The notes under the pieces: model-generated
The model's database searches: none
What the model was told of the DNA's origin: nothing
Seen by the model: only the letters and a program-made list of their open reading frames with translations
Made by a program: the position numbers and the translations under genes
Shown here: one piece after another, positions 1-64,000 of the stretch
Numbering within the stretch: position 1 is the first letter of the stretch
How the letters are laid out: every line of letters starts with the position of its first letter
Assembly: GCA_900107365.1 (NCBI GenBank)
Contig: FNPS01000010.1
Location: 62,001 to 126,000, forward strand
Length of the DNA: 64,000 bases
Direction: 5' to 3'
DNA from: Flavobacterium aquidurense
GTDB taxonomy: Bacteria; Bacteroidota; Bacteroidia; Flavobacteriales; Flavobacteriaceae

Positions 1-2745
1 ATCTTTTACTGTTTCAACATTCTGGCTATTTTTACCTGTACTTTCTAAGATATAAAAGGAACCAATTGGTTGTCCTTGTACTAAGAAAGAGTTGGGTGCT
101 CCCCATGATATATAATCGGTATTTAAAGGAATACCATTAATACTTCCACTTAAATTTAGTACTTCGTTTTTCATGAAAGATACGTTTCCAGCCAATGTTA
201 ATGTGCTGTTCTCAGTTTTAATAACATCATAAGCAAGAGCAACCTCTAAACCTTTGTTTGAAATACTTCCTACATTGGCTTTAATTCTATTGTAAGGATA
301 AGGAGGCTGAGGTACAGTATAGTCAAATAAAAGATTATCTGTAGTAGAATCGTAAACATCGACACTACCTCTTAATCTGTTGTCAAAAAGACCAAAATCA
401 AGTCCGATGTTAGTTTGTTTTTTTGTTTCCCATTTCAAATCAGCATTTGCATTTTGAGAAATGGTAAAATTAGTGATAATAGAACCTCCAAAATAAATAT
501 TTCCAGCGCTATCAACCAATGGCAAAGAGGTTTGTGGATTAAGACCTTGTTGGTTTCCCGTTACACCATATCCAACACGTAATTTTAATTCATTAAACAA
601 ATTTTGATTAGTCATAAATGACTCTTTATTAATTTGCCAGGCCACAGATGCTGAAGGGAAATTTCCCCATTTGTTATTTGCACCAAATACAGATGAACCA
701 TCTCGTCTGATACTTGCTGTTAATAAATAACGATCTAATAAAGAGTAGTTTAATCTTCCTAAATAAGAAACTAAAGATCTGTCATTTTTATAAGATCTGA
801 TATCTGAAGCTCTAACCTTAGACATGTCACCAAATTGAAGCGCATTGTAAGTAGCTTCATCACTAATAAAACCTCTTGCCTGAGTATAATTACCCTGATA
901 AGTTTGGCTTTGCCATTCGTATAAAGCCAATGCATTAAAGCTATGGATTCCGAAAGTTCTTTTATAGTTAACACTTAAATTGGTTAATTTTTCATTTTGT
1001 CTTTTGTTATCGATATTAGCAAAACCATTTTGCTCAATTGCATTAGAATCTGTTGATTCTGCCGGCATGTAATATCCTTGAGTTGAATTTGTTTTTCTCC
1101 AGCTACCAAACCAGTTTGCTGAAAAACCTTTTCCTAAATCCAAATCTGCCTTTAAACTTCCGAATAAATTATCCTCTTGTTTTTCATTTGTAACTTCTTG
1201 AGCAGCTGCATAAGGATTTAAATAATGAAATACGGTTGAATCTGTAAAGTAAGTTCCATCTGTATTAAAAACAGGATCTGTTGGTCTTGCCAATAATGCA
1301 TTTGTGATCAAATTTGACATATAAGCTACAGTTCCTATACTACCAATACTGCTTGTTGTATTATTGACTCCTGTATTTAAATTAAAAGTTAATTTTAATT
1401 TGTCATTAAGAGCCAATTGTGTTGCCTGAAGACGACCAATATATTTTTGATTGCTTGAATTAATTACCACTCCATCTTGCATAATAGCCGTAATAGACGC
1501 TCTGTAATTAAACTTATCTGTTCCTCCACCAAATGATAATGTGTGTGTTTGCGTAATTCCGGTTTGAGTCAAAAGACCGTACCAATTTGTGTTTGAACCG
1601 TGATTTGAAGACGCAGGAACACCAACACTTTGGGCTGTTTTCCACCATTCCTCTGCATCAAGCATATCTAATTTTTTTGGAATAAAATCGATAGATGTAT
1701 ATCCTACATATTCCATCGTTGTTTTTCCGGCTTTATTCTTTTTAGTAGTTACGATAATAACTCCAGGCGCTCCTCTAGAACCGTAGACTGCAGTAGCAGA
1801 AGCATCTTTTAATACATCTATCGTTTCAATTTCGCTTGGCGGAACCTGGTTTAATAAATCCATATTTCCCTGAATTCCATCAACAACAACTAGCGGATCA
1901 TTTCCTCCAATTAAGGAAGAAATACCTCTAATACGAACGCTAGGTCCTGCACCTGGTTCGCTACCTATTTGCGTAATATTTACACCAGCAGCTTTTCCTG
2001 AAATCAATGATAACGGATTTGAAATAGCACCCTGATTCATGTCTTTTGCAGCAATTGAAGAAACAGCTCCGGTAACATCTTTTCTTGCTGTAGAACCATA
2101 ACCAACCACAACAATTTCTTGTAAGTTTGTAGCATCAGGAATAAGTTGAATATTGATAACACTTTGGTTGGCAACGACCTTTTTTTCTTTATATCCAACA
2201 AAAGTTACTATAATTACAGATGAACTGCTTTCAACAGTAATTTTGTATTTCCCGTCAAAATCTGTAACCATACCATTTCTTGTTCCTTCTTCAAGAATAG
2301 AAGCTCCTGGCAAAGGCAAACCGTTTTCATCAGTAATAATCCCCGAAACCGTTTGCTTTTGATATATAATAGCTTCAGTTTTAAGTTCTGGCTTTTTTAA
2401 AATGATTTGAGTATCTCTAATTTTAAATTCAGTTGGAGTTCCTTTAAAAAGTTTATCCAGAACAATATTTATTGGCTGATCTTTTACAGAAATTGAAATC
2501 GTTCGATCTAAATCGATGTCATTCAGTTTGTAAATAAACCTGAAATCTGTTTTTTGTTCTATGGTCTCAATAACCTTTTCGATTGTTGAATTGTTTAATT
2601 CAAGGGTTACTTTTGTTTTTTGGGCATAAGTATTCCCTCTAATATTAAACATGGCGACCAAAATAAGTAGTGTAGTTAGTTTCAATTTTAGGTCATTTTG
2701 GAACACTCGGTATAAAAACCCAGTATTCTTTGATTTTTTTTTCAT
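1..2745 (-). CDS. SusC/RagA-family TonB-dependent receptor with STN domain (3' end beyond window)
   Basis: Outer-membrane TonB-dependent importer of the SusC class, which normally works with a SusD lipoprotein to bring oligosaccharides or peptides into the periplasm. I translated it directly: it opens with MKKKSKNTG and a hydrophobic export segment. Next comes an STN (secretin/TonB short N-terminal) domain at about residues 50-120, then a carboxypeptidase-regulatory-like domain (GIITDENGLPLPGASI, about 145-220), then a plug with EIVVVGYG and the SusC hallmark VLKDASATAVYGSRGA. Only 915 codons are present; the barrel and stop codon lie to the left of base 1. The STN domain is what such receptors use to touch a FecR anti-sigma factor, and exactly that gene lies upstream. 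The frame is open throughout. The substrate cannot be read from this segment. Confidence 0.93.
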   Translation of the reverse strand, partial: MKKKSKNTGFLYRVFQNDLKLKLTTLLILVAMFNIRGNTYAQKTKVTLELNNSTIEKVIETIEQKTDFRFIYKLNDIDLDRTISISVKDQPINIVLDKLFKGTPTEFKIRDTQIILKKPELKTEAIIYQKQTVSGIITDENGLPLPGASILEEGTRNGMVTDFDGKYKITVESSSSVIIVTFVGYKEKKVVANQSVINIQLIPDATNLQEIVVVGYGSTARKDVTGAVSSIAAKDMNQGAISNPLSLISGKAAGVNITQIGSEPGAGPSVRIRGISSLIGGNDPLVVVDGIQGNMDLLNQVPPSEIETIDVLKDASATAVYGSRGAPGVIIVTTKKNKAGKTTMEYVGYTSIDFIPKKLDMLDAEEWWKTAQSVGVPASSNHGSNTNWYGLLTQTGITQTHTLSFGGGTDKFNYRASITAIMQDGVVINSSNQKYIGRLQATQLALNDKLKLTFNLNTGVNNTTSSIGSIGTVAYMSNLITNALLARPTDPVFNTDGTYFTDSTVFHYLNPYAAAQEVTNEKQEDNLFGSLKADLDLGKGFSANWFGSWRKTNSTQGYYMPAESTDSNAIEQNGFANIDNKRQNEKLTNLSVNYKRTFGIHSFNALALYEWQSQTYQGNYTQARGFISDEATYNALQFGDMSKVRASDIRSYKNDRSLVSYLGRLNYSLLDRYLLTASIRRDGSSVFGANNKWGNFPSASVAWQINKESFMTNQNLFNELKLRVGYGVTGNQQGLNPQTSLPLVDSAGNIYFGGSIITNFTISQNANADLKWETKKQTNIGLDFGLFDNRLRGSVDVYDSTTDNLLFDYTVPQPPYPYNRIKANVGSISNKGLEVALAYDVIKTENSTLTLAGNVSFMKNEVLNLSGSINGIPLNTDYISWGAPNSFLVQGQPIGSFYILESTGKNSQNVETVKD

Positions 2746-2795
2746 AATTTTGTTAATTGATTGTAGTTAATTCGTTATATTCAATCACTTAGTTA

Positions 2796-2824
2796 ATCGG
2801 AAATTGTTCGCAGCTCTTTCCGAT
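2796..2824. other. hairpin between fecR and susC genes
   Basis: An inverted repeat with 8-bp arms (ATCGGAAA / TTTCCGAT) lies in the 128-bp gap between the anti-sigma gene and the receptor gene. On the minus strand it is not followed by a T-run, so it does not look like a normal terminator for that direction. It could be a processing or stability hairpin that sets unequal expression of the two genes. That role is inference. Confidence 0.4.
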
Positions 2825-2873
2825 TTTTTTATTTTAGTATTTTCTCATCATGTTTTTTCATTGGTTTTAGTGG

Positions 2874-4052
2874 TTATTTAATTAGTATTTGATTGTTTTT
2901 TATCGTGTAATTAATGCCATGAATGTCATTAAAATAGCTCATTACTTTTTCTATTGATTCATCACTGAAACTAGCATTGAATTTTTCATTTGCCAGTTTT
3001 TCGTTTTTATTTACAATAGTTACGTTGTATCGTCTTTCTAATTTGGTAATAATGTTTTTGAAAGTCATATTTCTGAAAGTCAGTCCGCCATTGATCCATG
3101 AAGTGTAAATATCTGTAATAACAGGTTTTGTAAAAATCATGTTATTTTCTTTATTAAAACTTCCTTTGTAACCCGGTTTTAGGACCGTATTTTTATCAGC
3201 ATCAAATTCTTCGTTTATGTTGTACATTCCAACTGAACCTTCAACCAAAACAACATCTGTTACAGCATCTTCAGGATAATTTGAAACATTAAAATGAGTT
3301 CCTAAAACACGTACATTCAAATTGTCTGCATTAACAATAAATGGATGCTTTTTATCTTTCGCAACATCAAAAAAAGCTTCTCCATCTAAAAACACTTGTC
3401 TGTTTTCGCCAGCAATAAATTTCACAGGATATTTTAAAGTTGTCCCGGAGTTTAAATGAACAAGCGTACCGTCAGACAATTGCAATTGAAATCTTTTACC
3501 ATATGGAATTTTAATAGTATTATAAGTTACTTTCTCTAAATCAGAATTATTGTCGTAAACAATTGTACTTCCGTTCTGATTTGCCACTACATTTCCGTCA
3601 GCATCTCTAACTTCAACTTTGTTATTTTCAGAAATAATCTGAACATTCCCATTTTCTAACTGCAAGACAATGTCTGTACTTTTGACATCGAATTTTGGTT
3701 CTGTTTTAGTATTGAAAGCTCCTTTTTGATAAGCGAGCCCAATTCCTAATAAAACAACTACCGAAGCGGCAATCGAAATGTATTTTCTGAAATTTGATTT
3801 TTTTGGATGTAATTCAATTGTAGTTTCATTTTCTTTTGATGCTGATAAAATGTTTAAGAAAATATCATCGGCAGTTTGCTGATTCATTTTTGGCATTTCG
3901 CCCAAAAGATTTTGAATGTCTTCTACAGTCGGAAAATCGTCTGTAAGTTGATTTTTTTTGTAATACGCAATTACTTCATTTGTTTCTTCAGGTGTACACT
4001 GGTTTAAAACAAACTTTTGTAAAAGGGTTTTTATTTCAGAATTTGAATTCAT
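2874..4052 (-). CDS. FecR-family anti-sigma factor
   Basis: Inner-membrane anti-sigma regulator of the FecR family, 392 aa. A cytoplasmic N-terminal domain (about 1-85) would hold the sigma factor. A single membrane helix follows at about 88-107 (YISIAASVVVLLGIGLAY), then a periplasmic FecR domain (about 165-290, with IPYGKRFQLQLSDGTLVHLNSG) and a C-terminal DUF4974-like domain (about 315-392) that resembles STN folds. It lies between the ECF sigma gene and the STN-bearing SusC receptor, all on one strand, which is the classic sigma/FecR/TonB-receptor layout of Bacteroidota. In the family model, receptor occupancy is passed through the STN domain to FecR, which then frees the sigma factor. 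ATG start; no defect seen. Confidence 0.95.
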   Translation of the reverse strand: MNSNSEIKTLLQKFVLNQCTPEETNEVIAYYKKNQLTDDFPTVEDIQNLLGEMPKMNQQTADDIFLNILSASKENETTIELHPKKSNFRKYISIAASVVVLLGIGLAYQKGAFNTKTEPKFDVKSTDIVLQLENGNVQIISENNKVEVRDADGNVVANQNGSTIVYDNNSDLEKVTYNTIKIPYGKRFQLQLSDGTLVHLNSGTTLKYPVKFIAGENRQVFLDGEAFFDVAKDKKHPFIVNADNLNVRVLGTHFNVSNYPEDAVTDVVLVEGSVGMYNINEEFDADKNTVLKPGYKGSFNKENNMIFTKPVITDIYTSWINGGLTFRNMTFKNIITKLERRYNVTIVNKNEKLANEKFNASFSDESIEKVMSYFNDIHGINYTIKNNQILIK

Positions 4053-4102
4053 TACGAATTGTTTTTTAGGTCCGGTTCTGATATAATACAGTTGAAAGGA
4101 AG

Positions 4103-4117
4103 TTGAGTACTACTCAA
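4103..4117. promoter_or_regulatory. short palindrome upstream of fecR
   Basis: TTGAGT-ACT-ACTCAA is a perfect 6-bp inverted repeat about 50 bp before the fecR start, in an otherwise AT-rich leader. It may be a regulator site or only a chance palindrome; I see no second copy. Confidence 0.25.
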
Positions 4118-4247
4118 ACGTTGTAAATTTTTTAATTTTAACATTTACAGAAAGCGAAAAAGCTTGTTAAGTACTGATTTTGCTGATTTTTTGCATTAAA
4201 AATATTTTTTAAATTTTTTTTATTTTTTTTGCAAAATCGTAGTTTTT

Positions 4248-4345
4248 GTCATTTCGATGAAGGAGAAATCCTCGCAAGTAACTCCGCAACAATAATCCAA
4301 TCTTTGTCGAGCTCCTCACGAGGATTTCTCCTTCGTCGAAATGAC
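4248..4345. repeat. 98-bp intergenic palindrome of the GTCATTTCGA type
   Basis: A long imperfect inverted repeat. The left arm begins GTCATTTCGATGAAGGAG and the right arm ends CTTCGTCGAAATGAC, with both arms carrying the GAGGATTTCTCC / GGAGAAATCCTC word. It occupies most of the gap between the sigma and fecR genes. The palindrome is visible directly. From general knowledge, elements opening with GTCATTTCGA are common between genes in Flavobacterium, so I take it to be a dispersed REP/MITE-like repeat. No coding capacity. Confidence 0.75.
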
Positions 4346-4378
4346 AAGATCGGCGTCAGTTTTAAATTTGCGGTTAAA

Positions 4379-4412
4379 CAAAAAAAAATCATCCGAAAAG
4401 GATGATTTTGAT
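4379..4412 (-). terminator. rho-independent terminator after the ECF sigma gene
   Basis: A hairpin with arms AAAATCATCC / GGATGATTTT lies 22 bp past the sigma stop codon and is followed on the minus strand by a T-run. It probably separates the sigma transcript from fecR and susC, so those need read-through or their own promoter. Confidence 0.75.
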
Positions 4413-4431
4413 GGTCTGTGGTTATTTTGGT

Positions 4432-4995
4432 TTAGATAATTTCGTCATGAAGGTGAAAAAAGACTCGCATTGATTCTAATGCTTTACTCATTTGGTTCCT
4501 CACTGTATTTATAGAGATGCCGAGTTCCTGACTTATTTCTTCGTAACTCATGCCTTTCTTTCGGGACATTTTAAATATTTGCTTTCGTTTTGGAGGGAGC
4601 TGCTTCATGGCCTGTTTCCGAAGCTTTTTACAATCGGCTTCGCGAATGGAATAGTCGCCATATTCATGCGATTTTTGACTTTCGTAAAAAACGGCTTCTT
4701 TAAGAGCCAAATCATTGGCAGCTTTATTTAGGGTGTTAAAAGCCTGATTTCTTGCAATGGTAAAAATATAAGCTTTAAACGATTGTTCTGCATTTAGGTT
4801 TTCGCGATGCTGCCATACTTTCATAAAAACATCCTGAACATTTTCTTCGGCGGCCTCCTTCGATTTTAAAAGACTAATGCTATACCCATAGATATCTTGA
4901 TAGTAGTGATCAAAAAGTTGGCGAAATGCTTTTTCGTTGCCACTTTTGAGCTCACTAACTAGTAATTGTTCGCTATGGTTTTTTGTTTCTGGCAA
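4432..4995 (-). CDS. ECF RNA polymerase sigma factor, FecI/Bacteroidetes family
   Basis: 187-aa extracytoplasmic-function sigma factor that should redirect RNA polymerase to the adjacent uptake genes. Region 2 spans about residues 20-90 (FDHYYQDIYGYSISLLKSKEAAEENVQDVFMKVW) and region 4 about 130-180 (LPPKRKQIFKMSRKKGMSYEEISQELGISINTVRNQM), which contains the helix-turn-helix. The first usable codon is TTG at 4995: tracing the frame upstream I find no ATG before a stop. Its partners are the FecR gene and the STN-type SusC downstream. A good promoter (5067-5096) lies about 65 nt upstream. The weak TTG start may keep levels low, which is inference. Confidence 0.93.
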   Translation of the reverse strand: MPETKNHSEQLLVSELKSGNEKAFRQLFDHYYQDIYGYSISLLKSKEAAEENVQDVFMKVWQHRENLNAEQSFKAYIFTIARNQAFNTLNKAANDLALKEAVFYESQKSHEYGDYSIREADCKKLRKQAMKQLPPKRKQIFKMSRKKGMSYEEISQELGISINTVRNQMSKALESMRVFFHLHDEII

Positions 4996-5066
4996 TTTAA
5001 TTAGTCTTTTATTTAATTCTAATTATACTTGGCTGTCAAACAGAAGATTGTTGTTTGACTTCACAG

Positions 5067-5096
5067 CAAATATATAAAAATATTATTCGCAACAAA
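5067..5096 (-). promoter_or_regulatory. promoter of the ECF sigma gene
   Basis: On the minus strand TTTG (5096-5093), an 18-bp spacer and TATATTTG (5074-5067) match the Bacteroidota primary-sigma promoter. The predicted RNA start near 5061 leaves a leader of about 65 nt. This suggests the sigma gene is made by the housekeeping polymerase. The rest of the 369-bp gap 4996-5364 holds only AT-rich sequence and the next gene's terminator. Confidence 0.65.
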
Positions 5097-5291
5097 TGAT
5101 ATGTAAAAAAACTTAATTCTTATTTTTCTAACATTTTTTGAACGAATGAGGTAAAAACAGCCCGAAAGTGGCTTTTTATCAAGTAAGTGTATTTTTGACA
5201 CTTTGCTAAATTGTAATTTAATTTAGAATTTGTCTTTTGAGAATATTCTTATTTGCGAAAATGAAAATTTGAAAAGAAATTAAAATACAAG

Positions 5292-5334
5292 CAAAAAAAA
5301 ATCCCTTTGTCTTGTTTGAAAAGACAAAAGGATT
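5292..5334 (-). terminator. terminator after the ACT-like gene
   Basis: Stem AATCCTTTTGTCTT / AAGACAAAGGGATT (one mismatch) read on the minus strand, followed by a run of about nine T. It lies about 30 bp past the stop of the gene at 5365. Confidence 0.8.
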
Positions 5335-5364
5335 GTATAATAAAATCTTAGTAGCTTATAAAAA

Positions 5365-6021
5365 TTAGTTTTTCAGATCTTTAATTACTTTAAAAGCAAC
5401 ATCAACCTGATCTTCTCCTACCAAAATGGTAAATTCATTTGAAGTTGAAATTACCTCGTTTATGATGATTCCTTCCCAAGCCAAACGTTGGAAAATGAAA
5501 TAATAAATACCAGGAACTACAATATTTTCTTTTGGTAATTTTACTGTAATGGAAGCCAGATTATCTAATTTCTGAATCAGTTTTTCGCGCATAAAGTGTT
5601 TTTCAACCAAATGATTTACACTACTGCTGACAACAATATTGGTTTCATTTACGCCACGAGATGAAGTATAAAAAATATCAGATAAAGCATTAATATCAGA
5701 AATTAAATCGGCTTGTTTGTTTAAAACAGTTTCTGAAGCTGCGAATGTGTAATCCGTCAATTCAGAACGAACCGTAATTTCACCAATATTCTTGATTACT
5801 TTATTGATTTTGTGGTTCAATTTAAAATCTAATTCTTCGGTAAGTCTTTTAAGAGACATTACAACAGCGCCTTGTTTTACTTCTTTGCCAAATTCACTTT
5901 CTAACTCGGTCATAATGTTCCGGGACAGGGAGGTTAAATTAATTATTCCTAGAGATAATGCATTTAATAAAAACGGCTTGGTTTTGATGTAATTTTCGAC
6001 GATAGAAGAAACGGTTTTCAT
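5365..6021 (-). CDS. ACT-domain-like protein (aspartate-kinase regulatory-region type), function unknown
   Basis: 218-aa cytoplasmic protein starting MKTVSSIVENYIKTKPFLL. The first half (about 1-110) is helical and looks like a DNA-binding or dimerisation module (RNIMTELESEFGKEVKQGAVVMSLKRLTEEL). The second half (about 135-218) has the pattern of paired ACT domains (NLASITVKLPKENIVVPGIYYFIFQRLAWEGIIINEVIS... EFTILVGEDQVDVAFKVI), like the C-terminal part of aspartate kinases but with no kinase domain. I place the start at 6021: the frame is open further upstream, but that part is low-complexity and would overlap yraN. An amino-acid-sensing regulator is a reasonable guess, no more. Confidence 0.75.
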   Translation of the reverse strand: MKTVSSIVENYIKTKPFLLNALSLGIINLTSLSRNIMTELESEFGKEVKQGAVVMSLKRLTEELDFKLNHKINKVIKNIGEITVRSELTDYTFAASETVLNKQADLISDINALSDIFYTSSRGVNETNIVVSSSVNHLVEKHFMREKLIQKLDNLASITVKLPKENIVVPGIYYFIFQRLAWEGIIINEVISTSNEFTILVGEDQVDVAFKVIKDLKN

Positions 6022-6142
6022 AATTTTTTTTCTTTTTTTTTGTAATGTAATTGTGTTGGTTTGGTGTAATAGTGATGTTATAAATCTTTGCAAATATAAA
6101 TAAAAAAACAATTTGTTACAATTATAACAATAAAAATTTATG

Positions 6143-6514
6143 TTAAAAATGATAAAAAGCGTCGGTAAGATGTTCAATTGCAAATGTTTCGCCGTCTTTA
6201 TGGATCGCAATGATGTCAAAACGAACCTCCATTGCATCATCAAAATCCATTTCCCTATCGTTTATGTAGGCATTTACTGCTTTTATGAGTAATTGAATTT
6301 TTTTTGGTTTTACAAAATCCTGCGGATCTCCAAAATCTAAACTCGATCTTGTTTTAACTTCAACAATGGCCAAATAGTTATCTTTTTGTGCAATGATGTC
6401 AATTTCAGCCTTTTGAAAAGTCCAGTTTCGATCTAGAATTTCATATCCATTTTCCTGAAGGTATTTTGCGGCCAGTTTTTCTCCTTCTTTTCCTAGTTCA
6501 TTGTGTTCAGCCAT
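6143..6514 (-). CDS. YraN/UPF0102-family nuclease-fold protein
   Basis: 123-aa protein of the widespread YraN family, a small restriction-endonuclease-like fold of unsettled function, often linked to DNA processing. The family signature is clear: G-x-x-GE-x-x-A at residues 8-15 (GKEGEKLAAKYL), then NW.......EIDIIA (37-42) and VEVKTRSS (52-59), which together give the E-D-E-K active-site pattern of the PD-(D/E)XK superfamily. The length is normal. It stands alone between the ACT-like gene and an intergenic repeat. Confidence 0.9.
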   Translation of the reverse strand: MAEHNELGKEGEKLAAKYLQENGYEILDRNWTFQKAEIDIIAQKDNYLAIVEVKTRSSLDFGDPQDFVKPKKIQLLIKAVNAYINDREMDFDDAMEVRFDIIAIHKDGETFAIEHLTDAFYHF

Positions 6515-6560
6515 TTTTTTGAGTTTTCAGTGGCAGCTGTGCTGTGCGTGTTAGTAATTT

Positions 6561-6620
6561 CACGCAAAGACGCAAAGTCGCAAAGTTTTAATTTACTTTA
6601 CGACTTTGCGTCTTTGCGTG
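6561..6620. repeat. CGCAAAG-type intergenic inverted repeat
   Basis: The word CGCAAAG is repeated three times (CACGCAAAGACGCAAAG, then TCGCAAAG) and then mirrored as CTTTGCGTCTTTGCGTG, giving a 60-bp hairpin-forming element. A relative lies at 37854-37900. It sits between yraN and the LD-carboxypeptidase gene. Similar elements are common between genes in Flavobacterium (general knowledge). Confidence 0.75.
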
Positions 6621-6671
6621 ATTTTATGTGGTATTTTGATATCCCTATTTAAAGAATATTGAGAAGGAATA

Positions 6672-7676
6672 TTACTTTTTAAAAGTAAGTGTGCTTCCAG
6701 ATGCATTTACATCAATAGTTACAGTATTTCCCATAATCAGAGCTCTATTGTCCTGAATATGCCCCGCAGGAAAATTGAAGATTACAGGAATATTATATTT
6801 TTTGGTTACATCGTCTATAATTTCAACAGCATTTTTACCCCATGGAACTTCATTGTCTTTCATTTTTGTCATTCCTCCAACAACAATTCCTTTCAGGCTC
6901 TCGATGCAGCCATTACGACGAAGATTCATCATCATACGATCAATATGATACAAATATTCATCTAAATCTTCTATAAATAAAATCTTGTCCTTGCAGTCTA
7001 TAGCCGATGGAGATCCTAACAAACTGTACAAAATAGATAAATTTCCACCCACTAATTCACCAGTTGCTGTTCCGAAACGATTCATTTTGTCCGGACCAAC
7101 AGAGTAAGATAAAGGCTCCCCAAACAAACTCGCTTTCATAGAACTAATAGCTGCCGGAGTTGCGCGTGGAATCGTTACAGGCATTACACCATGAATCGAT
7201 TTATAGCCCATTGTATTTAAATGGTTGTGTAAAACCGTAACATCACTAAAACCAATAATCCATTTTGGATGTTGTTTGAATTTCGTGAAGTCTAATAAAT
7301 CAAGCATTCTAACAGTTCCGTACCCACCGCGAACACACCAAATCGCCTTAATATTCGGATTGTCCAATTGCTTCTGAAAATCAGCTGCACGTTGCTCATC
7401 TGTTCCGGCTAATTGGTTGTAATCAAGTCCAATTGTGCTTCCAATAACAGCTTCTAATCCCCAGCTATGTAATAAATCTATAGTAGGCTTAAGGTTGTCG
7501 TCGATATTTTTTCGGGCAGTTGCTAAAAGTGCTATGGTATCTCCTTTTTGTAAATAAGGTGGTGTGATCATGGTTTGTTGAGATTGACAGGTGAATGATT
7601 GCAAAGCAAAAATAAGAAATACGAATTTATAGCGTATAGAGAATTTCTTTAAGTAACGGATATTTTCCTTTTTCAT
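6672..7676 (-). CDS. S66-family LD-carboxypeptidase, exported
   Basis: 334-aa muramoyltetrapeptide (LD-) carboxypeptidase of peptidase family S66, which trims the terminal D-Ala from cell-wall tetrapeptides. The expected triad can be placed: nucleophile Ser144 in GFSDVT, Glu236 in FIEDLDE and His306 in FPAGH. The spacing is close to that of characterised LdcA. The N-terminal 33 residues contain a positively charged start and a hydrophobic stretch (FVFLIFALQSFTCQSQ), so export is likely; Cys30 could be a lipidation site, though the lipobox is not canonical. Many homologues are cytoplasmic recycling enzymes, so an exported form is worth noting. The gene stands between two exported-protein genes on the same strand. 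Confidence 0.92.
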   Translation of the reverse strand: MKKENIRYLKKFSIRYKFVFLIFALQSFTCQSQQTMITPPYLQKGDTIALLATARKNIDDNLKPTIDLLHSWGLEAVIGSTIGLDYNQLAGTDEQRAADFQKQLDNPNIKAIWCVRGGYGTVRMLDLLDFTKFKQHPKWIIGFSDVTVLHNHLNTMGYKSIHGVMPVTIPRATPAAISSMKASLFGEPLSYSVGPDKMNRFGTATGELVGGNLSILYSLLGSPSAIDCKDKILFIEDLDEYLYHIDRMMMNLRRNGCIESLKGIVVGGMTKMKDNEVPWGKNAVEIIDDVTKKYNIPVIFNFPAGHIQDNRALIMGNTVTIDVNASGSTLTFKK

Positions 7677-7736
7677 ATTTTCCTTTTTCGTTCGCTTAAA
7701 ATTATAAAATTATTTTTTAAATCGGTTTCGATTGTT

Positions 7737-8813
7737 TCAACCGCCATATTTCTTTTGCAATTCGTCAAGTAAAAACATTAATCCTTTGTCTGGCTCCTCA
7801 GCCTGAACATTTGCAAAAATGATAAAGGCTTTGTTGATACTTTCACAAAGATACACTTTGGTTAAAAAAGTTCCGGGATTTCCGTTGTGAAAAGAATACA
7901 ACAATTTGCTTTTTTCGTTAATTTCTGAGTTCCATCCAAAGGAAAATTCGGGCAAACCGTAATGCATCCTATTAAATTCTTTTGCCGTAACTATTTTAGA
8001 TTTTCCTGCTAAACCCCGAAGTTGCATTTGGATAAATTTACAATAATCCGGCAAACTAACATTTATATTTCCTGCCGACGAAAGCCAGTTTAGTTTGTAG
8101 TTTAGTGCCGGTCCTTCAGGTTTTAAATCTTCATCATGTCCCCAAGGCTCATTAATATCTTTTAAATTCGGCTGACCAAAATCAAAATCGATATTTAAAC
8201 TTTTCCCAAGTTGTTGTACTAAATTTTCATACGTTTTCCCGGTTGCTTTTTCAAGCATAAGTCCAGCGGCAACATAACTTGGATTGGACCAATAAATATC
8301 TTTTTTTTCTGCAATTGACGACTCCTGTTGTAAAAACCAGGCAATAAATTCATATCGCTGCTGCTGATTATTTCCTTTAATTTCTTTTTGCGTTGGCGTA
8401 TCATTCCCGTAAGACCAAGTATTAATGTTGGCTCGAAAAGTGATAAAATCCTGCAAAGTATAATTATAAGTAGCAGGGTTGCTTTTTGCTTTTAATTCGG
8501 GATACAAATCAAAAAATTTTGTATCCCATTTAATTTTTCCTTCTTTCACCAAAACGGTTGCCAAATAACTGGTAATTGTTTTTGTTATCGATCCCAAACG
8601 AAATTTATCCGACAGTTTCGCTTTAAAATTGGTATTGATGCGCTGATATCCCAAAGCCTGAATTTCTAAAATAGAATCTGACGAAACTACGGCATAAGCT
8701 AGCTCTGGAATTTTATATTTTATTCTGATGCTGTCAGCAAATGAACTGTTTTTTTGCGAATGAGAAATTTGGAAAAGTAAAGAGAATACAAGGACGAAAA
8801 GCAATTTTTTCAT
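7737..8813 (-). CDS. Serine hydrolase, beta-lactamase/class C PBP-like fold, exported
   Basis: 358-aa periplasmic serine hydrolase of the beta-lactamase/DD-peptidase superfamily, with signal peptide MKKLLFVLVFSLLFQISHSQ. The SxxK motif is Ser75-Ile-Thr-Lys78. The third motif (KTG-like) appears as His309-Asn-Gly311. The second motif, normally Tyr-x-Asn, reads Trp175-Ser-Asn177 in the stretch DIYWSNPSYV, so the usual tyrosine seems to be replaced. Family members include esterases, D-amino-acid peptidases and inactive homologues; the substrate cannot be read here. It follows no clear operon but shares strand and envelope theme with the LD-carboxypeptidase 60 bp downstream. Confidence 0.9.
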   Translation of the reverse strand: MKKLLFVLVFSLLFQISHSQKNSSFADSIRIKYKIPELAYAVVSSDSILEIQALGYQRINTNFKAKLSDKFRLGSITKTITSYLATVLVKEGKIKWDTKFFDLYPELKAKSNPATYNYTLQDFITFRANINTWSYGNDTPTQKEIKGNNQQQRYEFIAWFLQQESSIAEKKDIYWSNPSYVAAGLMLEKATGKTYENLVQQLGKSLNIDFDFGQPNLKDINEPWGHDEDLKPEGPALNYKLNWLSSAGNINVSLPDYCKFIQMQLRGLAGKSKIVTAKEFNRMHYGLPEFSFGWNSEINEKSKLLYSFHNGNPGTFLTKVYLCESINKAFIIFANVQAEEPDKGLMFLLDELQKKYGG

Positions 8814-8952
8814 TTTTGGAAAGGCCGTAAATTAAGCAAGCAAGTTACAAGAGATTTTAGCATAAACAAATAAATAGCAAAAATATTTTATTTGAATTTT
8901 CTTACAAATTACAATTATTTTTTCATAGTATTGAATTCTAAAAAATTAAATT

Positions 8953-10059
8953 ATGCAGATTATTAAATTCCGGTTGTATCTGATTATGCTGTTTTCTATT
9001 TCGCTTCAGGCGCAGTCCAAAAAATACATCATCCACACGGTTGCGTTTTACAATTTCGAAAACCTTTTTGATACGAATAATGATATCAATACCAATGATG
9101 ACGAATGGACGCCAACAGGAGCACAGCATTGGACAGAAGAAAAATACCATCAAAAATTAAAGAATCTTTCCAGAGTTATTGCTGAAATTGGAACACCAGA
9201 AAATCCAAATGCCCCAACAATTATTGGAGGTTCTGAAATTGAAAATCGGGGAGTTTTGGAAGATTTGATTAAAGAACCCAAACTGCTTCCTTTTGATTAC
9301 GGAATTATTCACTTTGATTCACCTGATAAACGCGGAATCGACGTTGCTTTACTGTATCAAAAGAAATATTTCAAGCCAACTTCATTTTCTAATATTCCAT
9401 TATTAATTTATAAAAAGAAAGCTGTAATAAAGGAAGATAAAAATGAAGAACCTGATAATGAACTTGAAGATAAAAGAGAAATAGCAAAGGATAATAATCG
9501 TGTTTTTACCAGAGATCAGCTTTTAATTACCGGATTTTTAGAAGGTGAGGAAATAACTATTATCGTAAATCACTGGCCGTCGCGATCGGGTGGAGAAAAA
9601 GCTTCGAGCCAATTTCGAGAAGCCGCCGGAAGATTAAATCGAAAGATTATCGACTCCTTGCAGCGCATTAATCCAAATGCCAAAGTTTTTACAATGGGCG
9701 ATTTAAATGATGGACCGTTTAATAAAAGTGTAAAAATAGCTTTAGGGGCAAAAGCAAAGAAGGCAGAAGTTCCGGAGTTTGGTGTTTTTAATCCGTTTGA
9801 AGAAATGGCCAATAAAGGAATGGGAACTATTGCTTTTCGTGATTCCTGGGACATTTTCGACCAAATTATGATGACACAATCCGTTATAAAACCTGATTAC
9901 GCCACTTTTATGTTTTGGAAAGCAGGTATTTTTAATCGATCTTTTTTGGTTCAGACTTCAGGTCAATACAAAGGATATCCGCTTCGACATAGTCAGACAG
10001 AAGTTGGTTTTAGCGATCACTTTCCTGTTTATATTTATTTGATAAAAGAGATAAAATAG
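8953..10059 (+). CDS. Exported endonuclease/exonuclease/phosphatase-fold protein
   Basis: 368-aa member of the EEP (DNase I-like) superfamily of Mg-dependent phosphodiesterases. The signal peptide is MQIIKFRLYLIMLFSISLQAQ. Core motifs in order: NFENLFD (about 34-40), the metal-binding Glu in GGSEIENRG (about 94-103), NHWPSRSGG (about 206), MGDLNDGP (about 249) and SDHFPVYIY near the C-terminus. All catalytic positions are present. The family cannot be assigned to DNA, nucleotide or lipid phosphates from sequence alone; the exported form in Bacteroidota is usually labelled endonuclease. It diverges from the serine hydrolase gene and is followed by a perfect 19-bp inverted repeat. Confidence 0.9.
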   Translation: MQIIKFRLYLIMLFSISLQAQSKKYIIHTVAFYNFENLFDTNNDINTNDDEWTPTGAQHWTEEKYHQKLKNLSRVIAEIGTPENPNAPTIIGGSEIENRGVLEDLIKEPKLLPFDYGIIHFDSPDKRGIDVALLYQKKYFKPTSFSNIPLLIYKKKAVIKEDKNEEPDNELEDKREIAKDNNRVFTRDQLLITGFLEGEEITIIVNHWPSRSGGEKASSQFREAAGRLNRKIIDSLQRINPNAKVFTMGDLNDGPFNKSVKIALGAKAKKAEVPEFGVFNPFEEMANKGMGTIAFRDSWDIFDQIMMTQSVIKPDYATFMFWKAGIFNRSFLVQTSGQYKGYPLRHSQTEVGFSDHFPVYIYLIKEIK

Positions 10060-10060
10060 T

Positions 10061-10115
10061 CGCAGTCACAGTTTTCAGTCACAGTTTTCTTTTCACACTG
10101 AAAACTGTGACTGCG
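10061..10115. repeat. perfect 19-bp inverted repeat (CAGTCACAGTTTTC word)
   Basis: Arms 10061-10079 and 10097-10115 are exact reverse complements, separated by 17 nt; the left arm starts CGCAGTCACAG. It begins 2 bp after the upstream stop codon and could end that transcript, since a short T-rich stretch follows. It is one of several intergenic blocks here built from repeated short words. Confidence 0.7.
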
Positions 10116-10166
10116 ACTGAATACTTTTTACTAACTTAGCTACTCAGAAACCAAGTATCTTAAAAA

Positions 10167-10706
10167 ATGGCAATAGCAAAACCTTTCAATCTTACCAAAT
10201 GGATCGACGAAAACCGTCATTTATTAAAACCACCAGTTGGAAATAAAAATCTTTATGTTGATTCCGGCGATTATATTGTGATGATAGTTGCAGGTCCAAA
10301 TGCTCGAAAAGATTATCATTACAATGAAACCGAGGAGCTTTTTTATCAATTGGAAGGAACCATAAAAGTCGTTATTCAGGAAGATGGTGAACGCAAAGAA
10401 ATGGAGCTAAATGCTGGAGATATGTACCTGCATCCTGCTAAAATTCCTCATTCTCCGGTTCGCTCAGCGGGTTCAATTGGATTGGTAATCGAGCGTAAAC
10501 GTGCCGGACAAGGCTATACTGACGGATTGCTTTGGCATTGCGATAAATGCAATCATAAATTATACGAAGTGTATTTTGAACTGCATAATATCGAGAAAGA
10601 TTTCCTGCCTCATTTTGAACATTTCTACAATTCTGAGGATTTAAGAACCTGCGACAATTGCGGAACTGTAATGGAATCTGATCCGAGATTTGTGGCGAAG
10701 AAATAA
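10167..10706 (+). CDS. nbaC: 3-hydroxyanthranilate 3,4-dioxygenase
   Basis: 179-aa cupin dioxygenase that opens the ring of 3-hydroxyanthranilate, a step of the kynurenine route from tryptophan to quinolinate/NAD or to full degradation. The iron ligands are at the same numbers as in the characterised bacterial enzyme: His51, Glu57 and His95. Arg47, Arg99 and a Glu at 109 fit the substrate-binding residues. The second, rubredoxin-like metal site is intact: Cys125, Cys128, Cys162, Cys165 (CDKC and CDNC). The length is typical of the bacterial form. No other kynurenine-pathway gene is adjacent, although an aldehyde dehydrogenase lies 2 kb downstream on the same strand. Confidence 0.96.
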   Translation: MAIAKPFNLTKWIDENRHLLKPPVGNKNLYVDSGDYIVMIVAGPNARKDYHYNETEELFYQLEGTIKVVIQEDGERKEMELNAGDMYLHPAKIPHSPVRSAGSIGLVIERKRAGQGYTDGLLWHCDKCNHKLYEVYFELHNIEKDFLPHFEHFYNSEDLRTCDNCGTVMESDPRFVAKK

Positions 10707-10735
10707 TTAGAAAAGTTTAATAATACTAATTTTAA

Positions 10736-10820
10736 GGAGCTATTTCCTGCTGTCCTTCCAATCTTTTGTGCCGAACCCCGGCACAAAAGGATTTTCCCTC
10801 CCATCAGGGCTAGGGCACTC
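10736..10820. repeat. dispersed structured intergenic element, copy 1
   Basis: An 85-bp non-coding element with an 11-bp perfect stem (CTTTTGTGCCG / CGGCACAAAAG) around the loop AACCC, followed by a conserved tail GGGCTAGGGCACTC. Copy 2 is at 25166-25249 in the same orientation. The stems differ in sequence but stay paired. It lies between convergent genes. The remainder of this gap (about 10850-10885) carries another repeated word (AATCTGTGAAATCTGTGG) but no gene. Confidence 0.8.
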
Positions 10821-10894
10821 ATTTTCAAAAGAAGTATTGAGGTTCGACGTTTAAAAAAATCCGTTTAATCTGTGAAATCTGTGGCTAAAAAAAA

Positions 10895-11854
10895 CTACAA
10901 CTCAAAAAGTTTTCCTTGCTCCGGATAAATAATTTGCACTCCTAAATCATTCTGATTTTTGATCTGTTCTTTAAGCGTTACAATATTTTTAGTTGGCGGT
11001 TTCAAATGCGTCACAATAATTTTAAAACCTTTCAAAGTTCCTTTTCCAGCTAACTCTTCTAAAACATGAAGTTCTTTCATTAAATAATTTGGAGTCAAAT
11101 GCCCAAATAAAAATTGATCGGGTTGTTCATTTGGGAAGGATACTTCAATAAAAATTCCTTTTAGTTGTTTGGCTTTTATAAGGGGTGCAATTGCGGTCCA
11201 TAAATCTTTCAAATAAGTACTTTTTTCAACAGCATCAGGTCCCGTATCTCCTAAATATAAAGCATAAGCATCTCCATTTTTAATTAAAAAAGCTGTACTC
11301 TCAAAAGGATTGACATGGCTTAACGGAAAAGCTTTTACCGTCATTGTAGTATTGGTGATAGGAGTTTCTTCGCCAATATTTAAAGTTTGGAAATGATATT
11401 TTTTCAAGGGTTTTCCGGGACCAATATCTCCAAAATTAGCCCATGTCTGATCATTAAAATAATGGTTTTCCATCATTTCCATACATTTATTAGTAGCATA
11501 AACAGTCTTAGCTGAATCGGCAGGTGAATTAATAATCAATCCTGAAACATGATCCAAATGCGCATGCGAAATGAAATAACCTTTTATGTATTTTCTCAGA
11601 ACGTCGCTTGTTGAAACTTTGAAAACTTTATTTTCAATGGCTTTTTCAATTCCGGCATTTATAGTTCCGGCATCCAAACTGATATAATCGTTTGTATTGA
11701 TTGGTGCCAATAAATAAGCTGATAGATTTTTTTCATCAATACCGCCTTTAACTCCTAAAGGGACAACCTGAAAAGAAGGTTTTTGTATTTTTTGAGAAAA
11801 AGCATTCGATGTAATTAAAAGTAAACAGATTAGTATTCGATTGAAAATGGACAT
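10895..11854 (-). CDS. Metallo-beta-lactamase-fold protein, class II cyclic-nucleotide phosphodiesterase type, exported
   Basis: 319-aa protein with signal peptide MSIFNRILICLLLITSNAFSQ and an MBL-fold hydrolase domain. The metal motif is SHAHLDHVSGL (about residues 95-105), with further metal-binding histidines in FPLSHVNPFESTAF, the Asp in LGDTGPD, and a His in VTHLKPP. The GYFISHAHLDH and LKPP features fit PDEase_II, the family of yeast PDE1-like cAMP phosphodiesterases. If right, the protein would hydrolyse cyclic nucleotides in the periplasm, outside the usual signalling compartment. Other MBL hydrolase activities cannot be excluded. It is convergent with nbaC. Confidence 0.82.
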   Translation of the reverse strand: MSIFNRILICLLLITSNAFSQKIQKPSFQVVPLGVKGGIDEKNLSAYLLAPINTNDYISLDAGTINAGIEKAIENKVFKVSTSDVLRKYIKGYFISHAHLDHVSGLIINSPADSAKTVYATNKCMEMMENHYFNDQTWANFGDIGPGKPLKKYHFQTLNIGEETPITNTTMTVKAFPLSHVNPFESTAFLIKNGDAYALYLGDTGPDAVEKSTYLKDLWTAIAPLIKAKQLKGIFIEVSFPNEQPDQFLFGHLTPNYLMKELHVLEELAGKGTLKGFKIIVTHLKPPTKNIVTLKEQIKNQNDLGVQIIYPEQGKLFEL

Positions 11855-11973
11855 GTTTTTATAATTTTGTTATTGCAAATTTCATGAATTAAAAGGAATA
11901 AATTACTTTGTTCCCTACTTATTGATGTTAATTAACCCTAAATTTACTGTAACTATAAAAGTGGCATCCCTAA

Positions 11974-12591
11974 ATGAAACAACTATATCTAATCTTATTT
12001 ATAAGTTTTTTTACTTCAAATGTTTATTGCTGTGACTGTGCAGAGAAATCTTCGATTAAAAAAAATTGGGAAAGTGCAAGTCAGGTTTTTATTGGCAAAA
12101 TTGTCAAAGTAGATAGTTTGCTTTATGGAAGCTATGGAGAAAAAGTGTATGCATTTACTGTTAGAATAAAAAAGTCGTACAAAGGATTTTTTTACCCTGG
12201 TAGAGATTATAGAACGATTTTATATATTGATACTGCAAGTTGTGATTTCATTTTTAATGTAGGTCATGAATATTTAATTTATGCGAAAGAAGACAGCAAG
12301 ATGCTTAATTGTTCACTTTGTTCAAGAACTAATTTATTGAATAATATTTCAGAAGAGGAATTGAATGACCTAGCTGATTTGCAAAAAGAAGATCTTAAAA
12401 AGAGAAATGAAATAACAATTATTAAATTTCAAAATAATACAGAATATCAAATTGATCTGGTAAAGAATTCTTTTCAAGAAAGTTTAAAGCGTAAGGATTT
12501 ATTAATTTATATTTTGTCTGGCACAAGTATTTTTTTGCTTCTAATAATAACTTTATTAATTAAGAAGAAGAAAGCAAATAAATTAAGGTAA
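11974..12591 (+). CDS. Exported cysteine-rich protein with C-terminal membrane helix, TIMP/NTR-like
   Basis: 205-aa protein not assigned to a known function. It has a signal peptide (MKQLYLILFISFFTSNVYC), a mature N-terminus starting CDCAEKSSIKKNWESASQVFIGKIVKVDS, two further Cys at about 83 and 106-109 (CSLC), and a C-terminal hydrophobic helix (about 176-196, LLIYILSGTSIFLLLIITLLI) ending in lysines. A Cys-x-Cys start followed by VFxGKV is the look of NTR/TIMP-like domains, which are fairly common in Bacteroidota hypothetical proteins; that assignment is inference. The domain would sit in the periplasm, anchored by the C-terminal helix. Confidence 0.75.
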   Translation: MKQLYLILFISFFTSNVYCCDCAEKSSIKKNWESASQVFIGKIVKVDSLLYGSYGEKVYAFTVRIKKSYKGFFYPGRDYRTILYIDTASCDFIFNVGHEYLIYAKEDSKMLNCSLCSRTNLLNNISEEELNDLADLQKEDLKKRNEITIIKFQNNTEYQIDLVKNSFQESLKRKDLLIYILSGTSIFLLLIITLLIKKKKANKLR

Positions 12592-12683
12592 GTCATTTAT
12601 TTCTTTTTTGATTGCATTTTAATTCAACTCGAAATAATATCTTTACAAAAAAAAATATAACAATTTTAACTAAAAAAGTTACA

Positions 12684-14237
12684 ATGACAACAATAGCATC
12701 GCAATTTGGAATGAATGAAGCTCTGGATAAATTGGGCATCAAATTGATAAATGACGGAACTTCAACAGGATTACAAAACTTTTCATCAGGAGAAATTCTG
12801 GATAGTTTTTCCCCAGTTGACGGAAAATTGATTGCTTCGGTAAAAATGTCAACACAGGAAGATTACGAAAAAGTATTGCGTTCAGCGACGGAAGCATTCA
12901 AAACATTTCGTTTAATTCCTGCGCCACAACGTGGCGAAATTGTACGCCAGTTTGGAGAAAAATTACGTCAGAATAAAGAAGCCCTTGGTAAATTGGTTTC
13001 TTATGAAATGGGAAAATCATTGCAGGAAGGTTACGGAGAAGTTCAGGAAATGATCGATATCTGTGATTTTGCAGTGGGTTTATCAAGACAATTGCACGGC
13101 TTAACCATGCATTCTGAAAGACCAGGACACCGTATGTATGAGCAATATCATTCGTTGGGTGTTGTTGGGATTATTTCGGCGTTTAACTTTCCGGTGGCTG
13201 TATGGGCGTGGAATACGGCTTTAGCATGGATTTCCGGAGATGTTTGTGTCTGGAAACCTTCTGAAAAAACCCCTTTATGCGGAATTGCATGTCAAAATAT
13301 CATTGCTCAGGTGATCAAAGAAAACAATCTTCCGGAAGGAATTTCATGTTTGATTAATGGTGATTATCAAATAGGGGAGTTAATGACAAAAGATGCCCGT
13401 ATACCTTTAATTTCTGCAACAGGTTCAACCCGAATGGGGAAAATTGTTGCACAGGCCGTAGCGGGACGTTTAGGAAAATCATTATTAGAGTTAGGCGGAA
13501 ACAATGCCATTATTGTAACTCCGGATGCCGATATTAAAATGACGGTTATTGGAGCTGTTTTTGGAGCCGTAGGAACTGCAGGACAACGTTGTACTTCAAC
13601 GCGTCGTTTAATTATTCATGAAAGTATTTACGATAAAGTGAAAGATGCTTTAGTGGCGGCATATAAGCAATTGCGTATCGGAAATCCGCTTGACGAAAAC
13701 AATCATGTCGGACCGCTTATCGATACTCATGCAGTAGAAATGTATGCAATCGCATTAAACAAAGTGGTTGCCGAAGGTGGAAAAATTTTAGTAGAAGGCG
13801 GAGTGCTTTCAGGAGAAGGTTACGAAAGCGGTTGTTATGTAAAACCGGCTATTGCAGAAGCTGAAAATTCATTTGCAATCGTGCAGCATGAAACATTTGC
13901 TCCGGTTTTATACTTAATTAAATATTCAGGAGAAGTTGATAATGCAATCGAAATTCAGAATGGAGTGGGACAAGGTTTGTCTTCTGCAATTATGACAAAC
14001 AATTTGCGTGAAGCGGAAAGATTTTTATCTGTAGTTGGATCAGATTGCGGAATTGCAAATGTAAACATTGGAACTTCCGGTGCTGAAATTGGTGGTGCTT
14101 TTGGAGGAGAAAAAGAAACCGGCGGAGGAAGAGAATCTGGTTCTGATGCCTGGAAAATATACATGCGTCGTCAAACAAATACAATCAATTATACTACAAG
14201 TTTACCTTTGGCACAAGGAATTAAATTCGATTTGTAA
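12684..14237 (+). CDS. Aldehyde dehydrogenase, ALDH7 (aminoadipate-semialdehyde dehydrogenase-like)
   Basis: 517-aa NAD(P)-dependent aldehyde dehydrogenase. It resembles the antiquitin/ALDH7 branch, which oxidises 2-aminoadipate semialdehyde in lysine breakdown. Visible motifs are the NAD-binding stretch FNFPVAVWAWNTALAW and KPSEKTPL, catalytic Glu in LELGGNNAI, catalytic Cys in GTAGQRCTSTRR, and the C-terminal GTSGAEIGGAFGGEKETGGGRESGSDAWKIYMRRQTNTINY typical of ALDH7. I start it at ATG 12684 (MTTIASQFGMNEALDKLG); the frame extends upstream but through AT-rich leader. Substrate is inferred from family only; no lysine genes are adjacent. Confidence 0.92.
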   Translation: MTTIASQFGMNEALDKLGIKLINDGTSTGLQNFSSGEILDSFSPVDGKLIASVKMSTQEDYEKVLRSATEAFKTFRLIPAPQRGEIVRQFGEKLRQNKEALGKLVSYEMGKSLQEGYGEVQEMIDICDFAVGLSRQLHGLTMHSERPGHRMYEQYHSLGVVGIISAFNFPVAVWAWNTALAWISGDVCVWKPSEKTPLCGIACQNIIAQVIKENNLPEGISCLINGDYQIGELMTKDARIPLISATGSTRMGKIVAQAVAGRLGKSLLELGGNNAIIVTPDADIKMTVIGAVFGAVGTAGQRCTSTRRLIIHESIYDKVKDALVAAYKQLRIGNPLDENNHVGPLIDTHAVEMYAIALNKVVAEGGKILVEGGVLSGEGYESGCYVKPAIAEAENSFAIVQHETFAPVLYLIKYSGEVDNAIEIQNGVGQGLSSAIMTNNLREAERFLSVVGSDCGIANVNIGTSGAEIGGAFGGEKETGGGRESGSDAWKIYMRRQTNTINYTTSLPLAQGIKFDL

Positions 14238-14261
14238 TAAATCTTAAAACATATTATATAG

Positions 14262-14295
14262 TAAAGGCTTCCAAATTTGGAAGCCTTTTATTTTT
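14262..14295. terminator. shared terminator between convergent genes
   Basis: AAAGGCTTCC / GGAAGCCTTT hairpin with T-runs on both sides, 25 bp past the aldehyde dehydrogenase stop and about 25 bp from the pectate lyase stop. It should work in both directions. Confidence 0.8.
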
Positions 14296-14314
14296 TAAAA
14301 CCGTTTTATAAGTT

Positions 14315-17300
14315 TTACTTTTTAAGAATAGTTTGATTGAAAGAACCATCATTAGTATAAACTTTTACTAGATATGTTCCTTGAATAAGGTTACTTAAAT
14401 CGATACTTTCAGCATCTTTTCCGGCGCTTTTCACTAATGTACCAGACATATTATAAACCTGAACTTTTTCTACAGTTTGAGTTGATTTAGTAAGGTATAA
14501 AACATCAGCAACCGGATTTGGATATAAAATCACTTTCGTAGTTTCTGGTTCTGCAACGACTTCTGTTGCTTGAGCCATACGTAATGTACCCCCGGTATAA
14601 TGTGTACTGATATAGAATAAGTTTGCAACAGATCCTTTAGTAATCGTATTTGAACCTGCAGGAATTGAAGCCGTAACGATTCCAGCAGATGCTGTATAAG
14701 AAACATTATTTACTTTAACTGTTCCTGTAAAATTTGAATCAAAAACCAATGTTAAAGTAGAAGCACTTGTCGTTGTGTAAGTAATTGTTGTGCTTGATTC
14801 TATTTTTAAACGTGCTGTTAAAGTCAATCCAGCATAAGTTACAGATCCTGAAGTCGAATTCATATTTCCTGTAATAGTATAAAATGAACTGGTTTTTCCT
14901 GAAGTTGTAAAATTATGAATTTCATCTCCGCTTGGTGTTCCGGTTGTAACCGTAATTGTTCCTGAACCTGTAGCAGGAGTTCCGGTTCCTGTAGTTGCAA
15001 TTGAATAGGATAATGTTGCTGTTGGAGTTCCTGTAATAGTGATCGTTTTAGCGGTTGTATTTTTTACAAAACTAATTCCTGAAGCAGGCAATCCTGTTAC
15101 CGTAGCATCAGTTGCATTTCCTCCCCAGGTAAAAACAATTGAGCCAATTGCAGTACCACTTGCTACTGTTTGGTTATTGTTTGAAGTAGAGGTCAAGGTT
15201 TGTGTTCCTGCTGGTGTAACCGTAATTGTTCCAGATCCTGTAGCCGGAGTTCCGGTTCCTGTAGTTGCAATTGAATAGGATAATGTTGCAGTTGGAGTTC
15301 CTGTAATTGTGATCGTTTTGGCGGTAGTGTTTTTTACAAAACTAATTCCTGAAGCAGGCAATCCTGTTACTGTAGCATCAGTTGCATTTCCTCCCCAGGT
15401 AAAAACAATTGAGCCAATTGCAGTACCACTTGCTACTGTTTGGTTATTGTTTGAAGTAGAGGTCAAGGTTTGGCTTCCTGCTGGTGTAACCGTAATTGTT
15501 CCTGAACCTGTAGCCGGAGTTCCGGTTCCTGTAGTTGCAATTGAATAGGATAATGTTGCAGTTGGAGTTCCTGTAATTGTAATTGTTTTGGCTGTAGTGT
15601 TTTTTACAAAACTAATTCCTGAAGCTGGTAAGCCTGTTACAGTAGCATCTGTAGCATCTCCACCCCAGGTAAATACAATTGAAGCAATTGCAGTTCCGCT
15701 AGTTACAGTTTGATTGTTGTTTCCAGTAGAAGTTAATGTTTGAGAACTTGTTGGCGGATTGCCTTCGCCCTGAACAGCAACTAATGTTCCTGTATAATTG
15801 GTTAATGCCGATTTAAGAGCTGCAATAACAAGTGAAGATGTATCGTCTACACTATTATCAAAAACCCATTTTAAATCTCCTCCTGAAACACGGCCGGCAT
15901 ACTGTGTTGTTTTTGTTTTGGCAGCGGCAGGCTGATCCACAACTAAGTTTTTTACGTACAAAGCTGCATTGGTATCAAAGTTATTATACGTGTTTGCTCC
16001 AGATTTAGATTTAACTGCACTGCTTACGGTTTCGCCTCTTGTTGTTGCCACGTATGCATCAAAATCAGTTGTTGAACTAATTTTCCCTGAGATGTTGTAT
16101 AAAGGATTCGGATCATTGTAAGCAACAAAACGCATATTGTTTGTTCCATTTGAAGCATCAAAAGTGTTGTTGAACGCTTTGATAGACCCTCCATCTTCTC
16201 CAGAAAAGGTTCCCATAGTTCCGGCATTATTAACTTGATTAGCTTCATCCCAGATGTCACTTCCTTGTAAAGAAGTCATCATCGGATGTTTGCTATTTCT
16301 GTAATAGTTTCCTTCAACAAATAGCGACGAACCCAACGTGGAACCGGCACCGTATTTTGAAACACCATCATAATAATTGTTGTAAATATGAGCAGAGTAG
16401 TAGCGAACACGAGGATGACGAGAATCAGAGTGGTCAAACCAGTTATGGTGATACGTAATATATAAGCCAGTTGTGGTTCCTTCGCTTAATCCTAAAAGGC
16501 TCGCTTTTCCATTATCCCAGAAATGGTTGTATGACAAGGTAATGTATGTCGAAGCTTTATTATCTAAAGCTCCGTCGCCTTTAATTTGATCAGCGTCGCT
16601 TCCTGCATTTCCATAAAATAAATCACAGTTATGAACCCAAATATGATCGTTATCTTGTTGCATTCCAACGTTATCTCCTGCAGTACTGTTACAATTCATG
16701 AATCCAAGATTACTAACTTCTATGTTAGAAGCTGTTTTAATACGTACACCCCAGCCATTAGCTACAGCATCGGTTCCTACGCCTTCAATGGTAACATAAC
16801 TTGCAGCATTATTAGCGTTCTCGATTACAACATCTCCGCCTTCCATAACGGTCATGTCCGTAATATTTCCAATTAATCTAATGATAAACGGACGAGTGTC
16901 TTTTCCTTTTTTGATGGCATACAAAATATTTTGCAGTCCAACACAAGGATTTGCACTTGCGCCAGTAATGTTCATTGAAATTGTGTTTTTGGTATTTTGT
17001 GTAATGTAAAGTATTACAGCATTGTCTTTTGGTGTTCCATCAGCTTTGTATCCTCCGGGAACACGACCTCCGTCAAAAGCGAAGCCATTACGATCTTGTG
17101 CTATAACAGTAAGATTACTTGTCGTACTTCCAGTCCCTTCAACGCCTGAAATTACAGGTTTTACTTTGACTGTGTAAGTTCCGGCTTGTAGCCCTGGGAT
17201 ATCAGCACGGAAATAATTTCCGTAACTTCTGATCAGTTGATCATCAATTTTTTTGTCAGTCACTCCTTGCCCGGTGTAGTAGACATTGTACGTTTGGGCA

Positions 17301-17428
17301 CCGCTAACAGGTTGCCATTTTACAAAAGCCGACTCCAGCCAGCCGGATGCTTCATTAATTTGAACTTGTTGTGCCCAAATTTGAATAGTAATAAAAAACA
17401 CAGTCAGAAAAAGTAGGTTTTTTTTCAT
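14315..17428 (-). CDS. Secreted pectate lyase (PL1) with three Ig-like repeats and T9SS sorting domain
   Basis: 1037-aa extracellular polysaccharide lyase that cleaves polygalacturonate by beta-elimination. Order: signal peptide (1-19), a fibronectin III-like domain (about 20-110), a PL1 parallel beta-helix (about 115-500; motifs [41 protein letters not shown], and NYYDG). Then come three copies of a 90-residue He_PIG/Ig-like unit (about 560-830), a beta-rich segment, and a type-A T9SS C-terminal domain ([11 protein letters not shown]...NQTILKK). The [16 protein letters not shown] stretch holds the catalytic Arg of PL1 lyases. The protein should be exported by T9SS and anchored or released. 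Its promoter carries LacI-type operators. Confidence 0.95.
14945..15754. repeat. three 270-bp tandem repeats inside the pectate lyase gene
   Basis: Three in-frame units of 270 bp (about 14945-15214, 15215-15484, 15485-15754), the first two almost identical. They encode 90-residue Ig-like modules containing [18 protein letters not shown]-type sequence. Near-identity suggests recent duplication or gene conversion; copy number could vary among strains. Confidence 0.88.
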
Positions 17429-17494
17429 AATTGTTTTGGTTTAAGTGGTTAAAATAGTTAAAGTGGTTTTTTGTCGATCACTTTTAATTTTAAT

Positions 17495-17516
17495 TGTAAT
17501 CGATTACACAAAAGTA
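17495..17516 (-). promoter_or_regulatory. -7 element and cre/LacI-type operator of the pectate lyase gene
   Basis: On the minus strand a -7 element TACTTTTG (17516-17509) is directly followed by the perfect 14-bp palindrome TGTAATCGATTACA (17508-17495), which covers the expected transcription start. The palindrome fits TGWAANCGNTNWCA, the consensus bound by CcpA, a LacI-family regulator. A repressor here would block initiation. No clear -33 element was found. Confidence 0.65.
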
Positions 17517-17595
17517 TATGAATTTTTTAAATTCTTAATATTTTTAGAATAAAAAAACATATAGTGTAAAAATATATATCTTGAAACTGTAATTA

Positions 17596-17628
17596 TGTAA
17601 TTAATTACACTAATTGTAACTTATTACA
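17596..17628. promoter_or_regulatory. two further TGTAA-N4-TTACA sites upstream of the pectate lyase gene
   Basis: TGTAATTAATTACA (17596-17609) is a perfect palindrome, and TGTAACTTATTACA (17615-17628) is a near-palindrome 5 bp away. Both share the outer bases of the promoter-proximal operator about 90 bp off. The rest of the 525-bp gap (17629-17896) is AT-rich and I see nothing else in it apart from the next gene's terminator. Confidence 0.5.
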
Positions 17629-17896
17629 TACAAAAAATAAAGCACGAAAAGTCTTAGTTTTACTCGGTTTTTTAAATATAACGAACAAGTCTATTTTAAA
17701 AAAAAGCTCTTTTTTTATTGAAATTTATTGAGGAGGAGAATAATTTTTATTTGAATGAAAAAGATTACTTTTTTATTTTTTAAAGCAGTGAATTTTCAGT
17801 AAAAAAGAATTAAATAGATTACTTTTTTGGAATTTTCATTTGAAAATTTAATTTGTTTTCCAGAAGCACTGTGCTAAAGAAGGAAAAAAGAATGTA

Positions 17897-17935
17897 TAAA
17901 AAAAGCCTTTTTGAAACTCAAAAAGGCTTTTTAAA
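17897..17935 (-). terminator. terminator after the Bax-inhibitor-1 gene
   Basis: AAAAAGCCTTTTT / AAAAAGGCTTTTT hairpin, with further T on the minus strand, about 20 bp beyond the stop codon. Confidence 0.8.
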
Positions 17936-17953
17936 ATATAGTATAAAGTAAAA

Positions 17954-18727
17954 TTAGTCTTTACTTGATAATTTCGACAGTAATCTTAAAAATTCAACGT
18001 ATAACCAAACTAAGGTGATCATTAAGCCCATAGCGCCAAACCATTCCATGAATTTTGGCATTCTTTGCTGAACTCCTTTTTCGATCTGGTCAAAATCTAA
18101 GAAAAGATTTAATGCTGCAATAATAATTACAAATACACTTATTCCAATACTCATCATACCATTGCCATAATGTACGGGAGTGAAATTAAAAATTAGAGAA
18201 GCTAACCATGAAAACAAATAGTAAGTCGCTATCGCCAGTGTAGAAGCAATAACTACAGATTTAAATTGCTCTGTAACTTTTACAATTTTAAATTTATATA
18301 AACCTAAGCAAACTAAGAAGGTTACTAAAGTTGCACTAACAGCATTAATAACGATTCCAGGATATTTAATTTCAAAAATAGCAGAGATTCCTCCAATAAA
18401 TAAACCTTCAAATAAGGCATATCCTGGAGCTAAATAAGGTGAAAGCTGAGGTTTGAAAGAAGATATAACAACTAGAATTAAACCAATAATGGCACCTCCA
18501 AAAGCAGGTACGATTGGGTTCATTCCGTTAAATGCCATCCACCATGTTACCATAGCACCAGCCGTTAAAATTAAAAACAAAATAGCTGTTTTATTGATAG
18601 TACCTGACAAAGTCATTTCCTGATTGTAATCAATAATCTTTGCTTCGTGCACTTCTTCAGCTTTTGAAACAGCATTTGATGAAAAACGCTTGTCGCTTAA
18701 AAATGGATTTTTTGAATTGAAGTTCAT
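17954..18727 (-). CDS. Bax inhibitor-1/YccA-family membrane protein
   Basis: 257-aa inner-membrane protein of the BI-1 (TMBIM)/YccA family, whose members act as pH-sensitive Ca2+ leak channels or modulate membrane proteases. After a cytoplasmic N-terminus (MNFNSKNPFLSDKRF, about 1-45) come seven hydrophobic helices, ending with the family's typical FLDFDQIEKGVQQRMPKFMEWFGAMGLMITLVWLYVEFLRLLSKL. I choose the ATG at 18727 because the -7 promoter element (18759-18752) overlaps the alternative start at 18754. Single gene with its own promoter and terminator. Confidence 0.92.
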   Translation of the reverse strand: MNFNSKNPFLSDKRFSSNAVSKAEEVHEAKIIDYNQEMTLSGTINKTAILFLILTAGAMVTWWMAFNGMNPIVPAFGGAIIGLILVVISSFKPQLSPYLAPGYALFEGLFIGGISAIFEIKYPGIVINAVSATLVTFLVCLGLYKFKIVKVTEQFKSVVIASTLAIATYYLFSWLASLIFNFTPVHYGNGMMSIGISVFVIIIAALNLFLDFDQIEKGVQQRMPKFMEWFGAMGLMITLVWLYVEFLRLLSKLSSKD

Positions 18728-18751
18728 ATTTCTAATACATTTAATTGTACT

Positions 18752-18780
18752 CAAATATATGGAGTTTTTTTGAAGTGCAA
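18752..18780 (-). promoter_or_regulatory. promoter of the Bax-inhibitor-1 gene
   Basis: TTG (18780-18778), an 18-bp spacer and TATATTTG (18759-18752) on the minus strand. The predicted start near 18746 gives a leader of about 20 nt and rules out the upstream ATG. Confidence 0.65.
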
Positions 18781-18835
18781 TTATTTCTCTAAAATTTTTA
18801 ACATGAAATTTTCTTTGTTTTAAAAAGGCTTTAAA

Positions 18836-18876
18836 ATAAAAAGTCCATCAAAAAAACTCTTGATGGACTTCTATTT
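18836..18876 (-). terminator. terminator of the nuo operon
   Basis: AAGTCCATCAA / TTGATGGACTT hairpin followed on the minus strand by a T-rich tract, about 20 bp after the nuoN stop codon. It closes the 13-kb nuo transcript. Confidence 0.8.
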
Positions 18877-18891
18877 ATTTTGATGAAATTT

Positions 18892-20283
18892 TTACTTCAA
18901 TAAATCTAAAACTAAAGACGGGAATAAACCTAAAACAATATTTAATACTATTGAAACTATCGCAACAGCATAGATAAGGAATGGTTTTCCGGTACGTTCC
19001 TGATTTGGTTCTTTAGAGTACATGGCTAAAATTAGTTTGAAATAATACCCAACACTTATAATTGAGTTGATAACAGCAACAATAACTAAAGCAATATATC
19101 CTGACTGAATGGTTTGATTAAACAAGAATAATTTAGCAAAAAAACCAGAGAAAATTGGAATACCGGCCATCGATAATAAGGAACCCGTTAAGATTGCAGC
19201 CAATAGCGGATTTGTTTTTCCTAAACCGTGAAAGTTGGTAATATCTTCGTTATCCTGATTTTTGCAAACATATAAAATAACACTAAATGCAGCAATTCCC
19301 GCTAATGCATAAGCAGCTGTGTAATATAATAAAACTCCTGCTGAAGTTGCAATTGTCAATAAAGTCATCAACATAAAACCTGCATGCGAGATTCCGGAGA
19401 ATGCCAACATACGTTTTACATTTACCTGACGCAATGCCATTATATTTCCAACTGTCATAGAAGCAATAGAAATGATAACCACAATGTTTTCAAAAGTTGG
19501 TAATAAATCCTGATTTTCAAGTGATGGAATTAAATTCAATACTGAGATTAGTTTATATAATGTTGCAATCGCTACTACTTTTGCCAAAGTACTCATTAAA
19601 GCAGTTGTCAGAGCAGGTGATCCTTCGTAAACGTCCGGAGCCCAAAAGTGAAACGGAACTGCAGCTACTTTAAACAACATTCCGATTACCATTAAAACCA
19701 TTCCAATAGGAAACCAGATTGGTAATTCGGCAGATAAAGAACTTTCGCTGATTTCAACAACATCAAAACTTCCCATTGCACCGTAAATCAAACAGATACC
19801 AAACAAAATAATTCCTGATGCGAAAGATCCCATCAAAAAGTATTTCATACCAGCTTCGTTACTTTTTAAATTCAAACGCTCACTTGCAGCAAGTACGTAT
19901 AAAGCAATTGACAGAATTTCGATTCCTAAGAAAAACATTGCTAAGTTTCCAAAAGAAACCATTGCAACTCCTCCAGCTAATAAAAATACTTTTATAGCAA
20001 CAAAATCTGAAATTTTGGTTGGATGGTTTTCGTAGAAATTATGACTTAATGCAACCAGGAAAATGGTCAGGATAATGAACAATGATGAGAACGCAGTAGA
20101 GAATTTACTCACTGTGATCATATTGTTGTAGTAACTTTCTGTTGATCCAAATTCAGAAAAATTAAGTGCCAACACACCCAATAAACCCAAAATGGTAATG
20201 GGAACAATGGCTTTTCTTAAATTAAGAATTTCAAATAATAGGCAGAAAATACCCAATCCTGTTATAGCTATTAATGTATTCAT
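18892..20283 (-). CDS. nuoN: NADH-quinone oxidoreductase subunit N
   Basis: 463-aa antiporter-like membrane subunit of complex I, the last gene of the operon. About 13-14 hydrophobic helices. The conserved core is visible (GMLFKVAAVPFHFWAPDVYEGSP with the key Lys and the discontinuous-helix Pro, and MLAFSGISHAGFML). It contributes one of the proton-pumping half-channels. The gap to nuoM is 63 bp. Length and motifs are normal. Confidence 0.97.
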   Translation of the reverse strand: MNTLIAITGLGIFCLLFEILNLRKAIVPITILGLLGVLALNFSEFGSTESYYNNMITVSKFSTAFSSLFIILTIFLVALSHNFYENHPTKISDFVAIKVFLLAGGVAMVSFGNLAMFFLGIEILSIALYVLAASERLNLKSNEAGMKYFLMGSFASGIILFGICLIYGAMGSFDVVEISESSLSAELPIWFPIGMVLMVIGMLFKVAAVPFHFWAPDVYEGSPALTTALMSTLAKVVAIATLYKLISVLNLIPSLENQDLLPTFENIVVIISIASMTVGNIMALRQVNVKRMLAFSGISHAGFMLMTLLTIATSAGVLLYYTAAYALAGIAAFSVILYVCKNQDNEDITNFHGLGKTNPLLAAILTGSLLSMAGIPIFSGFFAKLFLFNQTIQSGYIALVIVAVINSIISVGYYFKLILAMYSKEPNQERTGKPFLIYAVAIVSIVLNIVLGLFPSLVLDLLK

Positions 20284-20346
20284 TTTTGCTTTTTTGATTT
20301 AGGAAATCCAAACTACAGATGTCCTAATTTATTTTTATTTAAAATA

Positions 20347-21786
20347 TTAATTTTTATTGATAACGCTCAAAATTGTTTCTAAACTTGGTGTAATCAAATC
20401 TGTAATTGGTTTTGGATAAAATCCGAAGAAAATTAAAACAGCAATAATTACTACTAATGAAATTCCTTCATTAACAGATACATCTGCAAAAGTTTTCGAA
20501 TTGGTTTCTCCTAACATTACACCTTGAAACATCTTTAGCATATAATAAGCTCCTAAAATAATAGTTGTTCCACCCAGAACGGCGAACCAAATATTGATTT
20601 GTGAAAGACTATACAAAACCGTAAATTCTCCAACGAAGTTAAAAGTACTTGGCAAAGCCACAGAGGCTAAAACCAAAATTAAAAACATAGAAGTGAATTT
20701 TGGCGATTGCGTACGGATACCACCCATTTCTGAAATGTTTCTTGTTTGAAATCTTCTGTAAATAATTTCTGCAGCATAGAATAATCCAACTACAACAAAA
20801 CCGTGGGCGATCATTTGTAAAACGGCTCCACGTAAACCATCAACAGTTAGTGTGTAAGTTCCCGCAGCAATTAATCCAACGTGAGCAAGAGAAGAATAAG
20901 CCAATAATTTTTTTAAATCTTTTTGTCTCAATGCAACGATTGAACCGTAGATTACACCTGCAATTCCTAAAGCGATGAAAATATTCATGTATTCTTTTGC
21001 AGCAAGAGGTGCAATTGGCAATTGCCAACGAATTACACTATACAATCCCATTTTTAGCATGATACCAGATAAAAGCATAGTTCCAACTGTGGGCGCTTTT
21101 TGGTAAACATTAGCCTGCCAGGTATGAAAAGGAATAATTGGAATTTTAATTGCGTAAGCTAAAAAGAAAGCTAAGAATATCCAAAGCTGCTCATTAGCAG
21201 ATAAGTTTACTTTGTATAAATCGTCGATTAAGAAACTTCCTGCCTTTTGGTATAGGTAAATGAAAGCTACTAACATGAACAATGAACCGGCAAGTGTATA
21301 AATAAAGAATTTAATCACTGCTTTTCTGCGCTCTTCAGCATCTCCATTACCCCAAATAAGTGCAATAAAGTAAATCGGAATTAAAGCTAATTCCCAGAAA
21401 ATATAATATAAAAGACCATCTGCCGCCAGAAAAGTTCCTGTCATTGCAAAAGCCATAAATAAGATTAAAGCATAAAAGCCTTTTGCATTTTTATATTCAT
21501 TCCCAAAAGAAGAGAATATAATAATTGGCGTTAAAGCTACCGTTAGTAAAAGCATAGCAATTGCCAATCCATCAGCATTTAAAGCAAATGAAATTTTAGG
21601 TTGTGTAATCCACGCATTAATTACGCTGATGTTTTCACCAGCACAAAAATGGTTTAACAAGACAACCGAACAGCCCAAAGCTGCCAAACTAAAGAACAAA
21701 GCTACTTTTGATGCTAGTTTATCACCAACAAAATAAGTGACAAATGCACCAATTAAAAGAATAATTAATATAAGAGAAACGTTCAT
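20347..21786 (-). CDS. nuoM: NADH-quinone oxidoreductase subunit M
   Basis: 479-aa antiporter-like membrane subunit of complex I. The conserved Glu of TM5 is in IFWELALIPIYF, and the Lys/Pro discontinuous helix is in AYAIKIPIIPFHTWQANVYQKAPTVG, followed by LLAYSSLAHVGLI. About 14 helices are predicted. It lies between nuoL (10 bp upstream) and nuoN. Confidence 0.97.
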   Translation of the reverse strand: MNVSLILIILLIGAFVTYFVGDKLASKVALFFSLAALGCSVVLLNHFCAGENISVINAWITQPKISFALNADGLAIAMLLLTVALTPIIIFSSFGNEYKNAKGFYALILFMAFAMTGTFLAADGLLYYIFWELALIPIYFIALIWGNGDAEERRKAVIKFFIYTLAGSLFMLVAFIYLYQKAGSFLIDDLYKVNLSANEQLWIFLAFFLAYAIKIPIIPFHTWQANVYQKAPTVGTMLLSGIMLKMGLYSVIRWQLPIAPLAAKEYMNIFIALGIAGVIYGSIVALRQKDLKKLLAYSSLAHVGLIAAGTYTLTVDGLRGAVLQMIAHGFVVVGLFYAAEIIYRRFQTRNISEMGGIRTQSPKFTSMFLILVLASVALPSTFNFVGEFTVLYSLSQINIWFAVLGGTTIILGAYYMLKMFQGVMLGETNSKTFADVSVNEGISLVVIIAVLIFFGFYPKPITDLITPSLETILSVINKN

Positions 21787-21796
21787 AGTTATAAAA

Positions 21797-23686
21797 TTAT
21801 TGAGCTAAAAATATATAGGAAATAATGGCACAAAGACCCAAAACAAAAGCAAATAGATATAATCCGATACTTCCGTTTTGTAATTTTTTACCTTGAAAAG
21901 CCAGTTCATTAGTTACTTTACCTAATCCGAAAACAACTGCTGATAAACCAGTTTCAACATAGTCTCTAAAGAATTTTGACAATCCGTTTATTGAGCGTAC
22001 AAATAGGACATCGTAAATTTCGTCTACATAATATTTGTAGTATAAAACCTTGGTTAAACCAGTGATGTTTTCATCTGATTCAGGAACATTATCTTGTTTG
22101 AAATATTTAATATAAGCAATCAAGATACCGATCAATCCACCTAAAACAGCAACTCCCATAAGAGTATATTCTGTTGTACCTAAATGGTGTTCTTCTCCCG
22201 CCACTTTTGTAAAAAGTGGAGCCAAGTATTCATTTAACCAGCTATTTCCAGGAAGACTGATTAGACCTCCAAAAGTTGCCAAAATGGCTAAAATGATTAA
22301 GGGAAAAGTAATTAATCCATCACTTTCATGTAAATGATGTTTTTGCTCTTCAGTTCCTCTAAAATCTTTAAAGAAAGTAAGGAACATCAATCTGAACATG
22401 TAAAATGCTGTCATGATTGAAGCAACAGAGCCAATAACATATAATGGAATACTATGGTGGAAAGCCGTTAATAAAATTTCATCTTTAGAGAAGAAACCAG
22501 AGAAAAACGGTACACCTGAAATTGCTAATGATGAAATCAACATCGTCCAGAAAGTGACTGGCATTGCTTTACGCAAACCACCCATTTTGCGCATATCTTG
22601 TTCGCCATGTAATCCGTGAATTAGAGATCCTGATCCTAAGAACAAACAAGCTTTGAAGAAAGCGTGCGTGATTACGTGAAAAACGGCTACTTCATAAGCG
22701 CCAAAACCTAACGCTAAAAACATTAGACCTAATTGAGAAACAGTAGAGTAGGCCAGCACTTTTTTAATATCTGTCTGTACCAGACCAATTGTTGCTGCTA
22801 CTAATGAAGTCACAGCTCCAATAATCGCAATTACAGTCTGAACGTCTGGAGCTAAATCAAATACAAAGTTTAGTCTTGTTACCATAAAGATACCAGCGGT
22901 AACCATTGTTGCTGCGTGAATCAATGCAGAAACCGGAGTCGGTCCAGCCATCGCATCAGGTAACCAGGTATATAATGGAATTTGTGCTGATTTACCACAA
23001 GCTCCAATAAACAGACATAAAGCGGCTAACGAAAGCAAAGGTATGTTAAGGTTTGTTGCTCCGGCGATCGCTGTTTTTAAAGTTGCATAATCTAAAGTGG
23101 AGAACATTGAACCAATAATGAACATTCCGATTAGCAAACCTAAATCTCCAATTCTGTTCATGATGAACGCTTTTTTCGCAGCATCATTGTAATCCTGGTT
23201 TTTATGCCAGAATCCAATTAATAAGTACGAACAAAGTCCAACACCTTCCCAACCAATAAACAATACTAATAAGTTACTTCCAATTACAAGTGTAATCATG
23301 AAGAATACGAACAGATTTAAATACGCAAAAAACTTATGCATATTCTCATCGTCATGCATGTAGCTGATCGAGTATAAGTGAATCAATGATCCAATACCGG
23401 TTACAAAGAGCAACCAAAGAACAGATAATTGATCTAATAAAAATCCTAAATCAATATGAAGATTACTGATCTGGATCCAGTCAAATAAAGTTACCTGAAT
23501 GGCTTTTCCAGTTGAAGTAATTTGATTAAAAAGTATAAGAGTAACCACAAAAGAGACTGCTACGGCAACTGTTCCGATAATACCCGAAACTGTTTTTCCT
23601 AAGCTTTTCCCGAAAAAAACATTGATTAAAAATCCTAAAAAAGGAGATAAAACTAAGACTAAAGCTAAATTGGTATCCATTTCCAT
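21797..23686 (-). CDS. nuoL: NADH-quinone oxidoreductase subunit L
   Basis: 629-aa distal membrane subunit of complex I, with the antiporter core (FIGWEGVGLCSYLLIGFW; GACGKSAQIPLYTWLPDAMAGPTPVSALIHAATMVTAG) and a C-terminal extension (about 510-629). That extension should include the long lateral helix lying along NuoM and NuoN. The start ATG at 23686 directly follows the nuoK stop, so the two are probably translationally coupled. Confidence 0.97.
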   Translation of the reverse strand: MEMDTNLALVLVLSPFLGFLINVFFGKSLGKTVSGIIGTVAVAVSFVVTLILFNQITSTGKAIQVTLFDWIQISNLHIDLGFLLDQLSVLWLLFVTGIGSLIHLYSISYMHDDENMHKFFAYLNLFVFFMITLVIGSNLLVLFIGWEGVGLCSYLLIGFWHKNQDYNDAAKKAFIMNRIGDLGLLIGMFIIGSMFSTLDYATLKTAIAGATNLNIPLLSLAALCLFIGACGKSAQIPLYTWLPDAMAGPTPVSALIHAATMVTAGIFMVTRLNFVFDLAPDVQTVIAIIGAVTSLVAATIGLVQTDIKKVLAYSTVSQLGLMFLALGFGAYEVAVFHVITHAFFKACLFLGSGSLIHGLHGEQDMRKMGGLRKAMPVTFWTMLISSLAISGVPFFSGFFSKDEILLTAFHHSIPLYVIGSVASIMTAFYMFRLMFLTFFKDFRGTEEQKHHLHESDGLITFPLIILAILATFGGLISLPGNSWLNEYLAPLFTKVAGEEHHLGTTEYTLMGVAVLGGLIGILIAYIKYFKQDNVPESDENITGLTKVLYYKYYVDEIYDVLFVRSINGLSKFFRDYVETGLSAVVFGLGKVTNELAFQGKKLQNGSIGLYLFAFVLGLCAIISYIFLAQ

Positions 23687-24007
23687 TTATCCTTTTAAAT
23701 TTTTTAAATTATCGATACTAATTGAGCCTAAATTTCTAAAAATAGAAACCAAAATGGCCAATCCTACCGCAACTTCTGCTGCAGCAACTGCCATCGAAAA
23801 GAACACAAAAACTTGTCCTTGTGCATCTTGATGATACGTTGAAAAAGCAACAAATAAAAGGTTAACTGCATTCAACATGATTTCGATAGACATGAAAACG
23901 ATAATAGCATTTCGTCTGTACAATACACCAAAAACACCAATACAAAAAAGTACAACACTTAAAAAGATGTAGTTTTCAATACCTATTTGATTTAATATAT
24001 TACCCAT
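23687..24007 (-). CDS. nuoK: NADH-quinone oxidoreductase subunit K
   Basis: 106-aa three-helix membrane subunit of complex I. The two conserved membrane glutamates of the E-channel are seen in [13 protein letters not shown] and [11 protein letters not shown]. The start overlaps the nuoJ stop by one base and the stop abuts nuoL, a compact coupling typical of the nuoJ-K-L block. Confidence 0.97.
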
Positions 24008-24546
24008 TATTTATTTAATTTTTCTTTTTTAGACAATAATACTGTTCCAATCATGGCTACTAAAAGCAAAATCGAAGCAAATTCAAACGGAACCATATAC
24101 TCGTTCAATAATATTTTACCCAATACTTTTATAGATTGAAAATCTTCTCCAGTTGAATCGTATTCTCCAACAATCGGTTTAGAATTGATGAAAATTGCAA
24201 TCAATACAATGCAAATCAAACAAAAAGAAACAATAGCGCCCAAACGAGTAATTCTAGGTCTGTGCACCTGATGGCGTTCGTTTAGATTCATTAACATAAT
24301 CGTAAACAGAAACAAAATCATAATCGCCCCGGAGTAGACTATTATATGTACGATAGCCAAAAATTGAGAGTTTAATAATAAATAATGACCAGCAATTGAA
24401 AAGAAACAGATCACTAAATAAATAGCACTGTGAATTGGATTTCTACTAAAAATGGTCAAAAATGCGGTCATCACCGTAATAAACGCTAAGAAACAAAATA
24501 TAATTTGTACAGTTGTTGCGTGTGCAAAATCAGGAATATGTATCAT
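24007..24546 (-). CDS. nuoJ: NADH-quinone oxidoreductase subunit J
   Basis: 179-aa membrane subunit of complex I with five predicted helices. The conserved TM3 region [22 protein letters not shown] contains the pi-bulge segment important for coupling. The gene directly follows nuoI and overlaps nuoK by one base. Confidence 0.96.
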
Positions 24547-25092
24547 TTAGTTAGCATTATTAAGTTGAGCATTTTTGATCGCCACGTCAAGAGGCATAAC
24601 TAATCTGTCTTTTCCAAAAATGAAATCTTCTCTTTCATAACTAGAAGGAACCAAAACTTTTGAAGTTGTCAAATAAATGGCATCTTTCGGACAAGCTTCT
24701 TCACAAAGACCACAGAAAATACATCTTAACATGTTGATTTCATAAATCGAAGCGTATTTTTCTTCTCTGTATAAATGTTTTTCATCTGGTTTGCGTTCAG
24801 CAGCTTTCATAGTGATTGCTTCAGCAGGACATGATAAGGCACATAATCCACAAGCTGTACAGTTTTCACGACCTTGCTCATCGCGTTTCAACTGGTGTTG
24901 ACCACGATAAACCGGACTCATTTCACGTACTTGTTCTGGGTAATGAATGGTTACTTTTTTTCTGAAAAGGTGTTTAAGTGTAATAAACAATCCTTTCACA
25001 ATCGCCACAAGATACAATCGCTCCCAAAAAGTCATCTCTTTGTTTGAGACCATCTTTTTTCTACCCGATAATGATATAGTTTCTATTGACAT
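24547..25092 (-). CDS. nuoI: NADH-quinone oxidoreductase subunit I
   Basis: 181-aa peripheral subunit carrying the two [4Fe-4S] clusters N6a and N6b, each marked by CxxCxxCxxxCP: CTACGLCALSCP and CIFCGLCEEACP. The N-terminal stretch lies near the membrane arm. It is separated from nuoH by 161 bp that holds a dispersed structured element (25166-25249), an unusual interruption in an otherwise tight operon. ATG start MSIETISLSGRKKM. Confidence 0.96.
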   Translation of the reverse strand: MSIETISLSGRKKMVSNKEMTFWERLYLVAIVKGLFITLKHLFRKKVTIHYPEQVREMSPVYRGQHQLKRDEQGRENCTACGLCALSCPAEAITMKAAERKPDEKHLYREEKYASIYEINMLRCIFCGLCEEACPKDAIYLTTSKVLVPSSYEREDFIFGKDRLVMPLDVAIKNAQLNNAN

Positions 25093-25165
25093 TTTTTACT
25101 GTATGATTTACGATTCATAATTTGACGGTTAAATCAAATCCAAAATCTGTTTTATTTTTAATTTG

Positions 25166-25249
25166 TAGCTAATCCCGCTATCCGCTTGTATCTTTTATGG
25201 TGAACCCCACCATAAAAGGATACCGCTTCTATCGGGGCTAGGGCACTCA
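25166..25249. repeat. dispersed structured intergenic element, copy 2, inside the nuo operon
   Basis: Same element as at 10736-10820. It has an 11-bp stem CTTTTATGGTG / CACCATAAAAG around loop AACCC, an outer extension GTATC / GATAC, and the tail GGGGCTAGGGCACTC. It begins only 5 bp past the nuoH stop and fills the nuoH-nuoI gap, so it must be transcribed in antisense orientation within the nuo mRNA. Confidence 0.8.
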
Positions 25250-25253
25250 GGTA

Positions 25254-26312
25254 TTAAAATCCTAAGTAGGCTGCGATATCATGTCTTAAAATTACAGCCC
25301 CTGTAATCATGATATTAACGATTGAAAGCGGAATCAAAATTTTCCAGCCTAAATTCATTAATTGGTCATATCTAAATCTTGGAATCGTCCAACGTACCCA
25401 CATATAGAAAAAGATCCAGAAACATATTTTGGCAAATAAAACCGCAATTCCTAAAACGTTAGCTACATTAACTCCAACATTTTCTACCATCCATTGCATT
25501 CCCGGATAATTATATCCTCCAAAGAATAATACAGAAATAATAGTTGCTGAGATAAACATATTAGCATACTCGGCAAACAAATAGAATCCCATTTTCATGG
25601 ATGAATATTCAGTATGATAACCTCCAATCAATTCAGACTCACATTCTGCTAAATCGAAAGGTGTTCTGTTTGTTTCTGCGAAAGCACAAATCAGGAAAAT
25701 TAAGAAGGATAATGGCTGATAAAAAACATTCCAGTTCATTCCTGCTTGTTGCTCAGAAATTTCTTTTAAGCTTAAAGTTCCGGTCATCATCAATAAGGCA
25801 ATCATTGACAATCCCATAGCAACTTCATAAGAAACCATTTGTGAAGCCGCACGAACTGCTCCCATCAAGGAAAATTTATTGTTTGACGCCCATCCACCAA
25901 TCATGATTCCGTAAACGCCAACAGAAATTACTCCGAAAACATATAATAAAGCAATATTTACATCTGTCGCCTGCAAAAGAACATCGCGTCCAAAAACGTG
26001 CAATCTGTCTCCCCACGGAATAACAGCGCTGGTCATCAAAGCAGTACTCATGGCAATTGCCGGACCAACAACGAATAAAAATTTATTTGGCGTGTTTGGT
26101 TCAAATTCTTCTTTTGAGAATAATTTCATACCGTCAGCAAGTGGTTGTAATAAACCTCCCCATCCGGCACGGTTTGGTCCTACACGATCCTGAAGAAAAG
26201 CCGCAACTTTACGTTCAGCCCAGGTAGAATACATCGCCATAATCATTGTTATAGCAAAGACCACCACAATTACAACACTTTTCTCTATAATAAACGTACC
26301 ATCTACCATCAT
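25254..26312 (-). CDS. nuoH: NADH-quinone oxidoreductase subunit H
   Basis: 352-aa membrane subunit that forms the quinone entrance between the two arms of complex I. Eight hydrophobic helices. Conserved segments are AAFLQDRVGPNRAGWGGLLQPLADGMKL near the N-terminus and the acidic loop AFAETNRTPFDLAECESELIGGYHTEYSSMKMG. The start overlaps the nuoG stop by one base. Confidence 0.97.
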   Translation of the reverse strand: MMVDGTFIIEKSVVIVVVFAITMIMAMYSTWAERKVAAFLQDRVGPNRAGWGGLLQPLADGMKLFSKEEFEPNTPNKFLFVVGPAIAMSTALMTSAVIPWGDRLHVFGRDVLLQATDVNIALLYVFGVISVGVYGIMIGGWASNNKFSLMGAVRAASQMVSYEVAMGLSMIALLMMTGTLSLKEISEQQAGMNWNVFYQPLSFLIFLICAFAETNRTPFDLAECESELIGGYHTEYSSMKMGFYLFAEYANMFISATIISVLFFGGYNYPGMQWMVENVGVNVANVLGIAVLFAKICFWIFFYMWVRWTIPRFRYDQLMNLGWKILIPLSIVNIMITGAVILRHDIAAYLGF

Positions 26313-27343
26313 TAAGAAATTTTGTTGTTAGTGTTTAATGGAATTTCAGCCATACTAATTTTTTTACGGTCAATATCTCTACCCATAAGGATAGTTTTTT
26401 CAGTATCAATTTCTACTTTCTCTAATTTTTGAGTGTAGTTATTTTGGTTGATAACAGAATCTTTTTCAAATTCTCTTGGTCCTTCAATAACCCAGTCATT
26501 TACATTTTTGTGATCAAAACGACAAGAGTTGCAGATGAACTCTTCAACTTCATGGTACTCATCTTTACGACCTGTTACACGTTGAATTTCACCACCAAAC
26601 ATCCAAACTGTAGTTTTTCCACAACATCCCGGAGTTGTACATTCTCTGTGTGCATTGTAAGGTTTGTTGAACCAAACTCTTGATTTGAAACGGAAAGTTT
26701 TATCAGTTAATGCTCCAACCGGGCATACATCGATCATATTTCCAGAGAATTCATTGTCGATAGCTTTTGAGATTCCTGTTGAAATATTAGCGTGATCTCC
26801 ACGATCTAATACTCCGTGAACTCTGTTGTCTGTTAATTGATCTGCAACTTGTACACATCTTTGACATAAGATACAACGGTTCATATGTAGTTGAATATTT
26901 GGACCAATATCTTCTGGTTCAAATGTTCTTTTTTCTTCAATAAAACGCGACTTCGGATTTCCGTGCTCAAAACTTAAGTTTTGCAAATCACATTCTCCAG
27001 CCTGATCACAAACTGGGCAATCAAGTGGGTGATTGATTAATAAAAATTCTGTTACAGATTTACGGGCTTCCGTTACTCTGTCAGAAGATTTACTGTTTAC
27101 TTCCATTCCGTCCATACATCCTGTTACACAAGATGCCATTAATTTCGGCATTGGTCTTGGGTCAGCTTCACTACCTTTAGCAACTTCAACTAAACAACAA
27201 CGACACTTTCCGCCGCTGCCTTTTAATTTTGAGTAATAGCACATGGCTGGCGGTACCAAATCTCCACCAATCATACGTGCAGCCTGCAGGATCGTTGTTC
27301 CTGGCTCTACGTCTATACTTTGACCGTCTATGGTTACTTTCAT
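26312..27343 (-). CDS. nuoG: NADH-quinone oxidoreductase subunit G, short form
   Basis: 343-aa iron-sulfur subunit of complex I. A [2Fe-2S] ferredoxin domain (Cys at about 34, 48, 51, 72) is followed by the HPLDCPVCDQAGECDLQ His/Cys cluster site, CILCQRCVQ plus CPVGAL for the [4Fe-4S] clusters, and then a short Cys-containing segment (HRECTTPGCCGK ... FICNSCRFD). Canonical NuoG is roughly 700-900 aa because of a large molybdopterin-fold domain; here that domain is almost absent. The stop overlaps nuoH by one base, so this is a clean short gene and not a frameshift. Short NuoG is known from other Bacteroidota. Confidence 0.93.
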   Translation of the reverse strand: MKVTIDGQSIDVEPGTTILQAARMIGGDLVPPAMCYYSKLKGSGGKCRCCLVEVAKGSEADPRPMPKLMASCVTGCMDGMEVNSKSSDRVTEARKSVTEFLLINHPLDCPVCDQAGECDLQNLSFEHGNPKSRFIEEKRTFEPEDIGPNIQLHMNRCILCQRCVQVADQLTDNRVHGVLDRGDHANISTGISKAIDNEFSGNMIDVCPVGALTDKTFRFKSRVWFNKPYNAHRECTTPGCCGKTTVWMFGGEIQRVTGRKDEYHEVEEFICNSCRFDHKNVNDWVIEGPREFEKDSVINQNNYTQKLEKVEIDTEKTILMGRDIDRKKISMAEIPLNTNNKIS

Positions 27344-27354
27344 CTCTTAATTTT

Positions 27355-27426
27355 GTTTTTTTAGTTTCAGGTTTCACGTTTCAGGTTTTCACTTGAAACT
27401 AAAAAAACTTGAAACTTGAAACTTTT
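27355..27426. repeat. GTTTCA/TGAAAC word repeat between nuoF and nuoG
   Basis: The 83-bp gap is built from repeats of TTTCAGGTTTCA and its mirror ACTTGAAACTTGAAAC, and could fold as a hairpin in the nuo mRNA. It has no open frame of note. Confidence 0.55.
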
Positions 27427-28794
27427 TTATACTGTTAATTTGCCTACCAAATGTTTCACTTGCGAGAAAGGTTCAGCAACAAAATGCTCTCTGTTTTTAA
27501 TTTTTTCAGGGAAACGAACGTGGTATTCAAATTCATCTCTAAAGTGACGGATCGCTGCTGCTACTGGCCAGGAAGCGGCGTCTCCAAGCGGGCAAATAGT
27601 GTTACCTTCAATTTTACTTTGAATACTCCACAATAATTCGATATCTTCTTCACGGCCCTGACCGTTTTCAATTCTCCACAAGATTTTTTCTAACCAACCT
27701 GTTCCTTCACGGCAAGGCGTACATTGCCCGCAAGATTCGTGGTGGTAAAAACGTGCAAAATTCCAAGTGTTTCTTACTACACAAGCAGTATCATTATAAA
27801 CGATAAATCCTCCAGAACCTAACATTGATCCGGTAGCAAAACCACCATCACTTAAAGATTCATAAGTCATTAATCTGTCTTCGCCATTTGCTGTTTTGAA
27901 AATCAATTCAGCCGGTAAAATTGGCACTGAAGATCCTCCGGGAACAAATGCTTTCAAAGGTCTGCTAGAAGACATTCCACCTAAATACTCATCAGAATTC
28001 ATGAATTCATCAACACTTAATCCTAATTCAATTTCGTAAACTCCCGGATTTTTAATGTGTCCTGAAGCAGAAATTAATTTAGTTCCGGTTGAACGTCCAA
28101 TTCCGATTTTTGCATAATCATCTCCAGAGTTGTTGATGATCCAGGGCACAGTTGCAATAGTTTCAACATTGTTTACTACTGTTGGATTAGCCCAAAGTCC
28201 AGAAACCGCTGGGAAAGGTGGTTTAATACGAGGGTTTCCTCTTTTACCTTCCAAAGATTCTATAAGTGCAGTTTCTTCACCACAAATATAAGCTCCGGCT
28301 CCACAGTGAACGTAAAGTTCTAAATCGTAACCTGTTCCTAATATATTTTTCCCTAACCAACCAGCAGCTTTAGCCTCGGCGATTGCTCTTTCTAAAATTT
28401 TGTAAACCCACATATATTCTCCACGAATGTAGATATACGAAAGGTTAGCACCCAAGGCAAAACTAGAAGTAATCATTCCTTCGATCAATAAATGAGGGAT
28501 AAATTCCATCAAATAACGATCTTTGAAAGTTCCTGGTTCAGACTCGTCGGCATTGCAAACTAAGTGTCTTGGTTTACCTGATTTTTTATCAATAAAACTC
28601 CATTTCATTCCGGCAGGGAAACCCGCACCACCACGGCCACGAAGTCCTGATTTTTTTACTTCTTCAACAACTTCGTCTGGCGTAAGTGTTTTTAAAGCTT
28701 TTTCTACAGAAGCATAACCACCATTTTGGCGATATACTTCGTAGGTTTTAATACCCGGAACATTGATTTTATCTAATAATATTTTCTGTGACAT
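27427..28794 (-). CDS. nuoF: NADH-quinone oxidoreductase subunit F
   Basis: 455-aa NADH- and FMN-binding subunit that takes electrons into complex I. The NADH site is GLRGRGGAGFPAGMKW (about 51-66), the FMN region GAYICGEETALIESLEGKRGNPR, and the [4Fe-4S] N3 ligands CGQCTPCREGTGW plus a later Cys in NTICPLGDAA. The start lies one base after the nuoE stop. Normal length. Confidence 0.97.
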   Translation of the reverse strand: MSQKILLDKINVPGIKTYEVYRQNGGYASVEKALKTLTPDEVVEEVKKSGLRGRGGAGFPAGMKWSFIDKKSGKPRHLVCNADESEPGTFKDRYLMEFIPHLLIEGMITSSFALGANLSYIYIRGEYMWVYKILERAIAEAKAAGWLGKNILGTGYDLELYVHCGAGAYICGEETALIESLEGKRGNPRIKPPFPAVSGLWANPTVVNNVETIATVPWIINNSGDDYAKIGIGRSTGTKLISASGHIKNPGVYEIELGLSVDEFMNSDEYLGGMSSSRPLKAFVPGGSSVPILPAELIFKTANGEDRLMTYESLSDGGFATGSMLGSGGFIVYNDTACVVRNTWNFARFYHHESCGQCTPCREGTGWLEKILWRIENGQGREEDIELLWSIQSKIEGNTICPLGDAASWPVAAAIRHFRDEFEYHVRFPEKIKNREHFVAEPFSQVKHLVGKLTV

Positions 28795-28795
28795 C

Positions 28796-29326
28796 TTATT
28801 TATCGTGTAATATTATTTTATCATCTCTACAATCAGCGATTAACTGATCGATTTTTTCTTCTGTCAATTTTTCTTTGTAGAAATCACCAAGCTGCAGCAT
28901 CGGAGCATATCCGCAAGCACCTAAACATTCTACTCCGGCAATAGTAAACATTCCGTCTGGAGTTGTTTCTCCCATTTTAATGCCTAATTTTTCAGAAGTA
29001 TAATCCATTAAATTTTCAGCACCATTTAAACAACAACAAGAAGTCTGGCAGAATTCGAACATGTATTTTCCAATTGGTTTTTGGTTGTACATGGTGTAAA
29101 AAGTAACCACTTCATAAACCTCAATTGGTTTGATGTGCAAAATTTCAGCAACTTTATCCTGCAACTCAGTACTCAACCAGTTATCATGCGCATCCTGCAC
29201 TTCATGCAAAACAGGCAACAAAGCTGATTTTCTTTTGTCTTCAGGATAATGACTGATCAATTCATTGATGCGAGTCATCAATGCTTCAGTCATGTTTATT
29301 TCTTGTTTGTAATGTTTACGTTCCAT
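28796..29326 (-). CDS. nuoE: NADH-quinone oxidoreductase subunit E
   Basis: 176-aa thioredoxin-fold subunit with the N1a [2Fe-2S] cluster. The four cysteines are in CQTSCCCLNGAENL and VECLGACGYAP. The start could be ATG 29326 (MERKHYKQEI) or ATG 29293 (MTEALMTRINEL); I keep the first because the extra residues are charged and fit the family N-terminus. It forms the electron-input module with NuoF and NuoG downstream. Confidence 0.95.
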   Translation of the reverse strand: MERKHYKQEINMTEALMTRINELISHYPEDKRKSALLPVLHEVQDAHDNWLSTELQDKVAEILHIKPIEVYEVVTFYTMYNQKPIGKYMFEFCQTSCCCLNGAENLMDYTSEKLGIKMGETTPDGMFTIAGVECLGACGYAPMLQLGDFYKEKLTEEKIDQLIADCRDDKIILHDK

Positions 29327-29330
29327 TTTT

Positions 29331-29466
29331 ATTTTAGATTTTAGATTTTAGATTTTAGATTTTTCAATCTTTGTCCTTAATCCATATTCTGCAATCTCTT
29401 TTATTTTAGATTTTAGATTTATTATTTTTAGATTTTTCAATCTACATTCTAAAATCTAAAATCAAC
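29331..29466. repeat. ATTTTAG word repeats between nuoD and nuoE
   Basis: The 147-bp gap is built from tandem TTTTAGA words (several in direct tandem near 29333-29360, more near 29400-29470), plus CAATCT blocks that can pair with AGATTG. A similar block lies at 31810-31965 and a shorter one at 49050-49090. It is not a gene. It looks like flavobacterial intergenic filler repeats. Confidence 0.6.
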
Positions 29467-29473
29467 AATTTTT

Positions 29474-30712
29474 TTAGGCGTCTAATTCTCCTGCAATAAC
29501 ATTTAAACTTGAAAGGATAACAATTGCATCTGATAATAAAGCGCCTTTAATCATTTCTGGATATGCTTGATAGTAAATAAAGCAAGGTCGTCTGAAATGT
29601 AATCTATATGGAGTTCTGCTTCCGTCTGTAACTAAGTAAAATCCTAATTCTCCGTTTCCTCCTTCAACAGGATGGTAAATTTCTGCAACTGGTACAGGAA
29701 CTTCTCCCATTACAATCTTAAAGTGATAAATTAAAGATTCCATTGAAGTGTAAACATCTTCTTTAGGAGGGAGGTAATAATCAGGAACTTCTGCGTGATA
29801 TTCATTTCCGGCTGGCATTTTGTCTAAAGCCTGACGAATGATGCTTAAACTTTCGCGAACTTCAGCATTACGAACACAGAAACGATCGTATGTATCACCT
29901 GATTTTCCAACCGGAACAATAAAATCGAAATCTTCGTAAGAAGAATAAGGTTGTGCAACACGAACGTCGTAATCAACTCCGGCAGCACGTAAATTAGGAC
30001 CTGTAAATCCGTAAGCCATGGCTTGCTCTGCTGAGATTGCACCAACGTTTACAGTTCTGTCAAGGAAAATTCTGTTTCTTTCGAATAAGTTTTCAAATTC
30101 TTGCCAGGCGACAGGAAAATCTCTTAAAAACACATCTAATTTGCGGAAAGCTTCTGGCGACCAGTCTCTTTCGAAACCACCAATTCTTCCCATATTTGTT
30201 GTTAAACGAGCACCACAAATTTCTTCGTAGATCTCGTAAACTTTTTCTCTAAATTGAAAAACGTATAAGAAACCAGTATAGGCACCAGTATCTACACCCA
30301 AAATTGAGTTACAGATTAAGTGATCTGTAATACGGGCTAATTCCATTACGATTACTCTTAAATATTGCGCTCTTTTAGGAACTTCAATATTTAACAATTT
30401 TTCTAAAGTCATCCACCATCCCATATTATTAATAGGAGAGGAGCAATAGTTCATACGGTCTGTAAGAGGCGTAATTTGATAGAAAGGACGATTTTCGGCA
30501 ATTTTTTCGAATGCTCTGTGGATATAACCAATAGTTGGTTCAGCCTCAAGAATTCTCTCTCCATCCATCAATAAGATATTTTGAAAGATACCGTGTGTCG
30601 CTGGGTGTGTTGGACCTAAATTCAGTACAGAAAGTTCACTTCCGTCGTCGTTTAGTTTCTCCTGTATTATTTTAGCATATCGATGCTCTGGTGGTAATAA
30701 TAGTTCTGACAT
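29474..30712 (-). CDS. nuoD: NADH-quinone oxidoreductase subunit D
   Basis: 412-aa subunit that shapes the quinone pocket with NuoB. The conserved GPTHPATHG near residue 32 contributes the quinone-contacting His, and DRMNYCSSPINNMGW and NMGRIGGFERDW are further family blocks. It is separate from NuoC here (not fused), 25 bp downstream of it. Confidence 0.97.
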   Translation of the reverse strand: MSELLLPPEHRYAKIIQEKLNDDGSELSVLNLGPTHPATHGIFQNILLMDGERILEAEPTIGYIHRAFEKIAENRPFYQITPLTDRMNYCSSPINNMGWWMTLEKLLNIEVPKRAQYLRVIVMELARITDHLICNSILGVDTGAYTGFLYVFQFREKVYEIYEEICGARLTTNMGRIGGFERDWSPEAFRKLDVFLRDFPVAWQEFENLFERNRIFLDRTVNVGAISAEQAMAYGFTGPNLRAAGVDYDVRVAQPYSSYEDFDFIVPVGKSGDTYDRFCVRNAEVRESLSIIRQALDKMPAGNEYHAEVPDYYLPPKEDVYTSMESLIYHFKIVMGEVPVPVAEIYHPVEGGNGELGFYLVTDGSRTPYRLHFRRPCFIYYQAYPEMIKGALLSDAIVILSSLNVIAGELDA

Positions 30713-30737
30713 TTTATAATGTTGAATTATTTATTTT

Positions 30738-31259
30738 TTAGCAATTTGTTGTTGTTCTTCCAAAGAATCTATCGTCTTTATCTGTTCTTCCGCTGTCTTC
30801 CATTGGGAATTCTTTTCGCATTGGAAAAGAGATCATTTCATCCATATTCAAAATACGTTTCAATTGTGGATGTCCAATAAAGTTGATCCCGAAGAAATCG
30901 TATGTTTCTCTTTCCATCCAGTTGGAGCTTAAGAAAATATTCGAAATGGTTTTTATCTCTGGTTTTTCACCATTAAGATATACTTTGATTCTGATACGTT
31001 TGTTTTCGTACCAGTTGTGCAAATGGTATACTATCGCAAACTGACGGTCTGTCTCATTGTCCGGATAGTGAATACCGCATAAATCGGTTAAAAAGTGAAA
31101 ACGTAAATCGGAATCGTTTTTCAGGAAAAGAATCAAAGCCGTGATTTTATCAGCTGTTGTTTCTATAGAAAAAATATCTCTTTCTTGTTGAAAGTTAAAA
31201 ACACTTGCATCAAATGTTTCTGTAAGTTTATCTTGAATCAGGGTATTTTCTAAGGCCAT
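30738..31259 (-). CDS. nuoC: NADH-quinone oxidoreductase subunit C
   Basis: 173-aa 30-kDa subunit of the hydrophilic arm of complex I. The family signature ERETYDFFGINFIGHPQLKRIL is present at about residues 118-139, followed by FPMRKEFPME. One base separates its start from the nuoB stop. A normal stand-alone NuoC. Confidence 0.96.
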   Translation of the reverse strand: MALENTLIQDKLTETFDASVFNFQQERDIFSIETTADKITALILFLKNDSDLRFHFLTDLCGIHYPDNETDRQFAIVYHLHNWYENKRIRIKVYLNGEKPEIKTISNIFLSSNWMERETYDFFGINFIGHPQLKRILNMDEMISFPMRKEFPMEDSGRTDKDDRFFGRTTTNC

Positions 31260-31260
31260 C

Positions 31261-31809
31261 TTATGAAATATTATATGAAGCTAGTAATTCTTGGTATTCT
31301 GGAGAGCTTCTGCGTCTAACAGATTCGCTTCTTACCAATTCCTGAAGTTTCATTACTCCATCAACAATTTGTTCTGGTCTTGGCGGGCATCCCGGAACAT
31401 AAACGTCAACCGGAATTACTTTGTCAATTCCTTGTAAAACAGAATAAGTATCGAAGATTCCACCTGATGAGGCGCAAGCTCCAACTGCAATTACCCAGCG
31501 AGGCTCAGCCATTTGTTCGTAAACCTGTCTTAAAATAGGTGCCATTTTTTTAGAAATAGTTCCCATTACCATTAACATATCTGCCTGACGAGGAGAAAAA
31601 CTTACACGCTCAGAGCCAAATCGTGCTAAATCGTAATGTGAAGCCATTGTAGCCATGAATTCGATACCACAGCATGAAGTTGCAAAAGGTAATGGCCATA
31701 ATGAATTGGCTCTTGCTAAACCTACAACGTCATTTAGTTTTGTAGCGAAGAAACCTTCACCTACAACTCCTTCTGGCGGCGCAACCATATTTACATTTGA
31801 ATCGCTCAT
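31261..31809 (-). CDS. nuoB: NADH-quinone oxidoreductase subunit B
   Basis: 182-aa subunit holding the terminal [4Fe-4S] cluster N2 that reduces the quinone. Ligands are the tandem Cys pair in FATSCCGIEFMA, a Cys in VGACASSGG and one in PGCPPRPEQ. It precedes nuoC by one base and follows nuoA after a 153-bp repeat-rich gap. Confidence 0.97.
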   Translation of the reverse strand: MSDSNVNMVAPPEGVVGEGFFATKLNDVVGLARANSLWPLPFATSCCGIEFMATMASHYDLARFGSERVSFSPRQADMLMVMGTISKKMAPILRQVYEQMAEPRWVIAVGACASSGGIFDTYSVLQGIDKVIPVDVYVPGCPPRPEQIVDGVMKLQELVRSESVRRRSSPEYQELLASYNIS

Positions 31810-31962
31810 TTTATTTTAGATTTTAGATATCTGATTTTAGATTTTGTAAATCTTGTAAATCGAAATCAATATTTTAAAAGTCAATATTATATTTTGAGAA
31901 ATTGTCTTTCAAATCTAAAATTCTAAATAATCTAAAATTTAAGATCTGAAATCTAAAATTCC
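31810..31962. repeat. ATTTTAG/TCTAAAAT word repeats between nuoA and nuoB
   Basis: This gap contains TTTTAGATTTTAGATAT and mirrored TCTAAAATTC words and could form a long weak hairpin in the nuo transcript. Nothing coding. Confidence 0.55.
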
Positions 31963-32328
31963 TTATTCCCAGTCTAAAGCTTTCTTTTTGATAATATAGA
32001 AAAAACCAACTAAAAGAAGTGCCATGAAAACAATCATTTTTAACATTCCTTCTATTCCTAATTCCTTGAAGTTTACTGCCCAAGGATAAAGGAAAATTAC
32101 TTCTACATCAAATAACACGAACAAAATAGCTACCAGAAAGTATTTTACTGAAAACGGAATACGGGCATTACCAACAGATTCGATACCGCACTCAAAGTTC
32201 TTGTCTTTAATTTCTGAGGTTCTTTTTGGTCCTAATTTTCCGGAAATTATGATTGTTCCTACCACAAAACCAACAGCTAAAATGAACTGCATTAAAATAG
32301 GAATGTAACTGTATTGATCAGATTGCAT
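31963..32328 (-). CDS. nuoA: NADH-quinone oxidoreductase subunit A
   Basis: 121-aa three-helix subunit, first gene of the nuo operon. The conserved block KNFECGIESVGNARIPFSVKYFLVAILFVLFDVEVIFLYPWAV is complete, including the membrane Asp/Glu pair. I start at ATG 32328 (MQSDQYSYIPILMQ): the promoter -7 element at 32368-32361 lies within the longer frame that would begin at 32376, so that start cannot be on the mRNA. Confidence 0.95.
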   Translation of the reverse strand: MQSDQYSYIPILMQFILAVGFVVGTIIISGKLGPKRTSEIKDKNFECGIESVGNARIPFSVKYFLVAILFVLFDVEVIFLYPWAVNFKELGIEGMLKMIVFMALLLVGFFYIIKKKALDWE

Positions 32329-32360
32329 AAACTTAGGGTTTTTACTTAAAGAATAAGCCA

Positions 32361-32391
32361 CAAAGATAACTTTCAACTCTGTAAATCACAA
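32361..32391 (-). promoter_or_regulatory. promoter of the nuo operon
   Basis: TTG (32391-32389), 20-bp spacer, TATCTTTG (32368-32361) on the minus strand. The predicted start near 32354 gives a leader of about 26 nt to nuoA. Confidence 0.6.
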
Positions 32392-32494
32392 GCTAAAAAA
32401 GGATTTAAGTGTGTAACAAAAGGGCTTATAATTGTAATTTTTATTGATTATAAATAACAGCTAACTATTTTAAGTTTTTTTTAAGATTTGAGCA

Positions 32495-32530
32495 AAAAAA
32501 AACGTTTCGAAATAAATCGAAACGTTTTAA
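32495..32530 (-). terminator. terminator after the cold-shock gene
   Basis: AAAACGTTTCGA / TCGAAACGTTTT hairpin with a T-run on the minus strand, about 40 bp past the stop codon. Confidence 0.8.
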
Positions 32531-32570
32531 AACCATTCAGAGGCAAAAAAAATAAATTGCTATATTTTTC

Positions 32571-32765
32571 TTAGATTACTGCTACTTTAGCAGCAACTTT
32601 CCCTTTTCTTCCTTCTTCTTCTTCGTAGCTTACACGGTCACCTTCGCGTAATTCTTCCGCGTTAATTCCTGAAGCGTGAACGAAGATATCTTTTCCTGTT
32701 TCTTCGTCTGTAATGAATCCATAACCTTTAGATTCATTGAAAAATTTTACTGTACCTGTACGCAT
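32571..32765 (-). CDS. Cold-shock-domain protein (CspA family)
   Basis: 64-aa single-domain nucleic-acid chaperone with the RNP1 motif KGYGFI (about 13-18) and RNP2 DIFVHASGI (about 25-33). The acidic stretch YEEEEGRKGKVAAKVAVI closes the domain. A -7 element (32802-32795) predicts a leader of only about 24 nt, much shorter than the thermosensing leader of E. coli cspA. It may therefore be a constitutive Csp, which is inference. Confidence 0.95.
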   Translation of the reverse strand: MRTGTVKFFNESKGYGFITDEETGKDIFVHASGINAEELREGDRVSYEEEEGRKGKVAAKVAVI

Positions 32766-32794
32766 TGTAATTGTAATAATAATTTATAATGAAG

Positions 32795-32802
32795 CAAATG
32801 TA
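32795..32802 (-). promoter_or_regulatory. -7 promoter element of the cold-shock gene
   Basis: TACATTTG on the minus strand, fitting TAnnTTTG, with TTG triplets 15 or 22 bp upstream. The rest of the 369-bp gap up to aspS (32803-33075) is AT-rich and shows no gene. Confidence 0.5.
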
Positions 32803-33075
32803 AGATATAAATTCATACAAAAGACAATAAGGTGTTAATTTTTTGTAAAAATTATTGATTCACAGTCTTTTCGCTATTTATATTGCATCAAATCCTTTAC
32901 AGGTGTGCTTTAATTGAGAATCGTTAATTGTAGGAAACGAACTAAGAAAAATTAACCTCAGTTTAAGGTCAATTTGACAATTATCTTATTTTGTGCAATA
33001 ATTTTGAAGTAATTATTGTAAAGCCTCTTGTTTGTTATGTTTTTTAAGAATTTGTCCAGATTACAAAAAAGAAAT

Positions 33076-33113
33076 AAAAAAAACTGCAATTAAATGATAA
33101 TTGCAGTTTTGTA
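33076..33113 (-). terminator. terminator after aspS
   Basis: AAACTGCAATTA / TAATTGCAGTTT-type hairpin with T-run on the minus strand, about 25 bp beyond the aspS stop. Confidence 0.8.
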
Positions 33114-33134
33114 TTTTAAAATTCTTTAAAGTTT

Positions 33135-34886
33135 TTATTGAATAGCAACTTTAATATGTAATTCTTTTAGTTGAGCATCATCAATTGTTGCAGGTGCATC
33201 AATCATAACATCACGACCAGAATTGTTTTTCGGGAAGGCAATAAAATCTCTAATTGTTTCCTGACCTCCTAAAATAGCAACAAGTCTGTCCAATCCAAAT
33301 GCCAAACCTCCGTGTGGTGGTGCTCCAAATTGAAAAGCATCCATTAGGAAACCGAATTGCGCTTTTGCTTCTTCTTCGGTAAATCCTAAATATTTGAACA
33401 TTAATTGTTGTGTTGCTTTATCGTGAATACGAATCGATCCTCCTCCAATTTCATTTCCATTTAATACCATATCATAAGCATTGGCACGAACTTTTCCAGG
33501 TTCTGTTTCCAATAATTGCATGTCTTCTGGTTTTGGAGATGTAAAAGGATGGTGCATTGCATGGTAACGGCCACTATCTTCATCTAATTCTAATAATGGA
33601 AAATCTACAACCCATAACGGAGCAAACTCAGCTGGATTACGTAATCCTAAACGAGTTGCTAATTCCATACGAAGTGCCGAAAGTTGTGCACGTGTTTTGT
33701 TTGCAGGACCAGAAAGTACAAAAATCATATCGCCAGGTTTTGCGCCTGTAATTTTTGCCCATTGTCCTAAATCGTCCTGATCGTAAAATTTATCTACAGA
33801 CGATTTAAAAGTTCCGTCGTCATTGCATTTTGCATACACCATTCCTGAGGCTCCAACTTGCGGACGTTTTACCCAGTCAATTAATCCGTCAATTTCTTTT
33901 CGGGTATAATTTCCTGCTCCAGGAACTGCAATTCCCACTACTAATTCTGCAGTATTGAATACTGGAAAATCTTTATGTTGTGCAAATTCGTTTAATTCAC
34001 CAAACTCCATTCCGAAACGGATGTCCGGTTTGTCATTTCCGTATGTTTTCATAGCATAGTCGTAGGTAATTCTTGGGAATTTATCTACTTCAATACCTTT
34101 GATTTCTTTTAATAAATGTCTTGTCAATCCTTCAAAAACATTCAAAATATCTTCTTGCTCCACAAAAGCCATTTCGCAATCGATTTGTGTAAACTCCGGT
34201 TGACGGTCTGCGCGTAAATCTTCATCACGGAAACATTTCACGATTTGGAAATACTTATCCATTCCACCCACCATCAATAACTGTTTGAAAGTTTGTGGAG
34301 ATTGTGGCAAAGCATAAAATTGTCCTTCGTTCATACGACTTGGTACAACGAAATCTCTTGCTCCTTCAGGAGTAGATTTAATTAAATAAGGAGTTTCAAC
34401 TTCGCAAAAATCTAAATCAGATAAATATTTACGAACTTCCATCGCTACTTTATGACGAAATAACAAACTGTTTTTTACAGGATTTCTTCTGATATCTAAA
34501 TAACGGTATTTCATTCGGATATCTTCTCCACCATCAGTCTCATCTTCAATTGTAAATGGAGGCGTTAAAGCTGCATTTAAAATGTTTAATTCAGAAACTA
34601 AAATTTCGATTTCGCCAGTCGGAATGTTTTTGTTTTTGGCTTCACGCTCAATAACAGTTCCTTTTACCTGAATTACAAATTCTCTACCAAGCGTTTTTGC
34701 CAATTCAAAAACAGTTTTATCAGTACGACTTTCGTCGAAAATAAGTTGTGTAATTCCGTAACGGTCGCGTAAATCAACCCAATTCATAAATCCTTTATCG
34801 CGTGATTTTTGCACCCAACCCGCTAGTGTAACTTCCGTATTAATATTTGAGGCGTTTAACTCGCCACAATTATGACTTCTATACAT
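33135..34886 (-). CDS. aspS: Aspartyl-tRNA synthetase
   Basis: 583-aa class II aminoacyl-tRNA synthetase that charges tRNA-Asp. An OB-fold anticodon-binding domain comes first (about 1-110, ending near the QLIFDE region). The catalytic domain has motif 2 ([23 protein letters not shown]) and motif 3 ([21 protein letters not shown]), with the bacterial GAD insertion (about 290-420) between. I use ATG 34886 ([10 protein letters not shown]), since a -7 element at 34912-34905 lies between it and the alternative ATG at 34919. Standard length; single gene. Confidence 0.97.
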
Positions 34887-34904
34887 GATCAAAATTTTAG
34901 ACTG

Positions 34905-34912
34905 CAAAAGTA
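34905..34912 (-). promoter_or_regulatory. -7 promoter element of aspS
   Basis: TACTTTTG on the minus strand; the predicted RNA start is about 12 nt upstream of the chosen ATG. No convincing -33 element at standard distance. Confidence 0.45.
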
Positions 34913-35009
34913 AACACAAAATTCAAATTAATTATGAAAAGTGTGCAAGTAGATGACTATTAATTTTAAATATTTTGTTAATTGTGCAATTTTGCCGCTG
35001 TTATTTCTT

Positions 35010-35017
35010 TAGATTTG
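35010..35017 (+). promoter_or_regulatory. -7 promoter element of the TlpA-like gene
   Basis: TAGATTTG, fitting TAnnTTTG, about 28 bp before the ATG. The nearest upstream TTTG (34991) is only 15 bp away, so the promoter is imperfect. Confidence 0.4.
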
Positions 35018-35044
35018 ATTCACTAAAAACAAATTTTAATTTAT

Positions 35045-36034
35045 ATGAACAAACTTTTTGTTACGGGTCTGTTGATTTTTAGCGCATTGAACGTCATCAG
35101 TCAAACCAAAAATCAAATTAAATTTACAGCTAAAATTGCCAATAGAAATAGTGACACTTTAGTCATTCAAGGGAAAGACTTTAAACAAGTTATTCCTATT
35201 GACAAAAAGGAAACTTTTGTAGCTTCATTTGATGCACCAAAAGGATTTTATGTGTTTTCAGATGGTATAGAATCTTCTCGTTTATATTTAAAGCCAAATT
35301 CAGAAGTAAATTTAACAATGAATGCCAAGGAATTTGATGAAACTATTGTATATAAAGGGAAAGGTGTTGAAGAAAGTAATTTTTTGGCGCAACAAGCTTT
35401 AAGAAATGAAAAACTTGAGGAAGCCTATTCTAAAGAGCCGGCTGAATTTGCAGTAATATTAGAGGCTAAGAATAAGACAGATAAGGAAAGTTTGGAGAAA
35501 GGAGCTTTTGATCCGGAATTTGTAACTGCAATGAAAGGTAATTTTGAGCGTTTTAATGAATTTGCTATTAGAAATTATGAAAGTGCAGCTAAAGCAAATA
35601 AATTTACCGGAAAACCTTCGCCTGAATTTGATTATGAAAACTTTAAAGGAGGCAAAACAAAATTGGCTGATTTAAAAGGAAAATATGTTTATATCGATCT
35701 TTGGGCTACTTGGTGCGCGCCTTGTAGAGCGGAAATTCCGTATTTACAAAAAATTGAAGAAAAATATCACGGAAAAAATATTGAGTTCGTAAGTATTTCA
35801 ATTGATAAATCGAAAGACAATGAAAAATGGAAAAAATTTGTAACTGATAAAAACCTTGGCGGAATTCAATTATTTGCTGATAAAGATTGGGAATCTGAAT
35901 TTGTTACAAGTTATGGTGTAACCGGAATTCCACGCTTTATTTTAATTGATCCAAATGGTAATGTTGTGAATGCAGATGCTGCAAGACCTTCAACTCCAGA
36001 ACTTCAAACACAGTTAGATTCATTATTGAACTAA
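35045..36034 (+). CDS. TlpA-like thiol-disulfide oxidoreductase with N-terminal DUF4369-type domain
   Basis: 329-aa exported protein. Signal peptide (1-20), an N-terminal beta-rich domain (about 22-110, KFTAKIANRNSDTLVIQG...) typical of Bacteroidota DUF4369 proteins, a helical linker, then an AhpC/TSA-TlpA thioredoxin domain (about 186-329). The active site is Cys224-Ala-Pro-Cys227 in DLWATWCAPCRAEIPYL, and the cis-Pro is in GVTGIPRFILID. It should reduce or isomerise disulfides in the periplasm. It has its own promoter element and a downstream terminator (36092-36125), so it is probably a single gene. Confidence 0.93.
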   Translation: MNKLFVTGLLIFSALNVISQTKNQIKFTAKIANRNSDTLVIQGKDFKQVIPIDKKETFVASFDAPKGFYVFSDGIESSRLYLKPNSEVNLTMNAKEFDETIVYKGKGVEESNFLAQQALRNEKLEEAYSKEPAEFAVILEAKNKTDKESLEKGAFDPEFVTAMKGNFERFNEFAIRNYESAAKANKFTGKPSPEFDYENFKGGKTKLADLKGKYVYIDLWATWCAPCRAEIPYLQKIEEKYHGKNIEFVSISIDKSKDNEKWKKFVTDKNLGGIQLFADKDWESEFVTSYGVTGIPRFILIDPNGNVVNADAARPSTPELQTQLDSLLN

Positions 36035-36091
36035 TTTTTGTATGAAATTATAACGTTATCGTAATTTTATATTTTGTGTAAAATTCCAATG

Positions 36092-36125
36092 AAACCAATG
36101 CCTCAGCGTTGGTTTTGCTGTTTTT
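36092..36125 (+). terminator. terminator after the TlpA-like gene
   Basis: AAACCAA / TTGGTTT stem with a 10-nt loop, then TGCTGTTTTT on the plus strand, about 60 bp past the stop. Confidence 0.55.
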
Positions 36126-36180
36126 AGGAAATTCCCAATGTTAAGTTTTTATTCAATGTTACCAAATTGTTAAGTAAAAG

Positions 36181-36211
36181 TTTGTTTAATGTAAACAATT
36201 AACTATATTTG
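36181..36211 (+). promoter_or_regulatory. consensus promoter of the MORN-repeat gene
   Basis: TTTG (36181-36184), a 19-bp spacer and TATATTTG (36204-36211) form a textbook Bacteroidota promoter. The predicted start near 36218 gives a leader of about 26 nt to ATG 36244. Confidence 0.7.
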
Positions 36212-36243
36212 ATAACGATTTGATAACATTAATACCTAAAGAT

Positions 36244-36591
36244 ATGAAAAAATGTGTGATTTTAGTTGCAATGATGTTCTCTGGAATTTTAGTTGCACAA
36301 GAGACAAAACCAGAATTAGAAGCTGTTGGAAATAAAGTAAAAGCTACTTATTACTTTGAAAATGGTAAAGTACAACAAGAAGGTTTCTTTAAAGAGGGTA
36401 AATTAGATGGCGTTTGGGTATCATATGATCAGAAGGGAAATAAAGTTGCCGAGGGAGAATACACAGACGGATTGAAAACTGGAAAATGGATTTTCGTTAA
36501 TGAAAATACGCTATGCGAAGTTGCTTATGAAAATAACAAAGTGAGCTCAGTTAAAAACTTACAGAAAAATGCTTTAGCAAATAGAAACTAA
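36244..36591 (+). CDS. Exported MORN-repeat protein (YwqK-like)
   Basis: 115-aa periplasmic protein: signal peptide MKKCVILVAMMFSGILVAQ, then MORN-like repeats (YYFENGKVQQEGFFKEGKLDGVW, YDQKGNKVAEGEYTDGLKTGKW). Such repeats are labelled toxin-antitoxin YwqK antitoxin in some databases, but here the signal peptide and the absence of a toxin neighbour argue against that. The role is unknown; it is strongly expressed if its perfect promoter is a guide. ATG 36244 is chosen over 36220, which would coincide with the RNA start. Confidence 0.85.
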   Translation: MKKCVILVAMMFSGILVAQETKPELEAVGNKVKATYYFENGKVQQEGFFKEGKLDGVWVSYDQKGNKVAEGEYTDGLKTGKWIFVNENTLCEVAYENNKVSSVKNLQKNALANRN

Positions 36592-36610
36592 GGTAATTTC
36601 TAAGATACAT

Positions 36611-36641
36611 AAAAGAACCGCTTATATAAGCGGTTTTTTTA
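36611..36641. terminator. shared terminator that contains the stop codon of the opposite gene
   Basis: AACCGCTTATATAAGCGGTT is a perfect hairpin with T-runs on both sides. It ends the MORN gene on the plus strand. On the minus strand it overlaps the last codons and the TAA stop (36624-36622) of the PepSY gene. Confidence 0.75.
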
Positions 36642-37755
36642 TGCCTTTAATTTTTTTGCAGCTTTTCTTTCTTCTTCCATACCAAATTACAAAACCGGTT
36701 ACCGGCAAAGCGGCAGCTATTAAACTTGCAATAAAAGCAATGATTTTTCCGGGTAAATCAAGAATCTGCCCAGTATGAATTCCGTAATTCATTTCGACAA
36801 CCTTAAGTCCTAAGGTTTTTTTATCGTAAGGATCACTCTGGATTAATTTTCCGTCAAGCGGATGAAAATAGTAATTGCTTTGATGATCATATCGTAAGGT
36901 GTGAGGATAAGCTCCAGTGCTAATTATGTCACCTTTTTTCTGCGGAAGCAAAATAAAAAACATTTCTGCTTTTGGTTGTAATCTTGCAGTTTCAATAAAA
37001 GCACGATCTACTGCTGTTATGCTATTTGTTTTGAATTTTGTGGTGTCAATTACTGGTGTTTTTGTTTCTTCAGCTTTGTCTCCGCCAAGATTGAATGTTT
37101 TGTAAATGCTATCACCAACCCATTCGTAGGTAAAGGTTAAACCCGTTATAGCAAGAACAAGTACGATTAATGAAATGTAAAACCCAGAGGTATTGTGCCA
37201 GTCATAATTTACGCGGCGCCACTTCGCTGACCATTTAACGGTAAAACTTCTTTTAATGTCATATTTTCGTTTTGGCCACCATTGAATAATTCCGGAGATT
37301 AACAACAAAATAAAAATTATGGTTGCTCCGCCAATAATATGTTTTCCAATATAATCGGGCAGGAGTAAATACAAGTGAATGTATTCAACAATGATAAAAA
37401 AATCTGTTTTTGGATTTTCGGTTTTTAAATATTTTCCTGTGTACGGATTAAAATAGAGGTATAAATTTTCAGTATCAGAATAGGTGTAGACAATTGCGGA
37501 GCGATTTCTTCCGTAATACGAAACCATGCTTGCTGTATTTTTAGGAAGTATTTCTTTTGCTTTTTGCTGTAAAACAGAAGGCATCAAAAAAGATTTGTTC
37601 TGAGGTTCAACAAAACGCCATTCTTTTCTGGTAATATCTTTTATCTCGTCATGAAAACAGAAGATACAACCCGTAACACTAATAACAAAAACAATAAGTC
37701 CGGAAATTAATCCGAGCCATTTATGTAGAAAACGTACTTGCTTTTTGAATCCCAT
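36622..37755 (-). CDS. PepSY-associated TM (iron-regulated membrane) protein, last gene of siderophore operon
   Basis: 377-aa inner-membrane protein of the PepSY_TM family, which in iron-uptake loci is thought to reduce or release ferric siderophore in the periplasm. Four main helices: about 15-40 (LHKWLGLISGLIVFVISVTGCIF), 140-165, 190-215 (WHNTSGFYISLIVLVLAITGLTF) and near 340-365, with the histidines HKW, HLY, WHN and IHTG spaced like haem ligands. Start at ATG 37755 (MGFKKQVRFLHKWLG). It ends inside the shared terminator hairpin. It follows a second PepSY gene after a CGCAAAG repeat. Confidence 0.88.
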   Translation of the reverse strand: MGFKKQVRFLHKWLGLISGLIVFVISVTGCIFCFHDEIKDITRKEWRFVEPQNKSFLMPSVLQQKAKEILPKNTASMVSYYGRNRSAIVYTYSDTENLYLYFNPYTGKYLKTENPKTDFFIIVEYIHLYLLLPDYIGKHIIGGATIIFILLLISGIIQWWPKRKYDIKRSFTVKWSAKWRRVNYDWHNTSGFYISLIVLVLAITGLTFTYEWVGDSIYKTFNLGGDKAEETKTPVIDTTKFKTNSITAVDRAFIETARLQPKAEMFFILLPQKKGDIISTGAYPHTLRYDHQSNYYFHPLDGKLIQSDPYDKKTLGLKVVEMNYGIHTGQILDLPGKIIAFIASLIAAALPVTGFVIWYGRRKKSCKKIKGIKKPLI

Positions 37756-37853
37756 TTTTGAATAAAAGGGTAAAAGTATATCCTTAATCAATAACAGACA
37801 AATATTTAGCTTCTTTTGAAATAAATACGCCATTTATTCAACAGTAAAGATGT

Positions 37854-37900
37854 TTCGCGCAAAGACGCAAAGGCGCAAAGTATTTAGCGCCTTTGCGTGA
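37854..37900. repeat. CGCAAAG-type intergenic inverted repeat, second copy
   Basis: CGCGCAAAGACGCAAAGGCGCAAAG followed by mirrored GCGCCTTTGCGTGA, related to the element at 6561-6620. It lies between the two PepSY genes. Confidence 0.7.
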
Positions 37901-37931
37901 TTTTTTTAATAAAGAACAAAAAAGATTTTAA

Positions 37932-39491
37932 CTATTTTTCGCCAATAACCGCTTTTTTCGGTTTTAAATGGTAGGCAACATAAAGCGATACTGAAGCCAG
38001 AGAAATCCAGAAAACATCAATAACAAAAACCTGGATTTTATTTTGCATAAAAGAAGTCCAAAACCAATTTCCGCTAACGATTCCGTTTGTTATTGGAATT
38101 AAGAAACCTAAAATACTTCCTGAAATCAGACAAAATTTATTGGTAAAAGCATCATTCTTTTTAAGTATAAAAAAGACGGTAAGTATGAGCCATCCCACAA
38201 AATAAACAGTGTAAAGATTATTCTGAGTTAAAGGATGAAATATTTTGGTAACGATAAATGCCAATGCAGTAATTGGGTACATACTCAAACAAATTGCCAA
38301 ATAAATACGAACAACAGCTGCGTTGAAACGTCTTTTCTTTTCTGGCATATTGTTTTTTTGTCTTGCGACCAACCAAATCATTACTCCGGAAATAATCACA
38401 AAACAAGTGATAATTCCTAAAATGAAGCTGACTATTTTTAGAGCATATCCGCCGTAGTCACCGTAATGAATTCGGTATAAAACATTTTTCACGACATCTA
38501 AATAATTAGTTTGGGTGATTGGATTTTTCTTTGCAATTTCTTTTCCGTCAGCAATTCGGTAAACCACTTTTCCGATTCCGGTGAATTTTTTATGGTTCGG
38601 CATTTCGCCTTCGACCAAAACGTGCATGTTGGCATCACCATAATTTTGAATGAAAACACGTGTGATTTCAAAATCTGACCAATTACTTTTTGCTTTTGCA
38701 ACTAGCTGATCAATATTAAAAGGATTGGCTAATTTTTTATTTTCAAATTTATAATCAGGATCAGTGTATTCTAATTCTTTATATAATTTATCCTGATCTC
38801 CTTTATATAATGCCATTACAGCGGGCGCTACAATCAAAAGTTTGATCATAAAAAAAGCTCCGGTCACAGCGTATATAAATTGAAAAGGCAATCCAATCAT
38901 TCCTAATGCCGTATGTGCATCTGTCCATAATGTTTTTAATTTTTCCTTTGGACGGAAAACGTAAAAATTAGAAACAATTTTTTTCCAGTGTAATAAAACA
39001 CCAGTTACAATGGCAAACAAGAAAAATAAAGCGACAAAGCCGGATAGGTAATAACCAACAGGATATGGAACTTGGGCAAGAAAATGCAATCGGTATAAAA
39101 ACTCTCCTAAAGAATACGATTCTTCATAGGTAAAGGTTTTAAAGTTTTTAGTATCAAGATAAAAAAAAGATCCCTCTTTTTGTTTGGCCGGAGCCAAAGT
39201 ATCTTTGGTTCCTTCCATGTAAATGGCAACCCTTCTTTCAGTGCTCGGTTTAGAAATAGTAATATTTCTTCCGTGTAAAACATATTTTTTGTCGAGCGTA
39301 TCTAATGCCGTAGTATAGTCTAGTTGAATTTCTTTTGTAAGAGCAGTAGATTCACTTCTTTCCCAATTGATGATTTCATCTCTAAAAAAAGAAAAAGATC
39401 CTGCAAAGAAAATTACAAACAGTACAACACTAATAACGATTCCGCTAACGGTATGTGTATGAAAGTAGATATTATAATTACGATTGCTCAT
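37932..39491 (-). CDS. PepSY-associated TM protein, larger paralogue
   Basis: 519-aa inner-membrane protein of the PepSY_TM family. N-terminal helix 13-35 follows HTHTVSGIV; later helices lie at about 150-170 (LSGFVALFFLFAIVTGVLLHWKK), 195-220 (AHTALGMIGLPFQFIYAVTGAFF), 350-375 (HYGDYGGYALKIVSFILGIITCFVIISGVMIWL) and four more near the C-terminus. Conserved His in HTH, HWKK, AHT and IHYGD look like haem-binding positions. It is a separate, larger type from the neighbouring 377-aa PepSY protein. It lies 2 bp downstream of the 100-aa membrane gene, so it belongs to the siderophore uptake operon. Confidence 0.9.
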   Translation of the reverse strand: MSNRNYNIYFHTHTVSGIVISVVLFVIFFAGSFSFFRDEIINWERSESTALTKEIQLDYTTALDTLDKKYVLHGRNITISKPSTERRVAIYMEGTKDTLAPAKQKEGSFFYLDTKNFKTFTYEESYSLGEFLYRLHFLAQVPYPVGYYLSGFVALFFLFAIVTGVLLHWKKIVSNFYVFRPKEKLKTLWTDAHTALGMIGLPFQFIYAVTGAFFMIKLLIVAPAVMALYKGDQDKLYKELEYTDPDYKFENKKLANPFNIDQLVAKAKSNWSDFEITRVFIQNYGDANMHVLVEGEMPNHKKFTGIGKVVYRIADGKEIAKKNPITQTNYLDVVKNVLYRIHYGDYGGYALKIVSFILGIITCFVIISGVMIWLVARQKNNMPEKKRRFNAAVVRIYLAICLSMYPITALAFIVTKIFHPLTQNNLYTVYFVGWLILTVFFILKKNDAFTNKFCLISGSILGFLIPITNGIVSGNWFWTSFMQNKIQVFVIDVFWISLASVSLYVAYHLKPKKAVIGEK

Positions 39492-39493
39492 GC

Positions 39494-39796
39494 TTATTGT
39501 GCCGTTGGATTATAGGTTTGACCCAGATAAATGAAAAGAGAAAAAACTAGTGTTAGAAGAATGTAGATGCCCCAAATTTTCCATCCGCTTTTTGCCAGAA
39601 AAGCAATTACCATAAGTGCAACCCAAAGAATAAAGCCGCTAAAAGCCATTGTCATCAAAATGTTTGCACGGTTAAACCATGAAGCAAGTGCCAAATGAAA
39701 AGTAACGGAAACAAAATAGCCACCCAGAATGGCAGCTGTAATTTTGGCAAAACGTTGCCATTTAGATTGAGTTAAATATTTTGGATTTGCTGGCAT
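39494..39796 (-). CDS. Small membrane protein of iron-uptake operon (DUF3649-like)
   Basis: 100-aa protein with three hydrophobic helices (about 17-37, 45-66, 72-92: KITAAILGGYFVSVTFHLALASWF; MTMAFSGFILWVALMVIAFL; IWGIYILLTLVFSLFIYLG). Short three-helix proteins at this position in proteobacterial siderophore operons belong to DUF3649; the assignment here is by context and pattern, not by proven homology. It is tightly packed between the 110-aa gene and the large PepSY gene. Confidence 0.8.
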   Translation of the reverse strand: MPANPKYLTQSKWQRFAKITAAILGGYFVSVTFHLALASWFNRANILMTMAFSGFILWVALMVIAFLAKSGWKIWGIYILLTLVFSLFIYLGQTYNPTAQ

Positions 39797-39814
39797 AGAC
39801 TGCTTAAGAAAAAA

Positions 39815-40147
39815 TTAGTAGTAGTAAAATTCTAATAAGGCAACAATTATAAATAGCAATAGTAGAGCAATGCTGTTTACTTTTTTTAATGGTTTCAAGA
39901 TGATAATTAAACTGCCAATAGTCATTAGCTGAATGAAAAACATCAAAGTACCGCAACACAATGATTGCGTAAAAAGCCATACAGAGTAGGCTACTAAGAG
40001 AAGTAATAAGCCTGTGATTTTAGTTTGTTTCGGATTGTTTTTCATCCATTTTTCAAAACCTAAATCATAAGATAAAGCAGCTCTTTTTGATGTATAATAC
40101 AAAGTGTAAAAAGCTAAAAAAACGATAAGACTGGCTATTGTTATCAT
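39815..40147 (-). CDS. Small membrane protein of iron-uptake operon (DUF3325-like)
   Basis: 110-aa protein with three or four hydrophobic helices (about 2-18, 43-61, 68-85, 91-109). A Cys-Cys pair stands in SLCCGTLMF between helices. Its size, topology and place next to a PepSY protein resemble DUF3325 proteins of siderophore operons; this is inference. It begins 62 bp after the receptor's stop, behind a hairpin terminator. Confidence 0.78.
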   Translation of the reverse strand: MITIASLIVFLAFYTLYYTSKRAALSYDLGFEKWMKNNPKQTKITGLLLLLVAYSVWLFTQSLCCGTLMFFIQLMTIGSLIIILKPLKKVNSIALLLLFIIVALLEFYYY

Positions 40148-40157
40148 AATTTTAAAA

Positions 40158-40197
40158 ATTTAAAAAACACCTTTCCGAATTAACAGAAAGGTGTTTT
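40158..40197 (-). terminator. terminator/attenuator between receptor and accessory genes
   Basis: AAAACACCTTTC / GAAAGGTGTTTT hairpin followed by a T-rich tract on the minus strand. It lies directly after the TonB receptor stop and before the four membrane genes, so it probably makes the receptor more abundant than the accessory proteins. Confidence 0.75.
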
Positions 40198-40209
40198 GCT
40201 TGTTTTTTA

Positions 40210-42690
40210 TTAAAACTTATAAGAGAAATTTGCAGATACACTTCTCATGTTTTTCGGGTGGATTGTAGACCAGCCATCATAAGTATCGATGTTTGCAATA
40301 TTATCAAGTTTAAGAGTCAAAACGTACTTTTCAGTTCCGTAGAAAATAGATGAATTTAAAACAGTATAAGAAGGCAATGTAAATTGACCCGTTACCGTTC
40401 TGTTCATGATTTTGTTCTTGTCAGCATAATTTCCTCCAAAACCTAAACCAAAACCTTGTAAACCACCTTCTAAGAATTTGTAGCTGGCCCAAAGATTCGC
40501 TGTGTTCTGTGGTCCTGCACTTTCTGGTCTGTGACCTACAAAATCCGGATCACCTGCAGTTAAAAGCGCATCATTATAACTGTATCCGGCAACAATGTTT
40601 AAACCGGCAATTGGGTTTGCAACGATTTCAGCTTCGAAACCTTTGTTTCTTTGTCCGCCATTTTGGTAAGATGTCTGAGTTGTTGCAGTATAAACCGTAT
40701 AAACCTGATCTGTTACTTTAATATCATAGTAGCTGAATGTAGCGTAAAGTTTGTCTTGAAAAATATTTAATTTTGTTCCAACTTCAAACTGATTTGCGTG
40801 CTCTGGAGAGAAAGTTCTTGGTTGAGAGCTACCGTCAGGTAAAACATCATTTACCGGAGCTGTATTAGCAAAACCATCCATATAGTTAGCAAAAATCGAA
40901 ACTTTATCTATAATTGGCTGATAAACCACACCAAATTTAGGAGAGAAAGAAGTCTGGTTGTAATCGTCAGCGTTTGTGCTAACATCACCTTCTGTCATAA
41001 AACGGTCAACACGTAAACTTGCCATCGCAGATAAACCAGGAGTAAAGTTGATTACATCAGATACATAAGCACTGTAAACTTCTTGTTTTGTTTTATTATT
41101 GTTCATTGGTGCTTTTGACAAAAGTGCATCAGATCCTGCTTTCGTTAAAATTCCGCTGTCACCATTTGTGATGTATTTCGTTGGATCAGTAATTCCATAA
41201 AGGTTTTCATTAACAGTTTTCAAATCAAGATTTCCAATATAAATGCCACCATTTTGTACATATCCAGAACCGTTATCAATAGCGCCTCTGTTAAAGTAAT
41301 CTAAACCGGCAACAATTCTGTTTCTCATGCTTCCGATAACAAAGTCACCAATAAAGTTTTGTTGAATATCAGTTGTTAAAGTTGTAGAGTTTTGGTAGTT
41401 CATGTAACGACCTAAAACAATTCCTTCAGTAATTTTAGGATAAAATTGAGTTCCTTCATAAATATAAGAATAGTAGCCTTCAGATTTTGATGATCCTCTT
41501 GAAACTACAGTTTGTGAACTCCATTGATCAGAAAATTTATAGTTCATTTGTCCCTGAAGGTTAAATGAAGGAGTTTCGATTGCTAATTCGTTACTTGTGT
41601 AAGAACGTTTGTTGTCATATCCTAATTCATCAATATTATGAACTCTTAATTCGGCTCCTCTGTCTAAAAATAACATTGTCGGATTAGTAGCTTTGTTATT
41701 CATGAATTCAGTGTTGATGAAAAACGAAAGTTTATCATTAACCTGGTAAGATAAGGAAGGAGCAAAAAAGAAAGATTTTTTGAATCCTGCATCCTGAAAA
41801 CTGTTTTCTGTATGATAAGCTGAATTTACACGAACATTAATTTTGTGCTCTTCGTCTAATGGAGTATTTACATCTACAGTAACTCTGTTTAAACCGTAGC
41901 TTCCAGCTGTATAATCTACTACACCACCAAAATGGTCGTATGGCTTTTTAGTTGTTAAGTTGATCAGACCTCCGTATGAGATTAAACTACTTCCAAACAA
42001 AGTTCCAGATGGTCCTTTGATAACTTCAATTTTATCAATATTTGCAGGATCGATAGTTCCGTTTGTTAGTCCAGGCAATCCGTTGATCATGGTTGGCTGA
42101 ACAGCAAATCCTCTTAAAGAAAAATAACCTGCACCGTCACCTCCACGTCCTGTAGAAGCCCAAAGTGGTGATAATCCCGGAGCATTTTTAAGTGCGTCAT
42201 CAAGATTTGTAACCACTTGTTCTTTTAAAAGTTCGCTTGTGATTGTAGTATAAACTTGTGGGTTTTCAAGATTTTTAAGTGGTAATCTTGATACTTGTTG
42301 TGTTTCTTTACGTGCTAATGGATTTTTTTTAGCACCACCGCTTACTACAATTTCATCTAATTGTTCAGAGTTTGAGGTGATAGTAAAATTTTCAATAACT
42401 TCATCACCACCATTAAGTGTAATGCTTTTTTCTTTAGAAGAATAACCTACTGCAGAAACTCTAATAACATAGCTTCCAGGTTTTACGTTTTTGATTTCGT
42501 AATTACCATTGTCATCAGTATTGGTTCCAATTTTTGTTCCTTTTAAAACTATTGAAACGTTATCTGCTGCCTGATTGTTTGCTAAGCTGATTTGACCTTT
42601 AATAGTAGCTTTTTCTTGTGCCCAAGTTGAAGTACTTGCTAATAGAAAAAAACAAAAGCTCAAAAAAGAAATTGTAAATTTATATTTCAT
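40210..42690 (-). CDS. TonB-dependent siderophore receptor
   Basis: 826-aa outer-membrane receptor for a ferric siderophore. Signal peptide (1-24, ending TSTWAQ), an N-terminal carboxypeptidase-regulatory-like domain (about 28-112, KGQISLANNQAADNVSIVLKG), TonB box region (EQLDEIVVSGG), plug (about 150-260; GLSPLWASTGRGGDGAGYFSLRGF, IEVIKGPSGTLFGS), then a 22-strand barrel ending MRSVSANFSYKF with the C-terminal Phe required for outer-membrane assembly. It has the FhuE/FoxA-type layout and lacks an STN domain, so it does not signal to a sigma factor. The siderophore cannot be named. The promoter and a candidate iron operator lie upstream. Confidence 0.94.
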   Translation of the reverse strand: MKYKFTISFLSFCFFLLASTSTWAQEKATIKGQISLANNQAADNVSIVLKGTKIGTNTDDNGNYEIKNVKPGSYVIRVSAVGYSSKEKSITLNGGDEVIENFTITSNSEQLDEIVVSGGAKKNPLARKETQQVSRLPLKNLENPQVYTTITSELLKEQVVTNLDDALKNAPGLSPLWASTGRGGDGAGYFSLRGFAVQPTMINGLPGLTNGTIDPANIDKIEVIKGPSGTLFGSSLISYGGLINLTTKKPYDHFGGVVDYTAGSYGLNRVTVDVNTPLDEEHKINVRVNSAYHTENSFQDAGFKKSFFFAPSLSYQVNDKLSFFINTEFMNNKATNPTMLFLDRGAELRVHNIDELGYDNKRSYTSNELAIETPSFNLQGQMNYKFSDQWSSQTVVSRGSSKSEGYYSYIYEGTQFYPKITEGIVLGRYMNYQNSTTLTTDIQQNFIGDFVIGSMRNRIVAGLDYFNRGAIDNGSGYVQNGGIYIGNLDLKTVNENLYGITDPTKYITNGDSGILTKAGSDALLSKAPMNNNKTKQEVYSAYVSDVINFTPGLSAMASLRVDRFMTEGDVSTNADDYNQTSFSPKFGVVYQPIIDKVSIFANYMDGFANTAPVNDVLPDGSSQPRTFSPEHANQFEVGTKLNIFQDKLYATFSYYDIKVTDQVYTVYTATTQTSYQNGGQRNKGFEAEIVANPIAGLNIVAGYSYNDALLTAGDPDFVGHRPESAGPQNTANLWASYKFLEGGLQGFGLGFGGNYADKNKIMNRTVTGQFTLPSYTVLNSSIFYGTEKYVLTLKLDNIANIDTYDGWSTIHPKNMRSVSANFSYKF

Positions 42691-42717
42691 TTTTATTTAG
42701 AATTGATTTTAATAGTG

Positions 42718-42748
42718 CAAATTTAGCTTTTGATTGCTAACTATACAA
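42718..42748 (-). promoter_or_regulatory. promoter of the siderophore receptor operon
   Basis: TTG (42748-42746), 20-bp spacer, TAAATTTG (42725-42718) on the minus strand; leader of about 20 nt. Confidence 0.6.
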
Positions 42749-42755
42749 GCTATTC

Positions 42756-42772
42756 TTATTTATTCTAAATAA
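42756..42772. promoter_or_regulatory. candidate iron-response operator
   Basis: Perfect inverted repeat TTATTTA-TTC-TAAATAA located 7 bp upstream of the -33 element. A partial second copy (TTATTTAGAAT) overlaps the leader near 42693-42703. The position and gene content suggest Fur or another metal regulator; that is inference. Confidence 0.4.
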
Positions 42773-42846
42773 AATATTTTTTAAAGGGTAAAATTTACAT
42801 TTTCTTAAAAAATTAACATCTTAAGACAATCTTAAGACAAAATTAT

Positions 42847-42882
42847 ATAAAAAAACCTGCTCAAATTAATGAACAGGTTTTG
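42847..42882 (-). terminator. terminator of the sucA-sucB operon
   Basis: AAAACCTG / CAGGTTTT hairpin with T-run on the minus strand, about 25 bp past the sucB stop. Confidence 0.75.
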
Positions 42883-42907
42883 TATTAAGGGTAAGAATTA
42901 CTTACAA

Positions 42908-44146
42908 TTACAATTCTAAAGCACGTTTAGCATCGCCATTCATCAATAATTCTACTGGATTTTCTAATGCTTCTTTTACAGCAACCAGGAAACCAACTGA
43001 CTCACGTCCGTCGATGATTCTGTGGTCATAAGAAAGCGCAACATACATCATTGGGTGAATTTCAACTTTACCGTTTACAGCGATCGGACGCTCGATAATG
43101 TTGTGCATTCCTAAAATCCCTGATTGAGGAGGGTTGATGATTGGAGTACTTAACATACTTCCAAAAACTCCACCATTAGTAATGGTGAAAGTTCCACCAG
43201 TCATGTCGTCAACAGTGATTTGACCATCACGGGCTCTTAAAGCTAATCTTTTGATTTCAGCTTCGATTCCACGGAAAGTTAATAACTCAGCATTACGAAC
43301 AACAGGAACCATTAAACCTTTTGGTCCAGACACTGCGATAGAGATATCAGCAAAATCGTAAGCGATTTTGTAATCACCATCCATCATAGAGTTAACATCT
43401 GGATATAATTCTAAAGCTCTTGTAACTGCTTTTGTAAAGAATGACATAAATCCTAAACCAAGACCACCATGTTTCGCTTTGAAAGCATCTTTGTATTCAT
43501 TACGAATTTGGTTAATTGGCGTCATGTTAACTTCGTTGAAAGTAGTTAACATTGCTGTTTCGTTTTTAGCAGCAACTAATCTTTCAGCTACTTTACGACG
43601 TAACATTGATAATTTTGTACGCTCAGATCCACGGCTTCCTCCAGTTGGAGTTCCCATAGATGGTACTGCGTTTACAGCGTCATCTTTTGTGATTCTTCCA
43701 CCTTTACCAGTTCCTGAAACTGTTGCTGGTGCTATATTTTTTTCGTCTAATATTTTTCTAGCTGCAGGAGATGGAGTTCCGGCTGCGTAACTTGTTGCTG
43801 CTGGTGCTGGTGCTGCTTTTGGAGCTTCAGCTTTTACTTCAGCCTTAGGAGCCTCAGCTTTTGGAGCTTCAGATGCCGGAGCTGCTGGTGCATCACCTGC
43901 AGGTTTTGCTGCATCTGTATCAATTAAACAAACGACAGCTCCTACTGCAACTGTATCACCTTCTTCAGCTTTAAGCGTAATAATTCCACTCATTTCAGCA
44001 GGCAATTCAAGAGTAGCTTTATCTGAATCAACTTCAGCAATAGCTTGATCTTTCTCTACATAATCTCCGTCTTTTACTAACCAAGTTGCAATTTCAACTT
44101 CTTTTATTGACTCCCCTGGTGATGGGACTTTCATTTCTAAAATCAT
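42908..44146 (-). CDS. sucB: 2-oxoglutarate dehydrogenase E2, dihydrolipoyl succinyltransferase
   Basis: 412-aa core component of the 2-oxoglutarate dehydrogenase complex; it transfers succinyl from the lipoyl arm to CoA. Lipoyl domain at about 1-78 with the modified Lys in [13 protein letters not shown] long Ala/Pro/Lys-rich linker follows ([20 protein letters not shown]), then the E1/E3-binding domain (about 125-160, [14 protein letters not shown]) and the catalytic domain with the active-site His in [12 protein letters not shown]. Unlike most bacteria, sucA does not directly precede it; a secreted-protein gene lies between. Confidence 0.97.
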
Positions 44147-44168
44147 CTTTTGTAATTTTATATGTTAA

Positions 44169-44741
44169 CTAATTGTTGTATGACATTTCAGGAAGCACTT
44201 TTGCAAATTCTTCTCCTCTTTCTTTTAATTTGTTGTATTTCTCTGTAGACTTTTTAATTATACTTTCATATTCTTCAAAGCCTTCTTTTAAATCTACATC
44301 AGTTGCAACATATTCTTTTTTTTCTAAAATTGCTTTTAAGATTGCGGCCTTCTTTTTCTCAAATTTCTTAGGCGTTTTATAGCTTTCAGGCTTAGGATTA
44401 AAAGGAATTAATTCAACACCAGCTTTGATTGCGCCCATTTGAGCTTCAGAGTCTACTATATAAATTTTCCCTTCCTCAAGATCAGCTTCAATAAAATCTG
44501 TGTTTTCTGATCTTGACCAAAAAATATGTTTACCTGACTCGCATTCGTAAGCCAAATATTCACCATAATTGAATTTGCCTAAATATTTTTCTCCATCGAA
44601 GTATTTAAAATTTACTAAAAATCCCATTGCAGAAGAACGTACAAAATAAACTATTGATTTTCCTTCACTTGGTTTTTTTAATTCCTGAGAATAAACTGTA
44701 ATGGATAATATTGTTAAAGCAAATACTATTATTTTCCTCAT
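44169..44741 (-). CDS. Exported DUF2846-like protein located between sucA and sucB
   Basis: 190-aa protein of unknown function. Signal peptide MRKIIVFALTILSITVYSQ, then a beta-rich domain (about 28-110; GKSIVYFVRSSAMGFLVNFKYFDGEKYLGKF, GEYLAYECESGKHIFW, LEEGKIYIVDSEA) that looks like DUF2846, followed by a charged helical tail (about 120-185). It starts 5 bp after the sucA stop and ends 22 bp before sucB, so it is probably co-transcribed with two cytosolic TCA enzymes although it should be exported. No functional tie to the TCA cycle is evident. Confidence 0.85.
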   Translation of the reverse strand: MRKIIVFALTILSITVYSQELKKPSEGKSIVYFVRSSAMGFLVNFKYFDGEKYLGKFNYGEYLAYECESGKHIFWSRSENTDFIEADLEEGKIYIVDSEAQMGAIKAGVELIPFNPKPESYKTPKKFEKKKAAILKAILEKKEYVATDVDLKEGFEEYESIIKKSTEKYNKLKERGEEFAKVLPEMSYNN

Positions 44742-44746
44742 AAATA

Positions 44747-47521
44747 TTATCTAAATAAATTTTTATCGAAAACCATTCTAATCGCATCTGCATGACGACG
44801 TTTAGCTCTTGTGTAACTTCCTGATGCCGGAGCAGCGTAAGCTTTTAATGAAGCTAATCTCCATTTTACAAGATCGAAGTTCATTAACATAAAACTGTAA
44901 GCTCCCATGTTTTTAGGTTCTTCTTGTGCCCAAACATAATCATCAGCATTTGGATATTGTGCAATAATTGCTTTTAATTGCTCCACTGGTAATGGGAATA
45001 ATTGCTCGATACGAACAACTGCAACATCATTTCTTCCGTTGTTTTCTCTTTCAGCAACAATATCATAGTAGAATTTACCTGTAACAAAAACTAACGTTTT
45101 TACTGCTTTTTTATCTACTGTGTTATCGTCAATAGTTTCCTGGAAACTTCCTGTTGCTAATTCTTCAACTGTAGAAACGCATCTTGGGTCACGCAATAAA
45201 CTTTTTGGAGAGAAAACTACCAAAGGCTTACGGAAATTCGTTTTCATTTGTCTTCTCAACAAGTGGAAGAAGTTGGCTGGCGTTGTACAATCTGCAACGT
45301 ACATATTTTGTCTTGCACAAAGTTGTAAATAACGCTCCATTCTTGCAGAAGAGTGTTCTGCACCTTGTCCTTCATATCCGTGAGGTAACAATAAAACAAT
45401 ACCATTTTGGTTGTTCCATTTGTCTTCACCACATGAAATATATTGGTCAATCATAATTTGCGCTCCATTAGAGAAATCTCCAAATTGTGCTTCCCAAATC
45501 GTTAATGCATTTGGATTTGCCAATGCATATCCATAATCGAAACCAAGAACACCATACTCAGATAAAAGAGAGTTGAAGGCACCGAATTTTCCTTTTTTGT
45601 TTTCGATAGCATCTAACAGAATTACTTCTTCTTCAGAATCTTCAACTTTAACGACAGCATGACGGTGAGAGAAAGTACCACGCTCTACATCCTGACCTGA
45701 AATACGAACATCAAATCCTTCTGTCAAAAGAGAACCGTAAGCAAGTGCTTCAGCTGTTCCCCAGTCAATAGTATTATTGTCGTATCCTGTTTTTCTATCC
45801 GTAACAATTTTGGTTATTTTGTTGATGAATTTCTTGTCTGATGGTAAAGTTGAGATGGTATTGATGATAGAATCCAATCCTGTTTTGTCGAAAGAAGTAT
45901 CAACTTTTTGAAGCATTTGGGTATCCGTTACCTGAACAAATCCATTCCATTCGTTTTTCATGAATGGCGTTATAATAGTCAAATCTTTTTTACGGGAAGC
46001 TTCTAAATTCTCCTCCATAGTAGATTTGTATTCTTTTTCTAAAGCATTTACATAAGAAGCATCAATTACGCCGTCAGACAATAATTTTTCAGCATAAATA
46101 TCTCTTGGATTTTTATGTTTTGCGATGATTTTATATAAAACCGGCTGCGTGAAACGAGGTTCGTCACCTTCGTTATGACCGTATTTTCTGTATCCTAATA
46201 AATCGATAAATACATCACGTCCAAATTGCATTCTGTAGTCTAATGCAAAAGATACCGCATGTACAACAGCTTCAGCATCATCAGCATTTACGTGTAATAC
46301 CGGAGATAAAGTTACTTTGGCAACGTCTGTACAATAAGTAGATGAACGAGCGTCTAAATAGTTTGTAGTAAAACCAACCTGGTTATTAATTACAATGTGG
46401 ATTGTTCCTCCAGTTTTGTAACCGTCAAGTTGTGCCATCTGAATGATTTCATATAAGATACCCTGTCCTGCAATTGCAGCATCTCCGTGAACGGCGATTG
46501 GTAATACTTTAGAAAAATCGTCAGCATAATATTTATCTTGTTTTGCTCTTGTGATTCCTTCAATTACAGCTCCAACCGTTTCTAAGTGCGAAGGGTTTGG
46601 TGCTAAATTGATATTAATGCTTTTTCCTGATCTTGTTTTTTTGTCAGCCGTAAGACCTAAGTGGTATTTTACGTCACCATCAAAATATTCCTGATCGTAA
46701 TCTTTACCATCAAACTCACCAAAAATATCCTGAGTTGATTTTCCGAAGATGTTTGCCAAAACGTTCAAACGGCCACGGTGAGCCATTCCCATTACGAATT
46801 GTTCAACACCTTTTTCAGCAGCTTGCTCGATCAAAGCATCTAAAGCTGGAATAATAGATTCTCCACCTTCTAGTGAAAAACGTTTTTGTCCAACATATTT
46901 AGTATGTAAGAAGTTCTCGAAAGAAACTGCTTCGTTTAATTTATTTAAGATTGTTTTCTTTTCTTCTGTAGAAAAATTAGGCTGATTAACGTTAACCGCT
47001 AATTTATCCTGAATCCATTTTACAACACCAGGATTTCTGATGTACATATATTCAATTCCAATATGTTGACAGTAAATAGATTTAAGACGCGTTACAATAT
47101 CTTGTAAAGTAGAAGGTCCAACTCCGATAGTCTTAGCTGCATCAAAAACTGTTGAAAGATCAGCAGTTGTTAGTCCGAAATTCTCAATGTCTAAAGTTGG
47201 AGATGAAGTTCTACGATCACGAACCGGGTTTGTTTTGGTAAACAAATGTCCGCGTGTACGGTAACCATCGATTAATTTTAGTACGTTGAATTCTTTTTGA
47301 AGTTTTTCTGAAACTTTGCTGTAATCTGTGTTGTCGCTAGTCACATATTCAACAATCTGCTGAACCGGATTTTCGTCATTATAAGTGGTCATTCCAAAGT
47401 CGAAACCTTGAAAAAAACTTCTCCAGCTAGGCTCAACGCTGTCTGGGTTTACTAAATATTGATCGTATAATTGTGCGAAAAACTCTGTATGCGCTGCATT
47501 TAAAAATGAAAACCTATCCAT
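44747..47521 (-). CDS. sucA: 2-oxoglutarate dehydrogenase E1
   Basis: 924-aa thiamine-diphosphate enzyme that decarboxylates 2-oxoglutarate and loads the lipoyl arm of SucB. N-terminal SucA helix region (MDRFSFLNAAHTEFFAQLYDQYLVNPDSV), GMAHRGRLNVLANIFGKS, HGDAAIAGQGILYE with the TPP-binding residues, YRKYGHNEGDEPRFTQP, and the C-terminal LLPHGYEGQGAEHSSARMERYLQL. All family blocks are intact. I use ATG 47521; the longer frame to 47560 would begin at the promoter -7 element (47565-47558). First gene of a three-gene operon. Confidence 0.97.
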   Translation of the reverse strand: MDRFSFLNAAHTEFFAQLYDQYLVNPDSVEPSWRSFFQGFDFGMTTYNDENPVQQIVEYVTSDNTDYSKVSEKLQKEFNVLKLIDGYRTRGHLFTKTNPVRDRRTSSPTLDIENFGLTTADLSTVFDAAKTIGVGPSTLQDIVTRLKSIYCQHIGIEYMYIRNPGVVKWIQDKLAVNVNQPNFSTEEKKTILNKLNEAVSFENFLHTKYVGQKRFSLEGGESIIPALDALIEQAAEKGVEQFVMGMAHRGRLNVLANIFGKSTQDIFGEFDGKDYDQEYFDGDVKYHLGLTADKKTRSGKSININLAPNPSHLETVGAVIEGITRAKQDKYYADDFSKVLPIAVHGDAAIAGQGILYEIIQMAQLDGYKTGGTIHIVINNQVGFTTNYLDARSSTYCTDVAKVTLSPVLHVNADDAEAVVHAVSFALDYRMQFGRDVFIDLLGYRKYGHNEGDEPRFTQPVLYKIIAKHKNPRDIYAEKLLSDGVIDASYVNALEKEYKSTMEENLEASRKKDLTIITPFMKNEWNGFVQVTDTQMLQKVDTSFDKTGLDSIINTISTLPSDKKFINKITKIVTDRKTGYDNNTIDWGTAEALAYGSLLTEGFDVRISGQDVERGTFSHRHAVVKVEDSEEEVILLDAIENKKGKFGAFNSLLSEYGVLGFDYGYALANPNALTIWEAQFGDFSNGAQIMIDQYISCGEDKWNNQNGIVLLLPHGYEGQGAEHSSARMERYLQLCARQNMYVADCTTPANFFHLLRRQMKTNFRKPLVVFSPKSLLRDPRCVSTVEELATGSFQETIDDNTVDKKAVKTLVFVTGKFYYDIVAERENNGRNDVAVVRIEQLFPLPVEQLKAIIAQYPNADDYVWAQEEPKNMGAYSFMLMNFDLVKWRLASLKAYAAPASGSYTRAKRRHADAIRMVFDKNLFR

Positions 47522-47557
47522 AATATTAGTGAATATACTTTTTGTTAAATAGAATGG

Positions 47558-47565
47558 CAAAAGTA
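47558..47565 (-). promoter_or_regulatory. -7 promoter element of sucA
   Basis: TACTTTTG on the minus strand; leader of about 30 nt. It fixes the sucA start downstream. A -33 element is not obvious. Confidence 0.45.
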
Positions 47566-47637
47566 CAACAATCGCATTTATTTAAATCTTTTTTTTACGT
47601 ACTTTTACGTAAAAATTTGTTAAAAATAGATCTAACT

Positions 47638-48189
47638 ATGAAGAAAAATCAAATTTCAATCGTTTTCAAATCTTTTTTTGTGATTATGACAGTCTTTTTT
47701 TCTAGTTATGCAAGTGCCCAGCAAAACTATGTTATTGATAACAGCAATCACTTTTGGGATAAAGTTCAGTTTGGAGGTGGATTAGGTCTTGGATTTGGAT
47801 CTGGATACACTAATATTTCAGTAATGCCAAGTGCTATTTATAATATTAATGAAGTGGTGGCGATGGGAGTTGGTTTGCAGTTTGGCTATTTATATCAAAA
47901 AAATTATTACGAATCTTTTGTTTACGGAGGAAGCTTTATTACGCTGGTAAATCCGATTCCCCAATTGCAGTTATCTGCAGAATTGGAGCAGGTTAGGGTC
48001 GATACAGACTATGAAGAAAATTATTATCACCCCGGTTATTCCGATGCTTATTGGAATACCGCCCTATATCTTGGAGCAGGTTACAGAACCGGTAGTGTAA
48101 CGATTGGTGCACGCTACGATGTTTTGTACGATCCAAATAAAAGTCTGTATGGATCAGGATTTATGCCTTTTGTGAGAGTTTATTTCTGA
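47638..48189 (+). CDS. Small outer-membrane beta-barrel protein
   Basis: 183-aa protein with signal peptide (about 1-27, ending SYASAQ) and a body of alternating aromatic/glycine beta strands (FGGGLGLGFGSGYTNISVMPSAIYNINEVVAMGVGLQFGYLY, YLGAGYRTGSVTIGARYDVLYD). It ends FMPFVRVYF with a terminal Phe, the sign of an outer-membrane barrel of about eight strands. The ligand and role are unknown. It is divergent from sucA and shares the spacer with its promoter; any metabolic link is unsupported. The start ATG 47638 gives a proper signal peptide; the frame's upstream extension is leader. Confidence 0.82.
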   Translation: MKKNQISIVFKSFFVIMTVFFSSYASAQQNYVIDNSNHFWDKVQFGGGLGLGFGSGYTNISVMPSAIYNINEVVAMGVGLQFGYLYQKNYYESFVYGGSFITLVNPIPQLQLSAELEQVRVDTDYEENYYHPGYSDAYWNTALYLGAGYRTGSVTIGARYDVLYDPNKSLYGSGFMPFVRVYF

Positions 48190-48240
48190 AAAAGGGGCTA
48201 AGGTTCTGAGGAGCTAAGATTCTAAGGTTTTTAAAACAAG
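48190..48240. repeat. CTAAGGTTCT word repeat before a lipoprotein gene
   Basis: Repeated words GCTAAGGTTCTGAGG, GCTAAGATTCTAAGG. The 13-base TTCTAAGGTTTTT occurs inverted after the next gene (48672-48688), so the lipoprotein gene is bracketed by an inverted repeat. Confidence 0.55.
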
Positions 48241-48256
48241 AAAATTATAATTTTTA

Positions 48257-48670
48257 ATGCGAAAATATTTTACTCTATTTTTCGGAGTTCTATTTGGAGT
48301 TTCTTCGTGCCAACAGAAAGAAACAAAAGATTTTGAGAATAAAAAACAAGCGCAAATAAATGCAAATTTAAAAGTAATTAATTCTTTAAGGAACGAAGGT
48401 GATAATCTTATTGTTTCAAGAGAAGTTTTTCATTGGATTTATTTCAAAAATGAAAATGAAAAAAACAGTTATCTAAAAGAGGTTCAAAAGCAAAGATTTC
48501 TGCTGGTAAGCTCTAATAAAATTGATGATAAATTTCCATATCAATTACAAATTAAGAGGGTTGATAAAGTTGATGAAAGTAGTGTAAATGAATACGTTAT
48601 TTATTTATGGGAAAAAGCACTCGAATATAACGGGGATTATGATGGCTGGGAAACAAGTGTAGAAAAATAA
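48257..48670 (+). CDS. Small lipoprotein, function unknown
   Basis: 137-aa protein with a lipoprotein signal (MRKYFTLFFGVLFGVSSC, Cys18). The mature part is charged and mostly helical (KQAQINANLKVINSLRNEGDNLIVSREVFHWIYFKNENEKNSYLKEVQKQ), with no domain I recognise. HWIYFKNENEKNSYLKEV resembles the regulator-of-RNase-E-B-type fold seen in some hypothetical proteins, but that is only an impression. It stands between repeats and the convergent 117-aa gene. Confidence 0.7.
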   Translation: MRKYFTLFFGVLFGVSSCQQKETKDFENKKQAQINANLKVINSLRNEGDNLIVSREVFHWIYFKNENEKNSYLKEVQKQRFLLVSSNKIDDKFPYQLQIKRVDKVDESSVNEYVIYLWEKALEYNGDYDGWETSVEK

Positions 48671-48690
48671 TCTAAAAACCTTAGAACCTT

Positions 48691-49044
48691 CTACCTAAAA
48701 TTCTTTCGAAACCAAACCTTCTGCCATTCTCTTTTTAAAATCAAAAACGAAACCTGTTCGGAAAGAATTACTAAATCTGAACCATCTAGTTTTTTTATTT
48801 CAATTTCAGAAACATCAATAATATAAAGAAGATTCAAATATTCAGCAAATTTGTACTGAATCATTCTGTAGATTTTTTCGTGTAGCTGAATCTTTAATTC
48901 ATCTGGTGAAATACTTAGCGGAAAATCGATTCCTTCATTGGCCAAATTAAAATCCTTGTTAATTTGTTCAACCAGGTTGAGATATAAAGTGGCTGCCTGA
49001 GCTTCTGCTAATAAGGATTCGGTATTTATTGGTGCTACAAACAT
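48691..49044 (-). CDS. Hypothetical cytosolic protein, 117 aa
   Basis: No signal peptide, no recognised domain. The sequence (MFVAPINTESLLAEAQAATLYLNLVEQINKDFNLANEGIDFP) looks helical, then a beta stretch and a basic C-terminus (KREWQKVWFRKNFR). It lies 75 bp downstream of the polyprenyl synthetase gene on the same strand and may be co-transcribed. Good codon pattern and ATG start make it a likely real gene. Confidence 0.72.
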   Translation of the reverse strand: MFVAPINTESLLAEAQAATLYLNLVEQINKDFNLANEGIDFPLSISPDELKIQLHEKIYRMIQYKFAEYLNLLYIIDVSEIEIKKLDGSDLVILSEQVSFLILKREWQKVWFRKNFR

Positions 49045-49118
49045 ATTTAATTTTAGATTTTAGATTGCTGATTTATGATTGTAGATTTTTTGTTGAAAAC
49101 TGAAAATTGCGACTGAAA
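49045..49118. repeat. TTTTAGATT and GAAAACTG word repeats
   Basis: Short gap of tandem TTTTAGATT words, then GAAAACTGAAAATTGCGACTG, the same word family as at 10061-10115. Not coding. Confidence 0.5.
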
Positions 49119-49119
49119 A

Positions 49120-50094
49120 CTAAACCTTTCTTCCCATTAAATTTTCACCGAAAGTTCTCAGAATATCTTTCTTTTCGGCATTGATGTTCATTTTTTCTAA
49201 AGTTTCAAAAGCTTTAAAAGTGTACATTTCTATAGCTTCCTGAGTCGCTTTTGAAGCTCCTGATTTATTAAAAATCGCTTTAGCAGTTTCTATTTTTTCT
49301 GAATTATCTTCTAACTGCAATCCGAATAATTGTTGTAATTCTGTTGCTTTTTCTTCAGATGAAAATTCAATAGCTTTTAAATATAAGTAGGTTTTTTTGT
49401 TTTCAATAATATCGCCTCCAACTTGTTTTCCAAACGTTTCCGGATCTCCAAAAGCATCTAAATAATCGTCTTGTAATTGAAATGCCAATCCAAGATTAAG
49501 TCCGAAATCATAAATTAAATCGGCTTCTTTTTCAGAAGTTTTAGCTACAATCGCACCCATTTTCATAGCTGCAGCAACTAAAACGGCTGTTTTGTATTCA
49601 ATCATTTTCAGGTATTCCGGAATGGTAACGTTGCTTCTTTCTTCAAAATCAACATCCCATTGTTGTCCTTCGCAAACTTCAAGAGCCGTTTTGCTGAATA
49701 ATTTTGCTAAATCCCTAAAAACAGTTGGTTCGTATTGCTCAAAATACTGATAAGCGAGAATTAGCATGGCATCGCCAGAAAGAATTCCGGTATTGATATT
49801 CCATTTTTCATGAACGGTTACTTGCCCTCTTCGTAAAGGAGCGTCATCCATAATATCATCATGAACCAATGAAAAGTTATGGAAAACTTCAACCGCCATT
49901 GCAGCCGGAAGTGCTATTTTATAATCGGCATCAAAAACTTCTGCAGCCATTAAAGTTAGTACGGGACGCATTCTTTTTCCTCCAAGCCCTAAAATATAGG
50001 AAATAGGTTCGTAAAGATTTTTGGGTTCTTTGTCTATGCTTTGGTTTTCTAAATAACTAATGAAAAATTCCTGGTACTGACTTATATCGTGCAT
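49120..50094 (-). CDS. Polyprenyl diphosphate synthase
   Basis: 324-aa all-helical trans-prenyltransferase that extends isoprenoid diphosphates. First aspartate-rich motif Asp79-Asp80-Ile-Met-Asp83 (HDDIMDDAPLRRG) and second Asp209-Asp-Tyr-Leu-Asp213 (QLQDDYLDAFGD). Phe74 stands five residues before the first motif, where a bulky residue limits chain length, so a C15-C20 product is possible; the exact product cannot be fixed by sequence. It may supply precursors for menaquinone, the electron carrier that complex I probably uses in this group, or for carotenoids. A TATCTTTG element (50128-50121, minus strand) lies upstream. Confidence 0.94.
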   Translation of the reverse strand: MHDISQYQEFFISYLENQSIDKEPKNLYEPISYILGLGGKRMRPVLTLMAAEVFDADYKIALPAAMAVEVFHNFSLVHDDIMDDAPLRRGQVTVHEKWNINTGILSGDAMLILAYQYFEQYEPTVFRDLAKLFSKTALEVCEGQQWDVDFEERSNVTIPEYLKMIEYKTAVLVAAAMKMGAIVAKTSEKEADLIYDFGLNLGLAFQLQDDYLDAFGDPETFGKQVGGDIIENKKTYLYLKAIEFSSEEKATELQQLFGLQLEDNSEKIETAKAIFNKSGASKATQEAIEMYTFKAFETLEKMNINAEKKDILRTFGENLMGRKV

Positions 50095-50120
50095 AAAATG
50101 AAAATCTGATTATCGAGGCC

Positions 50121-50128
50121 CAAAGATA
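50121..50128 (-). promoter_or_regulatory. -7 promoter element of the polyprenyl synthetase gene
   Basis: TATCTTTG on the minus strand, 27 bp before the ATG; no clear -33 element. Confidence 0.4.
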
Positions 50129-50237
50129 CAATTCAAATATGAATTATTCTTCGCTAAAATTTAAATGCAAAACAGATTTAAAATGAAACCGAATTCGACT
50201 GATTTTTAAGGTGTTAATTTTTTTTTAAAAAAAACAC

Positions 50238-50265
50238 GGAAACTTATTTGGTGTTTAGAGTTTCC
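50238..50265. promoter_or_regulatory. 28-bp operator 1 (GGAAAC-N16-GTTTCC), yceI promoter
   Basis: Inverted repeat GGAAAC / GTTTCC with a 16-bp centre. It overlaps the -33 element and spacer of the yceI promoter (TTTG 50247-50250, 19 bp, TATATTTG 50270-50277), where a bound repressor would block polymerase. Copies 2 and 3 share exactly the same arms and spacing. Confidence 0.75.
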
Positions 50266-50277
50266 TGTTTATATTTG
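50247..50277 (+). promoter_or_regulatory. promoter of yceI
   Basis: TTTG-N19-TATATTTG, full consensus. The predicted RNA start near 50284 gives a leader of about 78 nt that contains operator 2. Confidence 0.65.
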
Positions 50278-50288
50278 CACTCTTATTT

Positions 50289-50316
50289 GGAAACGCTGAA
50301 CACTGTAAAAGTTTCC
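50289..50316. promoter_or_regulatory. 28-bp operator 2 (GGAAAC-N16-GTTTCC), yceI leader
   Basis: Second exact copy of the arms with the same 16-bp spacing, just past the predicted transcription start of yceI. Two sites 51 bp apart would allow cooperative repression. Confidence 0.75.
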
Positions 50317-50361
50317 AAAGGAAGTTTAGATGAATTTTAAACTAAACAAAACCAAGTATTT

Positions 50362-50883
50362 ATGAAAACAACATGGACCTTAGATTCTAGTCAATCAGAT
50401 GTTTTAATTAAAATGAGACATTCGATTATTGCATACATGGGAGGAACGACAAATAAATTTGATGGTTACGTAAACATCGAAGACAATGAAATTGAAGATG
50501 CTTCGGTTGAGTTTTCATTAGATATTAATAATAAAAATGACAGTTTTCAGCACGTCGATTCTCACATGCAACTGAATGATTTATTCAATGTAAATGAGCA
50601 TCCAATTATCAGTTTTAAATCGACCTCATTTCAGAAAATCAATGATAATATCAATTTTTTCAAAGGAGATTTAACTATAAAGGATGTTACCCGAGTTGTA
50701 GAACTTGATGCAGAATTTATTGGGGTCAATTCTTATAACGGGCAGAAAAAAGTTGCTTTTGAAATTAAGGGAGATATTAAACGTCAGGATTTTGGTTTAG
50801 ATTATAATGCATTTAATTTCAACGGTGGTTTGGCATTAGGAAAAGATATCAAACTTATCGCGAATCTTGAATTTAGCATATAA
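50362..50883 (+). CDS. YceI-family lipid-binding protein
   Basis: 173-aa lipocalin-like YceI protein, a fold that binds polyisoprenoid or other amphipathic molecules. Typical start MKTTWTLDSSQSDVLIKMRHSIIAYMGGTTNKFDGYV, central FSLDINNKNDSFQHVDSHMQLNDLFNVNEHPIISFKS and KGDLTIKDVTRVVEL. Unlike periplasmic YceI it has no signal peptide, so it should be cytoplasmic. It is controlled by two copies of the same operator that precedes the TetR gene 47 bp downstream of operator 3, so it is probably part of the efflux regulon. Confidence 0.94.
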   Translation: MKTTWTLDSSQSDVLIKMRHSIIAYMGGTTNKFDGYVNIEDNEIEDASVEFSLDINNKNDSFQHVDSHMQLNDLFNVNEHPIISFKSTSFQKINDNINFFKGDLTIKDVTRVVELDAEFIGVNSYNGQKKVAFEIKGDIKRQDFGLDYNAFNFNGGLALGKDIKLIANLEFSI

Positions 50884-50929
50884 ATCTTACATAATGAATA
50901 ACTTAATGTAAAATTATTACAAATATAAT

Positions 50930-50957
50930 GGAAACTATTTTTTAAGTTTTAGTTTCC
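50930..50957. promoter_or_regulatory. 28-bp operator 3 (GGAAAC-N16-GTTTCC), tetR promoter
   Basis: Third copy of the palindrome, immediately upstream of the -7 element of the tetR promoter. Here the arms extend to GGAAACTA / TAGTTTCC. This is the position expected for autoregulation by the TetR protein. Confidence 0.78.
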
Positions 50958-50961
50958 TAAT

Positions 50962-50969
50962 TATATTTG
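50962..50969 (+). promoter_or_regulatory. -7 promoter element of the tetR-efflux operon
   Basis: TATATTTG ends 2 bp before an ATG at 50972. Transcription should begin about 5-8 bp downstream, past that codon, so translation must start at the next in-frame ATG (50990). Confidence 0.6.
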
Positions 50970-50989
50970 TAATGCAATTTGAAATTAAA

Positions 50990-51589
50990 ATGAAAGAGAA
51001 AATCATATCAAAAGCGAGTGAATTATTTTTAAAACTCGGTTTTAAAAGTGTTACGATGGATGATATTGCAGGCGAAATGTGTATTTCGAAAAAAACGATT
51101 TACAAATATTTCTGTAATAAAGAAGTGCTGATTGAAGAGAGTACTTCAATGGTTCACAAACAAGTTCATGAGGTTATTGATACTATAGTTGCAAAAAATT
51201 ATAATGCCATTCATGAGAACTTTGAAATTCGTGAAATGTTTCGGGATATGTTTAAAAATGCGGGCGATACTTCTCCTCTTTATCAATTAAAGAAACATTA
51301 TCCGGAAATTTATCAAAATGTAATGACGCATGAAATAGATCAGTGTAATCATTATTTTAAAGATAATATCTTAAAAGGAATAAGTGAAAATTTGTACAGA
51401 GCAGATTTGAACATTGATCTTTATGTAAAATTTTATTACACTTTAATTTTTCATATTAATGCCACTACTGTCTCAGAAAGAGAAGCACAAAAAATAGAAT
51501 TAGAAGCTTTGGAATATCATACAAGAGCTATGGCAACAGAAAAGGGAATAAGCGAATTAGAAAAACAACTTAAAAAAATTAGTACTTAA
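50990..51589 (+). CDS. TetR/AcrR-family transcriptional regulator
   Basis: 199-aa regulator, probable repressor of the downstream efflux genes. N-terminal helix-turn-helix (about 1-50: KEKIISKASELFLKLGFKSVTMDDIAGEMCISKKTIYKYFCNKEVLIEES) and a divergent all-helical ligand domain. I place the start at ATG 50990 (MKEKIISKASELF), not 50972, because the -7 element puts the RNA start between the two. It leads an operon with tolC-, MFP- and RND-type genes 13 bp downstream. The 28-bp palindrome in front of it and of yceI is its likely binding site. Confidence 0.93.
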   Translation: MKEKIISKASELFLKLGFKSVTMDDIAGEMCISKKTIYKYFCNKEVLIEESTSMVHKQVHEVIDTIVAKNYNAIHENFEIREMFRDMFKNAGDTSPLYQLKKHYPEIYQNVMTHEIDQCNHYFKDNILKGISENLYRADLNIDLYVKFYYTLIFHINATTVSEREAQKIELEALEYHTRAMATEKGISELEKQLKKIST

Positions 51590-51602
51590 TTAATCAATCT
51601 AT

Positions 51603-52937
51603 ATGAAACGAATAATTCTTATATTTTTGTGTTCAATTGGCTTGACTGCCAACGCACAAGTCAAAACCCTAACCCTAAAAGAGGCTCTTACCTACGCGTT
51701 GCAAAACAAAGCGGATGCTAAAAAATCTAAACTACAGGTTGAAAATAGTGAGTATCAAATTCAGGAAATTCGCTCAAGAGCTTTACCGCAAATCTCAGGT
51801 AACGCAAGTTTAACCTATAATCCAATTCTACAAACAAGTGTAATCGATGGAGGATCTTTTGGTCAGCCAGGAACTTCTATTCAGGCTACTTTTGGTCAAA
51901 AATGGACTTCGGGAGCAGGAATCTCTTTGAGTCAGGCTTTGTTTGATCAATCTGTTTTTACAGGTTTGAGAGCTGCTAAATCGACTCGTGAATTTTATCA
52001 AATAAACGATCAGTTGACAGAAGAGCAGGTTATTGAAAGGGTTGCAAATAATTATTATGGTGTTTACGTACAACGTGAAAGATTAATTTTATTAGATAGT
52101 AACTACGTTAATACTACTAAAGTTCGTGATATCGTACAAGGACAGTTTGATAATGGTCTGGCTAAAAAAATTGACTTAGACCGTATTATCGTAAAAATGT
52201 CAAATATTGATACAGAGCGTCAACAAATTAAAAATCAGATTACTTTACAGGAAAATGCTTTGAAGTTTTATATGGGAATGCCTATTGAAGCTCAAATCGA
52301 GATTCCAAAAGAAGAATTTGAAGTAGTTCCGGCTGCTTTGACAGAAGTTCCGAATGTTGAAAACAGAACAGAATATCTGCTTTTGAAAAAACAGGAAGAA
52401 TTATTAGTGTTTAATAAGAAAGCTACTGAAGCACTGTATTACCCAACTTTAAACTTAGTTGCAGGTTACAATTATATAGGACAAGGTCCTGAAATGCCTC
52501 TTTTTGGAAAACCAAGAGATGGTGTGTATTGGTCTGATTATTCTGCAATTGGATTGAATTTACATGTACCAATCTTTACAGGTTTTGGAACCCGTGCCAA
52601 AGTAAGACAGGCAGATGTTGAAATCAGATCGCTTCAGGAAGATATTAAAGACACCAAACTTTCACTTGATTTAGATTACAGAAACGCAATGGCTCAAATT
52701 GAGAACAATCTTATTACGATTAATAATCAAAAGGAAAACATGCGTTTGGCTAAAGAGATTTTAAGCGATACAAAAAACAATTACCTTCAGGGATTAGCAT
52801 CATTAACCGATTTACTGGATGCTGAAAACGAATCTCTTGAAGCTCAAAATAATTTTACAAGAGCAGTTTTAAATTACAAAATTGCTGAGATAACACTAAT
52901 CAAATCAAAAGGCGAACTAAAAACTCTTATTAAATAA
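51603..52937 (+). CDS. TolC-family outer-membrane efflux channel
   Basis: 444-aa outer-membrane channel protein that completes a tripartite pump. Signal peptide (1-18), two tandem TolC-type OEP domains with long coiled helices (KTLTLKEALTYALQNKADAKKSKLQVENSEYQIQEIRS and DIKDTKLSLDLDYRNAMAQIENNLITINNQKENMRLAKEIL), and short barrel strands (FGQKWTSGAGISLSQALFDQSVF). It sits between the regulator and the adaptor gene (9 bp). Confidence 0.94.
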   Translation: MKRIILIFLCSIGLTANAQVKTLTLKEALTYALQNKADAKKSKLQVENSEYQIQEIRSRALPQISGNASLTYNPILQTSVIDGGSFGQPGTSIQATFGQKWTSGAGISLSQALFDQSVFTGLRAAKSTREFYQINDQLTEEQVIERVANNYYGVYVQRERLILLDSNYVNTTKVRDIVQGQFDNGLAKKIDLDRIIVKMSNIDTERQQIKNQITLQENALKFYMGMPIEAQIEIPKEEFEVVPAALTEVPNVENRTEYLLLKKQEELLVFNKKATEALYYPTLNLVAGYNYIGQGPEMPLFGKPRDGVYWSDYSAIGLNLHVPIFTGFGTRAKVRQADVEIRSLQEDIKDTKLSLDLDYRNAMAQIENNLITINNQKENMRLAKEILSDTKNNYLQGLASLTDLLDAENESLEAQNNFTRAVLNYKIAEITLIKSKGELKTLIK

Positions 52938-52946
52938 CTAATTACA

Positions 52947-54014
52947 ATGAAGAAAACTATTATAACAATCGTAATCATAATCGCAGCTTTAGGGGTGATT
53001 GGATATGTCCTAAATAATAATAAGAAGGAGAATAAGGCAAAAACAGATATTGTTGCTGAGAAAAATGCTGCTGTTTCAGTAAAAGTAACTCCTGTAAAAA
53101 CAGAAGAAATTTCATTAGATTTCGTTGCAAACGGAAACTTTCAACCCATCCAACAATTGACTTTCTCTGCTGAAAAATCAGGAAAAGTAATCAGCGTTTT
53201 GGCAAAAGAAGGAGATTACGTAAAAGTAGGTCAGACTTTATTGACAGTTCGTGGAGATGTAATCAATGTAAATGCACAACAAGCACAAGCTGTTTACGCA
53301 AATGCAAAATCAGATTATGCTCGTTACGAAAATGCTTTTAAAACAGGGGGTGTTACAAAACAACAACTAGATCAGGCAAAACTGGCTTTAACAAATGCTC
53401 AATCTAGCTTAACTCAGGCAAATATTAATGTTGGAGATACAAGAGTAAAAGCCCCAATCAACGGATTTATTAATAAAAAATACATTGAGCCAGGATCTAT
53501 CTTAACAGGTATGCCGGCAACTGCACTGTTTGATATCGTTAACGTTTCTAAATTAAAATTAGTAGTTACAGTAAACGAAAATCAAGTTGCAAGTTTGAAA
53601 GTTGGAAACACTATCAATGTAACGGCTAGTGTTTATCCTGATAAAACTTTCTCTGGAAAAATCACTTTTATTGCTGCTAAAGCGGATGAATCTTTAAACT
53701 TTCCTGTTGAGATTGAAATCACAAACAACGTAAACAACGACTTAAAAGCGGGTATGTACGGAACTGCAAATTTTGCATCAAACCAACAAAAACAACATTT
53801 GATGGTTGTGCCTAGAAATGCTTTCGTAGGAAGTGTAAGCAGCAACGAAATATTCGTGGTTGAAAATGGTAAAGCAAAATTGAAAAAAGTAACTGCTGGA
53901 AGAATTTTAGGAGATCAGGTAGAAATCATCAATGGATTATCTGACGGAGAAGTTGTAATTACGACAGGTCAAATCAACTTGCAAGACGGTAATACAGTAG
54001 AAATTATTAAGTAA
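52947..54014 (+). CDS. RND efflux periplasmic adaptor subunit
   Basis: 355-aa membrane-fusion protein that bridges the inner-membrane pump and TolC. N-terminal membrane helix (about 4-22, TIITIVIIIAALGVIGYVL), a lipoyl-like half-motif (LTFSAEKSGKVISVLAKEGDYVKVGQTLLTV), an alpha-hairpin (about 110-150), the second lipoyl half (VKAPINGFINKKYIEPGSIL), then beta-barrel and membrane-proximal domains ending VVITTGQINLQDGNTVEII. It has no lipobox. Confidence 0.95.
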   Translation: MKKTIITIVIIIAALGVIGYVLNNNKKENKAKTDIVAEKNAAVSVKVTPVKTEEISLDFVANGNFQPIQQLTFSAEKSGKVISVLAKEGDYVKVGQTLLTVRGDVINVNAQQAQAVYANAKSDYARYENAFKTGGVTKQQLDQAKLALTNAQSSLTQANINVGDTRVKAPINGFINKKYIEPGSILTGMPATALFDIVNVSKLKLVVTVNENQVASLKVGNTINVTASVYPDKTFSGKITFIAAKADESLNFPVEIEITNNVNNDLKAGMYGTANFASNQQKQHLMVVPRNAFVGSVSSNEIFVVENGKAKLKKVTAGRILGDQVEIINGLSDGEVVITTGQINLQDGNTVEIIK

Positions 54015-54015
54015 A

Positions 54016-54110
54016 AGTAATTAGTACAAAGTACTTAGTCCTTAGAATTAGTCACACTAAATAGCTTCTAGGACTAAGGACTAAAAACTAAGGACTTAAT
54101 AAAATTTAAA
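54016..54110. repeat. ACTTAGTCCTTAG/CTAAGGACTAA word repeat inside the efflux operon
   Basis: The 104-bp gap between the adaptor and pump genes is filled by direct and inverted copies of the word ACTAAGGACT. It can fold into a hairpin and may act on mRNA decay, which is inference. Confidence 0.55.
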
Positions 54111-54118
54111 AAATATAT

Positions 54119-57100
54119 ATGAAATTAGCCGAAATATCCATAAAACGTCCGTCGTTGGTAATTGTATTGTTTACAATTCTAACACTTGGTGGATTGTTCA
54201 GTTACAGCCAGTTAGGCTATGAGCTGATCCCGAAATTTGAACAAAACGTTATTACAATTTCTACTATTTATCCTGGAGCTTCTCCAAGTGAGGTAGAAAA
54301 TACCGTAACTAAGAAAATTGAAGATGCGATTGCTTCTTTAGAGAATGTCAAGAAAATCGACTCAAAATCATACGAGAGTTTATCTATTGTTTCGATCACA
54401 TTGACATCAAACGCCAAAGTCGATTTCTCCTTAAATGATGCACAGCGTAAAATTAATGCGATCATCAGTGATTTACCAGATGATGTGAAGACGCCGGCAT
54501 TAACAAAATTCTCGCTGAGTGATTTACCAATCATGACACTTGGTGCCAACGGAAAAATGGACGAAGCAGCATTTTATGACTTAATTGACAAAAAAATTGC
54601 TCCTATTTTATCTCGTGTACAAGGTGTGGCACAGGTTAATATTATTGGTGGTGAAGAACGTGAGATTCAGGTAAATCTTGACGCTTTGAAAATGCAGGGT
54701 TACGGATTATCTATTCCGCAGGTTCAACAAAATATTTTGACTTCGAACTTAGATTTCCCAACCGGAAATATTCAGACCCGTAACCAAAAAATATTAATTC
54801 GTTTAGCGGGTAAATACAAAAGCGTTGAAGAATTAAGAAACCTTGTAGTTTCATCTCAAAACGGAATTCAGGTTCGTTTAAGTGATATTGCAGATGTTCA
54901 GGATACTCAGAAAATTGCAGAAAAAATATCTCGTGTAGATCAAAAAAGTGCTATTGTTTTGCAAATCGTAAAACAATCTGATGCAAATGCAGTAGCGGTA
55001 AGTGAGCAGTTATTGAAAACAATTGCTATTCTTGAAAAAGATTATGAAAAAAGTCACTTAAAATTAGAAGTTGCAAAAGACAGTACAATCTTTACTCTTG
55101 AAGCAGCAGATTCTGTTGTACACGATTTATTGATTGCGGTTGTTCTGGTAGCGTTTGTAATGTTGTTCTTCCTGCACAGTATTAGAAACTCATTAATCGT
55201 AATGGTTTCGATTCCAGCATCTTTGATTGCCACTTTTATTGGTATTTATTTAATGGGATATACTTTAAACTTAATGAGTTTACTAGGATTGTCTCTTGTG
55301 GTAGGTATTCTGGTCGATGATGCGATTGTAGTCCTCGAGAATATTTACAGACACATGGAAATGGGTAAAAGCCGAATTCGCGCCTCTTATGACGGTACTG
55401 CCGAAATTGGTGGAACGGTAACGTCGATTACGTTGGTAATTGTGGTGGTGTTCTTGCCTATTGCGATGAGTTCTGGTTTGGTTTCTAATATTATTACACA
55501 ATTTTGTGTTACCGTAATTATATCAACGTTACTTTCACTTTTAGCTTCATTTACCATTATTCCATGGTTATCATCTCGTTATGGTAAATTAGAACATATT
55601 GAAGGAAAGAATTTATTTGGAAGAATCATTCTTGGTTTCGAAAGTTATTTAACACGCTTTACGGAATGGATTTCTGAATTATTAACATGGTGTTTAGATC
55701 ATTATGTTAAAACAATTTTAGTTGTAGTGCTGTTATTCTTTAGTTCTATTGCATTAATTCCGGCAGGTTTCATTGGAGGAGAGTTTTTCGCTTCTTCTGA
55801 TAGTGGAGAGTTCTTGGTTCAAATCGAAATGCCAAAAGATGCGTCGTTAGAACAAACGAACTTTATGACGCAAAAAGCAGAAGCTTATTTGAAAGCTCAG
55901 GAATATGTTCACAGTCAAATTACAACAGTAGGACAAACTTCTGAAGGTTTTGGAGCATCGCAAGCTACAGCTTACAAAGCAGAGATTGACGTAAAAATGA
56001 TCGAACAAAAAGATCGTACTGATAATGCAAACGTTTACGCTGCAAAAATTAAACGTAAATTAGAAAAAGTATTAGTTGGAGCAAAAGTTAAAACGGTTCC
56101 GGTTGGTATTTTAGGAACTGCTGAAGATGCAACTTTAGGATTAATTGTAACGGGTCCTTCAACAGAAGCGGCTATGGCATATGCTAAACTAGCGGAAGCT
56201 GAATTACGTACAATTCCCGGAACAACAGAGATCAAATTGACAGTTGAAGATGGAAACCCTGAAGTAAATGTAAAAGTAGATCGTGATAAAATGGCTGCTT
56301 TAGGATTAACACTTCAAACAGTTGGTTTAACGATGCAAACGGCTTTTAGCGGAAATACAGATGGTAAATACAGAGCTGGAGAATATGAGTACGATATCGA
56401 TATTAGATACAATGCGTTCGACAGAAAAAGTATTACTGACGTTAGTAATTTGATTTTTATCAATGCTGCTGGTCAACAAATTAAATTATCTCAATTTGCA
56501 ACCATTACAGAAGGTTCAGGACCTAGCCAGTTAGAGCGTAGAGATAAATCGGCGTCGGTAACGGTTAAAGGACAAAACGTTGGTGTTCCTTCAGGAACAA
56601 TTGTACAACAATGGCAGGTTAAATTAGACAAACTGAAAAAACCAGCCGGAGTAAATTATATCTGGGGTGGAGATCAGGAAAACCAATCTGAAGGATTTGG
56701 TACTTTAGGAATCGCTTTATTGGCCGCTATTATTTTAGTTTACCTTGTAATGGTTGGACTTTACGATAGTTTCGTACACCCGTTTGTGGTATTATTTGCT
56801 ATTCCGCTTTCGTTTATTGGTGCGATGTTGGCATTGGCTTTGACCAATAACTCATTAAACATCTTTACGATTTTGGGTATCATTATGTTGATTGGTCTGG
56901 TGTGTAAGAATGCGATCATGCTTGTCGATTACACCAACCAAAGAAGAGCAGCTGGAGAATCAATCAGAACGGCATTAATTCAGGCAAATCACGCTCGTTT
57001 ACGTCCGATTTTGATGACTACAATTGCGATGGTATTTGGTATGTTCCCAATTGCATTAGCATCTGGAGCAGGAGCAGAATGGAAAAACGGATTGGCTTGG

Positions 57101-57292
57101 GTAATTATCGGAGGATTAATTTCTTCTTTATTCCTAACCTTGATCGTAGTTCCGGTTATTTATAATATCATGGAGAAAATTATTCATAAATTCTCTAAAG
57201 GAGAAAAAATCGATTACGAAGCTGAAATGGTTGCTGATTATGAGCATAAAGAATTAAGCGAAGACGGTTTTAATCCTAAACATACGCATTAA
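54119..57292 (+). CDS. RND multidrug efflux transporter, HAE1 family
   Basis: 1057-aa inner-membrane proton-driven pump of the AcrB/HAE1 type with 12 helices in two pseudo-repeats. Porter domains lie between TM1 and TM2 (ASPSEVENTVTKKIEDAIASLENVKKI) and TM7 and TM8. The proton-relay Asp pair is in TM4 (VVGILVDDAIVVLENIYRHME), and the TM10-11 partner region is IGLVCKNAIMLVDYTNQRRAAG, with a Lys as in AcrB. Complete and in frame. It should export hydrophobic compounds whose identity would also be sensed by TetR. Confidence 0.96.
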   Translation: MKLAEISIKRPSLVIVLFTILTLGGLFSYSQLGYELIPKFEQNVITISTIYPGASPSEVENTVTKKIEDAIASLENVKKIDSKSYESLSIVSITLTSNAKVDFSLNDAQRKINAIISDLPDDVKTPALTKFSLSDLPIMTLGANGKMDEAAFYDLIDKKIAPILSRVQGVAQVNIIGGEEREIQVNLDALKMQGYGLSIPQVQQNILTSNLDFPTGNIQTRNQKILIRLAGKYKSVEELRNLVVSSQNGIQVRLSDIADVQDTQKIAEKISRVDQKSAIVLQIVKQSDANAVAVSEQLLKTIAILEKDYEKSHLKLEVAKDSTIFTLEAADSVVHDLLIAVVLVAFVMLFFLHSIRNSLIVMVSIPASLIATFIGIYLMGYTLNLMSLLGLSLVVGILVDDAIVVLENIYRHMEMGKSRIRASYDGTAEIGGTVTSITLVIVVVFLPIAMSSGLVSNIITQFCVTVIISTLLSLLASFTIIPWLSSRYGKLEHIEGKNLFGRIILGFESYLTRFTEWISELLTWCLDHYVKTILVVVLLFFSSIALIPAGFIGGEFFASSDSGEFLVQIEMPKDASLEQTNFMTQKAEAYLKAQEYVHSQITTVGQTSEGFGASQATAYKAEIDVKMIEQKDRTDNANVYAAKIKRKLEKVLVGAKVKTVPVGILGTAEDATLGLIVTGPSTEAAMAYAKLAEAELRTIPGTTEIKLTVEDGNPEVNVKVDRDKMAALGLTLQTVGLTMQTAFSGNTDGKYRAGEYEYDIDIRYNAFDRKSITDVSNLIFINAAGQQIKLSQFATITEGSGPSQLERRDKSASVTVKGQNVGVPSGTIVQQWQVKLDKLKKPAGVNYIWGGDQENQSEGFGTLGIALLAAIILVYLVMVGLYDSFVHPFVVLFAIPLSFIGAMLALALTNNSLNIFTILGIIMLIGLVCKNAIMLVDYTNQRRAAGESIRTALIQANHARLRPILMTTIAMVFGMFPIALASGAGAEWKNGLAWVIIGGLISSLFLTLIVVPVIYNIMEKIIHKFSKGEKIDYEAEMVADYEHKELSEDGFNPKHTH

Positions 57293-57304
57293 GAAATTAC
57301 AATA

Positions 57305-57350
57305 TTTAAACTCCAAATTCCAATTCATTGGTGGAGTTTAAAAAAATAAA
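57305..57350 (+). terminator. terminator of the efflux operon
   Basis: TAAACTCCA / TGGAGTTTA hairpin followed by an A/T tract, 15 bp past the RND stop. A second hairpin (57352-57386, CCCAAATTCC / GGAGTTTGGG) and a third (57490-57523, AATCCCAAATTCC / GGAATTTGGGATT) follow in the same gap. Confidence 0.65.
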
Positions 57351-57363
57351 AAAACCCAAATTC

Positions 57364-57625
57364 CAATTAAGGAGTTTGGGATTTTTTATTTGACTGAAGT
57401 TCCTAATTTGGAATTTATTTATTAGAATTTAAACCCCTTTATTTCTTCACAATTTTGGTTGTTTTTTCTTTAGGTTTTTCCTTTAAATAAAATCCCAAAT
57501 TCCGATTAAGGAATTTGGGATTTTCATTTAGCTGAAGTTCCTAAGTTGGAATTTGGAATTTATTTATTGGAATTTAAACCCCTCTATTTCTTCACAATTT
57601 TGACTGTTTTTGTTTTGCCTTCTGA
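57364..57625. repeat. tandem duplication (about 139 bp) covering the 3' end of the SprB-like gene
   Basis: Two adjacent units share, in order, GGGATTTT, CTGAAGTTCCTAA, GGAATTT, GAATTTAAACCCCT and TATTTCTTCACAATTTTG. The right-hand unit includes the real end of the SprB-like gene; the left-hand unit is non-functional. The offset of the GGGATTTT block is 139 bp (57378 versus 57517). Confidence 0.6.
57439..57495 (-). pseudogene. remnant of a T9SS C-terminal domain end
   Basis: Read on the minus strand this piece gives LGFYLKEKPKEKTTKIVKK and a stop. It can be lined up with the true adhesin end GMYFLKVKSEGKTKTVKIVKK about 140 bp away. It has no start codon. Either the 3' end was duplicated or it is the scar of a second T9SS gene. 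Confidence 0.5.
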
Positions 57626-60600
57626 TTTTACTTTTAAGAAATACATTCCTGAAGCAACATTTGACAAATCAATTTCAGAGTAATCATTGTCTACTTTTTT
57701 AGATAAAACAGTTGTTCCTGACACCGAATATATTTCGATTTCATCAATTACAGCCGTATTGCTTATAGTAAGAGTATGAAGCACAGGATTTGGATAAAAT
57801 GTGAAATTTGGAAGTACAAAATCTGGTGTAGAAAGCGCTCCATTCAATTTTACAGTTACTGCAAGACGTTCTTTGCTCTCAATTCCGTTTATGGTTTGAG
57901 AAGCGTAATAAGTTGTTCCGTCAACCAAAACTGTTGATAAAGGCAGAGGAGTTTCTTTTGTTTTACTTGTGCTTCCGTCCGTGATGTTTAAATTCATATA
58001 CCATCTGATGTTTTGTCCATTAACAACTATATCAGCTAAAGTCAGCCCTGGTTTTAATTCGATTTCGAACTTGTTTAAGCCATTTATTACTGGCGAAGGC
58101 GGATCAACCAAAACATTTATTGTGGCGCTGCATCCATTTAAATCGGAAGTAATAACAGTATAAGGACCGGGATTTAATTGCGAGAAAACATTATTTGTTG
58201 AAAACTTATCTAGGTTTGGAGATAGGGCAAATTTGTAGCCACCAGCTCCTCCGGATGGCTCAATAGTAATGGTTTGATTTTGAACAGTTATACCTGAAAT
58301 TAATGGGGATGCAGGTTCTGTAATAACAATTTGATTGGTTGTCAGACATCCTTTAGCGTCTTTTACTGTTATACTATAAACACCAGCTTGTAAATTATAA
58401 AAACTAATACTATTACCGCTATTAGTAGTAAAAACACCATTGTTGAGAGAATATGTATAAGGAGCCTGGCCACCAGATATAGTAGCTGTAATCGAACCGC
58501 TTGCTCCTCCTTTACACTTAATGTTAGTAGCTGTTGCCGTAATTGCGGGAGCATTTATCTGGCTAATTGCGGCGGTAAGAGAAACTATGGTGTTTTTATA
58601 ATCACGGACCTTGATAGTATAATTTCCAGGTAAAAAGGTGGAATACACATTTGAATTTGTGTAGGTTACACCATTATCAAAGGAGTAATAATAAGGCTGA
58701 AAACCTCCTGTGGCGTTCACGGTTATAGTTCCGGAATTGGCGCAAGTTGCAGCAAGAACATCGGCCGTGGCAGAAAGTGGAGGTGACGGTATGACGTTAA
58801 TTCCTGACATAATATAACCACATCCGTTTGCATCTGTGACTTGTGCACCGTAAAGCCCTAAAGGTAGTCTGGTAAATACTCCATTGTCTTGTGGGCCTGC
58901 AACTACAACTCCGCCTTTATCCTGTAAAAAATATTGATAAGGTCCAGTTCCGCCTTTTGCATTCACAATTATAGACTGATCATTAGCAGGAAAAGCAGTT
59001 GCCGACAATGCTTCAGATGGTTCGGTTAAAGTAATCATTGTTGTGGCAAGACAGCTATTGGCATCTCTCACGGTAATAGTAAATGTACCAATGCGTAAAT
59101 TAGTAAAGGTATTTGCAGGACTAAAAGTAACACCATTTATAGAATAACTATAAGGAGCTTTTCCTCCAATAGCCACTGCTGTTACACTTCCTGTATTATC
59201 ACCTTTACAAAGTATATTTGAGGTAACTGCTGCGGTTATAGAAGGTACGCTTACCTGAGTTACATCGGCAACAATGGAGCTTAGATTATTGCCGGCATCG
59301 CGGACAGTTATTGTATAAGTACCTGGTGCCAAATTAAAAACGTTTAAAGAAGCATAACTACCACCATTTAGTGAATAGTTATAAGGAGCTGTGCCTCCAG
59401 ATGCAGTAACAGTTACTGTTCCAACAGGATTTACACATGTTGCCGGCGTTGTAGCAAAAGTTACTAAAAGAGGATTAGGATTACTAGCTATCGTGATATT
59501 TGCCTTTGAGTAGGCACAACCGTTCGTATCTTTTACCTGAACACCATATGATCCAACTTTTAGACCTTTAAAAACATTTGATATTTGGAAAGGACCAGTT
59601 GGCAATCCAAAATTGTCTGTAATAGCATAAGTATAAGAACCAGCTCCGCCTGTGGCAATAACCGTTATTTCTCCATCATTGTTACTGGCGGTTGTATTTT
59701 TAACAGAAGAAGTTACAAAGATTGGATCAGGTTGGGTTATTCTCATAAGTGAGGTAGCAGGACAGCCGGCAGCATCTATTACATTTAAGGTGTAATCTCC
59801 GGCAGCTAAAGAACTAAAAGTTGCACTCGAAGTATAAACACTATTATTTATTGAATACAAATAAGGAGCTTTTCCGCCTGATGCAATTATTTCTGCAGAT
59901 CCGTCATTAGACCCGTTACAACTTACATTTTTGTAACTACCAGAAACTGTTAAAGAAGAAGAATAAGGAGGGATTATAAAACTACTTGTTTTGGTGTCAT
60001 TATTAGCATCCTTGACAGTGACAGTATAAGTTCCTCCAGGGATATTGGTAAAAGTATTAGTACTTTGATAAGTTATCCCCCCATCTATAGAATAGGTATA
60101 GGGTATCTGACCTCCAGCTGCAGTAATAGCAATTGAAGCATTACTTGTACAATCTATTGTTTTTGTAATAGCTACTGTAGAAGTTAATGAATTTGGCTGT
60201 TCGATTGAAAAGCTTATTGGATAAGGAGATTCGCAACCTGTTGAATCTTTTATTTTTATAAGATGGTGTCCAGGTGTTACATTTGTAAAAACAGGGCTAG
60301 TTTGAACACTTCCTTCATCTAAAGAATAAAGATAAAACCCACTTCCTCCACTAACACTCACGACAGTTGCCGTTTGCCCTTCAATATTTATTGTACCAAG
60401 AATGTTTTCCAGCGGCGCTATAACATGTACGAACTTGTTAACGCAGAAATTAGCATCTCTTACCGAAATAGTGTACGTTCCGGGACTGACAGTAGTATAA
60501 GTAATCGTGCTGGTATAAGCCTCATTATTTACTGAATATTGATATGGGGGCTGACCACCAGTAGCATTAATTGTTATTGTTGCATTATAATTGGTACAAT

Positions 60601-63202
60601 CCAGAGGTGTTGAAGTTGCAGTTGCAATTACCGGGACAAGTGCGTTGATTAAGATTTCATTTGAATTTGAGATATTATCTGCGGCATCCTTTACTTTTAC
60701 ACTATATGTTCCGGCAGGAATATTGGTAAAACTAGGAGTACTTTGATAGGTCAATCCGTCATTTATAGAGTATTGATAAGGATCATATCCTCCTTTAGCA
60801 TTAACAGTTATTTCGGCATTACTAACACAATCCAATTGTTTAGTAACAGTTGATACAGAAGTTAAGGGAGCTGCAACTCTAGCCTCAAAACGAACAGGCT
60901 CACAATTAGTTGAATCCTTTAATCTTATTTGATAATAGCCAGGTGCTAAATTTGTAAAAACATTATTGGCTTGAAAATCACCTGTACCAATAGCATATTG
61001 ATAAGAGCCAGTTCCTCCTTTCACATCAATGACAGAAACAGTTGAGCCTTCAACAAGCAAGTCTCCAAATAGAATTTCCGGTTCTACTATAGTGTGAGAT
61101 AGCGATACTAAACAGCTGTTGCTATCTTTAACTGTAATAATATAATTTCCGGCTTTTAATTTTGTAAAAGTATTGACGTTTGTGTAGGTACCGCCATTTA
61201 TAGAATACTCAAAGGGAGCTTCTCCACTTAAAGCAGTAACAGTTAACGAAGCCGTTTCGCCGGCACATAGTATTGGTGTACTTGTTGCTGTTGCGGTTAC
61301 GGCAACAGGTGGACTTATAATTATTTGACTTGTACTTGAAACAGAATTTAATGCATCTTTTACAGTTAGATAATAAGTACCAGGAGGTACTTTACTAAAA
61401 ATATTCCCGGATTGATATGATGTTCCACTCATTGAATAGGAAAGGGAATAATAATATGGACCTTGCCCGCCTGCAGCGGCAAGAATTATTTGTGTCTTAC
61501 CACTACAATCTGCCTGTTTAATAGTGGAATATGTAAAAGTTACAGGACTTGGATTCTCAATAGTAACAATAAAATCATAAGACTCACATCCTTTTGAATC
61601 CTTCACATGTACAATATGATTTCCGGCACTTAAGTTTGTAAACACATTTTCAGTCTGATAAGCTGCTAAATCTACTGAATATTGATAAGGTGCTGTTCCC
61701 GCCTGACCATTAAGAGTTAGAGTTTGACCCTCAATAACAATATCAGGATATATTGGTGTTGGCTGTGCAATAATATGTTCAATTGAAACAATACAACCAA
61801 CTGCATCTTTTACGGTGATAAAGTAAGTTCCTCCAGCAACATTATAAGTATTGGCAGCTGTGAAACCACCATTGTTTATAGCGTATTGATAGGGACTTTG
61901 TCCTCCTGTTGCATTAATTGTTAGTATCGTTTTGTCTTTAGCACAAACTAATGGTGTGCTTGAAGCTGTTGCAAGTAGTGGAGCAGGAGGTTGCTGCACC
62001 ATATTAAATAACGGAGGAGAAACACAGCCTTTACTATCCTTTATTAAAAAAGTGTAATTGCCTGGAGTCAAATTATTAAAAATATTGCTATTGGTAAAAG
62101 TTTGTCCATTATCAATAGAATAGTAAAACGGAGACTGTCCAGACGTTGCATGTACCATCATCGATGCACCTGTGCAACTTGTGGCATTGGTAACGAGTGC
62201 AACTCCATTTACAGCAACCGGTTGAGCTATGGTTATTAAATTTGGATTAGTCACCGAATTTAAAGCGTCTTTTACCGTAACAGAATAAGTACCGGCACTT
62301 AGATTATTAAAAATATTAAATGTTTGATAAGTATAACCGTTATCTACTGAATATAAATATGGAGCTTGTCCGCCAAAAGCAGTAATATTTAGCTGGGCAT
62401 TATTACCGTTACCTGTGCAATCTAATTCTCTGATAGCTACTGCAGCATTCAAAAAAGGAGCTACAGTTGCTTTTACCACTGCTACACAGCCCTGAACGTC
62501 TTTTATTCTTACATCATAATTTCCGGGAATAAAATTTGTGAAATAATTCGCTGCCTGATAAGTCAATCCATCTAAAGAATATTGGTAAGGAGCCGTTCCT
62601 CCTGCAGCAGTAATCAGGATTGTATTTTGGTCTAAAACCCTGGAAGTTGCAGTTACAGCAATTGGTGCCGTTATGGTATAGTTAGCTGTAGTCGGGCAGC
62701 TTGTACCCGTATCTAATACCTGTATACTATAAACTCCGGCAGATAAATTAGTAAAAACAGGACTGCTTGAGAAAGAACCGGCATTTAAAGCATAATAATA
62801 TGGACCAACTCCACCAGTAGCAGTTACGGTCAATGATGACTTGTCGCCAGCACATAAAATAGCGGTATGGGTTGCTGTTATATTTAAAGCGGCAACAACT
62901 TTTATATTAAAAGAATTGGTGGTTATATTCTCATTATTGTCAATTCTGACGTAGATGGTTGTAGCACCTACAGCTGCATTGTAATTGGAAGGATTTGCAA
63001 TTGGATTTGTATTATTGAGTGCGGCAGTAAGGCTTAAGTGAAAACTTACGGTTGTCTCATCCGGATTCAAATTTCCAATCAAAAGAGGTTTTTGTTTGGC
63101 TAAATCAAAATTGTTGTCTCCTGGACAATGTACAATATCACTAACCTGGGCATAAAAAACAGTAGTAAACAAGAAAAGAAAACAAAGTAGAGTTTTTTTC
63201 AT
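57584..63202 (-). CDS. Giant SprB-repeat surface adhesin with T9SS sorting domain
   Basis: 1872-aa secreted protein. Signal peptide (1-19), a short unique N-terminal domain (about 20-110), then 21 SprB-type repeats of about 75-80 residues, each with a [AG]PYxYSxxxG core followed by F.NL..G.Y.V.V.D..GC, and a type-A T9SS domain at the end (FYPNPVLHTLTISN ... KTVKIVKK). The repeat family is that of SprB, the mobile gliding adhesin of F. johnsoniae, but this protein is far smaller and is not next to the sprBCDF genes, so it is a paralogue-like adhesin. Many conserved Cys and Asp occur in the repeats. It is probably moved over the cell surface or involved in attachment, which is inference. Confidence 0.9.
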   Translation of the reverse strand: MKKTLLCFLFLFTTVFYAQVSDIVHCPGDNNFDLAKQKPLLIGNLNPDETTVSFHLSLTAALNNTNPIANPSNYNAAVGATTIYVRIDNNENITTNSFNIKVVAALNITATHTAILCAGDKSSLTVTATGGVGPYYYALNAGSFSSSPVFTNLSAGVYSIQVLDTGTSCPTTANYTITAPIAVTATSRVLDQNTILITAAGGTAPYQYSLDGLTYQAANYFTNFIPGNYDVRIKDVQGCVAVVKATVAPFLNAAVAIRELDCTGNGNNAQLNITAFGGQAPYLYSVDNGYTYQTFNIFNNLSAGTYSVTVKDALNSVTNPNLITIAQPVAVNGVALVTNATSCTGASMMVHATSGQSPFYYSIDNGQTFTNSNIFNNLTPGNYTFLIKDSKGCVSPPLFNMVQQPPAPLLATASSTPLVCAKDKTILTINATGGQSPYQYAINNGGFTAANTYNVAGGTYFITVKDAVGCIVSIEHIIAQPTPIYPDIVIEGQTLTLNGQAGTAPYQYSVDLAAYQTENVFTNLSAGNHIVHVKDSKGCESYDFIVTIENPSPVTFTYSTIKQADCSGKTQIILAAAGGQGPYYYSLSYSMSGTSYQSGNIFSKVPPGTYYLTVKDALNSVSSTSQIIISPPVAVTATATSTPILCAGETASLTVTALSGEAPFEYSINGGTYTNVNTFTKLKAGNYIITVKDSNSCLVSLSHTIVEPEILFGDLLVEGSTVSVIDVKGGTGSYQYAIGTGDFQANNVFTNLAPGYYQIRLKDSTNCEPVRFEARVAAPLTSVSTVTKQLDCVSNAEITVNAKGGYDPYQYSINDGLTYQSTPSFTNIPAGTYSVKVKDAADNISNSNEILINALVPVIATATSTPLDCTNYNATITINATGGQPPYQYSVNNEAYTSTITYTTVSPGTYTISVRDANFCVNKFVHVIAPLENILGTINIEGQTATVVSVSGGSGFYLYSLDEGSVQTSPVFTNVTPGHHLIKIKDSTGCESPYPISFSIEQPNSLTSTVAITKTIDCTSNASIAITAAGGQIPYTYSIDGGITYQSTNTFTNIPGGTYTVTVKDANNDTKTSSFIIPPYSSSLTVSGSYKNVSCNGSNDGSAEIIASGGKAPYLYSINNSVYTSSATFSSLAAGDYTLNVIDAAGCPATSLMRITQPDPIFVTSSVKNTTASNNDGEITVIATGGAGSYTYAITDNFGLPTGPFQISNVFKGLKVGSYGVQVKDTNGCAYSKANITIASNPNPLLVTFATTPATCVNPVGTVTVTASGGTAPYNYSLNGGSYASLNVFNLAPGTYTITVRDAGNNLSSIVADVTQVSVPSITAAVTSNILCKGDNTGSVTAVAIGGKAPYSYSINGVTFSPANTFTNLRIGTFTITVRDANSCLATTMITLTEPSEALSATAFPANDQSIIVNAKGGTGPYQYFLQDKGGVVVAGPQDNGVFTRLPLGLYGAQVTDANGCGYIMSGINVIPSPPLSATADVLAATCANSGTITVNATGGFQPYYYSFDNGVTYTNSNVYSTFLPGNYTIKVRDYKNTIVSLTAAISQINAPAITATATNIKCKGGASGSITATISGGQAPYTYSLNNGVFTTNSGNSISFYNLQAGVYSITVKDAKGCLTTNQIVITEPASPLISGITVQNQTITIEPSGGAGGYKFALSPNLDKFSTNNVFSQLNPGPYTVITSDLNGCSATINVLVDPPSPVINGLNKFEIELKPGLTLADIVVNGQNIRWYMNLNITDGSTSKTKETPLPLSTVLVDGTTYYASQTINGIESKERLAVTVKLNGALSTPDFVLPNFTFYPNPVLHTLTISNTAVIDEIEIYSVSGTTVLSKKVDNDYSEIDLSNVASGMYFLKVKSEGKTKTVKIVKK

Positions 63203-63230
63203 AGTATTAGATTTGTTAAAATGGACTTAA

Positions 63231-63258
63231 CAAATATATACAAAAAGCTATTCTACAA
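63231..63258 (-). promoter_or_regulatory. promoter of the SprB-repeat gene
   Basis: TTG (63258-63256), 17-bp spacer, TATATTTG (63238-63231) on the minus strand; leader of about 23 nt. Confidence 0.55.
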
Positions 63259-63359
63259 TTGTATAAACAATAATTTTCTTGCAAATCTAAGTGCAATTAA
63301 AATTTTCTTTAAACAGTAAATCCTGAACTTTAAAGTTTTGGAATTTCGAGAATTGAAAT

Positions 63360-63800
63360 TTATAATTTTAGGTACAAATAATGATTGTAATAATCAATAA
63401 TAGCTTTACCTTCCAATAAAACATCGGCACCAATAATGCCCTGAACTGCTTTTGTTTTATAGGCTTCTAAAGCTTCATTGACATGCGAAAGATCAAAAAT
63501 GACCAAACTGAAATCGGAGTTTTTCCAGCTTCCGATTTGCAAAAGATTACTGGCCGAAATTTGCGTTCTCATGCCGGTTCCGCCAGCTCCTGAAGCTTTG
63601 GTTTTTGATTTTTTTGCTGTGATACTAAAAAGTTCAACACTTTCAAAACCTATGCAGGTATTGGAAGCTCCAGTATCAAGAATAAAATTTCCCAAAATAC
63701 CATTAATTTTAGCTTTTATCAAAAGATGCTGTGTTCTGGTGACTTTAAATTTTATTTTTTTATAATTCTCTTTCTTGAGAGCCACGTGAAGATTTTCCAT
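63360..63800 (-). CDS. Retropepsin-like aspartic protease (clan AA)
   Basis: 146-aa single-domain aspartic protease of the retropepsin/clan AA type, acting as a homodimer in the family. The active site is Asp-Thr-Gly-Ala-Ser in NFILDTGASNTCIG (about 39-52), the flap region follows (SGAGGTGMRTQISA), and the second conserved hydrophobic-Gly block is VQGIIGADVLLEGKAIIDY. No signal peptide. Its first 49 nt overlap the end of the CHAT gene upstream, which suggests translational coupling. It might process or counteract the CHAT protein; the overlap makes a partnership plausible, but it is inference. Confidence 0.88.
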   Translation of the reverse strand: MENLHVALKKENYKKIKFKVTRTQHLLIKAKINGILGNFILDTGASNTCIGFESVELFSITAKKSKTKASGAGGTGMRTQISASNLLQIGSWKNSDFSLVIFDLSHVNEALEAYKTKAVQGIIGADVLLEGKAIIDYYNHYLYLKL

Positions 63801-64000
63801 TTTCGATAGTGATTGAAAATCAAAAATAAACCAATTATAATCAATATACTAATGATGTAATAGATATAATTTGATGCTTTTTCCTCCTGTGAGATTGAAC
63901 CGTAATACACAAACGAACTCCAATAATAGGGAGATTTCTTTACATTTGGAATCGATTTGTCATTCAAAAAAGCAATTTTTGCATTACTATTAGCTTCAAA
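63752..64000 (-). CDS. C-terminus of a CHAT-domain (caspase-like) membrane protein, 5' part beyond window
   Basis: Read from the window edge the open frame is FEANSNAKIAFLNDKSIPN, then SPYYWSSFVYYGS, and then a single hydrophobic helix (YIYYIISILIIIGLFLIFNHY) and a basic tail (WLSRKRIIKK). The SPYYWSSFVYYG block is the C-terminal hallmark of CHAT domains (hPYYWAaFv.iG), caspase-HetF-associated cysteine peptidases that are often fused to TPR repeats. The rest of the protein, including the catalytic His and Cys, lies beyond base 64000. A TTG at 63967 is not the true start. The domain seems to be tethered to the membrane by its C-terminal helix. Confidence 0.72.
   Translation of the reverse strand, partial: FEANSNAKIAFLNDKSIPNVKKSPYYWSSFVYYGSISQEEKASNYIYYIISILIIIGLFLIFNHYRKWKIFTWLSRKRIIKK

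Follow-up and report, generated by a model that had tools for sequence, protein, structure and literature searches.

The window analysed here, a stretch of 64,000 nucleotides from Flavobacterium aquidurense, contains three exact copies of the 28-bp palindrome GGAAAC-N16-GTTTCC, which in all likelihood are operators through which the TetR protein encoded at 50990-51589 represses both yceI and its own tetR-tolC-MFP-RND operon until a hydrophobic or amphipathic ligand releases it. Observed are the sites, their geometry, their overlap with promoters, their conservation and their linkage to tetR, and it is this linkage that points to TetR as the protein that would bind them. The regulon advanced in the preliminary description, in which TetR controls itself, the pump and yceI, is very probably right, as an autoregulatory operator that also covers the yceI promoter; its picture of a simple palindrome with a free centre did not hold, and its further suggestion, that YceI may bind the compound which the pump exports, is kept here as a hypothesis. 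The larger result is the depth to which the operator is conserved.

Three consecutive genes on the forward strand, encoding a TolC-type outer membrane efflux protein (51603-52937; Pfam OEP, E=4e-48), the membrane fusion protein of the pump (52947-54014; TIGR01730 RND_mfp, E=1.5e-61) and an RND permease of 1057 residues, here called type A (54119-57292; ACR_tran, E=2e-246), are predicted to form an RND tripartite efflux operon. On the same strand tetR (50990-51589; Pfam TetR_N, PF00440, E=1e-10) encodes a protein of 199 residues with the TetR_N helix-turn-helix (HTH) domain at its N-terminus (41.6 bits against a cut-off of 24), and the HTH residues S33, K34, K35, T36, Y38 and K44 are invariant in all 138 rows of the family alignment. 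The AlphaFold2 model of this TetR is all helical but of low confidence (mean pLDDT 68.1, pTM 0.55) and too poor to build conclusions on; a Foldseek search with this low-confidence model gave one match at E<=0.001, with a TM of 0.38. The gene yceI (50362-50883, forward strand) encodes 173 residues of the YceI/polyisoprenoid-binding family (Pfam PF04264, E=5e-31, spanning residues 5-171), with PDB relatives 5w2d and 1wub, and its nearest solved relatives include polyisoprenoid-binding proteins. By profile and sequence it belongs to the same family as the bacterial lipocalins TT1927b (1WUB) and BcnA/BcnB; the structures of BcnA and BcnB hold octaprenyl pyrophosphate according to PMC5350466, and a B. 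cenocepacia lipocalin is reported to raise antibiotic resistance. As a point of difference from these lipocalins, the window YceI has no signal peptide visible by eye and is therefore probably cytoplasmic. The divergent neighbour, on the reverse strand at 49120-50094, is a polyprenyl synthetase (Pfam PF00348, E=4e-79).

The palindromes lie at 50238-50265 (site 1, forward strand), 50289-50316 (site 2, reverse strand) and 50930-50957 (site 3, forward strand), all three with exact arms and a spacing of 16 nt, as first reported. Shuffling gave an expectation of 0.00 copies in the window, and none of 100 shuffles reached three. When the whole genome (5.44 Mb, 29 contigs) was searched, the same three exact sites were returned, all of them at this locus, and the reversed-pattern control returned none. 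One mismatch added ten further places, and with up to two mismatches the genome held 262 matches against 287 for the reversed control, which is the background level; thus, only the exact form is informative, and a wider regulon is not claimed from the mismatched search. A TetR paralogue in the same genome (G000:C28:9753-10340, L126), 52% identical, lacks an exact site. Sites 1 and 2 carry one asymmetric sequence in opposite orientations, 51 bp apart and 79% complementary over 28 nt, and site 3 is without that core; at another locus (L129) the copies of sites 1 and 2 are perfect mirror images 45 bp apart. Site 1, the predicted operator of the yceI promoter, comprises the outer arms B and D and an inner half-site C at about 50251-50255, and two nucleotides outside its left arm stands an outermost half-site A (AAAAAAC, 50229-50235, forward strand). 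Site 2 is the predicted operator in the yceI leader, and site 3, a predicted arms-only operator on the tetR promoter, carries the arms with neither half-site A nor GT at positions 14-15.

In Flavobacterium, sites 1 and 3 lie at a fixed distance from promoter boxes. Read against the -33/-7 consensus TTTG/TAnnTTTG of PMC6847099, the -7 box TATATTTG is found at 50270-50277 for yceI and at 50962-50969 for tetR, both on the forward strand, and starts exactly 4 nt after site 1 and after site 3, respectively. A candidate -33 box of yceI, TTTG at 50247-50250 (forward strand), falls within site 1 and precedes the -7 box by 19 nt. We infer that transcription starts near 50282 (yceI) and 50974 (tetR), so that site 1 would extend from about -44 to -17 and site 2 from about +8 to +35 relative to the yceI start. 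Because of the start near 50974, the ATG at 50990 is the likelier start codon of tetR, rather than the start of the open reading frame at 50972, and the aligned starts of relatives agree. Among the 80 best Flavobacterium loci the 4-nt distance recurs in all 79 exact copies of site 1 and in all 59 exact N16 copies of site 3; across the family (n=122) it is 4 nt in 20 cases, 5 nt in 79, 6 nt in 15 and 7 nt in one, with no match in seven. Since the site covers the -33 box and the spacer, repression would be steric.

It could be argued that the inverted repeats act as RNA hairpins, serving as terminators or processing signals, as site 2 lies in the yceI leader and site 3 is bracketed by a perfect inverted repeat of 14 nt. 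Site 1, however, lies upstream of the predicted start and would hence be absent from the yceI transcript, while the outer repeat of site 3 keeps all 14 pairs in only 3 of 74 relatives, the changes falling in its right arm and seldom in its left. An asymmetric GT core at a constant distance from the promoter agrees with binding at the DNA level, and we regard a role as hairpins as highly improbable. The repeat around site 3 (50916-50929 and 50960-50973) mirrors the -7 box, and its left arm, TTATTACAAA, is kept in most relatives, possibly as a divergent promoter or another element.

Comparison with related flavobacteria, for which the 80 best relatives of the window TetR were used, bears out the arms and qualifies what had been said of the centre. 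Site 1 is exact in 79 of these 80 loci (one mismatch in L076), as is site 2 (one mismatch in L095). The preliminary description had the centre not conserved, and this part fails: the centre of site 1 is G13 G14 T15 in 100% of the loci and that of site 2 is AACAC at 92-100%, which is the core of site 1 inverted. Half-site A (AAAAAAC) is the same in all 80 aligned rows, in contrast to the two adjoining nucleotides, which vary, and AAAC stands 2 nt before GGAAAC in all 79 exact copies of site 1. Site 3 has a centre of a different type, and its spacer ranges from N15 to N17: 59 of the 80 loci have an exact N16 copy, 14 an exact N17, one an exact N15 and four a single mismatch, and of the remaining two one has two mismatches (L025) and one no recognisable site (L079).

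To examine the family and the class, wider samples were drawn; the genus is called Flavobacterium here after the close named loci, and the family and class are taken to be Flavobacteriaceae and Bacteroidia. The family sample held about one genome per genus and the TetR matched in 138 of its 149 genomes; 138 tetR loci from 137 genomes were examined, counting both matches of one genome (G134) and leaving out the second, paralogous match of the window genome (G000). Within 400 nt upstream of tetR, 120 of the 138 loci have the exact N16 site and 137 a site with at most two mismatches, the loci other than the 120 comprising one exact N17, one exact N15, 15 sites with one or two mismatches and one locus with none. 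The last belongs to a congener of the window (G127), in which exact sites precede yceI. The 138th genome with a TetR match (G020) has a site with one mismatch. When spacers of 4 to 30 nt were scanned, exact arms occurred in the family only at 15, 16 and 17 (1, 120 and 1 loci). It should be emphasized that the 28-mer is present in 125 of the 149 family genomes against 49 of 149 for the reversed control (control counted by eye); because the control also hits many genomes, it is the position before tetR, and not the count of genomes, that carries the argument. Counted by eye, the 28-mer occurs in 123 and a pattern of four half-sites in 101 of the 138 genomes with a tetR match, against 2 and 0, respectively, of the 11 genomes without one.

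Alignment of the 120 exact family sites indicates that the 28-mer is part of a larger element. G14 and T15 are each kept at 99%, and beyond the left arm AAAAC stands at -8 to -4, with C-4 at 99%; GT14-15 is kept in 134 of the 137 family sites with up to two mismatches, and an AAAC outside the left arm lies 3 nt before it in 123 of these, 2 nt before it in three and is not seen in 11. The conserved centre was also considered as a -33 box alone, a reading that is rejected because G14 and T15 are each kept at 99% although TTTG is missing there in 44 of the 113 family sites with a -7 match. The predicted family operator is thus a set of four half-sites over 37 bp, xxAAAC-N3-xxAAAC-N7-GTTTxx-N3-GTTTxx, the dyad of which falls on position 10 of the 28-mer. 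The core of this pattern, AAAC-N5-AAAC-N7-GTTT-N5-GTTT, was found in 101 of the 149 family genomes (twice in six) against 6 of 149 for the control, counted by eye. The strict pattern does not occur in the window genome (G000), as half-site A of site 1 lies at 2 nt and not at 3. Four matches to the four-half-site pattern away from tetR (L379-L382) lie inside open reading frames and were taken as chance. The half-sites are spaced in steps of 9, 13 and 22 bp, which match no TetR-DNA complex known to us.

The regular presence of the divergent polyprenyl synthetase raises the possibility that the element serves this gene, or another regulator, and that tetR is a mere neighbour. Indeed the synthetase is found in 131 of the 138 family stretches, and in 104 loci a distance of 46-242 nt separates the start of this gene from the site. 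Against this, the site remains exact beside tetR in 13 of the 15 loci (two of them of the window's genus) in which the synthetase is more than 450 nt away, in four of the seven family stretches that have no synthetase, and 14 of 15 stretches from outside the family have no match to the synthetase, yet the site is present. On the synthetase side the reverse TAnnTTTG nearest the site is 57-65 nt from its edge in 42 of the 104 loci and missing in 32, and thus there is no consistent promoter overlap in that direction. We therefore consider this reading improbable.

Beyond the family, 15 hand-picked loci of the same order all carry the site with a spacer of N15-N17 and no more than two mismatches. 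Nine of them carry the N16 form (six exact, two with one mismatch, one with two), and the other six, which were detected only once spacers other than 16 were admitted, have N17 (four exact, one with one mismatch) or an exact N15. In the class sample 216 of 247 genomes have a match to the TetR profile, and among 20 loci hand-picked for good TetR matches and from different families there are 14 exact N16 sites, two exact N17, three with one mismatch and one locus with none (L418); the 28-mer occurs in 161 of the 247 genomes against about 87 of 247 for the reversed control, counted by eye. Two genomes of another family (L424, L435) have an exact site about 55 nt upstream of tolC, no tetR being detected in the 3-kb stretch, and their tetR matches lie on other contigs, with their own sites. 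By eye, some class-level loci (L414, L401) carry a further GTTT half-site, 9 bp beyond the right arm. A covariation between TetR residue 22 and the spacer, N with N17 in five order-level loci and T in the ten that have N16 or N15, at first looked promising and was dropped when class-level loci departed from it (N22 with N16 in L415; T22 and S22 with N17 in L399 and L404). Four loci of one genus in another family (L429-L432, genus g234) have extra exact sites with a shared centre beside other open reading frames, two of which resemble by eye the start of a TonB-dependent receptor; this hints at a wider regulon there.

The association with yceI is much narrower. It is found at 2 of the 138 family loci, both in the window's genus, and in none of the 136 stretches fetched from outside it; within Flavobacterium, yceI lies beside or near tetR in about 55 of 121 genomes, counted by eye. 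As yceI is rare at the family loci and was found there in one genus only, the simplest reading is that site 1, by position and core the counterpart of the tetR operator of other genera, is the ancestral operator of tetR, and that yceI was inserted later between operator and tetR. The inverted site 2 and site 3 would then be later gains, site 3 acquired for tetR. A survey of 40 Flavobacterium loci, among which unusual ones were deliberately included, covered 45 tetR operons; in 44 the 1.1 kb upstream contains one or more exact N15-N17 sites, and in 17 yceI lies between an exact site and tetR. Of the 40 operons beside a polyprenyl synthetase, 23 encode the type A pump of the window, 16 a longer, distantly related type B and one is cut off; the type A permease has 1046-1058 residues where complete and type B 1150-1167. 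In the window genome no close match to the longer type was found, the best being its own pump at 29%. Both types occur in tandem in five Flavobacterium genomes (in L233 the second permease lies beyond the stretch), and the second tetR copy has an exact site upstream in four of the five (L229, L230, L231 and L233, not L232). The alternation of two RND types behind the same operator and TetR (L229-L233, L218, L219) suggests exchange or differential loss of pump cassettes.

It is possible, though on balance we doubt it, that TetR regulates its own operon and that yceI came under the operator by an accident of insertion, sharing neither ligand nor function with the pump. A tight pairing of YceI with the pump is disfavoured because yceI occurs with either pump type (14 operons with type A, three with type B) and was not detected at this locus in other genera, and other open reading frames also lie between site and tetR (L216, L250). 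In contrast with an accident is the observation that the exact site precedes yceI in all 30 loci examined and is doubled in 25 of them, which suggests selected control. The 17 yceI operons of the survey above form a second set, with an exact site upstream in 17 of 17, and at least two genomes are common to both sets.

In the mechanism that we favour, TetR without its ligand would bind half-sites A-B-C-D across the -33 box and spacer, probably in the form of at least two dimers, and keep sigma-A polymerase off the promoter; sites 1 and 2 would mediate repression of yceI, and site 3, probably a weaker, arms-only copy, that of tetR-tolC-MFP-RND. A hydrophobic or amphipathic ligand would free TetR, and pump and YceI would rise together. 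The stoichiometry would probably depart from the single dimer on the palindrome implied earlier. In B-DNA the 22 bp between the main arms correspond to about 75 angstrom, and the recognition helices of QacR and CprB are reported to be 37-38 angstrom apart (PMC4150764); at twice this spacing a single dimer on both arms is unlikely, and two or more per site are likely. A nature for the ligand can only be guessed at, an isoprenoid-type compound being suggested by the adjacent polyprenyl synthetase and by a member of a polyisoprenoid-binding family in the predicted regulon.

The closest known systems are QacR of S. aureus and the pair-of-dimers regulators CprB, CgmR, SlmA and Ms6564, which have a long operator in common with that predicted for the window TetR; according to PMC4150764, QacR is a TetR-family exporter regulator with a 28-bp operator, and operators that take a pair of dimers measure 22-32 bp and in several instances are not palindromic. 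The window operator, with a 28-bp core and 37 bp with the outer half-site, falls within this range by its core. It differs from the QacR class in two additional half-sites, one lying 9 bp beyond one arm and an inner one at 9 bp from the opposite arm, and the sequence relation to that class is at the level of the TetR superfamily only. SmeT of Stenotrophomonas, which belongs to smeDEF, is a near system that was compared by its description, and the passage compared mentions neither a yceI nor a four-half-site layout. No description of the operator or regulon was found in the open-access literature, which omits most subscription papers, and a term search of the main text of an F. psychrophilum transcriptome (PMC9723704) gave no 'TetR', 'palindrom' or 'GGAAAC'.

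To our knowledge it is rare for a local TetR repressor to have its operator kept base by base over long distances, and conservation of this one across the class points to strong selection on a regulator with no description found in the open-access literature. A bolder reading, which we put forward tentatively and think less probable than not to be correct in full, is that one TetR lineage and its AAAC/GTTT half-sites every 9 bp form a class-wide regulatory address, kept across many families while the downstream genes (pump type, yceI and other open reading frames) change, with two overlapping AAAC-N16-GTTT units offset by 9 bp as a hitherto undescribed assembly and an endogenous membrane or isoprenoid compound as ligand. 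The operator gives a ready test of what these bacteria sense before the RND pump is switched on, and the regulation of YceI may reveal the ligand of that protein. Exchange of pumps behind a fixed operator moreover amounts to a natural experiment that asks whether a regulator has to match its pump. Downstream of the pump, on the reverse strand at 57584-63202, lies a gene for a protein of 1872 residues with many repeated units, the C-terminal end of which resembles by eye a type IX secretion sorting domain.
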